Source: a virus
Reading direction: 5' to 3' (one strand)
IMG/VR virus record: IMGVR_UViG_3300049811_000250
Coordinates: 1-36,626 of that record
DNA: 36,626 bases
A model generated the notes under the pieces. The model was not told the origin of the DNA and ran no database searches. It saw only the letters and a program-made list of their open reading frames with translations. A program made the translations under genes and the position numbers. The first letter of the stretch is position 1. Each line of letters opens with the position of its first letter. Positions 1 to 36,626 of the stretch are shown here, one piece after another.

Positions 1-124
1 CGACCGCGGAATTTCCATCCCGCTTTCCACGTTTCGCCCTCCCAAATGTGCCAACCGTAAGCGTGCCTTAGTTCAATCTCCCACCCATCGGCTTGCGCCT
101 TGGCGACGGCTTGGAGGTCTTTCA
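1..124. repeat. Left copy of 124-bp terminal direct repeat (circular junction)
   Basis: Bases 1-124 recur at 36503-36626 with a single difference (G at 6, A at 36508). The repeat lies wholly inside a protein gene that becomes complete only when the two ends are joined. It is therefore best read as overlap of a circular or circularly permuted genome, not as a dedicated terminal repeat. The mismatch is silent in the gene (CGC versus CGT, both Arg). Confidence 0.9.
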
Positions 125-146
125 GTTCAGTCCATTCGGTAGTCAT
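1..146 (-). CDS. 5' part of junction-spanning hypothetical protein (99 aa when circularised)
   Basis: This is the amino-terminal part of a gene cut by the window edge. It starts at ATG 146-144, overlapping the stop of the preceding 79-aa gene by ATGA, and runs off position 1. Joined to the right end it continues to a TGA at 36351-36349, giving 99 residues. The protein begins MTTEWTELKDLQAV and is rich in Trp (ten residues, including several in the YGWHIWEGETW region), with a few Cys near the middle. It has no signal peptide or membrane segment. I do not recognise a family; the Trp pattern suggests a small folded beta-type domain. It belongs to the string of overlapping small leftward genes. 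The open frame across the join is the main evidence for circularity. Confidence 0.8.
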   Translation of the reverse strand, partial: MTTEWTELKDLQAVAKAQADGWEIELRHAYGWHIWEGETWKAGWKFRG

Positions 147-382
147 TTCGTCTCCCCTCTTGCGCGAATAGCTGCGGCGATTGTGTCAGGCCATGAAGTT
201 CCGCCGATTGCCTCGCACACTTTCGCGCACTCTTCCCTTTCGGCAGCGGCACCAGCGGCAAAGGCAAGGGCGGCGAAGCGTTCAATTTCTACCCATTCGG
301 CTTCGTCTGTTCCGTCGTACTCGTAAGTTTTGCTTACCAATCCAGACTCTTTCGCCATCTCGATAATATGTTCGCGGTTCAC
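143..382 (-). CDS. Hypothetical small phage protein (79 aa)
   Basis: A 79-residue protein starting at GTG 382-380, chosen because GGAGG lies 6 nt upstream and the start overlaps the previous stop (GTGA). A longer open frame continues upstream but its residues look like out-of-frame translation of the preceding gene. The sequence runs VNREHIIEMAKESGL then an acidic patch, an alanine-rich helix, and EREECAKVCEAIGG, ending in a helical AAAIRARGE tail. Small proteins of this pattern (N-terminal helix, then a helix with EREECAKVCE) are common in phage accessory regions and have no known function. It is stop-start coupled to both neighbours, so it is part of one leftward transcript. Confidence 0.75.
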   Translation of the reverse strand: MNREHIIEMAKESGLVSKTYEYDGTDEAEWVEIERFAALAFAAGAAAEREECAKVCEAIGGTSWPDTIAAAIRARGETK

Positions 383-648
383 GACAGTACCTCCGCAGCG
401 ACCATGGCCGCAACGACGACCACCCACAGCGCCCTGACCGTCCAGACCTCCAGACGGGTATAGCGCGGCGGCTCCCAACTGTTGCTGAACGGCAAGCTCG
501 GCGCGGGGTCGTGATGGGCGTACTGCTGCACGCCGTAGTCCTTGGCGAACTGCGGCAGCGGGCGCGGCTTGCGCCACGTGCCGGCATCCACCCGCTTCTG
601 GCGGTACTGCTCGAAGGCGTAGTCTTCGTCTATTTCACGCATTTCCAT
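379..648 (-). CDS. Hypothetical protein with C-terminal membrane segment (89 aa)
   Basis: An 89-residue protein. Three in-frame ATGs lie at 654, 648 and 642. I chose 648 because AAAGG sits 6 nt upstream, while the first ATG is directly against that AAAGG. The N-terminal two thirds is charged and aromatic (EMREIDEDYAFEQYRQKRVD). The last 25 residues (VWTVRALWVVVVAAMVAAEV) form one clear transmembrane helix at the C terminus, so this is probably a tail-anchored inner-membrane protein with its bulk in the cytoplasm. It overlaps the upstream gene by 19 nt and the downstream GTG by 4 nt. No family recognised. Short membrane proteins in an early operon can act on the host envelope, but nothing here shows that. 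Confidence 0.65.
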   Translation of the reverse strand: MEMREIDEDYAFEQYRQKRVDAGTWRKPRPLPQFAKDYGVQQYAHHDPAPSLPFSNSWEPPRYTRLEVWTVRALWVVVVAAMVAAEVLS

Positions 649-938
649 TCCCATCCTTTACGTTTGTTAAATTCACCGCCGCCAGCGGGGCGGCGCGCTA
701 ACCATCTACGCTCGTAGTACTTTGCAAGTACCTTGAACACGCAGCTACGTCCTACGCCTAAACGGCATTCCACGTCACGAGTTGATGCCCAACCATCACC
801 GATTGCAGCTTTATACTTCTCCCATGCTTGCGCGGCTTTTGCCGCGTTCGCGGGGCCAGTATTGTGGTTATTGTGGTTGCGACAAACAACGGGGCCGCCC
901 CACGGTTTGGCTGCTTCAAGCTGCTTTAGCAGGTTCAT
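630..938 (-). CDS. Putative winged-helix/HTH DNA-binding protein (102 aa)
   Basis: A 102-residue protein starting at ATG 938 (MNLLKQLEAAKPWGG). The open frame extends another 45 codons upstream, but that part shadows the preceding gene. The N-terminal half is polar with an NHNNHN patch. The middle, DGWASTRDVECRLGVGRSCV followed by VLAKYYERRWLARRP, has the layout of a helix-turn-helix plus wing: 'ST..V..RLGVGRS.V...L..Y..R.WL.RR'. The C terminus is basic. It is probably a small sequence-specific DNA-binding regulator. It overlaps the upstream gene by 23 nt, so it is co-expressed. The family call rests on helix pattern only. Confidence 0.65.
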   Translation of the reverse strand: MNLLKQLEAAKPWGGPVVCRNHNNHNTGPANAAKAAQAWEKYKAAIGDGWASTRDVECRLGVGRSCVFKVLAKYYERRWLARRPAGGGEFNKRKGWEWKCVK

Positions 939-1371
939 TTTGCCACCAGTAGGGGGGAGAGGTTTTCCAGGTCGCAAACTCGGCTTTGCTGTGATAGTAT
1001 TTGCGATAGGCAGTAACAGGGTCTTTGTCTTTGTATTGCTCAGGCATGCACTGAACAAAGTTGGCAACGGCAATGCGCAAAGTGCTAGGCGCTACGCATT
1101 GCTCGATGACTGCTTGGCACTTATGCACTTTGCCATAGCGGCGAGTGTACTCGGCGCAGATGGCAAGGCCATGGCGCTTGAGCCAATTGAAATGAACGCG
1201 ATTGGCGCCGGCCCACAGCACACATGGATGCCGCGCATGCGTTGGCTTGTAGGGGCCGCCACAGACAGTGGAGAGAATTTGCGCAGTTTCAAGCGCCATT
1301 TTCACCACGTGTTTATCGCATAGCATTTGCGCTGCGGTGACGGGGTTGTAGTCAAGCAGAAAGACGTTCAC
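916..1371 (-). CDS. Conserved phage protein of the DKHVVKM type (151 aa)
   Basis: Starts at GTG 1371 with AGAGGTGG just upstream, giving 151 residues beginning VNVFLLDYNPVTAAQMLCD. The signature is LDYNPVTAAQMLCDKHVVK, then METAQIL-type helix, PYKPTHARHPCVLWA, YTRRYGKVHKC and a C-terminal CMPEQYKDKDPVTAYRKYY with PPYWW. This combination is widespread in phage genomes (cyanophages and others) as a conserved protein of unsettled function. Several conserved His, Lys, Glu and Asp could form an active site. I do not assign an enzyme activity. It overlaps the HicA-like gene upstream by 20 nt and the HTH gene downstream by 23 nt. Confidence 0.75.
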   Translation of the reverse strand: MNVFLLDYNPVTAAQMLCDKHVVKMALETAQILSTVCGGPYKPTHARHPCVLWAGANRVHFNWLKRHGLAICAEYTRRYGKVHKCQAVIEQCVAPSTLRIAVANFVQCMPEQYKDKDPVTAYRKYYHSKAEFATWKTSPPYWWQNEPAKAA

Positions 1372-1570
1372 GTGCCCACCTCTTAAGAATTGCTTGATTG
1401 TTGAGGAGCGCTCGGTTGTCGCTCGGGCTGCGAGAGACAACAAGCATTCGCTCCCCCGCAGGTGCGGAGAAGACCAACTTGAGGTGCGAGCCTTGCACTA
1501 CGCGCACTAGTCGAATGCCAAGCGGTGCAGCGTACTGCTCCAGTTGCTTGACAAGTTTTTGATGATTCAC
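1352..1570 (-). CDS. HicA-like small RNA-binding-fold protein (72 aa)
   Basis: Starts at GTG 1570 with AGGAGC 6 nt upstream. The 72 residues match the pattern of stand-alone HicA-like proteins in phages: N-terminal helix (KLVKQLEQYAAPLGI), strand with VVQGSHLKLVF, then strand MLVVSRSPSDNRALLNNQ and a basic C-terminal helix. The catalytic-type His (H in GSHLK) is present. HicA toxins are mRNA interferases with a double-stranded-RNA-binding fold. No HicB antitoxin gene is adjacent, so a toxin-antitoxin role is not supported; an RNA-binding or decoy role is as likely. It is the first gene behind the promoter at 1598-1627. Confidence 0.65.
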   Translation of the reverse strand: MNHQKLVKQLEQYAAPLGIRLVRVVQGSHLKLVFSAPAGERMLVVSRSPSDNRALLNNQAILKRWARERLSA

Positions 1571-1597
1571 AGTAGCTCCTTGTTAAACTGTAAATCT

Positions 1598-1627
1598 ATT
1601 ATGCCGCTTGGAAGCGCTCCGAGTAAA
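1598..1627 (-). promoter_or_regulatory. Leftward sigma70-type promoter (TTTACT-18-CATAAT)
   Basis: On the minus strand the -35 TTTACT (1627-1622) and -10 CATAAT (1603-1598) are 18 bp apart, inside a 175-bp gene-free gap (1571-1745). The sequence around the -35 and the GAGCGCTTCC spacer closely resembles the promoter at 10184-10213. The leader is about 25 nt and includes the AGGAGC ribosome site of the 72-aa gene. Upstream, 1705-1730 holds an alternating CGCGCGCG run that also occurs in the 10240 and 16090 gaps. Confidence 0.65.
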
Positions 1628-1745
1628 CAATTATTTTGTCCATCCACAGTCCGCTGTCGCGTTTGTTTTTCGAGCGTATATGTCGGCCTTCGGTCGTTCG
1701 CTATAACGCGACACGCGCGCGCGACGTAAGCCGAAAATATCTATT

Positions 1746-2174
1746 TTACGTCAGTTTTTCGACTTTTCGGCCCGCTTTCGTCCATTCTGAAATAACATGG
1801 TCGGCATGGTCATGATCCTCCAAGTAGACGATGCGCTGGCAGCTTGTGTTGAGCAGGGACTTCATACAGTTGTTGCAAGGTAGGGTGGTGACGTAGCAGG
1901 CGTGGATTTTGGTTACGTCGCGACAGTCCATGAGCGCATTGAGCTCGGCATGTACTGCTTGGCACATATCGCTACCCGCGGGGGCCTCTGCACCAACACA
2001 AGGTGTCTCGACGCAGTGGGGGAGACCCGCTGCCGTGCCATTGTAACCAGTAGAAAGGATGCGCCCCCGTGAATCCACAAGGACGCATCCCACTTTGCGC
2101 TTGACGCAAGTTGCCCTCTGCGCAAGGCAGAAGGCAACTGCAATCATAACCGCATCAAGACTTGGTCGCGGCAT
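1746..2174 (-). CDS. Deoxycytidylate (dCMP) deaminase
   Basis: A 142-residue zinc-dependent deaminase converting dCMP to dUMP, feeding thymidylate synthesis. The zinc site is complete: H75-A-E77 (CQAVHAELNAL) and PC100-xx-C103 (LPCNNCM). The N-terminal region has the family's CVKRKVGCVLVD strand and TGYNGTAAGLPHC loop, which in dCMP deaminases helps bind the nucleotide. Length is usual for a phage enzyme (T4 Cd is longer). It overlaps the pyrophosphohydrolase gene by 20 nt and lies last in the nucleotide-metabolism block. In phages with altered cytosine, this enzyme helps drain the ordinary dCMP pool; here it may do so beside the TS-family enzyme. No gene lies between it and the promoter at 1598. 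Confidence 0.93.
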   Translation of the reverse strand: MPRPSLDAVMIAVAFCLAQRATCVKRKVGCVLVDSRGRILSTGYNGTAAGLPHCVETPCVGAEAPAGSDMCQAVHAELNALMDCRDVTKIHACYVTTLPCNNCMKSLLNTSCQRIVYLEDHDHADHVISEWTKAGRKVEKLT

Positions 2175-2541
2175 TGAGGATACGCTCGATTTCAGCTTCG
2201 GGGCCGACCCAGCCTTCCGGCTTGACGGCGTCGTAGATCATGCCCCTCTTGGTCATGCCACGAATCTTCTGCATGTTGGCGGCATGAACGACTTTGAAAA
2301 CCTGGTCGAAGGGAATGCCCATCATGTGCGCAGTGCCAAGCGCCACGTAGACGAGGTCCGCCAACGCGTCTGCCACGCCCACCAGGTCGCCGTCGATGTA
2401 GGCTTGGCCCAGCTCTTCGATTTCCTCTTCCATGAAGGCGACGCGCTGGCCGAAGTCAACGGGCAGCTGCAGCGTGGGGGCGGTGTCATGAATGCCCAGC
2501 ACTTTGGCGTGAAACTGGGCGACGGCGTCATAATAGGACAT
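2155..2541 (-). CDS. MazG-like nucleotide pyrophosphohydrolase (dNTPase candidate)
   Basis: A 128-residue protein of the all-alpha NTP-pyrophosphatase (MazG/PRA-PH) superfamily, which hydrolyses (d)NTPs to monophosphate and pyrophosphate with Mg2+. Start chosen at ATG 2541 (MSYYDAVAQFHAKVLG); the longer frame shadows the upstream gene. The metal site is visible as EEEIEELGQA (about residues 37-46) and DALADLVYV (about 60-68), followed by GTAHMMGIPFDQVF and VHAANMQK, typical of phage members. It overlaps the TS-family gene by 14 nt. Substrate cannot be read from sequence. Its coupling to a dCMP-type TS homologue makes dCTP a plausible target, as for T4 gp56; dUTP or general house-cleaning is the alternative. 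Confidence 0.85.
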   Translation of the reverse strand: MSYYDAVAQFHAKVLGIHDTAPTLQLPVDFGQRVAFMEEEIEELGQAYIDGDLVGVADALADLVYVALGTAHMMGIPFDQVFKVVHAANMQKIRGMTKRGMIYDAVKPEGWVGPEAEIERILNAATKS

Positions 2542-3352
2542 ACGAGATTGCCTCCATCGGGTTGTAGTCTTCAAGGATGAACTGCTCGGGTTTGAAGTTG
2601 AACAGCGAGGCGTCCTCCCGCAACCGTGCCGTTGCACCGACAAGGCGTGTGGGGCGTGCCAGCTGCGTCTTGAGCTGCGCGACGTGCGCCTCGTAGATGT
2701 GCGCATCCCCGAATTGCATATAGACACGACCGGGTGCCATGTCGACTTCTTTGGCTACGAGCATGAGCAGCGCGCCGTAGAGCACCAAGTCGGAGGGCAA
2801 GCCCAAAGCAATATCCACCGAGCGCATATAGACAATGCAATCCAGTGTGTTGTCGCGGACGTAGAACTGCGCGAGCAAGTGGCATGGCGGCAAGCACATC
2901 TCGTCAAGCTCTTCGGGGTTCCAGGTAGTGAGGATATGCCGACGGCCGTACTTGTCAGACTTGATGCCATGCACCAAGGCGGCAAGCTGGTCCATACCGT
3001 GCCGCCCCCAGTCGCGCCATTGCACCCCGTAGATGCGCCCAAGGTAGTGCTCTTCGGGCGGCTGGCCAATGTTGCGCTTCCACTGCGCGGCGTTGTGGTC
3101 CCAGTAGTTGCAGCCATGCGCCTTGAACTGATGCAGCCAATCGGCCCCATCAAGGAACGCTGCAAGCTCGCCGATGATGCCCTTAATGAACACTTTGCGG
3201 GTGGTAAGAATGGGGAACTCATGCGAGACCAGCATAGACTGCATGGAGAGCCCCGGCTGCGAGTACGTATTACCCACGCGGCTTGGCTTCAGGTAGCCAT
3301 AGCCAAGTACCTGCGACGCAAGCCGCAGATACGCCATGTCAATGCTTGCCAT
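2528..3352 (-). CDS. Thymidylate-synthase family enzyme, predicted dCMP-specific (dCMP methyl- or hydroxymethyltransferase)
   Basis: A 274-residue full-length ThyA-family protein. Catalytic Cys157 (LPPCHLLAQFYV), the phosphate-binding Arg pair 137-138 (YGRRHIL), R177-S178, D180, the LGLP loop and H218/Y220 (GDAHIYEAH) are all present, as are E62 and W84. The key oddity is D188 in LGLPSD. E. coli ThyA has Asn177 here (LGLPFN), which selects dUMP. Known dCMP-specific enzymes such as T4 gp42 carry Asp, and Asn-to-Asp mutants of thymidylate synthase act on dCMP. I therefore infer a folate-dependent dCMP modifying enzyme, making 5-hydroxymethyl- or 5-methyl-dCMP. The retained Trp84, characteristic of methylating enzymes, keeps methylation open. 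It is translationally coupled to a pyrophosphohydrolase. An ordinary thymidylate synthase is the alternative. Confidence 0.8.
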   Translation of the reverse strand: MASIDMAYLRLASQVLGYGYLKPSRVGNTYSQPGLSMQSMLVSHEFPILTTRKVFIKGIIGELAAFLDGADWLHQFKAHGCNYWDHNAAQWKRNIGQPPEEHYLGRIYGVQWRDWGRHGMDQLAALVHGIKSDKYGRRHILTTWNPEELDEMCLPPCHLLAQFYVRDNTLDCIVYMRSVDIALGLPSDLVLYGALLMLVAKEVDMAPGRVYMQFGDAHIYEAHVAQLKTQLARPTRLVGATARLREDASLFNFKPEQFILEDYNPMEAISYVLL

Positions 3353-3602
3353 TCAGCACCTCGCGCTCGGCAAGTGTTGCGTAGCCAGCAATGTCGTGCC
3401 AATTGTCGGCGTGATTGGGGTTGCCGGTCAGAATGCGGGCTAGCTTTTGGCAGATATTTTCAACAGCTTCTTGCTGAACGGCTGTGAGCGCGCATTGGAC
3501 ATGCATGCGGCAATGGAACTTGAGCGCTTGAGCGCATGCCGCATTGGTAGCAAAATCGCCATGCGTGTTCTTGCGTTCGTCTAGCGTATCGTGTACGGAC
3601 AT
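3339..3602 (-). CDS. DUF6378-like phage protein (87 aa)
   Basis: An 87-residue protein with ATG 3602 preceded by AGGAG. It has the recognisable phage pattern: N-terminal LDERKNTHGDFATNA, a central helix (QQEAVENICQKLARIL) and C-terminal GNPNHADNWHDIAGYATLA. This ERK.THGDF ... GNP.H.D.W.DIAGYA arrangement defines a widespread small phage family (I believe DUF6378) of unknown function. The His/Asp-rich second half could bind metal. It is the first gene after the terminator at 3618-3645, overlaps the TS-family gene by 14 nt, and so opens the nucleotide-metabolism block. A link to nucleotide metabolism is inference from position only. Confidence 0.75.
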   Translation of the reverse strand: MSVHDTLDERKNTHGDFATNAACAQALKFHCRMHVQCALTAVQQEAVENICQKLARILTGNPNHADNWHDIAGYATLAEREVLNGKH

Positions 3603-3617
3603 ACTGTGTAACTCCTA

Positions 3618-3645
3618 AGAAAAAGAGGGTGTCCGAAGACACCCT
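3618..3645 (-). terminator. Rho-independent terminator (UUCG tetraloop)
   Basis: On the minus strand an 8-bp perfect stem AGGGTGTC/GACACCCT closes a TTCG tetraloop, followed by CTTTTTCTT. It sits 16 nt past the stop of the 3661-4332 gene and just before the 3602 start. It should end or attenuate the transcript from the 4339-4367 promoter and so insulate that gene's expression from the downstream nucleotide genes. Confidence 0.88.
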
Positions 3646-3660
3646 AAGAGGGAGACACCG

Positions 3661-4332
3661 TTAGGCTGCCGCAATTTCTTCGTTAGCGGCTTCTTTGGTC
3701 TTGCGGGCCGAGACCAGCTGGCCGGCAGCGACGAGCTTGCTGCGGTAGTAGGCGATGCAGGCGACCGAGGTCTTGGCCGTCGGGAACTGCTCGATCACCT
3801 TGGCATGCGCGTCCTTGTTGGACATGCCTTCGAGCAGCAGCGCCTTGGCAAACGCACCGACACCCTGGACCGGACCGCGCGGTGCGTTCGGGTCGATTTC
3901 CTTCGGCTCTTTCGGGGTCTTGGCAGCCTTCGGCTCGGCCGGCTTCGTGAGCTTGGCCAGGGCGGTACGGCCAGCCTTGAGGGACTTGAAAGTCTCGACG
4001 GTCGGCTTGCCCAGTTCGGCGGCGATTTCGTTGTAGTGCTCAACCAGTTCGTCCATGGTCATTTCGTTGGTATCGGTCATGAAGATTTCTCCTATGATTT
4101 GCAGGGCGCGCGGGTCATTGCGCGTTTTGGAAAGTGCACGGCAGAACCACTTGCGCGCCGCCGTGCGGGGATCCGCCTCAAACGGACGCGTAAACGTCCG
4201 CCTGAATTGGCTGGTTGACATTGCCACGCACCGCAGGCCGTCGGCCTTTGACGTGATGGCAAGAGTCATCTTGCTGTCGCTCTGGTAGACCATCGCGACG
4301 TGACTGTTGAAGTCTTTGTAAAACTTGTTCAT
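3661..4332 (-). CDS. Two-part conserved phage protein, leaderless start; internal start gives 139-aa form
   Basis: The open frame from ATG 4332 gives 223 residues. That ATG lies exactly 6 nt after the TATAAT at 4344-4339, so this mRNA should be leaderless. A second ATG at 4080 has a good ribosome site (AGGAG) and would give a 139-residue protein, MTDTNEMTMDELVEHYNEIA..., with no stop between. The N-terminal 84 residues (MNKFYKDFNSHVAMV..., an RRTFTRPFEADPRTAARKW stretch) are unrecognised. The C-terminal part has a Lys/Pro/Ala linker and a small helical domain: NKDAHAKVIEQFPTAKTSVA then CIAYYRSKL. The same domain makes up the 92-aa protein at 15271-15549, so the two are paralogues. The domain is common in phages and unexplained; it may bind nucleic acid. 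One promoter and a strong terminator make this a single-gene unit. Confidence 0.75.
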   Translation of the reverse strand: MNKFYKDFNSHVAMVYQSDSKMTLAITSKADGLRCVAMSTSQFRRTFTRPFEADPRTAARKWFCRALSKTRNDPRALQIIGEIFMTDTNEMTMDELVEHYNEIAAELGKPTVETFKSLKAGRTALAKLTKPAEPKAAKTPKEPKEIDPNAPRGPVQGVGAFAKALLLEGMSNKDAHAKVIEQFPTAKTSVACIAYYRSKLVAAGQLVSARKTKEAANEEIAAA

Positions 4333-4338
4333 ATAGCT

Positions 4339-4367
4339 ATTATATGCCTGTAGGCGTACCAAGTAAA
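4339..4367 (-). promoter_or_regulatory. Leftward sigma70-type promoter (TTTACT-17-TATAAT), leaderless output
   Basis: Minus-strand -35 TTTACT (4367-4362), 17-bp spacer, perfect -10 TATAAT (4344-4339). The ATG at 4332 begins 6 nt after the -10, where transcription would start. The upstream block AATTAGTTGTTTACTTGGT is nearly identical to that of the rightward promoter at 13169-13198. The -35 lies within a few bases of the stop codon of the upstream helicase gene. Confidence 0.8.
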
Positions 4368-4370
4368 CAA

Positions 4371-5759
4371 CTAATTTGTAGCAGTTTGCGACAGCAACGT
4401 TGCGCGCAGTGCAGCAAACAAGGCGTTCTGCGTCTCGTGCTTGGTGCCTAGTACTTTGCGGATGTACTTGTCAATGGTCTTCTCGGCAATGATATGGTAG
4501 ACCCGCACCGTGTTGCGCTGCCCCTGCCGGTGCAAGCGGGCGGTAAGCTGAATGTTCACCTCCAGGTTGTAGGTCTGCGAATACCAACACAGCGCGCTCC
4601 CCCCGAATTGGAGGTTCAAGCCGTGCGCTGCCGCATCGGATTGGACGCACAGTAATGGCGCCATGCCTGCGTTCCACTTGTCCATGATGGCCGTGACTGC
4701 TGTCCCCGTCATGCCACCACGAATAACCAATGCAGAAGGATGGCGTGTCAGGATTTGGTCGACCTCATGGTTGAAGTTGTAGGCAACAAGCAGCGGCTCG
4801 CCGGCCAGCTCTTCCACCAAGTCATCAAGTACATCGAGCTTGGCGGTATGTACTACCTCGTAATTGTGCTCCATGTCGGTATACACAGCCCCGCTTGCAA
4901 ACTGCCGCAGCTTGGACGTCAGCACGCCCGCATTGACGGGGGTGAGCACGGAGTTTTGCAGCTCCAGTATGCACAGCTCCTCCAATTGGCGATACTGCTG
5001 CAGCTCCTTTGAGGGGAGGACAGCCGGCAAGTCAATGTGCAGAACGTCTGGCAGCTTAAGCACTTCCTCAGGATTGATGTACATTGCCAAGTCAGCAATC
5101 TTGTTGTGAATCTGTTCCGCCTTCTCGTCCGTGATGTACCAGTTGAACTCGTCACGTGGCTTCTGATGGAAGTACTTGAGACGGTAGTGCGTGATGTAAC
5201 GCCCCAGCCGGTAGCCCAAGTCGAGCACGTAAAGCTGCCCGAACAGATCAAGCAAGCCGTTAGCAGCAGGTGTCCCCGTCAAGCCCCAACGGAATTGGAA
5301 CTTAGGGAGCAGTGCCTTGAGCGTCTTAAAGCGCTTGGTATTGGTATGCTTGAGTTTGGTCAGCTCGTCACACAGCAAGACCTGGAAGTCGAGCGGCTGC
5401 GTGGCAAGCCATGGAATGGCGTCGTAGTTGACAACCACAATGTCATAACGTGGGTTGGCCAGCACCTCCGCCTTGTCAGGGCCGTGAGCTAGCCCGATGC
5501 GGAGGGCAGCGAACTGCTCCCACCGTTTCGGCTCCGAGATCCAGGTGTTTTGTGCCACGCGCAATGGGGCTAGCACCAGCATGCGGTAGTTGTAGCCCAG
5601 CGCCCGCAGACGCAGGAACGCGGCAAGGGACGTGCTGGTCTTGCCAAGGCCCGGCGCCCAGAACAGCGCGCCCTCAGGGTGCGTGACTAACCAGTCAATG
5701 CCGCGTGCTTGGTAGTCATGCGGTTGCCATATCGACGGGAGGAAGTGAGAGACGCTCAT
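4371..5759 (-). CDS. SNF2-like superfamily 2 helicase
   Basis: A 462-residue SF2 DNA helicase/translocase. The start is ATG 5759 (MSVSHFLPSIWQPHDYQARG); the upstream extension shadows the nuclease gene. Motif Q-like YQARGIDWL, Walker A APGLGKT (35-41), motif Ia LVLAPLRVAQNTW, motif II DELT (131-134), motif III LTGTP, and motif VI QLTARLHRQGQ near residue 425 are all present, in the SNF2-type order. Such proteins are standard in phage replication modules and usually follow a VRR-NUC gene, as here with a 44-nt overlap. It likely remodels replication or recombination intermediates, powered by ATP. It ends inside the promoter region of the next gene. Confidence 0.92.
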   Translation of the reverse strand: MSVSHFLPSIWQPHDYQARGIDWLVTHPEGALFWAPGLGKTSTSLAAFLRLRALGYNYRMLVLAPLRVAQNTWISEPKRWEQFAALRIGLAHGPDKAEVLANPRYDIVVVNYDAIPWLATQPLDFQVLLCDELTKLKHTNTKRFKTLKALLPKFQFRWGLTGTPAANGLLDLFGQLYVLDLGYRLGRYITHYRLKYFHQKPRDEFNWYITDEKAEQIHNKIADLAMYINPEEVLKLPDVLHIDLPAVLPSKELQQYRQLEELCILELQNSVLTPVNAGVLTSKLRQFASGAVYTDMEHNYEVVHTAKLDVLDDLVEELAGEPLLVAYNFNHEVDQILTRHPSALVIRGGMTGTAVTAIMDKWNAGMAPLLCVQSDAAAHGLNLQFGGSALCWYSQTYNLEVNIQLTARLHRQGQRNTVRVYHIIAEKTIDKYIRKVLGTKHETQNALFAALRATLLSQTATN

Positions 5760-6021
5760 GGAGTATCCTAGCAAACATGTGCTTGTTGTCAATCTCGAAG
5801 CACTGGTGACGCATTGCAATGATTTGCGACTGTACGTGACGCTGGCCGGGTGTCAGCTCTTCGCCTGGGCGCTTGAACTCGCAAAAGAACTGCCGCCCAT
5901 TGGGGAGGATGCACAAACGGTCCGGCCAATGCGTTCGGCGCTGAATCTTGAGCAGCACGCAGCCATGCTTTTGGGCAAGGACCGCGCACTGCCGCTCAAT
6001 GCCAGATTCTAGTACTGACAA
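5716..6021 (-). CDS. VRR-NUC domain nuclease
   Basis: A 101-residue single-domain nuclease of the PD-(D/E)XK fold, VRR-NUC type. The catalytic line is visible as WPDRLCILPNGRQ then FFCEFKRPGEELTPGQ: D34, E48 and K50. Such proteins are usually structure-specific DNA nucleases, related to the FAN1 nuclease domain, resolving branched DNA. The apparent start is TTG 6021 preceded by AAAGGTGG, overlapping the end of the RecB-like nuclease gene by 13 nt. The gene overlaps the helicase start by 44 nt; VRR-NUC plus SNF2 helicase is a recurrent phage pair, and the two probably act together on replication or packaging intermediates. Confidence 0.9.
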   Translation of the reverse strand: MSVLESGIERQCAVLAQKHGCVLLKIQRRTHWPDRLCILPNGRQFFCEFKRPGEELTPGQRHVQSQIIAMRHQCFEIDNKHMFARILHERLSLPPVDMATA

Positions 6022-6665
6022 GGGCCACCTTTACTGTTGGAGAAGTCGCACCACTTGCAGTCACGGGACGGCGCCGGCTTCCACTGCTCCTCCGTGTAGA
6101 TAGGCGCAAAGTAGGTCTCGTATTTCTTGCGCAGTTCCAGCAGATGCTCGCGGGTATACTGCTTGGCGTAGGTGTTGTCTGCATCCACAAACCAAAACTC
6201 GGCCGTCACGGTCTTGACGTCGGGGTAGACCGCGCTCCCACAAATCGCATAGAGCTCGATTTGTTCCGTTGACGGCACGCGATACTTGCCTGTTTTGAAG
6301 TCAATGATGATGAGCGTCTCGCCCTGGAGGTAATGCGCGTCGGACTTGGCACGAAGCCATGTGTCGGGGTGCAGCCAATTGGGCAGCAGGTTCCATTGCT
6401 TGTCGAACCCCCATGCTGCTTCAGGCTTGCACTTCCACTCGCGCAGGTTGTCGAACTCCTCTTGCCAGTCGCTCAGCGGCTCGGACAGCGCAGTAATCCA
6501 TCCCCGCAAATACGCCTCTGCCTCGTCATGAATCTTGCTGCCGCGCTCCATGGCGGGCGAGCCTTGCGTCGGCAGTTTATCCATAAACTGGTACTTGAAT
6601 TTGGCCGGGCACGCACGGTAGCAATCCAGCTTTGAGAACCCGATAGCATCGGTAAATTTTGGCAC
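6009..6665 (-). CDS. PD-(D/E)XK exonuclease, RecB/Cas4-like, with Cys cluster
   Basis: A 218-residue nuclease of the RecB/Cas4-like PD-(D/E)XK superfamily. Start at GTG 6665 with AGGGAGGTG upstream, 1 nt after the polymerase stop. Conserved features are the N-terminal SKLDCYRACPAKFKYQ, GSKIHDEAEAYLRG (active-site His), IIIDFKTGKYR (core DxK-type line), the QIELYA helix motif, and C-terminal CKWC...C. C19 together with C203, C206 and C216 matches the four-Cys arrangement that holds an iron-sulphur cluster in Cas4/AddB-type nucleases. A 5'-3' exonuclease role is likely, supplying the activity missing from the phage polymerase, which lacks a 5'-nuclease domain, or acting in recombination. No CRISPR genes are nearby, so a Cas4 function is not implied. 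Confidence 0.9.
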   Translation of the reverse strand: MPKFTDAIGFSKLDCYRACPAKFKYQFMDKLPTQGSPAMERGSKIHDEAEAYLRGWITALSEPLSDWQEEFDNLREWKCKPEAAWGFDKQWNLLPNWLHPDTWLRAKSDAHYLQGETLIIIDFKTGKYRVPSTEQIELYAICGSAVYPDVKTVTAEFWFVDADNTYAKQYTREHLLELRKKYETYFAPIYTEEQWKPAPSRDCKWCDFSNSKGGPCQY

Positions 6666-6666
6666 G

Positions 6667-8460
6667 TCACACCTCCCTGAAATTGACACCGACATCCGTG
6701 TCGGCGATAAATGGGCAGTCCAGCACATCGGCGAACGCCTCTTCCATGCATGTTTGAAGCAGCAACCGCTCCCGCTCGACATGCTCGATTGGGCATTGAA
6801 TAACCAACTGGTCATGCACCGAGAACGTGAGCTGACCATGGAATGTCGCGCGGCAATAGTCCAGCATTGCTTGCTTGGTCTGGTCGGCTGCCGAGCCTTG
6901 AATCAAGTAATTGACCAACTTATACTCGAATGTGCGGGGGACACCCGCCACCACAGCAGGCGTCTCGGCGTAGTACTGCCGCCCACCGAGTGTCGTGATG
7001 GCTTGCCGCATCCTGCCCCGTGACTTGACTTCGTTGGACAGCTGCGCAATCTCGGGCAATGCTTTGAGGTATTCGTTCTTGACGCTTTGTGCTTTGCCCG
7101 TGTCGATGTAGAGGCTCTCGGCAATCTTCCCCACGCCAGCGCCGTACAGTACGGCAAAGCCCAGCGTCTTGGCTACCTTGCGGGTAATGCCTGCGATTTG
7201 GGCAGCGATCTGATGGACGTCTTCGCGAGGATTATCGACCAGTTTCTCGAGCATCTTGCCGCCTGCGAAGTGGGCCAGTAGCCGCATCTCCTGCGCCGCG
7301 TAGTCTGCCCCCACAAACACGTTGCCCTCATCCGGTATCAAGTACTTGCGGACTTGCGGCATGGGCGCGCGGAGGGTGTAGCCAATCCGCTCGAGTTGTG
7401 ACAGCAGCTTCTCCCACTCAGTCGGCACGTTCTGCAGATTGGGGGAGGAGGATAGACGGCCTGTCCGTGCGCCTGTATCGGAATAGTTGCGCACTTGGTT
7501 CCAACGGATGTAGAGCCGCCCGCCGGTCGCTTTGGCTTGCTGCAGCCACGGGTGCATGAAGGTCCGAATGCAGGTGGCAAGCGAGTTGCGCACCAGCAGA
7601 TGGCCCAGTAGTAAGGGGTCAGTCACGGCTTGCAGGAGGCTGTCTTTTGCCACCGAGCGCTGGCCCGTCGTGGTGGAGGCGAACCCTTGCGACAGTCCAG
7701 CCTCTTCGATTGCGTCGGCAAGGTCAGCGTTGCTGTCCACGTCCACATCACGCCCAAGAATGCGGCAGATGTCTGCATCGAGCCAGTCCAGCTCTTTGTA
7801 TGCCGCGTTCAGGTCTGTGGTAAGGGTGGGGACGTCAATCCGCACACCGCGCTGCTCCATAGCCAGAATGTGCGGCATGAGAGCCATCTCACGATGGTAG
7901 GCATCAACGAGCGACGGGTGCTCTGCGAACCGCGCATTGTAGTGGGTCCATAGCTCATAGGTCCGCGTGACGTCACCAATGGCGTACTGTCCTACCAGGT
8001 CGCCGGGCGCAAAGGCAATCCATGCGCCCCACCCCTTGCTGTCACGACACACGCCATGGTTGACAAGCCAATCCTTGACCGCATCCCGCTCTTCGGGAGG
8101 GAGACCGAGGTGCAGCTCGGCAAGCGGCTTGAGCGACAGCTCACCATGCGGGTTGTCAAGGAACGCCATGACCATGGTGTCTTGCACGATGGGCCATGGC
8201 ACTTCGAGCCCCCATTTCTCTTCAAGAATGGACGCGTCAAAGTTGGCATTGTGGAAGAGCACGTGGTCCGCCAGTAGCAGCTCCTGCCTCACGCGCTCGA
8301 TGGCCTCGGGCTCGGTGCAGTTGTTACCGGACGGATGTCCCCATGCCATGTAATACGGATCCTCGCCCACAACCTGTACGGCAATACCCACCGGAGTGGG
8401 TGGGTACGCCGGGCGCGGTTGAATGGCGTGAGACTCGAAGTCTAACACCAAGATACGCAT
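6667..8460 (-). CDS. Family A DNA polymerase (Pol I-like) with 3'-5' exonuclease
   Basis: A 597-residue replicative polymerase from ATG 8460 (MRILVLDFESHA). The exonuclease domain has Exo I DFES, Exo II HNANFDASIL and Exo III YAIGDVTRTYEL. The polymerase domain has motif A GADYAAQEMR (about 383), motif B RKVAKTLGFAVLYG (about 426, with Phe at the E. coli 762 position) and motif C VHDQL (about 550). There is no 5'-nuclease domain, as usual in phages. Motif C reads HDQ where most family A enzymes have HDE. The catalytic Asp remains; the Glu-to-Gln change could lower rate or alter fidelity. No thioredoxin-binding insertion like T7's is obvious. It is followed 1 nt later by the RecB-like nuclease and preceded by a Cys-containing protein. 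Confidence 0.96.
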   Translation of the reverse strand: MRILVLDFESHAIQPRPAYPPTPVGIAVQVVGEDPYYMAWGHPSGNNCTEPEAIERVRQELLLADHVLFHNANFDASILEEKWGLEVPWPIVQDTMVMAFLDNPHGELSLKPLAELHLGLPPEERDAVKDWLVNHGVCRDSKGWGAWIAFAPGDLVGQYAIGDVTRTYELWTHYNARFAEHPSLVDAYHREMALMPHILAMEQRGVRIDVPTLTTDLNAAYKELDWLDADICRILGRDVDVDSNADLADAIEEAGLSQGFASTTTGQRSVAKDSLLQAVTDPLLLGHLLVRNSLATCIRTFMHPWLQQAKATGGRLYIRWNQVRNYSDTGARTGRLSSSPNLQNVPTEWEKLLSQLERIGYTLRAPMPQVRKYLIPDEGNVFVGADYAAQEMRLLAHFAGGKMLEKLVDNPREDVHQIAAQIAGITRKVAKTLGFAVLYGAGVGKIAESLYIDTGKAQSVKNEYLKALPEIAQLSNEVKSRGRMRQAITTLGGRQYYAETPAVVAGVPRTFEYKLVNYLIQGSAADQTKQAMLDYCRATFHGQLTFSVHDQLVIQCPIEHVERERLLLQTCMEEAFADVLDCPFIADTDVGVNFREV

Positions 8461-8461
8461 A

Positions 8462-9169
8462 TCAGAACTTCTTGGCTTTGGTTTTGACTTCCGGCTTCGG
8501 CTCGTCGCGCTCCTCGAAAGTCGGATACGGTTGGACGAGCTGCTTGCGCGCCGTCTCCATGCGGCCAAGCAGCACCGCCAAGTCCTGCCCTTCCGCTTGC
8601 TGCTTGGGAGTGAGGCTGGCTTTGAAGAACGAGCGGGCGTCAGGCACCACCTTGAGCTGCGTGATGAACTGCCCGCTGAGCTTGCCACTTGCGGCGCAGC
8701 GACCAAAGAAGTCTTTGACGCTGGCCATGGAGGTGATGGGGAACGAGCACTGATACATCGGCGCGCTGTCCAACGGCGCGGAGGCAGGGAGGATAGCGAC
8801 GCGGGTGCCTTCACGGCACGCTTTGCCTTTCCCCTTGCTGCCCCACTCGTTCTGCGGGCAGCCCTCGCACGACGTGTGTTGCGGGTCACCGGCTTGTGGG
8901 TGCGGTGCCTCGCCGTCGAACGAGTAGCACGCGGGGACTTGCGGCTTGCTCGGGTCGTAGGCACCGGGGTAGTAGCTGCGCTCGCCCTGCTGCGCCAGCA
9001 CAATGACTTCCGCCTCGCCGCCCGGGACGGGCACGCCGTCGACGATGAGCTGACCGCCTTTGAAGCTGATCAGGTTGGCGCCGACTTGCATCTGGGCCAT
9101 CTTTTCTTGCTGAAGGGCCAGCTGCTGCTTGACGAGGTCTTCGACGGAAACGATTTGCGTATTGCTCAT
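8462..9169 (-). CDS. Conserved phage replication-region protein with Cys cluster (235 aa; ssDNA-binding candidate)
   Basis: A 235-residue protein, ATG 9169 with AAGGAG upstream. An N-terminal coiled-coil helix (VEDLVKQQLALQQEKMAQMQ) is followed by a beta-rich region (LISFKGGQLIVDG), then four Cys in ACYSFDG, TSCEGCPQNEWG and KACREG, probably a zinc-binding loop, and a helical C-terminal half ending in a charged Lys/Glu/Pro tail. I recognise the pattern SYYPGAYDPSKP...C...CEGCPQNEWGS...C.EG as a family found beside phage DNA polymerases. Function is unproven; single-strand DNA binding or recombination mediation is the natural guess from position. It ends 1 nt before the polymerase start, so the two are translated together. 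Confidence 0.75.
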   Translation of the reverse strand: MSNTQIVSVEDLVKQQLALQQEKMAQMQVGANLISFKGGQLIVDGVPVPGGEAEVIVLAQQGERSYYPGAYDPSKPQVPACYSFDGEAPHPQAGDPQHTSCEGCPQNEWGSKGKGKACREGTRVAILPASAPLDSAPMYQCSFPITSMASVKDFFGRCAASGKLSGQFITQLKVVPDARSFFKASLTPKQQAEGQDLAVLLGRMETARKQLVQPYPTFEERDEPKPEVKTKAKKF

Positions 9170-9190
9170 GGTATTTACTCCTTGGTTGAA

Positions 9191-9562
9191 TTACCGCTTG
9201 CTCTTCGTGAGGGACAGATCGACCAGCGCGATGGGCTCGGTGCCTGGCACAGTGACGCCATCGTCGCGGAGAGCAGTCCACAGGGTGGTGGTGATGCGCT
9301 TGTGGAGCAGCTCGAACATGCCTTGTGACTGGATGAACGCGTACACTGCCTCCCAATCGGTCACGTTCGGTGTGACCTTGTACTGCAGGGACGCCGTTGC
9401 GGTTTGTCCCTTCGCTCCCTCGAGGCCGCCTTCTTTCAGCGCCTCGATGAGCATTGCCTTCAGCTCTGCCTCGTTCGACTTCAGCTCGGTGAGAGTCTTC
9501 TCAAGCTCCAAGCGCTTTGCACGCAGGGCGTAGAGGTCGTCGATTTGTTGCCCTAAGTCCAT
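9191..9562 (-). CDS. Conserved phage coiled-coil protein (123 aa)
   Basis: A 123-residue protein, ATG 9562 with GGAGAG upstream. Residues 5-45 are a continuous charged helix (LYALRAKRLELEKTLTELKS...), clearly coiled coil. The remainder is compact: QTATASLQYKVTPNVTDWEA, then YAFIQSQGMFELLHKRITT and a final strand-rich segment. Small proteins with this coiled-coil-plus-alpha/beta layout are common next to phage recombination and replication genes; I know of no proven function. It lies 21 nt upstream of the 235-aa protein and is likely in the same transcript. Gp157-like recombination accessory is one possible family, held weakly. Confidence 0.7.
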   Translation of the reverse strand: MDLGQQIDDLYALRAKRLELEKTLTELKSNEAELKAMLIEALKEGGLEGAKGQTATASLQYKVTPNVTDWEAVYAFIQSQGMFELLHKRITTTLWTALRDDGVTVPGTEPIALVDLSLTKSKR

Positions 9563-9586
9563 AGTATTCTCTCCTTATCCGATGCG

Positions 9587-9805
9587 TCAGTGCACCGTGG
9601 AATCATTGTAGCACGACTCGTCAGTCTGGGTCGTAGCAGTTTGCGACGTGAATGTTTCCAGGTCGATGTTGAGTTCTTCCAAAAGGAAGATGATTTGAAG
9701 TAGTTGCGGGCGGAGTGCTACCCGCTCCTCAGGCGTCAGGGGGGAGGGATGCGTGGCCAGCAGATAGTCCACCTGCTGGTCGTAAGTCACGGTTATTTGC
9801 TCCAT
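9587..9805 (-). CDS. Hypothetical acidic protein (72 aa)
   Basis: A 72-residue acidic protein starting at ATG 9805 and overlapping the upstream gene by 13 nt. It begins MEQITVTYDQQVDYLLATHP, continues with a helix-forming stretch (RPQLLQIIFLLEELNIDLE) and ends with a Thr/Ser-rich tail. No motif or family recognised. Size, acidity and position second in the early operon are typical of phage early host-interaction proteins, but there is no direct sign of function. Confidence 0.6.
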   Translation of the reverse strand: MEQITVTYDQQVDYLLATHPSPLTPEERVALRPQLLQIIFLLEELNIDLETFTSQTATTQTDESCYNDSTVH

Positions 9806-10140
9806 ATTGCAAGTAACTCGTTCAACTTAGCTGCGTTATGTATGCCAAGCGCTTTGATGTCCGCAAGCTCTGCCTCAATGCGATCAAGCTGCGTTTGCTC
9901 CTTAACCACGGCAGGCTTTGGGCTATGCTTATGCGCAATACCTTCTTCTTGAAAGTAGTTTTGAACAGAGTAGAACCCGACATTACGTTCAAGCAGTTCA
10001 CTTGCTTGAACGCGCAGTTCCTCTAATGTCATTTGCGCAACTTTGGTAAGATTTGACCGTACCCATCTATCAAACATGCGGGATTCTTTTCCGCTCCATT
10101 GATTGTATTTTTTGCTACTAACTTCACTATTTGTTTCCAC
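9793..10140 (-). CDS. First gene of leftward early operon, hypothetical (115 aa)
   Basis: A 115-residue protein, GTG 10140 with AAGGAG upstream (start supported by the ribosome site). It is mostly helical and charged: KYNQWSGKESRMFDRWVRSN, then MTLEELRVQASELLERNVGF and YSVQNYFQEEGI, which could form a helix-turn-helix-like fold, followed by a Lys/Pro linker and a C-terminal coiled-coil helix (QLDRIEAELADIKALG). It is the promoter-proximal gene of the leftward arm and so would be the earliest expressed. A regulatory DNA-binding role would fit, but I recognise no family. Confidence 0.65.
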   Translation of the reverse strand: METNSEVSSKKYNQWSGKESRMFDRWVRSNLTKVAQMTLEELRVQASELLERNVGFYSVQNYFQEEGIAHKHSPKPAVVKEQTQLDRIEAELADIKALGIHNAAKLNELLAIWSK

Positions 10141-10173
10141 AGTATTTTCTCCTTAGTTAGCTGCCGAATGACA

Positions 10174-10213
10174 GCATAATCGAATTATGCAACTGGGAAA
10201 CGCTCAATGTAAA
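10174..10213 (-). promoter_or_regulatory. Leftward early promoter with palindrome over the -10
   Basis: Minus-strand -35 TTTACA (10213-10208), 18-bp spacer, -10 CATAAT (10189-10184). The -10 lies in a perfect interrupted palindrome GCATAAT-CGA-ATTATGC (10174-10190), which could be an operator or a second, opposed -10. The spacer GAGCGTTTCC matches the promoter at 1598-1627. This drives the main leftward operon. Confidence 0.7.
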
Positions 10214-10293
10214 CGACTATTTTCTCAGCCCAGGCTTTACGCGCGCGCGTCGCGGTTCAGAAGTGACCAGGACCGTTGCATTACGCACCGTCG

Positions 10294-10322
10294 CGATACA
10301 CTGTCGATATAGACGATATAAT
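10294..10322 (+). promoter_or_regulatory. Candidate rightward early promoter
   Basis: A perfect TATAAT at 10317-10322 lies 31 nt before the GTG of the HTH gene. The hexamer 17 bp upstream (CGATAC, 10294-10299) is a poor -35. Two tandem CGATATA elements overlap the -10 region. Transcription start near 10329 would leave a short leader containing AAAGGAG. The weak -35 suggests a need for an activator or a weak constitutive promoter. Confidence 0.5.
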
Positions 10323-10353
10323 TGAGTTTCGTCACTGTAAAAAGGAGTATCTT

Positions 10354-10569
10354 GTGAGCGAGGAACTAACAGTATCTGAAGCCGCCTTGCTGTATGGGTG
10401 CACTCGCACCAATATGGCGTATCTTATCAACACCGGCCGGCTTGAACATCGCAAGGTCGGCAAGCGCTTGATTCTGGTCAAGCGCGACGAGGTAATCGCT
10501 TTGCGGGAGGCACGTGACACCCGCAAGAACACTAACCAATGGATTGAGCCCATCGCACGGAGCGCTTAA
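10354..10569 (+). CDS. Small excisionase/MerR-type HTH protein (71 aa)
   Basis: Start set at GTG 10354, with AAAGGAG 9 nt upstream; the upstream part of the open frame lies in the promoter region. The 71 residues fit the HTH_17/excisionase layout: LTVSEAALLYGCTRTNMAYL (helix-turn-helix), INTGRLEHRKVGKRLILVKR (wing with the usual 'G.L.....G...LV.R..V' pattern) and a basic C-terminal tail. It is the first gene of the rightward arm, coupled by TAATG to the primase-helicase. With no integrase present, a regulator of the divergent control region, or an origin-binding partner of the helicase, is more likely than excision. No target site can be assigned. Confidence 0.8.
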   Translation: MSEELTVSEAALLYGCTRTNMAYLINTGRLEHRKVGKRLILVKRDEVIALREARDTRKNTNQWIEPIARSA

Positions 10570-12854
10570 TGGAACTAGCAGAACAAATTGTCCATCCTTT
10601 CGGGATTGACCCCCTTGCGGTTAGCCGGTTGTTCATGCATGAAGACCTTGCCAAGTCGGGCTTGGTGCTTACTGATTTCCCCATCCCTCCAGTGCCGGTG
10701 GCAGCAGTTGGTGGTCGTGGGTGTTATCAGATCTGGTATGACGCCACATACTACAAGCTCAAAATTGATCGTGAGCATGACAAGTATATTGGCATTAAAG
10801 GAGTCCAGCCTCCGGTTGTGGTGCTTGGTGACCCTTACGGCGCGCCCATCACCGCCTCGGTGGAGGGACTGAAGAAGGCGCTCGCGTTCCATGTTACCAC
10901 GGGCATACCCACATTGGCTATCGATAGCTGCTGGGGTTTTGGCGAGAACGTGGAGGAGAACAACGGTATCAAGGTGAAAGACCTCCATACCGACATCATG
11001 CAGCATCTCACGCCAGGCCAGTCGCACCTTGTGCTTTTCGATGGGGACTGGGCTACTAATGACAATGTGCGTCTTGCTTTGGCGACGTATCGCATGCTGT
11101 TAGAAGAGCAAGGTGTCAAGCTGAAGTTCAAAGACATCGGCACTGGGCAGCACGGCCAGAAACTCGGATACGACGACTGGTTCGTGGAGTGCTATGGCAC
11201 CGACCGGGCACTGTGGCCGACGCAAAGTGCCGTGTTGGAGCAGGTAATTGTCAGTCTCAAGGACATCCCGAATGAAGAGCTGCTGGGGGGAGCGCAGTCA
11301 TTCGCGCTTAACAGCCCTATGCGGTTCTCAAAAGAATACCTCGATCTGACTGACCGTGGCGCTGGGTCCTTAATGGTCAAGCTTGTCGGCGTGGATAACT
11401 TCAAGTTTTGTAAGGACACGCAGGAGTGGATCCAGTGGGACGCCAAGACGTTGCGGTGGGTTAATCTTGGCAGCTCACCATACGGCATGATTGACATTGC
11501 CGCTCAGCACTATTTGCGTCGTGCCCAGGTGCTTAGTGCTCAGGCTGCCAAAATGGAGGGCAACAAAGAGCTTGAGGGCAAGATGAAGGGGCTGCTCCAG
11601 CAGGCCAAAGAATTCGCCAAGTTCGGCAAGGGGCATTGTAGTAGCACTGCGGGGCGTGGTGCCGTGCTCCGTGACCTCGAGTCCCGCAAGGAGTTGTGGG
11701 TGTTCAAGGATGAGTTCGACTCCAATCCTGACCTGCTGGCTGTGGCTAATGGCGTGGTGGAACTGCGGACCGGCACGTTGCGGGCGGAGCGTCAGTCGGA
11801 TCTGGTGCTGCGTCGCTGCCCCGACGACTACGTGAGTGAGGAGCCAACGGGGGACGACGTGGACCGTCTCAAGCAGTTCTTAGTGGAAATCACAGGGTCC
11901 GCCCACGGTGACCCCGACCCTCAGGCCCTGGAATACCTCCAACGCCGTCTCGGCGCCTCGGTAAGGGGGAAGAACAGTCTCACCGCCATCGAGTTGTGGA
12001 ATGGACATGGCAGTAATGGAAAGAGCGTGCTGTCGAACCTGCTGCAAGCTGCGTTGGGAGATACGGACAAGGGCGGCTACGCGTGTTCCACCAACGCGAA
12101 TGTCATCATGAGCACTGTCAAGGTGCGTGATGCGGAGAGTTCCACGCCGTTCTTGGTAAAGCTGATTGGCGCGCGGCTCGTGTTCATGGCGGAGAGCAAA
12201 GACACCGATCACATGAACGAGAGCTTCGTCAAGCAGATTAGCGGAGGGGACAAGATCACGGCCCGCGCTAACTATCAGGAGGGCAAGTCGTATGGCGTCA
12301 CGTTCTCCCCCGTATTGCTGACCAATAACCTGCCTCATATCAACGAAGGGGGAGAGGCACTGTGGGACCGGATTGCCGTGACCGAGTTCGCATGCCGCTG
12401 GCGGAGGCCGAACAAGCAATACGTCTCGGCGGAGGACCTCGCCCTTCCGCTTGGTGACTTGTGGTTTGAAGACGTGGCACCGCATAGCAAGAGCGTGCGG
12501 CAATGGCTTATCTGGTGGCTTGTGGAGGGATGCGTCAAGTGGTTCAAAGAGGGCTTGGGCGCAGTGCCGGAGCGGTACCACACCGCGGTCAGGGCTTACC
12601 AGGACAACAACGACAAATACAGTGACTGGATGGCAGAATGCGGTTGGTACTTTGTGGATAAAGATATTAATACACTGTCAGGGGAGCTGTATCGGAGTTT
12701 TGAGGCCTACACAGAAAGCATTGGCGGGAAGGCGCCAATTAACAAGATATTTACCAAGCGGTTGCTTGAGCGGTTCCCACAGCTCTCCGTGAAGCGGAGC
12801 AACGGGCGGAATGTGGTATGTGGTATTGCTTTGAAGGAAAGGATGGAGAAATGA
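10569..12854 (+). CDS. Primase-helicase: DUF3854/TOPRIM-like N terminus, D5_N and SF3 helicase
   Basis: A 761-residue replication initiator of the phage/plasmid D5 primase-helicase class. Residues about 85-190 have the TOPRIM-like DUF3854 pattern: VVVLGDPYGAPITASVEGLK (acidic residue followed by EG.KKA), then LVLFDGDWATND (the paired Asp). Residues about 280-440 form a D5_N-type region (ANGVVELRTG). The SF3 ATPase has Walker A GHGSNGKSVLSN (about 477-488), Walker B LVFMAES and the sensor motif LLTNNLPHI. The C-terminal 100 residues form a winged-helix tail (KIFTKRLLERFPQL). SF3 helicases commonly melt origins marked by iterons; the inverted repeats at 14754-14911 are a natural target. ATGA overlap with the next gene. 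Confidence 0.9.
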   Translation: MELAEQIVHPFGIDPLAVSRLFMHEDLAKSGLVLTDFPIPPVPVAAVGGRGCYQIWYDATYYKLKIDREHDKYIGIKGVQPPVVVLGDPYGAPITASVEGLKKALAFHVTTGIPTLAIDSCWGFGENVEENNGIKVKDLHTDIMQHLTPGQSHLVLFDGDWATNDNVRLALATYRMLLEEQGVKLKFKDIGTGQHGQKLGYDDWFVECYGTDRALWPTQSAVLEQVIVSLKDIPNEELLGGAQSFALNSPMRFSKEYLDLTDRGAGSLMVKLVGVDNFKFCKDTQEWIQWDAKTLRWVNLGSSPYGMIDIAAQHYLRRAQVLSAQAAKMEGNKELEGKMKGLLQQAKEFAKFGKGHCSSTAGRGAVLRDLESRKELWVFKDEFDSNPDLLAVANGVVELRTGTLRAERQSDLVLRRCPDDYVSEEPTGDDVDRLKQFLVEITGSAHGDPDPQALEYLQRRLGASVRGKNSLTAIELWNGHGSNGKSVLSNLLQAALGDTDKGGYACSTNANVIMSTVKVRDAESSTPFLVKLIGARLVFMAESKDTDHMNESFVKQISGGDKITARANYQEGKSYGVTFSPVLLTNNLPHINEGGEALWDRIAVTEFACRWRRPNKQYVSAEDLALPLGDLWFEDVAPHSKSVRQWLIWWLVEGCVKWFKEGLGAVPERYHTAVRAYQDNNDKYSDWMAECGWYFVDKDINTLSGELYRSFEAYTESIGGKAPINKIFTKRLLERFPQLSVKRSNGRNVVCGIALKERMEK

Positions 12855-13165
12855 AGCATCTTGAAACTGGGCGTGGCACCAAGCAATATCAAGATTTCTT
12901 CACGCCGTCTGATGTAAGCCAGCAATTGGCCACGCGTATTATGGCGGATTGGACGGCACGTGGAGAGCGGTTCGTCCGGGTTCTCGATCCCGCTGTGGGC
13001 AGTGGTAGTTTGATTTGGCCATTGCTTGAGCGGTGGGAGCATGGTCTGGAGGTTTTATGCTGTGATATCCAAGCAGATTACCTTGCCTTTGTGGAGGAGA
13101 AAGCACAGGCGCTGGGCTACACTGTTACACGTGAGCGCTTCGGGTTGCGTATTGTTGCTAATTAG
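12851..13165 (+). CDS. SAM-binding half of a DNA methyltransferase (104 aa, lacks motif IV)
   Basis: A 104-residue protein overlapping the primase-helicase by ATGA. It has the N-terminal part of a DNA methyltransferase: motif X DFFTPSDVSQQLA (residues 15-27), motif I LDPAVGSGSLIW (45-56) and a motif II strand-acid LEVLCCDIQADY (66-77). It ends after GYTVTRERFGLRI, before any NPP(F/Y) catalytic motif IV. It should bind S-adenosylmethionine but cannot transfer a methyl group alone. The next gene carries NPPF and a degenerate motif I, so the two may be complementary subunits, or this may be a decayed paralogue or a SAM-sequestering protein. A new promoter begins 3 nt after its stop. Confidence 0.8.
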   Translation: MKHLETGRGTKQYQDFFTPSDVSQQLATRIMADWTARGERFVRVLDPAVGSGSLIWPLLERWEHGLEVLCCDIQADYLAFVEEKAQALGYTVTRERFGLRIVAN

Positions 13166-13168
13166 TTA

Positions 13169-13198
13169 TTTACTTGGTGCTAGTAGTTTTGCTATAAT
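13169..13198 (+). promoter_or_regulatory. Rightward sigma70-type promoter (TTTACT-18-TATAAT)
   Basis: -35 TTTACT 13169-13174, 18-bp spacer, -10 TATAAT 13193-13198. AATTAGTTATTTACTTGGT is nearly identical to the leftward promoter at 4339-4367. The leader CTATAATATCTTTATTGACT is also shared, reversed, with the 15625-15630 region. It should give the nuclease-methyltransferase gene its own expression; AGGAG lies 9 nt before that ATG. Confidence 0.8.
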
Positions 13199-13233
13199 AT
13201 CTTTATTGACTAACTACTACAGGAGTAAATATT

Positions 13234-14379
13234 ATGTTTGAGTACTACGTATATGTTTGGACTTTCCCGGATGCTACTGTTGCTTACGTGGGTAAGGGAA
13301 AGAACGACCGCGATTTGGGGGCGAAGAACGAAAGCTTTGAAGCTGCCCGAAAGTGGCTTGAGTTTGGTGTTGAGCGCGTTGCCTACTTTGCTACCGAACA
13401 GGAAGCTTACACTTACGAGGCACAGCTTATTGCTGAGTACGACCCTGCGTTCAATCGGACGCGAGGCCTCACGCCTAAGAAGTGGGTCAGCGGGGTAGAC
13501 ACATACGTGGAGAAGAATGAAGTCAAGAAGCTCGCAGCACGCGGGGCGCTTAGCACTACGCCCTTGGAAGTAGCGACCGCTTTTATGGGAAATATGCCTT
13601 CAGAACTGGTGGAAGAGACGGTCATGTTTGTTGGTGACCGGTTCTCTACCATGTTGAAGGAGTTCCTGGATTGTAATCCTAATCATATTGGAAAGATAAT
13701 TCTTGTGGATAATTATGAAAGTGAGCACTATGTAGCGCTTGGTAAGGCGCTTGACGGGCATGAAGGGGCGAATATTGAGCCTGAAAACAAGGACTTCCTT
13801 GCTGAAGACTTCGAGCAGGTAGACTACGTGATTATGAACCCGCCTTTCACTGCGGCTAACGGAAAAACCACTTTATGGAACAGGTTTTTAGACAAGGCTC
13901 TCACGCTTGCCTCACGGGGAGTGTACACGCTTATGCCTATTCGGGGCACGCTTGGTCTTGAGCATGAGGTGCTGATCGAGCGGGTCGAGTTCGCGTCCAC
14001 ACCAGTTATTGGTAAGGCTATCTACGTGGTGCCTGGTGCTAAGCGCTTGGTGTTTGAAGAAGAAGTTTGTAAGTTTAAGCTAGACATTCGGATTTCCGAG
14101 CAGCGTAATGGGCAGCGGAATGTACTGCCCACTGTACCGTTTATTGGCATTAGTCGGAATAAAACCACCACTAACTGTAGCATTCGGACCAGCTTTGCGG
14201 ACGGTGATGGTTCCACGTGGTGCTTTATGGGCGAAGACCTTGAAATGGTCGCGCGCTTAATGGAAGAGAAAGACTTTGGTGCCATGATGAACCAGTTTAA
14301 GCGTGAGAAAGCCGCTAAGCTTGGCCACGCTGCTTCGTTGGTTCGTAGCGAAGTTATTAGCTTGCTTAATCAACTGTAA
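13234..14379 (+). CDS. GIY-YIG nuclease fused to NPPF-type DNA methyltransferase
   Basis: A 381-residue two-domain protein. Residues 1-80 are a GIY-YIG nuclease of the GKG-type (LEM3-like) subfamily: YYVYV (4-8) for GIY, YVGKGKNDR (18-26) for YIG with the catalytic-type Arg26, EAYTYEAQLI with metal-binding Glu62, and FNRTRG with Asn74. A linker (81-105) leads to a methyltransferase: STTPLEVATAFM (motif X-like), TVMFVGDRFSTML (129-141, in the motif I place but without DPAxGxG), IILVDNYESEH (motif II), KDFLAEDF (motif III) and DYVIMNPPF (197-205, motif IV of N6-adenine/N4-cytosine enzymes), then GVYTLMPIRG. The degenerate motif I raises the question whether it binds SAM alone or needs the preceding 104-aa protein. 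It could modify and cut DNA in one chain. Own promoter upstream. Confidence 0.82.
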   Translation: MFEYYVYVWTFPDATVAYVGKGKNDRDLGAKNESFEAARKWLEFGVERVAYFATEQEAYTYEAQLIAEYDPAFNRTRGLTPKKWVSGVDTYVEKNEVKKLAARGALSTTPLEVATAFMGNMPSELVEETVMFVGDRFSTMLKEFLDCNPNHIGKIILVDNYESEHYVALGKALDGHEGANIEPENKDFLAEDFEQVDYVIMNPPFTAANGKTTLWNRFLDKALTLASRGVYTLMPIRGTLGLEHEVLIERVEFASTPVIGKAIYVVPGAKRLVFEEEVCKFKLDIRISEQRNGQRNVLPTVPFIGISRNKTTTNCSIRTSFADGDGSTWCFMGEDLEMVARLMEEKDFGAMMNQFKREKAAKLGHAASLVRSEVISLLNQL

Positions 14380-14397
14380 TTTATGGGGGAGAACAGA

Positions 14398-14745
14398 ATG
14401 ACGACGTGGACAACGCAGGATATGCTTAATGGTTTGTGCGATGTGACACAGGTTGGCACTGAGCGGGAAGAAGCGACTGACGGAGGGGGCGGGACACTCG
14501 GCACGATCGAGGATTATCTTGCTATCCACGATGCGCTTGGTGGTAGGCAATTCCTTTTGGAGTGGGCTAAAGCGAACCCCGCTAAGTTTTACGACCAATT
14601 GTTGAAGATATTGGAGAAGACGGACGCAATCAAGAGGGCTGGGGAGCAAACTGCTCGGCTCGATGCGCTTAGTGCTAAGGACTTGGAGGCTATGTCTTCG
14701 GTTGAGATTAAGCGTCTTTTGGTTGACAGTGTTAAAAAACAATAG
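14398..14745 (+). CDS. Possible small terminase subunit or accessory protein (115 aa)
   Basis: A 115-residue protein. ATG 14398 is preferred over 14383 because GGGGGAGA lies just upstream of it. An acidic, Gly-rich N terminus (TEREEATDGGGGTLGTIEDY) leads to a helical segment GGRQFLLEWAKANPAKFYDQ then LLKILEKTDAIKR, and a C-terminal helix SAKDLEAMSSVEIKRLLVDS. The segment 'GG..FL...A..NP..F...L.KIL' recurs in small phage proteins encoded just before large terminases, some annotated as terminase small subunits. Position supports this: it is the last gene before the repeat region and the large terminase. No clear DNA-binding helix-turn-helix is visible, so the call is tentative. Confidence 0.5.
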   Translation: MTTWTTQDMLNGLCDVTQVGTEREEATDGGGGTLGTIEDYLAIHDALGGRQFLLEWAKANPAKFYDQLLKILEKTDAIKRAGEQTARLDALSAKDLEAMSSVEIKRLLVDSVKKQ

Positions 14746-14753
14746 CACTATAT

Positions 14754-14911
14754 AGCACTGACAGCACTAAAATGCGCGTTTTCGCGCTCCTCGAGTGCTG
14801 TCAGTGCTGTCAGTGCTGTCGAAAAAAACATTTTTTATATTTTTTATGTCCCCTTAATTTTTATATCGTCAACATATATATTCTGATAGCACTGACAGCA
14901 CTGACAGCACT
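14754..14911. other. Candidate replication origin: inverted 9-bp iterons flanking AT-rich core
   Basis: Three tandem 9-bp units GTGCTGTCA/G (14795-14803, 14804-14812, 14813-14821) point toward a ~64-bp AT-rich tract (14822-14885, with A7 and several T6 runs). On its far side lie 2.6 copies of the complement TGACAGCAC (14888-14910). A further 15-bp copy AGCACTGACAGCACT (14754-14768) forms a perfect inverted repeat with 14794-14808. Iterons plus an easily melted core near an SF3 helicase gene are typical of phage and plasmid origins. It could instead be a packaging site or act in transcription termination. Confidence 0.65.
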
Positions 14912-14993
14912 CTAGTGCGCGTTGCGAGAGCCTTCACGCTCCGTAAATAGCACCATGCACATAGCACTCTGTGCGCTGCGCGAGTGGTTTCCC

Positions 14994-15088
14994 TCCAGAA
15001 AAACTGGTAAGTACCAGGCGCCATATCTGGGTATTTCCAGAAAAACTAGTGGCATGGTGCTCTGTACATAGGGCCCATATCTGGGTTA
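14994..15088. repeat. Imperfect direct-repeat pair beside the origin-like region
   Basis: Two blocks repeat in order: TCCAGAAAAACT(G/A)GT at 14994-15008 and 15036-15050, and CCATATCTGGGT(T)A at 15021-15033 and 15075-15088. The first copy also holds a perfect hairpin CTGGTA-AG-TACCAG (15004-15017). The stretch 14912-15095 has no gene I can support. The pair may be part of the origin, a packaging site, or a protein-binding array. Confidence 0.65.
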
Positions 15089-15095
15089 GTAGGCT

Positions 15096-15125
15096 AAAAA
15101 AAGAGGCGGGGATTGCTCCCCGCCT
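15096..15125 (-). terminator. Rho-independent terminator of leftward island
   Basis: On the minus strand a perfect 9-bp stem AGGCGGGGA/TCCCCGCCT (loop GCAA) is followed by CTTTTTTT. It begins 5 nt after the stop of the 44-aa gene and would end the short leftward transcript before it reaches the repeat/origin region. Confidence 0.92.
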
Positions 15126-15130
15126 TGTGC

Positions 15131-15265
15131 TTACTCACCAAAGTTTAGTGCTGTTAGAATGGTCATACCAAGCAGGAAGTGCAAGGTGTTGGAGGAGAGG
15201 CCTGTGGCCAGTTCTCCCACCACCAACACAACCAACAAGAGACCAAGGATCGAGTCCTTGGTCAT
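15131..15265 (-). CDS. Very small membrane protein (44 aa)
   Basis: A 44-residue protein from ATG 15265, 5 nt after the stop of the 92-aa gene and just before a strong terminator, which supports its being a real cistron. It begins MTKDSILGLLLVVLVVGELA (strong hydrophobic helix), continues TGLSSNTLHFLLGMT and ends ILTALNFGE, so it has one, perhaps two, transmembrane helices. The ribosome site (GCGAG) is weak; coupling with the upstream gene is likely. A holin-like or host-membrane role is possible for such a protein but cannot be shown. It is the only membrane protein encoded between early and late modules. Confidence 0.6.
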   Translation of the reverse strand: MTKDSILGLLLVVLVVGELATGLSSNTLHFLLGMTILTALNFGE

Positions 15266-15270
15266 CTCGC

Positions 15271-15549
15271 TTATTCCGCCTTAGCTTCTTGAGCCTTGGC
15301 CTTCTTGGGGTAAACTCGAGCCCCAATGCGACCGTCTGCCCGCAGCTTCGACTTGTACCATGCGATACATGCCATGGAGGTTTTCGCCGTCTCAAACTTG
15401 GCCAAGACATTCTCGAGAATCTGCTTGTTGGACAGTTCCGGATTGTTCAAAATTTGATCGATAATCATTTGACCAATTCGAAGCGGTTTGACTTCGGTTT
15501 GAGCAACGACTTCATTGGAAACTTCAACGACTTTTTTGGCTTTTGCCAT
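15271..15549 (-). CDS. Small helical-domain protein, paralogue of the 3661-4332 protein (92 aa)
   Basis: A 92-residue protein, ATG 15549 with AGGAG upstream. Residues about 30-75 (LSNKQILENVLAKFETAKTS then MACIAWYKSKLRADGRIG) match the C-terminal domain of the protein encoded at 3661-4332: both share SNK...V...F.TAKTS.ACIA.Y.SKL.A.G. The N and C termini are Lys/Ala-rich and flexible. The domain is widespread in phages and has no assigned function; the basic character suggests nucleic-acid binding. It is transcribed leftward from an AT-rich region with TATAAT at 15630-15625, opposite to its neighbours, and forms a two-gene unit with the 44-aa gene. Confidence 0.8.
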   Translation of the reverse strand: MAKAKKVVEVSNEVVAQTEVKPLRIGQMIIDQILNNPELSNKQILENVLAKFETAKTSMACIAWYKSKLRADGRIGARVYPKKAKAQEAKAE

Positions 15550-15595
15550 GATAAACTCCTAAGTTGTAAAAGAGATAGTTACCTGTTAGTAACTA

Positions 15596-15630
15596 ACTAA
15601 CTGTGTTATTCAGTTAGTAAAGATATTATA
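15596..15630 (-). promoter_or_regulatory. Candidate leftward promoter -10 and leader hairpin
   Basis: Minus-strand TATAAT (15630-15625) with no good -35 at 17 bp; TTGTAC lies 22 bp away. Just downstream is a perfect 8-bp inverted repeat ACTAACTG-TGTTATT-CAGTTAGT (15596-15618), which could be an operator or leader hairpin. The TATAATATCTTTA start of the leader is shared with the promoter at 13169-13198. Confidence 0.5.
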
Positions 15631-15774
15631 GTCTTGTGGAGATGAGATGTATGTACAAGGTGAGTATCGCTTTGTGACAAGATGCGACGAGATAGGGAAC
15701 GATTTGTATATCACAATGGGAGTGGTAAGTATATGATTTCTTTGTGATAGAATGTAACCAACTGTAACCTAGAG

Positions 15775-15834
15775 GGATGGTTGCGAACTGTCAAGGATGG
15801 TAGTGAACTGTCATGGATGGTGGTGAACTGTCAC
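15775..15834. repeat. 20-bp tandem repeat array upstream of large terminase
   Basis: Three consecutive 20-bp units GGATGGT(T/A/G)G(C/T)GAACTGTCA(N) start at 15775, 15795 and 15815. Diverged GATGGTTGGG-type units continue to about 15890. The 608-bp gap 15550-16157 holds no gene I can support. It also contains a hairpin GGTGCCAC/GTGGCGCC near 15935-15965, a palindrome CTATGTACATAG near 16038 and a GC-alternating run near 16090. A packaging (pac) site or regulatory protein-binding array is likely. Confidence 0.7.
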
Positions 15835-16122
15835 GTTGCGGATGGTAATGAATGGTTGGGTATTGTTGCAGATGGTTGGGCATCGTCACGTTGCGCATTG
15901 CCATCGATGGGCACAGTTCGTTGCACTCTGTGCATGGTGCCACACCCCCGGGTTTCGTGGCGCCCCGCTTGACAAAAAAGGGCCTAAGGCAGCCACAAAA
16001 TCCCACGTACTTTTCAATCTCCTAGTAATACAAAATCCTATGTACATAGTCCTATGTGCTCAATATGACGTTGTTCTGCATATATAAACGCGCGACGCGC
16101 GCACGCGCGTGGGACCAGGGCA

Positions 16123-16151
16123 TTTACATTGTCCACAAAAGGGCCTACAAT
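16123..16151 (+). promoter_or_regulatory. Late promoter of terminase operon (TTTACA-17-TACAAT), leaderless output
   Basis: -35 TTTACA 16123-16128, 17-bp spacer, -10 TACAAT 16146-16151. The terminase ATG (16158) begins 6 nt after the -10, and no Shine-Dalgarno sequence precedes it, so translation should start at or next to the mRNA 5' end. The spacer sequence CAAAAGGGCCTA recurs near 15975 after a TTGACA. Confidence 0.72.
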
Positions 16152-16157
16152 ACGCGT

Positions 16158-17660
16158 ATGAGCCTCTCCCCCGTTCAGCAGCAAGCCCTAGCGATTCTTG
16201 CTCGCCGTGAGCAGGCTGCCCTCCATTTAGGCTCGTACGCCCAAGATGCCATTGCCGTCACCCCCGCGACGCACCACATGGCCATCTGCAATGCCATTGA
16301 TGAGCTGCTCGCCGATGAGTACGACGAGCTAATCATCAACTCCCCACCGGGCTCCGCCAAGAGCACATACACCTCCCACGCCCTGCCGGCATACTTTCTT
16401 GGTCGGTTCCCCGACAAGAACATCATTTGCGCCACCCACACAGCCGAGCTGTCAGAGCGGTGGTCACGCAAGGTGCGCAACACGGTCGCCTCCCCCATCC
16501 ACCGGAGTGTCTTTCCGGCATCGGACCTGTCCAAAGACAGCACGGCAGTCTCCCGTTGGGCTACGTCCAAAGGCGGCGAGTTTCTTGCCGCGGGCGTGGG
16601 GGGTAGTATTTTGGGCTTCCGCGCGGACCTCGGCCTCCTTGACGACCCCATCAGTGGCTTCGAGCAAGCACAGAGCATCACGCAGCTCACCAAGATCCAC
16701 AACTGGTACGAGACAGACTTCGTGACGCGTCTCAAGCCCGGCGCGAAGGTGGTCTTGATCTGTCAGCGGCTCTCCCCCAACGACTTGGCTGGTTACCTCA
16801 TAGCGCGCAATGCAGAGAACCCGACCCGTCGGCAGCGGATACTCATCCTCCCCATGGAGGCGCGGGAGAATGACCCCCTTGGGCGCGCGCCCGGCGACCG
16901 GCTGTGGCCTGAGTGGTACACGCAGGAGATGGTCGAGGACGCCAAGCGGGACGATTTCAAATGGCGCACGCTCTACCAGCAGGAGCCCCCGTCGGACACC
17001 GGCTCGTGGGTCGCCCCCGCGGAGGTGCGCTTCCGCCAGTCGCCCACCATTACGCCGGAGACCAAGTGCTATGGGATGTCAGACCTGGCTCTGTCAGTCA
17101 ATTCGGGGGACTACACTGTACACTTCATTGTGGCGGTTGACCACAACGGAGACTGGGACATCGTTGACGCTGTGCGGGAGCGTGTTGACCCAGAAGCAAG
17201 TTCTACAAGGCTTGTTGGGCTTGCTCAAACATACAAGCCCCAAGAGTGGCTCATAGACGACGACAACGCCAGCAAAGTGTTCATGCAGCTGGTCGCGACG
17301 AAAGCTCGCGAAACTGGTTCTTTCGTGCCGTGGAAGCCGCTACCGATGCGGGGACAGAACAAGGAGACACGCGCCGCGCCCCTGCGCGGTATGTTCAAGC
17401 GGGGGAAGGTGTTCCTCCCCGATAATGCCCCATGGACCCGGTGGCTGCTCCAAGAGATTTCGGCGTTCCCCAACGCTTTGGGCGAGGGGGTGGACGACGG
17501 CATCGACGCCCTCAGCCTGCTGGGCCGTCGCCTGACGGCGCTGGCCAAGCCGCACCTGACCGTGGTCGCCCCCGTCAAAGCCAAGACGTGGCAGGACGTC
17601 ACCCTCAACGAGATGTGGGAGGACCGGGCCCACATGAACCGTCGGTCAGCAAGGATATAG
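16158..17660 (+). CDS. terL: Terminase large subunit
   Basis: A 500-residue packaging motor. The ATPase has Walker A NSPPGSAKST (61-70), Walker B LGLLDDP (158-164) with its catalytic acid, and a coupling motif near VVLICQRLSPNDLAG. The RNase H-like nuclease domain follows: GMSDLALS (about 312, first Asp), WLIDDDNASKVF and VDDGIDALSLLGRR (C-terminal acidic pair). Length and motif order are those of podovirus and related large terminases. I chose ATG 16158 over the longer frame from 16056, whose first 34 codons lie in the promoter. The start has no ribosome site and sits 6 nt after a -10. It converts ATP into DNA translocation at the portal and cuts the concatemer; the repeat arrays just upstream are candidate recognition sites. 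Confidence 0.95.
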   Translation: MSLSPVQQQALAILARREQAALHLGSYAQDAIAVTPATHHMAICNAIDELLADEYDELIINSPPGSAKSTYTSHALPAYFLGRFPDKNIICATHTAELSERWSRKVRNTVASPIHRSVFPASDLSKDSTAVSRWATSKGGEFLAAGVGGSILGFRADLGLLDDPISGFEQAQSITQLTKIHNWYETDFVTRLKPGAKVVLICQRLSPNDLAGYLIARNAENPTRRQRILILPMEARENDPLGRAPGDRLWPEWYTQEMVEDAKRDDFKWRTLYQQEPPSDTGSWVAPAEVRFRQSPTITPETKCYGMSDLALSVNSGDYTVHFIVAVDHNGDWDIVDAVRERVDPEASSTRLVGLAQTYKPQEWLIDDDNASKVFMQLVATKARETGSFVPWKPLPMRGQNKETRAAPLRGMFKRGKVFLPDNAPWTRWLLQEISAFPNALGEGVDDGIDALSLLGRRLTALAKPHLTVVAPVKAKTWQDVTLNEMWEDRAHMNRRSARI

Positions 17661-17661
17661 T

Positions 17662-19374
17662 ATGAACTTGTACAACCCCGGAGCGGGTGCGATTGACATG
17701 CTCCGCAACTTGGCTAGCCGCCTGACCGCAGACGACACTGCGGAGCCGCAGCAAGCACCACGCGGGCTGCTGGGCAACATCAAGGACTTGGTCAGTAATC
17801 CCGGCGCGTATGCCGAGATGCTGACTGACCGTCTGCGCAACTTCAATGCGGGCAACAAGGCGGTCATCCGCCCCGACGGCGCGGGCATGGTCCCTATGAC
17901 TCGTGAGGAGCGCACGGCGCAATTCACCCAGGGCGCGTTGGATAACCTTGGGAGCGGCGGGCTTGGCGCTTTGGGCGTGGTGAAACCGCGTGGTGGTAAC
18001 TGGCTGAGCGGTAAGTATGGGCCTGAGCGCACACACTTTAGAAGCTTGAAAGCTGAAGAGCCGGCGGAATTCGTAATCCCGCGTAACGTTGAGGAAGCCA
18101 TAGCAATGCGTGAGGCGGCGCTAGCCGAAGCGGGCAAGCCCTCGCCGCTTAATACTTGGATCGACAAGCAGCTCACCAAGTACATCAAGAACGACATGGC
18201 GTCCCCCGCTGATCCCATCCGCAAGCTAGCAGATGCGTGGCCCGCAGAGAAAGCCACCAAGCTCGCAGCGGCAGAGGCCAAGGTCGCAGCCCTTCGCAAG
18301 AAGCAGGAAGCGCAAGCCGCCACGCGCGGCGTGCCAGAGGAGTATCTCACCCGCACGCGGCAGGAGGTGCTTGCCGCTGAAGAAGCACGGGACCTCATTG
18401 ATGCCAATACTGGTTTGCATTATGCGCCTGACCCGTACATGCCCAGCGAAACGACTAGTATGCGGCGCGTAGAAGAAGGGTTTCCTGCGGAAGGCATGGC
18501 AGCAACTGACCTTGGGCGCGCGTGGGAGATGCAATCTGATGATGCAATAAACCCGCAAAAGGCTGCGTATTTCCAACTGTCTAACAATCTAAAGCAGGAC
18601 CCATGGCTTGCTAAGGCAGACCCCGAAGCAAGAATTAACACGCTAATGCCTAGTGCTTTGGGCGACACGCGGCTTGACCATTTGGTCGATGAGCTGCGCA
18701 ATTCCCTCCGTGAAGGACGCCTCACGCCTGAGCAACTGGGCAAGATGCCCATTGACCAGGCCGTCCGTCATGTGGCAGAGGTCAACGCCCTTCGTGCCGT
18801 CAAGTCGCGGCAAGAACAGGCCATGGACACCGCCGGTATGCCCCTCCATAAAGACTACCCGGAGCAGGGTCTGTCGTGGCGCCAGCTCATGTCTGAGGAT
18901 CAGGATCAGCTTCAGAAGTGGCTCACCCAAGAGGGCGACGCCATGGGCCACTGTGTCGGTGGGTACTGTGACGATGTGGCAGAGGGTCGGTCCAGTATTT
19001 ACTCCCTCCGTGATGCCAAGGGGCGGCCCTACGTGACGATTGAGACCATGCCGCCAGACTTAGAAGGCCCTGGTAGCTTGGACGACGCAATTGGTGATCG
19101 CCTTTGGGGCGAAGCGTTTGCCAAGTTTGGTGAAGAAGCAGAAGGCACTGCGCCGTTCATGAAGTATATTGAGGACGGTATGCGTGAAGCAGCAAAGAAC
19201 CGCGTGCCAATGATTGCACAGATCAAAGGCCCAAAAAACGAATCGCCAGACCCCAAGTACTTCCCGCAAATCCAGGACTTTATCCGGTCGGGTAAGTGGA
19301 GCAATATTCAAGACCGTCGGCATACTGGTTTGACCGACGCAGAGATTGACCAAATTTTGAAGGGCACACAATGA
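17662..19374 (+). CDS. PcfJ-domain-like protein between terminase and portal (570 aa)
   Basis: A 570-residue protein starting 1 nt after the terminase stop and overlapping the portal start (ATGA). The N-terminal ~70 residues (DMLRNLASRLTADDTAEP, GNIKDLVSNPGAYAEML) form helices resembling those at the start of phage ejection proteins. Residues about 205-260 are a long Ala/Lys/Glu coiled coil. Residues about 425-460 carry GDAMGHCVGGYCDDV then GRSSIYSLRDAKGRPYVTIE, which fits the PcfJ-like signature 'M.HCV..Y......G...I.SLRD..G.P..TIE' known from conjugative plasmids and phages, where function is unclear. The conserved His/Cys pair could be catalytic or metal binding. Position suggests a virion or packaging-associated protein, possibly injected. 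GC and codon use drop slightly within its C-terminal half. Confidence 0.75.
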   Translation: MNLYNPGAGAIDMLRNLASRLTADDTAEPQQAPRGLLGNIKDLVSNPGAYAEMLTDRLRNFNAGNKAVIRPDGAGMVPMTREERTAQFTQGALDNLGSGGLGALGVVKPRGGNWLSGKYGPERTHFRSLKAEEPAEFVIPRNVEEAIAMREAALAEAGKPSPLNTWIDKQLTKYIKNDMASPADPIRKLADAWPAEKATKLAAAEAKVAALRKKQEAQAATRGVPEEYLTRTRQEVLAAEEARDLIDANTGLHYAPDPYMPSETTSMRRVEEGFPAEGMAATDLGRAWEMQSDDAINPQKAAYFQLSNNLKQDPWLAKADPEARINTLMPSALGDTRLDHLVDELRNSLREGRLTPEQLGKMPIDQAVRHVAEVNALRAVKSRQEQAMDTAGMPLHKDYPEQGLSWRQLMSEDQDQLQKWLTQEGDAMGHCVGGYCDDVAEGRSSIYSLRDAKGRPYVTIETMPPDLEGPGSLDDAIGDRLWGEAFAKFGEEAEGTAPFMKYIEDGMREAAKNRVPMIAQIKGPKNESPDPKYFPQIQDFIRSGKWSNIQDRRHTGLTDAEIDQILKGTQ

Positions 19375-21464
19375 GCCAGTACGACGCCAGTTCCACCTCC
19401 ACGCCCGGCGTGATCGACTCTCTCCAGAAGCTGGAAGCCACGCCGCAAGGCCAGCGCGACCGCTGGGTGCAGGAGATCGACTTCGCCGAGAAGGAGATGA
19501 AGAAGTTCACCACGCAGGCGCGCCGTGTCATCCGTCGCTACGTCGATGAACGTGATGCGGTAGAGACGAACCAGCGGTGGTTCAATATCTTCAAGACCAA
19601 CACCGACATCCTCGAAGCCAGCCTCTACGCGAACATTCCCGAGGCGGACGTGTCGCGCAAGTTCAACGACATGGATGACGACGTGGCCCGCGTCGCCGGT
19701 ATCGTGCTCCAGCGCGGCATCATGCAGGACATGGCCGAGCCGAACTGTGACTTCGACCAAGTGATGCGCCAGTGCGTCAGCGACCGGCTGATCCCCGGCA
19801 TGGGTATCGCGTGGCTGCGGCTGGAGACCGAGACCGAGGACCAGCCGCTGGAGCTTGGCACTGACGAGGAGGGCAACCCGCTTCAGCGCATCGTCAAGCA
19901 GGAAATCGCCCTTGACTACGTGCATTGGGAGGACTTCTTGTACTCGCCCTGCCGCGTCTGGGCTGAGCGCCGCTGGGTCGCCCGCAAGGTGCCGATGACC
20001 CGCGACGCGCTGGTGAAGCGCTTTGGCGAGGAGAAGGGCAAGACCATCCCGCTCGACTATGAGCCCAAGACACAAGTCATCGGAGACGCCAATACCCCGC
20101 GCAACATGCTCCTGAAGCGCGCCTGCATCTACGAAATCTGGGACCGCGAAAAGAAGGAAGTCGTCTGGCTTTCCCGCGGTAGTTCCGTCCTGTTGGACGT
20201 GCAGCCGGACCCGCTCGGGCTGGAAGACTTCGAGCCGTGCCCGAAGCCGATGTTTGCCAACCTGACGACCTCCAACTGTGTCCCGAAGCCCGACTACGTG
20301 ATGATCCAAGATCAGTACGTCGAGTTGGACGAGGTGAACAACCGGATCAGCCTGCTCATCGTCGCCTGCAAGGTGGTCGGCGTCTATGACCGCAGCGCCG
20401 AGGGTATCCAGCGGATGCTGACCGAGGGTTACGACAACACGCTCATCCCTGTGGATAACTGGGCGATGTTCGCCGAGAAGGGTGGCGTGAAGGGCCAGAT
20501 CGACTGGTTGCCGCTCGACGTGGTGGTGCAAGCCATCGGCCAGCTGCAGGCCCACCGCGAGGCGATCAAGGGTCAGATTTACGAGCTGACGGGCATCTCC
20601 GACATCGTGCGGGGACAGTCGAAGGCCAGCGAGACGCTCGGCGCGCAGGAACTGAAGTCCAAGTTCGCCAGCGTCCGCATTCAACGCCTGCAAGATGAGG
20701 TCGTGCGCTTTGCCGAGGGTATCCTGCGGATCAAGGCCGAGTTGCTGGTCAATCACTTCGAGCCGGGCATCCTCGCCGAGATGGCGAACGCACAGAACAT
20801 GGTGCCCGAGGACCAGCAGCTGTTGATTCCGGCGCTCCAGCTGTTGAAGGCCGGCGGCGACAAGCTGGAGTGGCGCGTCAGCGTCGGCTCCGACGCCATG
20901 GCAATCGTCGACTACGCCGCCCAGAAGCGCGAGCGGACGGAGTTCATGAACGCCGTCGCCACCTTCCTCCAATCGGCCTCCACCGTTGGCCAAGGCAGCC
21001 CGCAGCTGATCCCGCTCATGCTCCAGCTGTTGAAGTTCGGCGTCGCCGGCTTCCGTGTCTCCCGCGAAATCGAGGGCATCTTCGACCGCTACGTGAAGGA
21101 GTTCAACGACCAGATCGAGCAACAGAAGAGCGCTCCTCCCCCGCCCGACCCCGAGCAGGAAAAGATGAAGGCCGAGATGCAGATGAAGCAGGCCGAGATG
21201 CAGATGGACATGCAGGGCAAGCAGGCCGACCTCCAGATGGAGCAGCAGAAGATGCAGATGGAGATGCAGATGCGCCAGCAGGAACAGCAGGCAGACCTCG
21301 CCATGCAGGCACAGGAGCACCAGCTGAAGCTCCAGCAGATGCAGGCCGAGTTCGAGCTGAAGATGCAGCAGATGGCGCAGGAAGGTGAGCTGAAGATGCA
21401 GCTCAAGGTGGCGGATCACGCCAAACAGATGGAACGCATTGAGGAACGCGACAATGGCGCGTAA
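19371..21464 (+). CDS. Portal protein with Met/Gln-rich C-terminal coiled coil
   Basis: A 697-residue portal of the large podovirus type, recognised by length, position after the terminase, and conserved stretches such as the N-terminal helical region with RWVQEIDFAEKEMKKF, ILEASLYANIPEADV, the clip/stem part with LDYVHWEDFLYSPC, DYVMIQDQYVELDEVNNRIS and the crown region YELTGISDIVRGQSKASETL. Twelve copies form the channel through which DNA enters and leaves the head. From about residue 583 a Pro-rich hinge (PPPPDPEQEK) leads into about 100 residues almost wholly Met, Gln, Lys, Glu and Ala in heptad-like order, a long coiled-coil barrel probably projecting into the capsid. The opposite strand of this gene is open for 703 codons, a codon-bias shadow. 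Confidence 0.9.
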   Translation: MSQYDASSTSTPGVIDSLQKLEATPQGQRDRWVQEIDFAEKEMKKFTTQARRVIRRYVDERDAVETNQRWFNIFKTNTDILEASLYANIPEADVSRKFNDMDDDVARVAGIVLQRGIMQDMAEPNCDFDQVMRQCVSDRLIPGMGIAWLRLETETEDQPLELGTDEEGNPLQRIVKQEIALDYVHWEDFLYSPCRVWAERRWVARKVPMTRDALVKRFGEEKGKTIPLDYEPKTQVIGDANTPRNMLLKRACIYEIWDREKKEVVWLSRGSSVLLDVQPDPLGLEDFEPCPKPMFANLTTSNCVPKPDYVMIQDQYVELDEVNNRISLLIVACKVVGVYDRSAEGIQRMLTEGYDNTLIPVDNWAMFAEKGGVKGQIDWLPLDVVVQAIGQLQAHREAIKGQIYELTGISDIVRGQSKASETLGAQELKSKFASVRIQRLQDEVVRFAEGILRIKAELLVNHFEPGILAEMANAQNMVPEDQQLLIPALQLLKAGGDKLEWRVSVGSDAMAIVDYAAQKRERTEFMNAVATFLQSASTVGQGSPQLIPLMLQLLKFGVAGFRVSREIEGIFDRYVKEFNDQIEQQKSAPPPPDPEQEKMKAEMQMKQAEMQMDMQGKQADLQMEQQKMQMEMQMRQQEQQADLAMQAQEHQLKLQQMQAEFELKMQQMAQEGELKMQLKVADHAKQMERIEERDNGA

Positions 21465-21780
21465 GACCTATGTCCAGATCGATGGAAAATTGTACGACAA
21501 GGACGAGTTGTCCAGATCAGAAGCTATCGCGCCGTCCGTGCTGCCCGATATGCCGGAGTTCAGATCCCCAATTGACGGCAAGGTGTATTCGGGACGCAGT
21601 GGTCTTCGTGACCATTGTGCTCGGCATAATGTTGTACCTACTGCTGAGTTGAAGGGCTTGCCCCCGAAGCCGGCGTACCACACTCTGGAGCATACCCCAG
21701 AGCAGCGTCAGCAAACCCGTCGGGTCATTGCTGATGTCATTAACAGCCGCAGCGATCTGTGGCGTCATTTCAAAGGATAA
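21454..21780 (+). CDS. Hypothetical head-region protein (108 aa)
   Basis: A 108-residue protein starting at ATG 21454, overlapping the portal end by 11 nt. It begins MARKTYVQIDGKLYDKDELS and includes MPEFRSPIDGKVYSGRSGLR, then DHCARHNVVPTAELKGLP and a C-terminal helix QQTRRVIADVINSRSDLW. The segment F.SPIDG..YSGR..LRDHC..H.VV is a recurrent small phage protein placed between portal and scaffold genes, with a possible metal site (C..H). Its function is unknown; an assembly or minor virion role is inferred from position. Confidence 0.75.
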   Translation: MARKTYVQIDGKLYDKDELSRSEAIAPSVLPDMPEFRSPIDGKVYSGRSGLRDHCARHNVVPTAELKGLPPKPAYHTLEHTPEQRQQTRRVIADVINSRSDLWRHFKG

Positions 21781-21785
21781 TTCAA

Positions 21786-22847
21786 ATGGAACTACGCGAA
21801 GCCCTTGAGGCAGCAGCAACGGAGCAGGAGAAGGTCAATGAGGTACAGAGTGCGCCAGTACAGGAAGCTCCGGTGGAAGCTGCGCCGGTTGATGCTCCCA
21901 GCGATGCGCCGGAGGAGCCTGCCGGTACTGAGGTCAGTGACCCAGTTCCGCCCGATGCGCCGGCTGCGGAGAAGCAGGACGGTCAGAAGCAGCCGTCTGA
22001 TCCTGCGCCTGTACTTCCGCAAGGGCAGCATCGCGTAGATCGCGCCCCCGCTTCGTGGAAGAAGGAGGCCAAGGGTGAGTGGGCGGCTGTTCCCCTCCAC
22101 ATTCGGCAGGAAGTGCATCGCCGTGAGATGGAGATCAGCAGGGCGCTGAACGAGGCGGCGCAGTCCCGCCAGCAGGCCGAGCAGTTCCAGCAGGTCGTCA
22201 CGCCCTACATGGCCCGCATCCAGTCCTTCGGCGTGACCCCGCAGCAGGCGGTCGCCCAACTGTTGCAGGCCGACCACGTGCTCGCCACCGGCACCAAAGC
22301 CCAGCGTGCGCAGTTGATGGCGAAGCTGGTCAAGGACTATGACGTGGATATTGCCGAGCTTGACTCGGCACTGGTCGGCAGCGTGCCGTCCAACCCCGAG
22401 ACGCCCGACATCCAAGCGCTTGTCCAACAGCAGCTCCAGCAGGCACTTGCGCCGTTGTATCAGCAGCAACAGCAGGCGCAAATCCAGCAGCAGCAACAGG
22501 TCGAACAGACCGTCGAGCAGATGGCGCTTGATCCGAAGTACCCGCTGTTCGATGAGGTGCGCCAAGACATGGCAGATATCATCGAATTAAATGCGAAGCG
22601 GGGTATTTACATTTCGCTGACGGAGGCGTATAATAAAGCCATCCTGATAAATCCGCAGGCAAGCCAGCAGATGCAACAGCAGTCGGCAGCGCAACAGGCA
22701 ACTCAGCAGCACCTCCAGGCCCAAAAGGCCAAGGCGGCTTCGCTGAGCGTTACTGGTGCTCCGGCTAGTGGCGGAAGCGGCCAGTTTGCGGGTGATGGTT
22801 CCATGCGTGGTGCCATCGAAGCAGCATTCAGTAACATCCGGGTATGA
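21786..22847 (+). CDS. Scaffolding-type protein (353 aa)
   Basis: A 353-residue protein between portal and coat genes, ATG 21786 with AAAGGAT upstream. The N-terminal 100 residues are acidic and Pro/Ala-rich (disordered). A conserved central segment follows (RAPASWKKEAKGEWAAVPLH, IRQEVHRREMEISRALNEAA), then VVTPYMARIQSFGVTPQQAV, then long Gln-rich coiled coil (QQLQQALAPLYQQQQQ...), ending in a Gly/Ala tail with MRGAIEAAFSNIRV. The W..L...VR..V..RE.EI..G segment is typical of podovirus scaffold or capsid-assembly proteins. It likely directs procapsid assembly and is then removed. Poly-Gln codon runs make this gene low in complexity. Confidence 0.82.
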   Translation: MELREALEAAATEQEKVNEVQSAPVQEAPVEAAPVDAPSDAPEEPAGTEVSDPVPPDAPAAEKQDGQKQPSDPAPVLPQGQHRVDRAPASWKKEAKGEWAAVPLHIRQEVHRREMEISRALNEAAQSRQQAEQFQQVVTPYMARIQSFGVTPQQAVAQLLQADHVLATGTKAQRAQLMAKLVKDYDVDIAELDSALVGSVPSNPETPDIQALVQQQLQQALAPLYQQQQQAQIQQQQQVEQTVEQMALDPKYPLFDEVRQDMADIIELNAKRGIYISLTEAYNKAILINPQASQQMQQQSAAQQATQQHLQAQKAKAASLSVTGAPASGGSGQFAGDGSMRGAIEAAFSNIRV

Positions 22848-23044
22848 CCGACAGGTTATTCCGGGCAGTTGTAGGGCAGGTCGTCCCGCTGTTGAGGCAG
22901 GACGACTTCCCGAGGCAGTACCGTCGGACATTCCAGATGCCACCGACTCCTCCAGCAAGTGAAGCGGATGTGCCGCCCATCACCCCCGATGAAGCACCCA
23001 ACCCTTCCCTTTCTTTAGGAGACTCAAATGGCATTCCCCAATAG
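22844..23044 (+). CDS. Doubtful small ORF between scaffold and coat genes (66 aa)
   Basis: A 66-codon frame that begins in the scaffold stop (ATGA) and ends 17 nt inside the coat gene. Its product starts MTDRLFRAVVGQVVPLLRQD and then becomes a Pro-rich tail. The stop-start overlap favours a gene. Against it, no family is recognised and the Pro-rich half overlaps the leader with the coat ribosome site. The DNA also contains an inverted repeat (GTCGTCC...GGACGAC near 22878-22905), so the gap may be regulatory instead. Confidence 0.3.
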   Translation: MTDRLFRAVVGQVVPLLRQDDFPRQYRRTFQMPPTPPASEADVPPITPDEAPNPSLSLGDSNGIPQ

Positions 23045-24008
23045 CGCGATCAGCGACATCATCGCCTCAACTATTCAGTCGCGTACCGGCCAAATCGCCG
23101 ACAACGTTACCAAGAACAACGCCCTGCTCGCCCGTCTGAAGCAGCGCGGCAACGTCAAGCCGTTCTCCGGCGGCAACGTCATCCTGCAAGAACTGTCCTT
23201 CGCCGAGAACGCGAACGCCGGCTACTACAGTGGTTACGAAACCCTGCCGGTCGCCGCCTCCGACGTGATCAGCGCCGCGCAGTACGACATCAAGCAGGCC
23301 GCCTGCCCCGTCACCATCTCCGGTCTGGAGCAACTGCAGAACGCCGGCAAGGAGCAGATCATCGACCTGCTCGAAGCCCGCATGACTGTGGCCGAATCGA
23401 CGATGGCGAACCTGCTCGCCGCAGGCGTCTACTCCGACGGTCTGGGTTCCGGTGGCAAGGAAATCACCGGCCTCAAGGCCCAAGTACCGACCGATCCGAC
23501 TTCCGGCACTGTCGGCGGCATCGACCGCGCCACGTGGAACTTCTGGCGCTCCAAGGTGTTCGACGCCACGACCAACGGCGGTGGTGCCACCACGGCAGCC
23601 AACATCCAGACCTACATGAACACGCTCTGGGCCTCTCTGGTTCGCGGCCAAGACCGTCCCGACCTGATCATCATGGACAACGCTTACTGGGGCTTCTACA
23701 TGGCCTCGCTGCAAGCGATCCAGCGTTTCACGTCCGACACCGACGCCAAGCTCGGCTTCGTGTCGATCAAGTACATGGACGCGGACGTGGTGCTCGACGG
23801 CGGTATCGGCGGCTTCATGGCCTCCAAGGAAATGTACATGCTCAACACCAAGTACATCTTCCTGCGCCCGCACAGCCAGCGCAACATGGTTCCGCTGTCG
23901 CCGGGCCAGCGCTACTCCGTCAACCAAGATGCCGCCGTGCAGATTCTGGCATGGGCCGGCAACCTCACCGCGTCTGGCCTGCAGTTCCAAGGCAAGATGG
24001 TTGAGTAA
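23028..24008 (+). CDS. Major capsid (coat) protein
   Basis: A 326-residue coat protein, ATG 23028 with a strong AGGAG. It begins MAFPNSAISDIIASTIQSRT and contains ARLKQRGNVKPFSGGNVILQ, an N-terminal arm/E-loop layout, a long helix region (GKEQIIDLLEARMTVAEST) and C-terminal NTKYIFLRPHSQRNMVPL. This matches the P22-coat-like/HK97-fold major capsid proteins found in many environmental podoviruses. Position after a scaffold gene, strong ribosome site and biased codon use (GC-rich third positions, few rare codons) all fit the most abundant virion protein. It forms the icosahedral shell. The opposite strand is open for about 320 codons, again a shadow. Confidence 0.9.
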   Translation: MAFPNSAISDIIASTIQSRTGQIADNVTKNNALLARLKQRGNVKPFSGGNVILQELSFAENANAGYYSGYETLPVAASDVISAAQYDIKQAACPVTISGLEQLQNAGKEQIIDLLEARMTVAESTMANLLAAGVYSDGLGSGGKEITGLKAQVPTDPTSGTVGGIDRATWNFWRSKVFDATTNGGGATTAANIQTYMNTLWASLVRGQDRPDLIIMDNAYWGFYMASLQAIQRFTSDTDAKLGFVSIKYMDADVVLDGGIGGFMASKEMYMLNTKYIFLRPHSQRNMVPLSPGQRYSVNQDAAVQILAWAGNLTASGLQFQGKMVE

Positions 24009-24095
24009 CGGTTTGCGCCGCCCGCACCCCAACCTTCATTGGGCTGATTTCGTCGATCACGCGGGCGGGGCTCCTCTCTCTGAAAGGAGAACAGC

Positions 24096-24389
24096 ATGGC
24101 AGGCAAAGCAGGCGCAGTAATCGGTCTGGCTTCTGGCGCGCAGCCGAACATCGCCGGGGCGCAAGCCTTGGTCGATGGTACGACCACCGCACGGGGCTGC
24201 ACGACCAACTTCATCGGGTTCGGCAAGGATTTGACCTCGCAGGAACCGCTGCCCGAGGACTTCAACGCGACGGATGATGCCGTCACGTTGGCGGTCACCG
24301 GTGGCGGCACCTACGACCCGATCTACACGGCAATCGCCGGCAATACCCGCGACAAGACCCTGTCGTGGGCGGTTCCGACGCCCCCGTAA
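24096..24389 (+). CDS. Putative small head protein (97 aa)
   Basis: A 97-residue protein, ATG 24096 with AAAGGAG upstream. It is Gly/Ala/Thr-rich and strand-forming (MAGKAGAVIGLASGAQPNIA; ALVDGTTTARGCTTNFIGFG), with no membrane or coiled-coil segment. It lies 87 nt after the coat gene; the gap holds an interrupted inverted repeat CCGCCCGC/GCGGGCGG. A capsid decoration or stabilising protein is likely from position and composition, but no family is recognised. It is coupled to the next gene by TAATG. Confidence 0.65.
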   Translation: MAGKAGAVIGLASGAQPNIAGAQALVDGTTTARGCTTNFIGFGKDLTSQEPLPEDFNATDDAVTLAVTGGGTYDPIYTAIAGNTRDKTLSWAVPTPP

Positions 24390-24793
24390 TGCTGCCGGGT
24401 GCAAGATCGTCGGATGGGTCGCTGTTCATCACCAAGACGAACAGCCCCCATGCCGACCCCTACAATGGTGGGATTGCCGTCACACCAGACGGGGCAGTTC
24501 ACGTCGACGAGTTCAGTGTCCCGCAGAACTTCGCCAATGGTTTCGGTGTGACGCGATTTGGTTCACTCAACGTCAATCTCAGCGGCGCGGCGATTGTCGG
24601 CTACAACCAAGGCTTGCCGATTGACTCGGTGGGTAATCTGGTCTGCCAGTTGAACCAGCCGGTGTCCCCCGGTGACGCATTTGTTGGTGGCATCCGCGTA
24701 GGGCCGCTTGGAGGGGTCTACGTGACCGATACCACGCCGGTAGTCCCTTTTAGCTTCAGCAACGGTTTCTCGGGAGGCTTCGATGCCCCGTAA
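24389..24793 (+). CDS. Putative beta-rich virion protein (134 aa)
   Basis: A 134-residue protein starting at the ATG in TAATG (24389), which fits coupling; the longer frame from 24365 lacks that support. It is rich in Gly, Val, Asn and Ser with regular strand-turn patterns (NGGIAVTPDGAVHVDEFSVP, NFANGFGVTRFGSLNVNLSG), like phage structural beta proteins. Short repeats such as GGI.V.P.G.V.V occur twice, at about residues 30 and 105, suggesting duplicated beta units. It lies between the coat gene and the tail adaptor and is probably a head fibre, decoration or carbohydrate-binding protein; no family recognised. Confidence 0.65.
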   Translation: MLPGARSSDGSLFITKTNSPHADPYNGGIAVTPDGAVHVDEFSVPQNFANGFGVTRFGSLNVNLSGAAIVGYNQGLPIDSVGNLVCQLNQPVSPGDAFVGGIRVGPLGGVYVTDTTPVVPFSFSNGFSGGFDAP

Positions 24794-25340
24794 GTCCATC
24801 AACGAACTGATCGCACAGGCCACTGCTGACTTCCCCGACAATACGACGGGGTTGATTACGCCGGCCAAGCTGCGGGCGTGGGCTATCGACTTCCTCACCA
24901 GCATCGCCCCGGCTTACGGCTACCTGACAAAGGCCAGTCCGAGTCCGCAGACGCTCGGCCTCACGCCTGCGCTGATCACCTTCACGGGTGCGGTCGACAG
25001 CGATCCGTCGCAAACCACTTCGGCCATTCCTGCCTCCACGATTACTCGTGCCGAGAAGGGTCTGAGCACTTTCCAGTTCAGCGCCAACATCGAGGCCGCC
25101 AATGGGCGCTTCGTCACCTTTACGCTCTACAAGAATGGTGTGGCAACCACGTGGAGCATTACCGGCAACGGTGGCGGCACAGGCAATCCCGTTGCGGTCG
25201 CCATGAGCGCCATCGACTACGAGCCTGTCGCTGGGGCGGTCTATGACATTCGCGGTACTGCCGAGGTGAACGGCACCTCGGTCATCATCGACAATGCAGT
25301 GTTCTTGCTCAGTGTCGAGCCGGTTCGCAGCTTTACGTAA
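24783..25340 (+). CDS. Conserved phage structural protein (185 aa)
   Basis: A 185-residue protein, ATG 24783, overlapping the preceding gene by 11 nt. The N terminus MPRKSINELIAQATADFPDN then GLITPAKLRAWAIDFLTSI is a recurrent motif of phage structural proteins (a short helical adaptor that begins many head-fibre and tail-associated proteins). The remaining 130 residues form a beta-sandwich-like domain (FQFSANIEAANGRFVTFTLY, DIRGTAEVNGTSVIIDNAVF). It is probably a minor head or fibre protein. Receptor or decoration function is inference. Confidence 0.7.
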   Translation: MPRKSINELIAQATADFPDNTTGLITPAKLRAWAIDFLTSIAPAYGYLTKASPSPQTLGLTPALITFTGAVDSDPSQTTSAIPASTITRAEKGLSTFQFSANIEAANGRFVTFTLYKNGVATTWSITGNGGGTGNPVAVAMSAIDYEPVAGAVYDIRGTAEVNGTSVIIDNAVFLLSVEPVRSFT

Positions 25341-25394
25341 GACGGGTATGGAATGGCCCGATTCCCAAGCATTCCACAAACCAAAAGGATAATC

Positions 25395-26024
25395 ATGCAA
25401 CGCCAAATCGCTGAAGACTTCGTAATGCCGGACATTGATCCGCGTTTCGATCCTCTTGCCACGCTGGACAACAGCCAGACCGCCAACCGCTATGCGCTGG
25501 ACCACAAGCTGTTCGTTTCCTTCTACACCAAGCCGGTGTTGAACCCGATCAAGAGCACCGAGGCCGGTCGTCAGGTGTTCGACGAGAAGGACTACATCCG
25601 CATCATGACTCCCGGTAGCCAGCTGTCGGTGATCGATACCCCGATCAACTCCGGCAACTACATGGAACGCTTCGGCGACAAGTATCGCAAGTGGAAGGCG
25701 GGGCAGGCCGAGCTGATTTCCGGCACCCCCATCGACGCCTTCCCCTTCCTGCTTGGCCGCGTTGCATTGGTCGCCGAACTCAAGGCGATGGGCGTGCATA
25801 CCGTGGAACAGCTGGCCGGCCTGCCCGACAGCGCCATGCATAGCCTGATGGGCGGCAACGAGCTGCGCAAGCGGGCTGCTGACTGGCTCGACCAGACCAC
25901 CGGCACCGATGCCCAAGTGTCAAAGATCGCCAAGGAAAACGACGATCTGAAGGCGCAGATGGCTGCGATGCAGGAACAGATGAAGCAGCTGATGGCCGCG
26001 AAGCCTGCCGCCAAGAAGGAGTAA
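25395..26024 (+). CDS. Conserved head-tail region protein with C-terminal coiled coil (209 aa)
   Basis: A 209-residue protein; ATG 25395 is preferred to 25353 because AAAAGGAT lies just upstream. It begins MQRQIAEDFVMPDIDPRFDP; the central region includes KLFVSFYTKPVLNPIKSTEA, EKDYIRIMTPGSQLSVIDTP and ERFGDKYRKWKAGQAELISG, followed by a small helix-hairpin-helix-like stretch (LKAMGVHTVEQLAGLPDSAM) and a coiled coil (KENDDLKAQMAAMQEQMKQL) with a Lys/Ala tail. Proteins of this type occur between coat and tail-tube genes in podoviruses and their role is undetermined. The internal 'F..KY..WKAGQ' segment is the recognisable family mark. Confidence 0.75.
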   Translation: MQRQIAEDFVMPDIDPRFDPLATLDNSQTANRYALDHKLFVSFYTKPVLNPIKSTEAGRQVFDEKDYIRIMTPGSQLSVIDTPINSGNYMERFGDKYRKWKAGQAELISGTPIDAFPFLLGRVALVAELKAMGVHTVEQLAGLPDSAMHSLMGGNELRKRAADWLDQTTGTDAQVSKIAKENDDLKAQMAAMQEQMKQLMAAKPAAKKE

Positions 26025-26027
26025 GCA

Positions 26028-26804
26028 ATGGCTGAAGTCCGTGACGTGAAGTGGGTGGTAACTCAGGCGATGGTCGAAATGGGCTTGCCCAAGCCGGCTG
26101 AAGTCGTCACGTCACCGGACTCCACCGTGCAGCAGATGGTTGCTCTGCTCAACCGTGCCGGTAGCGACATGGTGATCGGCTTCCCGTGGGAGCAGTTGAT
26201 CAAGGAATGGATCCTGACGACCGAGGACGGGGTGCCTGCTTACGACATGCCCTCCGACTGGTCGTATTTCCTCGACCAGACCCAGTGGGATCGCACGAAT
26301 CACTGGCCGCTGCTCGGCCCCAAGACGGCGCAGGAGTGGCAGTGGCTCAAGGGCGGGCTGCTGTCCTCCGGCCCGCGCATCCGCTACCGTGTCGTCAGCG
26401 GACAGTTTGAAATCTTCCCGACGCCTTCTGCGATCAACACGCCAACTGCGGGCGTGCCGGGAGAGTTCGTGCCTTGGGTGCTGGCGATGGAATACGTGTC
26501 GGAGAACTGGCTGAAGGACGCCGGCGTTGCCAACACGTTCTACTCCGAGTGCCGGAACGACACCGACATCGTGCTGCTCGACCCGTGGATTCTGACCGCG
26601 TACCTCAAGCTGAAGTATTGGGAGGCCAAGGGTCTGGACACGACCGCTTACACCAAGGACTTCCTCGGTACGTGGGAGGCCCGCATCGGCAAGAACAAGG
26701 GTGCTCCGATGCTGACGCTGGCCCCGCGCGCCCGTACGATGCTGATCGGCATCAACAACATCCCCGACGGCAGCTGGAACGTCGGCAATGGGAACTCGAC
26801 CTGA
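26028..26804 (+). CDS. Head-tail adaptor, tail tubular protein A-like
   Basis: A 258-residue protein, ATG 26028 with AAGGAG. The layout is that of podovirus adaptor/tail tubular A proteins: an N-terminal helical half (QQMVALLNRAGSDMVIGFPW, EQLIKEWILTTEDGVPAYDM, PSDWSYFLDQTQWD), central strands (RIRYRVVSGQFEIFPTPSA), and a C-terminal helical half (YVSENWLKDAGVANTFYSEC, DPWILTAYLKLKYWEAKGL). It forms the ring below the portal on which the short tail is built. It overlaps the next gene by TGATG, so the two are translated together, as T7 gp11 and gp12 are adjacent. Confidence 0.82.
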   Translation: MAEVRDVKWVVTQAMVEMGLPKPAEVVTSPDSTVQQMVALLNRAGSDMVIGFPWEQLIKEWILTTEDGVPAYDMPSDWSYFLDQTQWDRTNHWPLLGPKTAQEWQWLKGGLLSSGPRIRYRVVSGQFEIFPTPSAINTPTAGVPGEFVPWVLAMEYVSENWLKDAGVANTFYSECRNDTDIVLLDPWILTAYLKLKYWEAKGLDTTAYTKDFLGTWEARIGKNKGAPMLTLAPRARTMLIGINNIPDGSWNVGNGNST

Positions 26805-28399
26805 TGCTGTTCCAGCCCACTCGCCAAGTCTCGCAGGTACAGACGCGCCCCGCGCCGATCAAGGGCATCAATGCCTACGACGGCATCGGCTCCATGCCGG
26901 AAGGCTACGCGCTCATCCTGCGGAACCTGTTTGCCCAACCCTACGGGTGTCAGGTGCGGCGCGGCTACATCCGCCACGCTACGGTGGTCGGCGAGGTGGA
27001 AACAGTTGCCTCCCACAACAAGGGCACCAACCCGAAGCTGTACGCATGGGGCTACGAGGAAACTGGCTCCAGCCTCTATGACGTGACGGCACCGAACACC
27101 GAGAGTCCGACGCCGGAACTCACCGGCCTGTCGAACGCCCGCTGGCAGTTCATCAACTTCCCGAACGTGGCCGGCGTGAACCTGATCGCCGTCAATGGGG
27201 CAGACGACGCGATCTGGATCAAACCTGACGACAGCATCGCCCGCATTGCTGCCGGTGACGGTACGAACAACACGATCAAGAACGTTGATCCCAAAAACCT
27301 GATCCACGTCTATTCGCACCAGAAACGGGTGTGGTTCGTCGAGAAGAACAGCACCTCCGGCTGGTACTTGCCGCCCGATCAACTGTTCGGCGATGCCAAG
27401 CAGTTCGACTTCGGCCCGAACTGGGTGCGCGGCGGCTACCTGAACCAGATCATCACTTGGACCATCGACGACGGCAACGGCGCAGATGACCATATCATCG
27501 CCATCTCGTCTGAGGGCGAGGTCAGCGTATATCAGGGCATCGACCCCGACAATGCCGAGACGTGGAACCTGCAGGGCGTCTATTATGCTGGCGCTCCGGT
27601 TGGCCGCCGGTCAGCTTGCCGCTACGGGGGCGACATCGCCCTGCTCACGCAGCACGGTCTGGTGTTCCTATCCAACCTGCTCAAGAGCACCAAGATCAAC
27701 CCGACCGAGGAAAGCTCGGGCAAGTACGTCCAACAGTTGATCTCCTCCGCAGTCAGCGAGACGGGCGACAAGTTCGGCTGGGAACCGTTCGTGTTCCCCG
27801 GCGCGAACATGCTCATCATCAACATACCCGCCACGGACACGACCGCATACCAGTTTGTCCAGAACGACATCACGAAGGCGTGGAGCGAGTTCCTTGGTTA
27901 CGAGGCAAACTGTTGGGACTTGCACCAACAGCTGCCCATCTACGGCTCGTTCAACGCGGTCTATCGGGCGTGGGAGGGCCACCTTGACGGCTCCGTGCTC
28001 GACAGTGAGGGGCGGGTAGCTGTCCCCGGTGCTGACGTGCGCTTTGAGGCTCAGACTAGCTTCTCCGCATTTGGCAATCAGGTGGTGAACAAGCACTTCA
28101 AGATGGTGCGCCCCGCGTTCATCTCTGCCGGCGCGTTCAGCGTCAGCATCGCCTGTAACGTGGATTACGCCTTCCAGTCGCCGGCATACCCCGTCGCCTT
28201 TGCCCCGTACAAGCCGGGACGGTGGGATGAGGACTACTGGGACAGCGCACGCTGGGCCGGTGGCTTGCTTTCCTACGTGGAATGGACAACTGTGCTCGGC
28301 ATCGGCTTTGCCGGTTCGCTCCGCATCCTTGGCTTCGCCAGCAGCGAGACGTACTGGGCGACGACCGACTGGCTGTTCGAGCCGGGAGGTGTGATGTGA
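26804..28399 (+). CDS. Tail nozzle protein, tail tubular B / P22 gp10-like
   Basis: A 531-residue protein starting at ATG 26804 within TGATG; the longer open frame from 26474 shadows the adaptor gene. The N terminus MLFQPTRQVSQVQTRPAPIK, then GYALILRNLFAQPYGCQVRR, and the beta-propeller-like middle (HVYSHQKRVWFVEKNSTSGW, ISSEGEVSVYQGIDPDNAET, CRYGGDIALLTQHGLVFLSN) match the nozzle/stabilisation proteins of short-tailed phages. It likely forms the lower part of the tail tube. It overlaps the acetyltransferase-like gene by GTGA. The assignment to P22 gp10 versus T7 gp12 subtype cannot be settled by reading. Confidence 0.82.
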   Translation: MLFQPTRQVSQVQTRPAPIKGINAYDGIGSMPEGYALILRNLFAQPYGCQVRRGYIRHATVVGEVETVASHNKGTNPKLYAWGYEETGSSLYDVTAPNTESPTPELTGLSNARWQFINFPNVAGVNLIAVNGADDAIWIKPDDSIARIAAGDGTNNTIKNVDPKNLIHVYSHQKRVWFVEKNSTSGWYLPPDQLFGDAKQFDFGPNWVRGGYLNQIITWTIDDGNGADDHIIAISSEGEVSVYQGIDPDNAETWNLQGVYYAGAPVGRRSACRYGGDIALLTQHGLVFLSNLLKSTKINPTEESSGKYVQQLISSAVSETGDKFGWEPFVFPGANMLIINIPATDTTAYQFVQNDITKAWSEFLGYEANCWDLHQQLPIYGSFNAVYRAWEGHLDGSVLDSEGRVAVPGADVRFEAQTSFSAFGNQVVNKHFKMVRPAFISAGAFSVSIACNVDYAFQSPAYPVAFAPYKPGRWDEDYWDSARWAGGLLSYVEWTTVLGIGFAGSLRILGFASSETYWATTDWLFEPGGVM

Positions 28400-28821
28400 G
28401 CTTGATCGCTGACCTGCCCCGCGTTGCCGAATGGGTCGCCCGCCAGTGCGAGGCCGATCCGCGCAGTGCCAGTGCTGCGATTGGCTGGTTGCGGGATGAC
28501 GACCTGACCGCAGGGGTGTTCTATGAGGACTTCACTGGCGCGAGCATTACGGCAACTATCGCGATGGCTCCGGGCGCTGTTATGCCGAAGGATTTCCTCT
28601 GGACCATTTTCGACTACCCGTTCAACCAGCTCGGGGTTGAAAAGATGGTGGCACTGGTCGCCGAGAACAACTGGAAATCCAAGAATCTGGTTGAAAAGAT
28701 GGGCTTCACGGAAGAAGCACGGATCGGCTGTTACTACCCCGCAGGGGAAGCGATGATAATCTACACACTGTCCAAGGGACTGTGCCGCTTTTTGGAGAAG
28801 GACAATGGGCAAGAAGGCTAA
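28396..28821 (+). CDS. GNAT-like acetyltransferase-fold protein in tail cluster (141 aa)
   Basis: Starts at GTG 28396 with GGGAGGT upstream and a GTGA overlap with the nozzle gene. The 141 residues follow the GNAT fold: VAEWVARQCEADPRSASAAI, GVFYEDFTGASITATIAMAP, FLWTIFDYPFNQLGVEKMVA (beta4-helix3) and LVAENNWKSKNLVEKMGFTE (motif A/B with the typical N-x-x-S-x-x-L/GF pattern), then EARIGCYYPAGEAMIIYTLS. A gene of this type is regularly found in this slot of environmental podovirus tail clusters. The usual R/QxxGxG/A acetyl-CoA loop is not evident, so it may be a structural or degenerate relative rather than an active enzyme. Confidence 0.75.
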   Translation: MSLIADLPRVAEWVARQCEADPRSASAAIGWLRDDDLTAGVFYEDFTGASITATIAMAPGAVMPKDFLWTIFDYPFNQLGVEKMVALVAENNWKSKNLVEKMGFTEEARIGCYYPAGEAMIIYTLSKGLCRFLEKDNGQEG

Positions 28822-29734
28822 GACACCGCAGGCACCGGACTACACCGCGCTTGCTCAACAGCAGGCACAACAGGGTCAGGAAGCATGGAACACCGCGCTC
28901 CAAGCCGGTCGTCCGAACCAGTCCAACCCGTTCGGCTCGCTGACGTGGAACCAAGACCCGACTACCGGCCAATGGACGCAGGACGTAAAGTTCAACCAGC
29001 CGCAGCAGGACATCTTCAACCAGCAGCAGGGCAACCAACAGCAGATCGCCAACATGGGCGGCGCGATGCTCGGCGGCTTCGACACGTCGCAGATTGACTT
29101 CTCTGGTGCGCCGGCAGCGGGTCAGGTGGGTCAGTTCAACCAACAGGCGACCGACCTGTATCGCCAGCTGGGTCAGCCCGACCTCGACCGTGCTCAGGCC
29201 GCCCGTCGCGCCGCCCTTGCCGCCCGTGGCATCTCCGATGTGACCTCGCAGGCCGGCACGAACCTCGAAGCACAGTTGGCCGACCAAACCAACCGCTTCG
29301 GCATGGAGGCCGCGCAGCGCGGCATCGCCCAAGGCAACACTATGTTCGGTCAGCAGAACGCCCTGCGCCAGCAGGAGATCGGCAACATCCTGTCGCAGCG
29401 GCAGGCCAACCTCGGAAACTTGCAAGGGCTGATGGGGCTGACACAGTACATGGGTACGCCGTCGTTCAATCAGGTTAGCACTCCCGCCCCCTACAACACT
29501 GCGAACCTGATGGGCGCTGCCGAGAACCAGTACAAGGCGCAGCTTGACGCGGCCAATGCCAAGAACGCCAGTCGTGGTGGCTTACTCGGCTCTATTGCCG
29601 GCATAGCCGGCACCGCGCTCGGCGGTCCCCTTGGCGGGGCGATTGGTAGCGGCATTGGCGGCCTGTTTGGCGGCTCGGGTGGTGGGGTGCAATCCGGTAT
29701 GGTCAACAACCTTCCCGATTATCTGTTGAGGTAA
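28805..29734 (+). CDS. Ejection-type virion protein with C-terminal glycine zipper (309 aa)
   Basis: A 309-residue protein, ATG 28805, overlapping the upstream gene by 17 nt. It begins MGKKAKTPQAPDYTALAQQQ and is extremely rich in Gln, Ala and Asn, with helical stretches (LDRAQAARRAALAARGISDV). The C terminus has a glycine-zipper membrane-inserting region (GLLGSIAGIAGTALGGPLGG...GGLFGGSGG). This composition is characteristic of podovirus inner or ejected proteins that enter the host envelope ahead of DNA. It is the first of three such genes. No enzymatic motif is seen. Confidence 0.75.
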   Translation: MGKKAKTPQAPDYTALAQQQAQQGQEAWNTALQAGRPNQSNPFGSLTWNQDPTTGQWTQDVKFNQPQQDIFNQQQGNQQQIANMGGAMLGGFDTSQIDFSGAPAAGQVGQFNQQATDLYRQLGQPDLDRAQAARRAALAARGISDVTSQAGTNLEAQLADQTNRFGMEAAQRGIAQGNTMFGQQNALRQQEIGNILSQRQANLGNLQGLMGLTQYMGTPSFNQVSTPAPYNTANLMGAAENQYKAQLDAANAKNASRGGLLGSIAGIAGTALGGPLGGAIGSGIGGLFGGSGGGVQSGMVNNLPDYLLR

Positions 29735-29738
29735 GAGC

Positions 29739-30887
29739 ATGGCACAAGGCACTATCTCCCCCATCTACGACACCGAACTGGAAAACATTCGGAGTCAACT
29801 GGCCTACGCCGATGCACTCCGCAAGAAGTCACTTGACTCGGGCGGTCAGATGGTCGGCAACATCTACGTCACCAAGAATCCTTGGCTGAACTTCGCAGAG
29901 GGTCTTGCCGGCGGCGCAGTCAATCGTTACCAGCGCGACAAGCAGACCGGCTTGGAGCGGCAAATGGAGCAGGGTCGGCAGGACTGGCTTGGCCAGATGC
30001 CGGCTGCGGAAGCCGCGCAAGTCTACGACCCCGCCAATACGCCGGGAACTGGCCCATTGGACACAACGCAGATGCTGCCCAAGTCGGCCAAGCAATACGG
30101 GCAGGAAATGACCACTTGGGGCATGCAGGCTCCGCGCGGGATGGAGGGCGTGCAACAGTTCGCGCTTCAGCAGGCGATGACCGCTCCGCAGCGTGAGCAA
30201 GCGCGGCAGGAGCAAATTGCTGCACAAGAGCAGGCACGCCAAGAACGGCTTATTGCCGAACGTGAGAAGCGTGACTGGCAGGCGCAGCAAGACGAGAAGT
30301 ACAAGCGGACGTTTGAGCAAATGCTGACGCTCAAGCAGACGCCCTCCGTCAATATCTCGTTGAGCAATCGGGACGGCAAAGGCGCAGACGATGGCAAACC
30401 GCTATCCGGCCCGCAAGAGCGCGCAGCCCTGGAGCTTGGTGGTAACTACCAAACGCTAGGCATTTTGGCAGATACGTTCCGCGATGAGTATGCCGGTGGC
30501 CCTGGTAAAATCCTTCAGCGTGCAGCGGGTGGACTTGTAGGCGGCTTGGCGCCTAAAGATACGCAAGCAATGACGCGTTGGTGGGCTGACCAAGCTATGT
30601 ATGATGAGCTGCCGCAGCGTAATGCTTTGTTTGGCGCTACGTTGACGCCCAATGAGCAACGCGCATGGCGCGAGGCAGCTATCAGTCCCAACTTGTCGCC
30701 TGCGGTTATTCGTGAGCGGCTGGCAAAGCGGAAAGAGCTGTATGAGCGGTCTGCTGCCCGTATGCGCGCCTCAGCTGTAGCAGGCGGCAAGTCTGGTGCA
30801 CAGTTTGACGCAGCCACTGGTATTGGTGCGCCGCGGCCTGCCGCCCCCACAGGCGACGGTGAGTTCAAAGTCTTGGGCGTGAGGTAA
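29739..30887 (+). CDS. Internal virion/ejection protein (382 aa)
   Basis: A 382-residue helical protein, ATG 29739, 4 nt after the preceding gene. It has an N-terminal region IYDTELENIRSQLAYADALR and a segment NPWLNFAEGLAGGAVNRYQR, then a long Gln/Arg/Glu coiled coil (PQREQARQEQIAAQEQARQE, LIAEREKRDWQAQQDEKYKR), and a compact C-terminal domain (LGGNYQTLGILADTFRDEYA, TRWWADQAMYDELPQRNALF, ATLTPNEQRAWREAAISPNL). Proteins of this layout are conserved in podovirus ejection modules. No catalytic motif identified. GC content drops at about 30430, where codon use also shifts, suggesting module exchange within the gene. Confidence 0.75.
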   Translation: MAQGTISPIYDTELENIRSQLAYADALRKKSLDSGGQMVGNIYVTKNPWLNFAEGLAGGAVNRYQRDKQTGLERQMEQGRQDWLGQMPAAEAAQVYDPANTPGTGPLDTTQMLPKSAKQYGQEMTTWGMQAPRGMEGVQQFALQQAMTAPQREQARQEQIAAQEQARQERLIAEREKRDWQAQQDEKYKRTFEQMLTLKQTPSVNISLSNRDGKGADDGKPLSGPQERAALELGGNYQTLGILADTFRDEYAGGPGKILQRAAGGLVGGLAPKDTQAMTRWWADQAMYDELPQRNALFGATLTPNEQRAWREAAISPNLSPAVIRERLAKRKELYERSAARMRASAVAGGKSGAQFDAATGIGAPRPAAPTGDGEFKVLGVR

Positions 30888-30891
30888 TCGA

Positions 30892-32496
30892 ATGCCCGTC
30901 TACACAGTCGAGTTAAACGGCAAAACGTTCGATATCGAAGGTCCTGCCGGAGCATCTATTGCGCAACTGAAGGCCGCTGCGCAAGCGCACGACGCGTCCT
31001 CGAGCGCGCCGAAAGAGAATACGCTAGTTCAGGAAGCCGGTCGGCAACTTGGGCTTAGCGCGCGGGCTGCTGCCAATGTAGTCGCCTCCCCGCTCACGCT
31101 GGGCGGTAACTTTATCGGCAAGACTGTCAATGCACTGGCAGGTCAAGAAGTGTTCAAGCCATCGACGGATGTAGTAGACGCATGGCTGACCAAAGCAGGT
31201 CTTCCCCAAGCAGAGCGGCCGATCGAGAAGTTCACCCAAGACGTTGCCAAGTCTGCGCCAGCTTTGGCTATTCCGGCGGGCGCTGCGCCCCAAGTGGCAG
31301 GCAATGCATTGGTTGGTGCTACGCTGGCGCCTAGCGGCGAGGAGGCAACCGGCGCGGCTGGCGGTGCATTTGGCGGGCTGCTCGGTCATGTCCTCCCCAA
31401 GGCGATTTCCAAGGGCTTGCCCGGCGTCAGCCCGCAAGCGCGGCAGTTGATGGATACTACCAATGTCCAACCCACTGTGGGCATGGCGATCCCGCGTCTG
31501 AAGGCCGCCGAGGAGTTCTTGACCGGCGTCCCGCTCGTGGGTGAGGCGGCACGTAGCGCAAGGCAACGGGCGATTGGTGAGTTCTCCACGGAGGCTATCT
31601 CCCGCGCTGTCCCCCGCATGCCTGCGGGTCAGTTCAAGGGCAAGGGGCCCTTTGAGCAGATTGACGCTGCCAATGATTACGTCAGCCAGATGTTCTACGA
31701 CACGCTGCCCAAAGTTATGCCTGAAGCGCCTAGCGGCGCGTACTCAGGGCTTGGTGGTTCGCGACTCAGTCCGTCTGCGGCCAGCTTTGAAGCAGGGTAT
31801 CAAAAGGCACTACAAAACAGTTACCTCACGGACGCGCAGCGTGACATAATTAAGCGTGTCTACGCGGACCGTGGGCCCAAAATCTCAAGCTACACAGGCG
31901 AGCAGCTCAAGACGCTGGACGCAGAGCTTGGCGAGCAAATTCGGAAGTACCAGCGGGGTGCTGGAACATCAGACCTTGCAGACGCACTTGCCGAAATGCA
32001 GCTGGGCTTGCGGCAAGGTATTGAGCAGCGCCTGCCGCCCGATATGCAGGGAACGTTGTCCGAAGCTAACCGTGCCTACCGGGAGTTGATTGCCCTAAAT
32101 GATGCAGCATCTAAATCGCCTGAGCTGGTTGTTACGCCGCAGCGCCTTGCAAAGGCCATGGCGGCGCGGGACAAGAAGCCTGTCACCAGGCTCCAAGGGC
32201 CTACTGCTGAGTTCGTACGTGGAGCTGAAAGCGTGATCCCCAACTCGCCAGGCGCACGCGGCATCTCCAGCCCTGGCTTGACCAGCGCAGCTGCTGGTAC
32301 GGGTTTGGCGTTGCTGTTTGACAAGCTGCCAGCGTTGCTTGCTGCCGGCGGTGGTGCGTTTGCAGGATCTACCCGCCCAGCGCAAGCTGCACTGACGGGT
32401 AACCTAGCCCTTCAGCGGGCGCTTCGCCGTCAGCTTGAAACTAGCCCAACAATACTTCCTGCGCTTACTGGTGCAGCGTTCAGAGAGGATGAGTAA
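30892..32496 (+). CDS. Internal virion/ejection protein with hydrophobic segments (534 aa)
   Basis: A 534-residue protein, ATG 30892. The first 35 residues (MPVYTVELNGKTFDIEGPAG, ASIAQLKAAAQAHDA) form a small ubiquitin-like/sheet-helix module often found at the start of phage ejection proteins. A long middle follows with Ala/Gly-rich hydrophobic stretches (APALAIPAGAAPQVAGNALV, GAAGGAFGGLLGHVLPKAI) able to enter membranes, helical segments, and a C-terminal Gly/Ala hydrophobic region (GLTSAAAGTGLALLFDKLPA). It completes the ejection set after the two preceding genes and overlaps the tail fibre start by 1 nt (TAATG). No lytic transglycosylase or peptidase motif is visible. Confidence 0.75.
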   Translation: MPVYTVELNGKTFDIEGPAGASIAQLKAAAQAHDASSSAPKENTLVQEAGRQLGLSARAAANVVASPLTLGGNFIGKTVNALAGQEVFKPSTDVVDAWLTKAGLPQAERPIEKFTQDVAKSAPALAIPAGAAPQVAGNALVGATLAPSGEEATGAAGGAFGGLLGHVLPKAISKGLPGVSPQARQLMDTTNVQPTVGMAIPRLKAAEEFLTGVPLVGEAARSARQRAIGEFSTEAISRAVPRMPAGQFKGKGPFEQIDAANDYVSQMFYDTLPKVMPEAPSGAYSGLGGSRLSPSAASFEAGYQKALQNSYLTDAQRDIIKRVYADRGPKISSYTGEQLKTLDAELGEQIRKYQRGAGTSDLADALAEMQLGLRQGIEQRLPPDMQGTLSEANRAYRELIALNDAASKSPELVVTPQRLAKAMAARDKKPVTRLQGPTAEFVRGAESVIPNSPGARGISSPGLTSAAAGTGLALLFDKLPALLAAGGGAFAGSTRPAQAALTGNLALQRALRRQLETSPTILPALTGAAFREDE

Positions 32497-34916
32497 TGCC
32501 ACGTAATAGTCAAGGACTCTACACCCTGCCGCTGCCGCCGGTCGTCCCCGGCACCCTGATCGAAACGACGTGGGCGAACCCGACTACGCAGGACATCGCC
32601 GACGCGCTGACCGCCAGCCTGCCGCGTGACGGTAGCGCCCCGATGGTCGGCCCGCTGATCCTGCGTGCCGATCCCCCGACGCAGCCCCGCGAGGCGATCA
32701 GCAAGGGCTACCTCGAACAGTTCCTTGCCTACGCCACCGGGATGCCGGTCGGCTCGGTGTTCGCCTTCGCTGCCGCAGCGGCTCCTGCCGGCTACCTGCT
32801 CTGTAACGGGCAGGCGGTCAGCCGCACGACCTACGCTGCGCTGTGGGCAGTGATCGGCACCACCTACGGCAGCGGCGACGGCAGCACGACTTTCAACGTC
32901 CCCGACATGCGCGGCGAGTTCATTCGCGGCAAGCCGGATGGTCGCCCGCTGGGGAACAAGCAGGCTGGTTCGTTCGCTGCTCACACGCACGGGGTCAGTG
33001 ATCCCGGCCACGGGCATACCGGCGTAGCCGCTGCCCACACGCACCCGCTGAACGCCCACACGCACGGTGTCAATGACCCCGGCCATTCGCACTCCTCCAC
33101 GGGCATGTACGCCGCCGAGGACTCGGACGGTTCTGGCGTTACTGACTACTACCCGAACACCATCCAGACCGGCGCATCGCTGACCGGCATCAGCGTCCAA
33201 GCCGCAGGCGACTTCGGCATGGGCGCTTCGGCTCCCGGCGTGACGGTCAACGCCAACACCACCGGCATCACCCTCGGTGCGACGGGTGGAACCGAAACGG
33301 TGCCGCAGAACATCGCACTGGACTACTACATCAAGGCCATTGACGACGCGACACAGTCGACCTCTATCACCGGCATCACGTCCTCCGACGAGCAGATGAT
33401 CGGGGTCGACAACACCAATCCGGTCGTGCCGCATCTGGTCATCCACTCCAACGTGGCGTTTGGCACCGTCAAACTCGACGCCAGTGGCAGGGTTCCGTTG
33501 AACCTGATCCCGAACGACGGGGCTATGAACCTGCTCGGGTACTTCGACGCGAGTACCAATCAGAATCCGTCTGAAAAGTACCCCGCCACCACGTTCAACA
33601 GTGGGGATACCTACGTCATCAGCGTCACCGGCACCATCGACGTATTCGATCCGGCTACGCTGGTGTCGTCGCCGACCATCGTGACTGTCGGCTCTATGTT
33701 GCAGTACGTCGATGACAGTCCGACCAACCCTACTGGCTGGTACTACACGGTCGTCACTTCCAGCACCGTCGCCTCGCAGATTTCCTTCGTGCCGTCCGGT
33801 ACGGTGCAGGCGACCAATGTGCAGGCGGCCATCGACGAGGTTGCATCCGAGAAGGTCGCCAAGTCCGGCGACACGATGACGGGGCCACTGACCAACACCA
33901 ATGCGATCTTTGTTCAGACCACTGCACCGAGCATCCCTGCTGTATGGGTTGGTCACAGCGAAGGAAATCAACGTTATATTGGATACAACAATCCCACTAG
34001 TGACCTTGTTTTTAACAACGTCGCTAATGATAACATTGTCGCCGGTATTTCAAATGAGGTAGTGCCTACAAATGCGTACCATTTGACTCGCAAGGATTAC
34101 GTCGACAATAACATTGCAGTGGCTAAAGTTGCAGCGAACGTTGCCTTCACGCCAAGTGGAACCATTTCCGCTGCGAACGTGCAGTCGGCGATTCAGGAAT
34201 TGGATACCGACACGCAAAACTCTCTTGCTTCCAAGGTCTCCAAGTCCGGCGACACCATGACCGGACTGCTTGTACTGCCAGAATCCAGATTTCAGAGTTC
34301 AGGAGACCCCAAGATTGAATTTAACATTCCCGGCGTTGCAGCGCAGCTTGGGTACTTGGAAGCAAACGGCTTTACATGGGGGCAGTCCAACGGAGCGGGT
34401 TCTTTGCTCTCTCCGAGCTATAAGGTCAATGCAGACAATTCCGTTGTTTTTTACCAACCAATACGCGGCACATTCGGCAGTACCTCTGGCACACTACTTC
34501 GCACCTATTCCGGCCCCGGTTCTCAATTGGGTTTCACCTACAACGGGGCAAACCTTGTTGCGAATGTCGACAACTCCATCGAAATCATTCTGCAGTCGGC
34601 ATCAGATGCCCGCATCAAGGACAACGTTCGCCCTGTTGAGGATGCGTTGCCGTTGGTGGCAGCATTGAAACCGTGCCGGTTTAGGTACAAGACCAGTGGG
34701 GAAGAGTCCATCGGGTTCATCGCGCAAGAGTTTGGTGAGGTCATTCCAGAGCTTCGCCACATCACACAGAAACAGCCTGTTGACGGGGCCATGCCGGTTG
34801 ATGACAAGGACGGTAATATGCAGAGCATCAATTACGGCCAGCTTACGGCGGTATTGGTCAAAGCCATTCAAGAACTCAGCGCCAAGGTCGCCGACTTGGA
34901 GGCCCGTCTGCCGTGA
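32496..34916 (+). CDS. Tail fibre with collar domain, HxH cluster and S74 chaperone
   Basis: An 806-residue receptor-binding fibre. Residues about 80-145 are a phage tail-collar domain (MPVGSVFAFAAAAAPAGYLL, CNGQAVSRTTYAALWAVIG, FNVPDMRGEFIRG). Residues 163-199 carry five HxH motifs (HTH, HGH, HTH, HTH, HSH), as in metal-binding fibres such as T4 gp37. Two copies of a ~45-residue unit (F.PSGT..A.NVQ.AI.E...KV.KSGDTMTG.L) lie near 429 and 548. The C-terminal ~105 residues form an intramolecular S74 chaperone: SASDARIKDNVRPVEDALPL and GFIAQEFGEVIPEL, expected to self-cleave before trimer release. GC content falls after about 33900, a sign of exchange of the receptor-binding half. GTGA overlap with the next gene. 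Confidence 0.92.
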   Translation: MPRNSQGLYTLPLPPVVPGTLIETTWANPTTQDIADALTASLPRDGSAPMVGPLILRADPPTQPREAISKGYLEQFLAYATGMPVGSVFAFAAAAAPAGYLLCNGQAVSRTTYAALWAVIGTTYGSGDGSTTFNVPDMRGEFIRGKPDGRPLGNKQAGSFAAHTHGVSDPGHGHTGVAAAHTHPLNAHTHGVNDPGHSHSSTGMYAAEDSDGSGVTDYYPNTIQTGASLTGISVQAAGDFGMGASAPGVTVNANTTGITLGATGGTETVPQNIALDYYIKAIDDATQSTSITGITSSDEQMIGVDNTNPVVPHLVIHSNVAFGTVKLDASGRVPLNLIPNDGAMNLLGYFDASTNQNPSEKYPATTFNSGDTYVISVTGTIDVFDPATLVSSPTIVTVGSMLQYVDDSPTNPTGWYYTVVTSSTVASQISFVPSGTVQATNVQAAIDEVASEKVAKSGDTMTGPLTNTNAIFVQTTAPSIPAVWVGHSEGNQRYIGYNNPTSDLVFNNVANDNIVAGISNEVVPTNAYHLTRKDYVDNNIAVAKVAANVAFTPSGTISAANVQSAIQELDTDTQNSLASKVSKSGDTMTGLLVLPESRFQSSGDPKIEFNIPGVAAQLGYLEANGFTWGQSNGAGSLLSPSYKVNADNSVVFYQPIRGTFGSTSGTLLRTYSGPGSQLGFTYNGANLVANVDNSIEIILQSASDARIKDNVRPVEDALPLVAALKPCRFRYKTSGEESIGFIAQEFGEVIPELRHITQKQPVDGAMPVDDKDGNMQSINYGQLTAVLVKAIQELSAKVADLEARLP

Positions 34917-35128
34917 AACTCGCTTTGCCGATTCTCGTTACTGTACTCGCCATGTCGTTAGGCATAACTGGCTGCACCACGCCTAATGCAAGTCAGTGGT
35001 GCATCGGCTCCTGTGTTTTATCAACCCCACCCAACCTTCCCATTAAGGAGAAACAAAATGAAATTCCTGCTCCCGCTGTTCCTGCTGTTCTCCCTGTCCC
35101 TGCCGACCTCGGCGCAGGACAAGGCTGA
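34913..35128 (+). CDS. Small Pro-rich lipoprotein (71 aa)
   Basis: A 71-residue lipoprotein starting at GTG 34913 in the tail-fibre stop (GTGA). The signal peptide MKLALPILVTVLAMSLGITG ends in a lipobox ITG-C21. The mature part is short and rich in Pro and Ala at its end (NEIPAPAVPAVLPVPADLGA). Its last 24 codons overlap the next gene in another frame. That architecture (small Pro-rich outer-membrane lipoprotein, out-of-frame overlap) recalls Rz1 spanins, but the partner lacks Rz features. Lipoproteins placed after the fibre gene can also block receptor reuse (Cor/Llp type). The C-terminal part could be fortuitous if translation mainly uses the next gene. Confidence 0.55.
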   Translation: MKLALPILVTVLAMSLGITGCTTPNASQWCIGSCVLSTPPNLPIKEKQNEIPAPAVPAVLPVPADLGAGQG

Positions 35129-35342
35129 ACTCACCCCGCTCCAGAAGCTGAACGTCGCCAACGGACTGACCGCAGTCATCGTCGGCCCCGTCGCCTTCCC
35201 CGCTGCCATGCTGTCGGGCCAGAAGGAGGGTCTGTGCAACGTACTGGGCGGCACCTACACGCCGAACAGCGACGGCAAAGATCAATGTCCTGGTGGTGTT
35301 TGGCTCCGCATCATTCCCTACCTTGCGGAGAGGAAGCAATGA
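35058..35342 (+). CDS. Small secreted protein with signal peptide (94 aa)
   Basis: A 94-residue protein from ATG 35058 with AAGGAG upstream, the strongest ribosome site in this region. Residues 1-19 (MKFLLPLFLLFSLSLPTSA) are a clear signal peptide with cleavage at TSA-Q. The mature part has LTPLQKLNVANGLTAVIVGP, a moderately hydrophobic segment, and two Cys (EGLCNVL, DQCPGG) that could form a disulphide in the periplasm. No family recognised. Position after the tail fibre is a common place for lysis or superinfection-exclusion genes, so it is a candidate for either. Overlaps the next gene by 4 nt (ATGA). Confidence 0.7.
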   Translation: MKFLLPLFLLFSLSLPTSAQDKAELTPLQKLNVANGLTAVIVGPVAFPAAMLSGQKEGLCNVLGGTYTPNSDGKDQCPGGVWLRIIPYLAERKQ

Positions 35343-35548
35343 ACGAGCAACAGTTGAAGACGCCGGGGGCGCTGCAGGCCATCGTCAATGCCCTCCGCAA
35401 CGTGGCTGGCATGCAACCCCAGCAGACGCCGGGACGGGCCATGCAAGTCGCCCCCGGTCGTGACATCCAGATCAGAGCCGCAGAAGCGGGGATGACGCCG
35501 GAGGAGTATCTGCGCGCCCAGCAGATGCAGCAGCAGATGCCTCGGTAG
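35339..35548 (+). CDS. Hypothetical Gln-rich protein, last gene of late operon (69 aa)
   Basis: A 69-residue protein from ATG 35339 overlapping the upstream stop (ATGA). It is Gln/Ala/Pro-rich (MNEQQLKTPGALQAIVNALR, MTPEEYLRAQQMQQQMPR) with two predicted helices and no signal or membrane segment. Its 3' end overlaps, in antisense, the last 77 nt of the convergent 53-aa leftward gene. Function unknown; the composition resembles the virion-associated proteins of the late module. Confidence 0.6.
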   Translation: MNEQQLKTPGALQAIVNALRNVAGMQPQQTPGRAMQVAPGRDIQIRAAEAGMTPEEYLRAQQMQQQMPR

Positions 35549-35633
35549 CTTGCCTCCAGCCCTCCCGGTAGCCGTCATACCAGAGGGAAACGAGGATGTA
35601 GAGGGCAGCGACTGTGAAGGCGAGGGTCTTCAT
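35472..35633 (-). CDS. Small membrane protein, last gene of leftward operon (53 aa)
   Basis: A 53-residue protein starting at ATG 35633, overlapping the zinc-finger gene stop by ATGA, which supports its being real. It begins MKTLAFTVAALYILVSLWYD (one transmembrane helix or uncleaved signal) then GYREGWRQATEASAAASA and a short Pro-rich tail. The last 77 nt lie antisense to the end of the rightward late operon, so the two converging arms overlap here and no terminator is visible. The N-in membrane helix with a short external tail could be a small holin or spanin-like protein, but this is speculation. Confidence 0.55.
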   Translation of the reverse strand: MKTLAFTVAALYILVSLWYDGYREGWRQATEASAAASAGRADTPPASSPLLRL

Positions 35634-35866
35634 TTGTCCCTGCCCTTTAACTTGCGAAGCAGGTCGTTATTTTTCAGCACGTTTTCTGCCACGGCTTTGA
35701 CGAAGGCCTGTTTTACCCGGCGCTCCAGACAGGCAGCGCACAGCCAGCGGCGGGTCTTGCCGGTGACGATCCACTCACCGCCGTCCACAGGCGCATCGCC
35801 CATGTGATTCGAGCACCAGCGGCGGTGACTGTTGAATAGGTGGTCAGGTGGATTGTTCTGCCTCAT
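35630..35866 (-). CDS. Small zinc-ribbon-like protein (78 aa)
   Basis: A 78-residue protein; ATG 35866 overlaps the previous stop (CCATGA), so it is preferred over the longer frame. It has a likely zinc site formed by WCSNH near residue 18 and WLCAACLERR near residue 47 (C..H ... C..C), followed by a basic helical C terminus (VKAVAENVLKNNDLLRKLKG). Small C.NH/C..C proteins are common in phage genomes as DNA- or RNA-binding factors of unknown target. It is coupled to both neighbouring genes. Confidence 0.7.
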   Translation of the reverse strand: MRQNNPPDHLFNSHRRWCSNHMGDAPVDGGEWIVTGKTRRWLCAACLERRVKQAFVKAVAENVLKNNDLLRKLKGRDK

Positions 35867-36258
35867 GGCTGGCCTTTCATTGCGGCGTCGATGGCGGCGC
35901 TTGGTTGCGCGTCGCGTAACGGGGATCCTACTGCACCGCCCTCCGCGCAAAACCGTAGGATTGTTTTTGCCCATTCTTCCTTGCGATGTCGCGCAGCAAA
36001 AAGTCGGCAGTTTTCAAGCGAGTTGCCCTGCGCGGGTTGCGCCTTGAGCGCGGCGAGTTCTTCTTGCAGCCGCTCGATTTTTACGGCTGCGTCGTGGCGC
36101 TTTCCGTCGACAATCCCGTGGCAGGTTTCGCAGTCTTCCCATCCGCTGGCCTTTAGGTCGTTTCGCTCGGCCCGCAGCCGGCGAATCTCTGCCGCTGCTT
36201 CCTTGCCGATGGAGTCTTCGGCCATCTGCTCTAACCGTTGAATCAGATCGTCAGTCAT
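35863..36258 (-). CDS. Hypothetical coiled-coil protein with CxxC (131 aa)
   Basis: A 131-residue protein starting at ATG 36258 inside the end of the upstream 33-aa gene. N-terminal MTDDLIQRLEQMAEDSIGKE then AAEIRRLRAERNDLK is a coiled coil; DCETCHGIVDGKRHD has a CxxCH pair that might bind a metal; a second coiled coil (IERLQEELAALKAQ) follows; the C terminus includes ENCRLFAARHRKEEWAKTIL. Such small proteins (ERND.K plus C..C) are common in Gram-negative phage accessory operons, sometimes grouped with restriction-alleviation (Lar-like) proteins, but I cannot assign that here. Confidence 0.7.
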   Translation of the reverse strand: MTDDLIQRLEQMAEDSIGKEAAAEIRRLRAERNDLKASGWEDCETCHGIVDGKRHDAAVKIERLQEELAALKAQPAQGNSLENCRLFAARHRKEEWAKTILRFCAEGGAVGSPLRDAQPSAAIDAAMKGQP

Positions 36259-36352
36259 CGCTTCCGCTCCAATAATCGTTTCCGACACAACACATTGCCC
36301 AAGCAATGCCTCCGATGAACGTAACCAGAACTACCCAAAATAAAAAACTCAT
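36251..36352 (-). CDS. Tiny membrane protein (33 aa)
   Basis: A 33-residue protein from ATG 36352, overlapping the stop of the junction-spanning gene (ATGA) and the start of the 131-aa gene. It is MSFLFWVVLVTFIGGIAWAM then CCVGNDYWSGSDD: one transmembrane helix with a short acidic tail. The coupling at both ends, rather than any homology, supports its being real. Function unknown. Confidence 0.6.
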   Translation of the reverse strand: MSFLFWVVLVTFIGGIAWAMCCVGNDYWSGSDD

Positions 36353-36626
36353 TCCTCCACTTCTCCAGTAATGTCCCCTGCGGGGAAGCGTTGCCACCCT
36401 TGGTTCGTGGCGTTGCAGTTTGAATCGCCCCATACTAACCGTCCATCGGTTTTGTGTCGCCAACACTCGCTCGTCACGGTGCGGGTCTTGGGCTGCGCGG
36501 GGCGACCACGGAATTTCCATCCCGCTTTCCACGTTTCGCCCTCCCAAATGTGCCAACCGTAAGCGTGCCTTAGTTCAATCTCCCACCCATCGGCTTGCGC
36601 CTTGGCGACGGCTTGGAGGTCTTTCA
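36349..36626 (-). CDS. 3' part of junction-spanning hypothetical protein
   Basis: The carboxyl-terminal part of the 99-residue gene that begins at 146 at the other end of the window. It runs in from the window edge and ends with TGA at 36351-36349. The unique part encodes RPAQPKTRTVTSECWRHKTD and ends TNQGWQRFPAGDITGEVEE. The overlap with the 1-124 repeat keeps the frame exactly, and the one mismatch is synonymous. See the left-end entry for the joined protein. Confidence 0.8.
   Translation of the reverse strand, partial: KDLQAVAKAQADGWEIELRHAYGWHIWEGETWKAGWKFRGRPAQPKTRTVTSECWRHKTDGRLVWGDSNCNATNQGWQRFPAGDITGEVEE
36503..36626. repeat. Right copy of 124-bp terminal direct repeat
   Basis: Identical to 1-124 except A at 36508 in place of G at 6. 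Removing one copy gives a unique length of 36,502 bp. See the left copy for interpretation. Confidence 0.9.

Follow-up and report, generated by a model that had tools for sequence, protein, structure and literature searches.

We found that the phage represented by the 36,626-nucleotide stretch of DNA analyzed here (the window) encodes an Asp-type member of the ThyA (thymidylate synthase [TS]) family, in a run of overlapping genes that also encodes a nucleotide pyrophosphohydrolase and a dCMP-deaminase-family protein. We propose that the synthase is a dCMP methylase and that the three proteins would together lead to 5-methyl-dC being placed in phage DNA. We consider this proposal, taken as a whole, fairly likely. 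It concerns the following features.

2528..3352, minus strand: Asp-type ThyA-family protein, predicted dCMP methylase, 274 amino acids (PF00303, E 1.8e-72)
2789..2791, minus strand: GAC codon for Asp188, equivalent to E. coli Asn177 and T4 gp42 Asp179
2155..2541, minus strand: PRA-PH/MazG-like nucleotide pyrophosphohydrolase (PF01503, E 2.2e-16; phrog_671)
1746..2174, minus strand: dCMP-deaminase-family protein (PF00383, E 4.7e-17; PF14437; phrog_174 dCMP deaminase)
3339..3602, minus strand: DUF6378 protein, directly upstream of the synthase (PF19905, E 6.1e-8)
3661..8478, minus strand: conserved upstream genes (C-terminal-repeat protein, SNF2-type helicase, small ORF, PDDEXK nuclease, family A DNA polymerase)

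The synthase gene is an intact reading frame. We numbered its residues from a MAFFT alignment with E. coli ThyA, whose numbering was consistent at all landmark residues. We found that Glu62 (E58 in E. coli), Trp84 (W80), Tyr108 (Y94), Arg137 and Arg138 (R126 and R127), Leu154 (L143), Cys157 (C146), His158 (H147), Ser178 (S167), His218 (H207), and Tyr220 (Y209) are kept. An earlier sequence-only reading had stated that the catalytic residues Cys157, Arg137/138, His218, and Tyr220 are all present, that Asp188 is the counterpart of E. coli Asn177, and that its codon at 2791-2789 is GAC, and each of these points held. Of the residues examined, Arg106 (P92), Ser187 (F176), and Asp188 (N177) are altered. 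Asp188 pairs with Asn177 without a gap, and the numbering offset is constant at 11 from Arg137 through Tyr220, so the pairing is independent of gaps.

A structural alignment, which the same reading had named as a check, gave the same answer. An AlphaFold2 model of the synthase (mean pLDDT, 93.6) superposes on 4gev, an E. coli TS structure, with a Z score of 36.3 and an rmsd of 1.3 Å over 258 residues, and Asp188 falls on Asn177. A structure search with the model gave Z scores up to 36.8 among the matches listed, where identity to cellular TS was 34-38%. T4 gp42 was absent among the best 50 structure matches listed, which has no bearing on the gp42 fold, and its similarity to the window synthase is distant but significant (3e-12). 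The protein therefore has the profile, fold, catalytic Cys, Arg pair, His, and Tyr of the TS superfamily, and it departs from a canonical dUMP TS in having Asp rather than Asn at position 177.

Asp at this position is a documented dCMP determinant (PMC6400193; PMC5175136; PMC8670742). Literature quoted in PMC8670742 describes an Asn177Asp TS whose preference shifts from dUMP to dCMP and that makes 5-methyl-dCMP. Because Asp188 is structurally aligned with Asn177, dCMP is the likely substrate, and the residues make it highly probable that the enzyme would act on dCMP rather than dUMP. An ordinary dUMP TS that tolerates Asp, with dUMP supplied by the deaminase, would agree with the remaining checked TS residues, including His147 and Leu143, being kept. 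However, this Asp is the established dCMP determinant, it is kept in 19/19 Asp-type loci, and the tree described below splits these cleanly from the Asn types. We consider an Asp-tolerant dUMP enzyme very improbable. The engineered Asn229Asp and Asn177Asp TS enzymes carry this substitution too, and their active sites are otherwise canonical; the window protein differs from them in that it is natural, belongs to a family that has partner genes of its own, and also has Phe176 changed to Ser.

The sequence-only reading had given the product as 5-methyl- or 5-hydroxymethyl-dCMP. The signature of hydroxymethylation pairs an acidic residue, Asp or Glu, at position -3 from the catalytic Cys (Cys-3) with Ser or Thr at position -2 from the active-site Tyr (Tyr-2) (PMC6400193). 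T4 gp42 carries both (Asp145 at Cys-3 and Ser94), whereas the window protein has Leu154 and Arg106. The absence of this signature makes 5-methyl-dCMP likelier than 5-hydroxymethyl-dCMP, and from these residues we predict that the product is probably methyl. A gp42-type dCMP hydroxymethylase, giving 5-hydroxymethylcytosine DNA, would share with our protein the TS superfamily, the Asp determinant, and a dCTPase and a dCMP deaminase as coworkers, and the similarity to gp42 noted above also fits. In contrast, the window synthase has the TS-type C-terminus that gp42 lacks and the identity to cellular TS given above, and we found neither a glycosyltransferase nor a carbamoyltransferase in the window. 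A hydroxymethylase is thus very unlikely. The dCMP half of the earlier claim stands as likely, and the hydroxymethyl half is not supported.

Two proteins with other annotations carry Asp both at position 177 and at Cys-3 (KDVPC): AXL3 gp28, annotated as a thymidylate synthase (L082:6243-7052), and a PW916 "deoxyuridylate hydroxymethyltransferase" (L083:3280-4098). On this basis, both seem to be dCMP hydroxymethylases. A ThyX (gp50) is likewise encoded by AXL3, whose DNA resisted 35/37 restriction enzymes.

The sequence-only reading had overlooked the genes that overlap the synthase. The DUF6378 gene ends 14 bases inside the synthase gene, the pyrophosphohydrolase ATG at 2541 gives a 14-base overlap with the synthase end, and the last 20 bases of the pyrophosphohydrolase gene are shared with the start of the deaminase gene. 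These successive overlaps resemble a tightly coupled operon, in which we predict a dCTPase-like role for the PRA-PH pyrophosphohydrolase. Also overlooked was a possible conversion of 5-methyl-dC nucleotides to thymidine nucleotides by the deaminase, like that reported for Xp12. Taken as a whole, the earlier interpretation is partly supported. The order of the 3661..8478 genes is identical in one related locus, L085 (polymerase, PDDEXK nuclease, small ORF, SNF2 helicase, variable protein, small protein, synthase, PRA-PH, deaminase), and varied versions occur in L002, L088, and L062. Searches of the window recognized no nucleotide kinase, and those for thymidylate kinase, ThyX, and DHFR found none there.

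Several other window genes were noted. Just downstream of the deaminase, and possibly in the same operon, is a pyrimidine-dimer-glycosylase-like gene (919-1443, minus strand; PF03013, E 6e-10). A 72-amino-acid protein (1352-1570, minus strand) looks by eye like a HicA-type RNase (GSHxK motif) and has no Pfam match. The proteins at 3661-4362 and 15271-15549 (both minus strand) share, by eye, a C-terminal motif, AKTSxACIAxYxSKL, which adjoins the synthase in relatives L002, L003, L039, L085, and L088. At 12818-14379 (plus strand), a short methyltransferase-like ORF precedes a second ORF in which, by eye, the start is GIY-YIG-like and another part resembles an NPPF adenine methyltransferase; the profile matches were PF05175 (E 0.0017) and phrog_799 DNA methyltransferase.

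Across 157 phage loci, the residue at position 177 is Asp in 19 and Asn in 138. The nearest viral relatives (L002 and L003) have Asp, as do L039 and L062. In a maximum-likelihood tree, all the Asp types lie on one side of a single branch (support, 93/94), a confinement that is more than chance. The window synthase pairs with L085 (100/99), a placement that needs caution since both branches are long. Arg106 was rejected as a marker of the Asp type, as it is present in Asn types too (e.g., L004). A short-motif tblastn search of phages for Asp-type synthases returned mostly Asn-type T4-like synthases and was dropped.

We found a deaminase gene near the synthase at 18/19 Asp loci versus 0/138 Asn loci. 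At the lone Asp locus without one, L087, the synthase gene wraps round the contig ends, and the full record contains both a deaminase and a PRA-PH gene. In whole phage records, a dCMP-deaminase-family protein was present in 14/14 Asp-type versus 5/30 Asn-type records (Fisher p about 6e-7 with near-copies removed), counts that are not phylogenetically independent because the Asp types occupy one side of one branch. The linked-deaminase profile detects T4 Cd at 9e-29 and is thus able to see ordinary dCMP deaminases. A PRA-PH/MazG-like pyrophosphatase was found in 13 of the 14 Asp-type records, which thus have both partner domains. Each of the 14 has a single synthase gene and lacks both ThyX and a second thymidylate synthase. 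The same partner genes occur in the AXL1 and AXL3 lineages, whose synthases share only 21-26% identity with the window protein. Among 80 loci from bacterial genomes, one is of the Asp type, and it has both partners. At L208:2279-4265, an Asp-type synthase is accompanied by PRA-PH and deaminase genes on a 5.4-kb contig that is binned as Candidatus Fermentibacteria and is likely viral.

This gene set matches that of Xp12, a phage in whose DNA 5-methylcytosine replaces all cytosine (100%; PMC7653180) and whose infected cells contain a dCMP methyltransferase (PMC8543423). In the gene-set comparison, AXL1, a close Xp12 relative, was the stand-in for Xp12 (record MT664984); AXL1 DNA is resistant to most enzymes with G/C in their site (PMC9206674). 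An Asp-type synthase, a pyrophosphohydrolase, and a deaminase occur together in the window operon, in 13/14 Asp-type records, and in AXL1, where the three genes adjoin and no second synthase is annotated. The AXL1 synthase differs in being only ~21% identical to that of the window, and it carries Asn at Cys-3 and Pro in place of His147. AXL1 further encodes DHFR and RNR, and its capsid genes are unrelated to those of the window phage, which are Mx8/BUCT555-like. The window major capsid protein (23028-24008, plus strand) shares 69% identity with its counterpart in Stenotrophomonas phage BUCT555 and 60% with the one in Myxococcus phage Mx8. BUCT555 has an adenylosuccinate synthetase homologue and no annotated synthase, and perhaps a different base modification.

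The window gene set also resembles that of contigs from MetaGPA, a selection of cytosine-modified DNA from environmental samples. As described in PMC8670742, modified contigs carry Asp177 synthases with phosphoribosyl-ATP pyrophosphohydrolase, dCMP deaminase, and MafB19-like deaminase domains, and the window has the same domains (PF01503, PF00383, and PF14437) beside its Asp177 synthase. A carbamoyltransferase, frequent in the MetaGPA contigs, is the difference, as the window has none that we could find. In the same paper, position 147 is a second residue distinguishing modified contigs; the window keeps His147 (His158), while L003, L107, and AXL1 have Pro there and AXL3 has Thr.

A cytosine-modified genome is therefore plausible, and from the gene content we lean toward modified cytosine in virion DNA. 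Palindromes in the window are rarer than Markov expectation, both 4-base (0.88, -5.0 SD) and 6-base (0.72, -8.6 SD; a matched 6-mer control set was also low, at 0.84). Unlike the window, AXL1 and AXL3 show no avoidance of 4-mer palindromes; T4 shows some. Asp-type loci gave a mixed result, with weaker 4-mer and stronger 6-mer avoidance than Asn-type loci. The avoidance weakly disfavors complete cytosine replacement, with base composition and host as confounders. It fits unmodified DNA, as would result if the deaminase converted all 5-methyl-dCMP to dTMP. Such a thymidylate route would also be consistent with the deaminase in every Asp-type record, with the lack of ThyX or a second synthase in any of them, and with published activities: the Xp12 deaminase is reported to convert 5-methyl-dCTP to dTTP, and related deaminases accept 5-methyl-dCMP (PMC12088426). 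However, it leaves the dCTP-removing pyrophosphohydrolase unexplained, the MetaGPA contigs with the same gene set came from the cytosine-modified fraction (PMC8670742), and both outcomes coexist in Xp12. A route without modified DNA is unlikely.

According to our preferred model, in which 5-methyl-dC enters phage DNA, the dCMP methylase would have derived from a thymidylate synthase by the Asn-to-Asp change. It would use methylene-tetrahydrofolate and normal TS chemistry, with Cys157 attack at C6 and hydride transfer, and yield 5-methyl-dCMP. The PRA-PH pyrophosphohydrolase would convert dCTP to dCMP, which would both deplete plain dCTP and supply the methylase. As no kinase was recognized in the window, we assume that phosphorylation of 5-methyl-dCMP to the triphosphate would fall to host kinases. 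The family A polymerase of the phage would then insert the 5-methyl-dC nucleotide, replacing part or all of the cytosine. The linked deaminase may provide thymidine nucleotides from dCMP via dUMP and the host synthase. Alternatively, its direct substrates may be 5-methyl-dC nucleotides, the route reported for Xp12; we put forward this use of methylated nucleotides only tentatively. An aromatic residue lies near the pyrimidine methyl in the XP-12 (Trp128) and T4 (Tyr153) deaminases; we could not locate its counterpart in the window deaminase, where the alignment is unreliable.

The window phage thus appears, from its genes, to be a new example of a known cytosine-methylation gene set matching that of phages with 5-methylcytosine DNA. 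It brings the Xp12-type set into a distinct phage lineage, one with a synthase that differs little from ordinary TS, and it opens a natural counterpart of the classic Asn-to-Asp experiment to study. The linked deaminase as a source of thymidylate is the interesting, testable part. Within a limited literature survey, Xp12 is the only phage with reported deamination of a methylated dC nucleotide. It is possible, if somewhat doubtful, that a dUMP-free pathway from dCMP through 5-methyl-dCMP to a thymidine nucleotide, in which the methylase would feed both 5-methylcytosine and thymine, is widespread in environmental phages unrelated to Xp12. If the deaminase does use methylated nucleotides, phages would have a general way to thymine that bypasses dUMP, and many phage annotations of "thymidylate synthase" and "dCMP deaminase" would have been misread.
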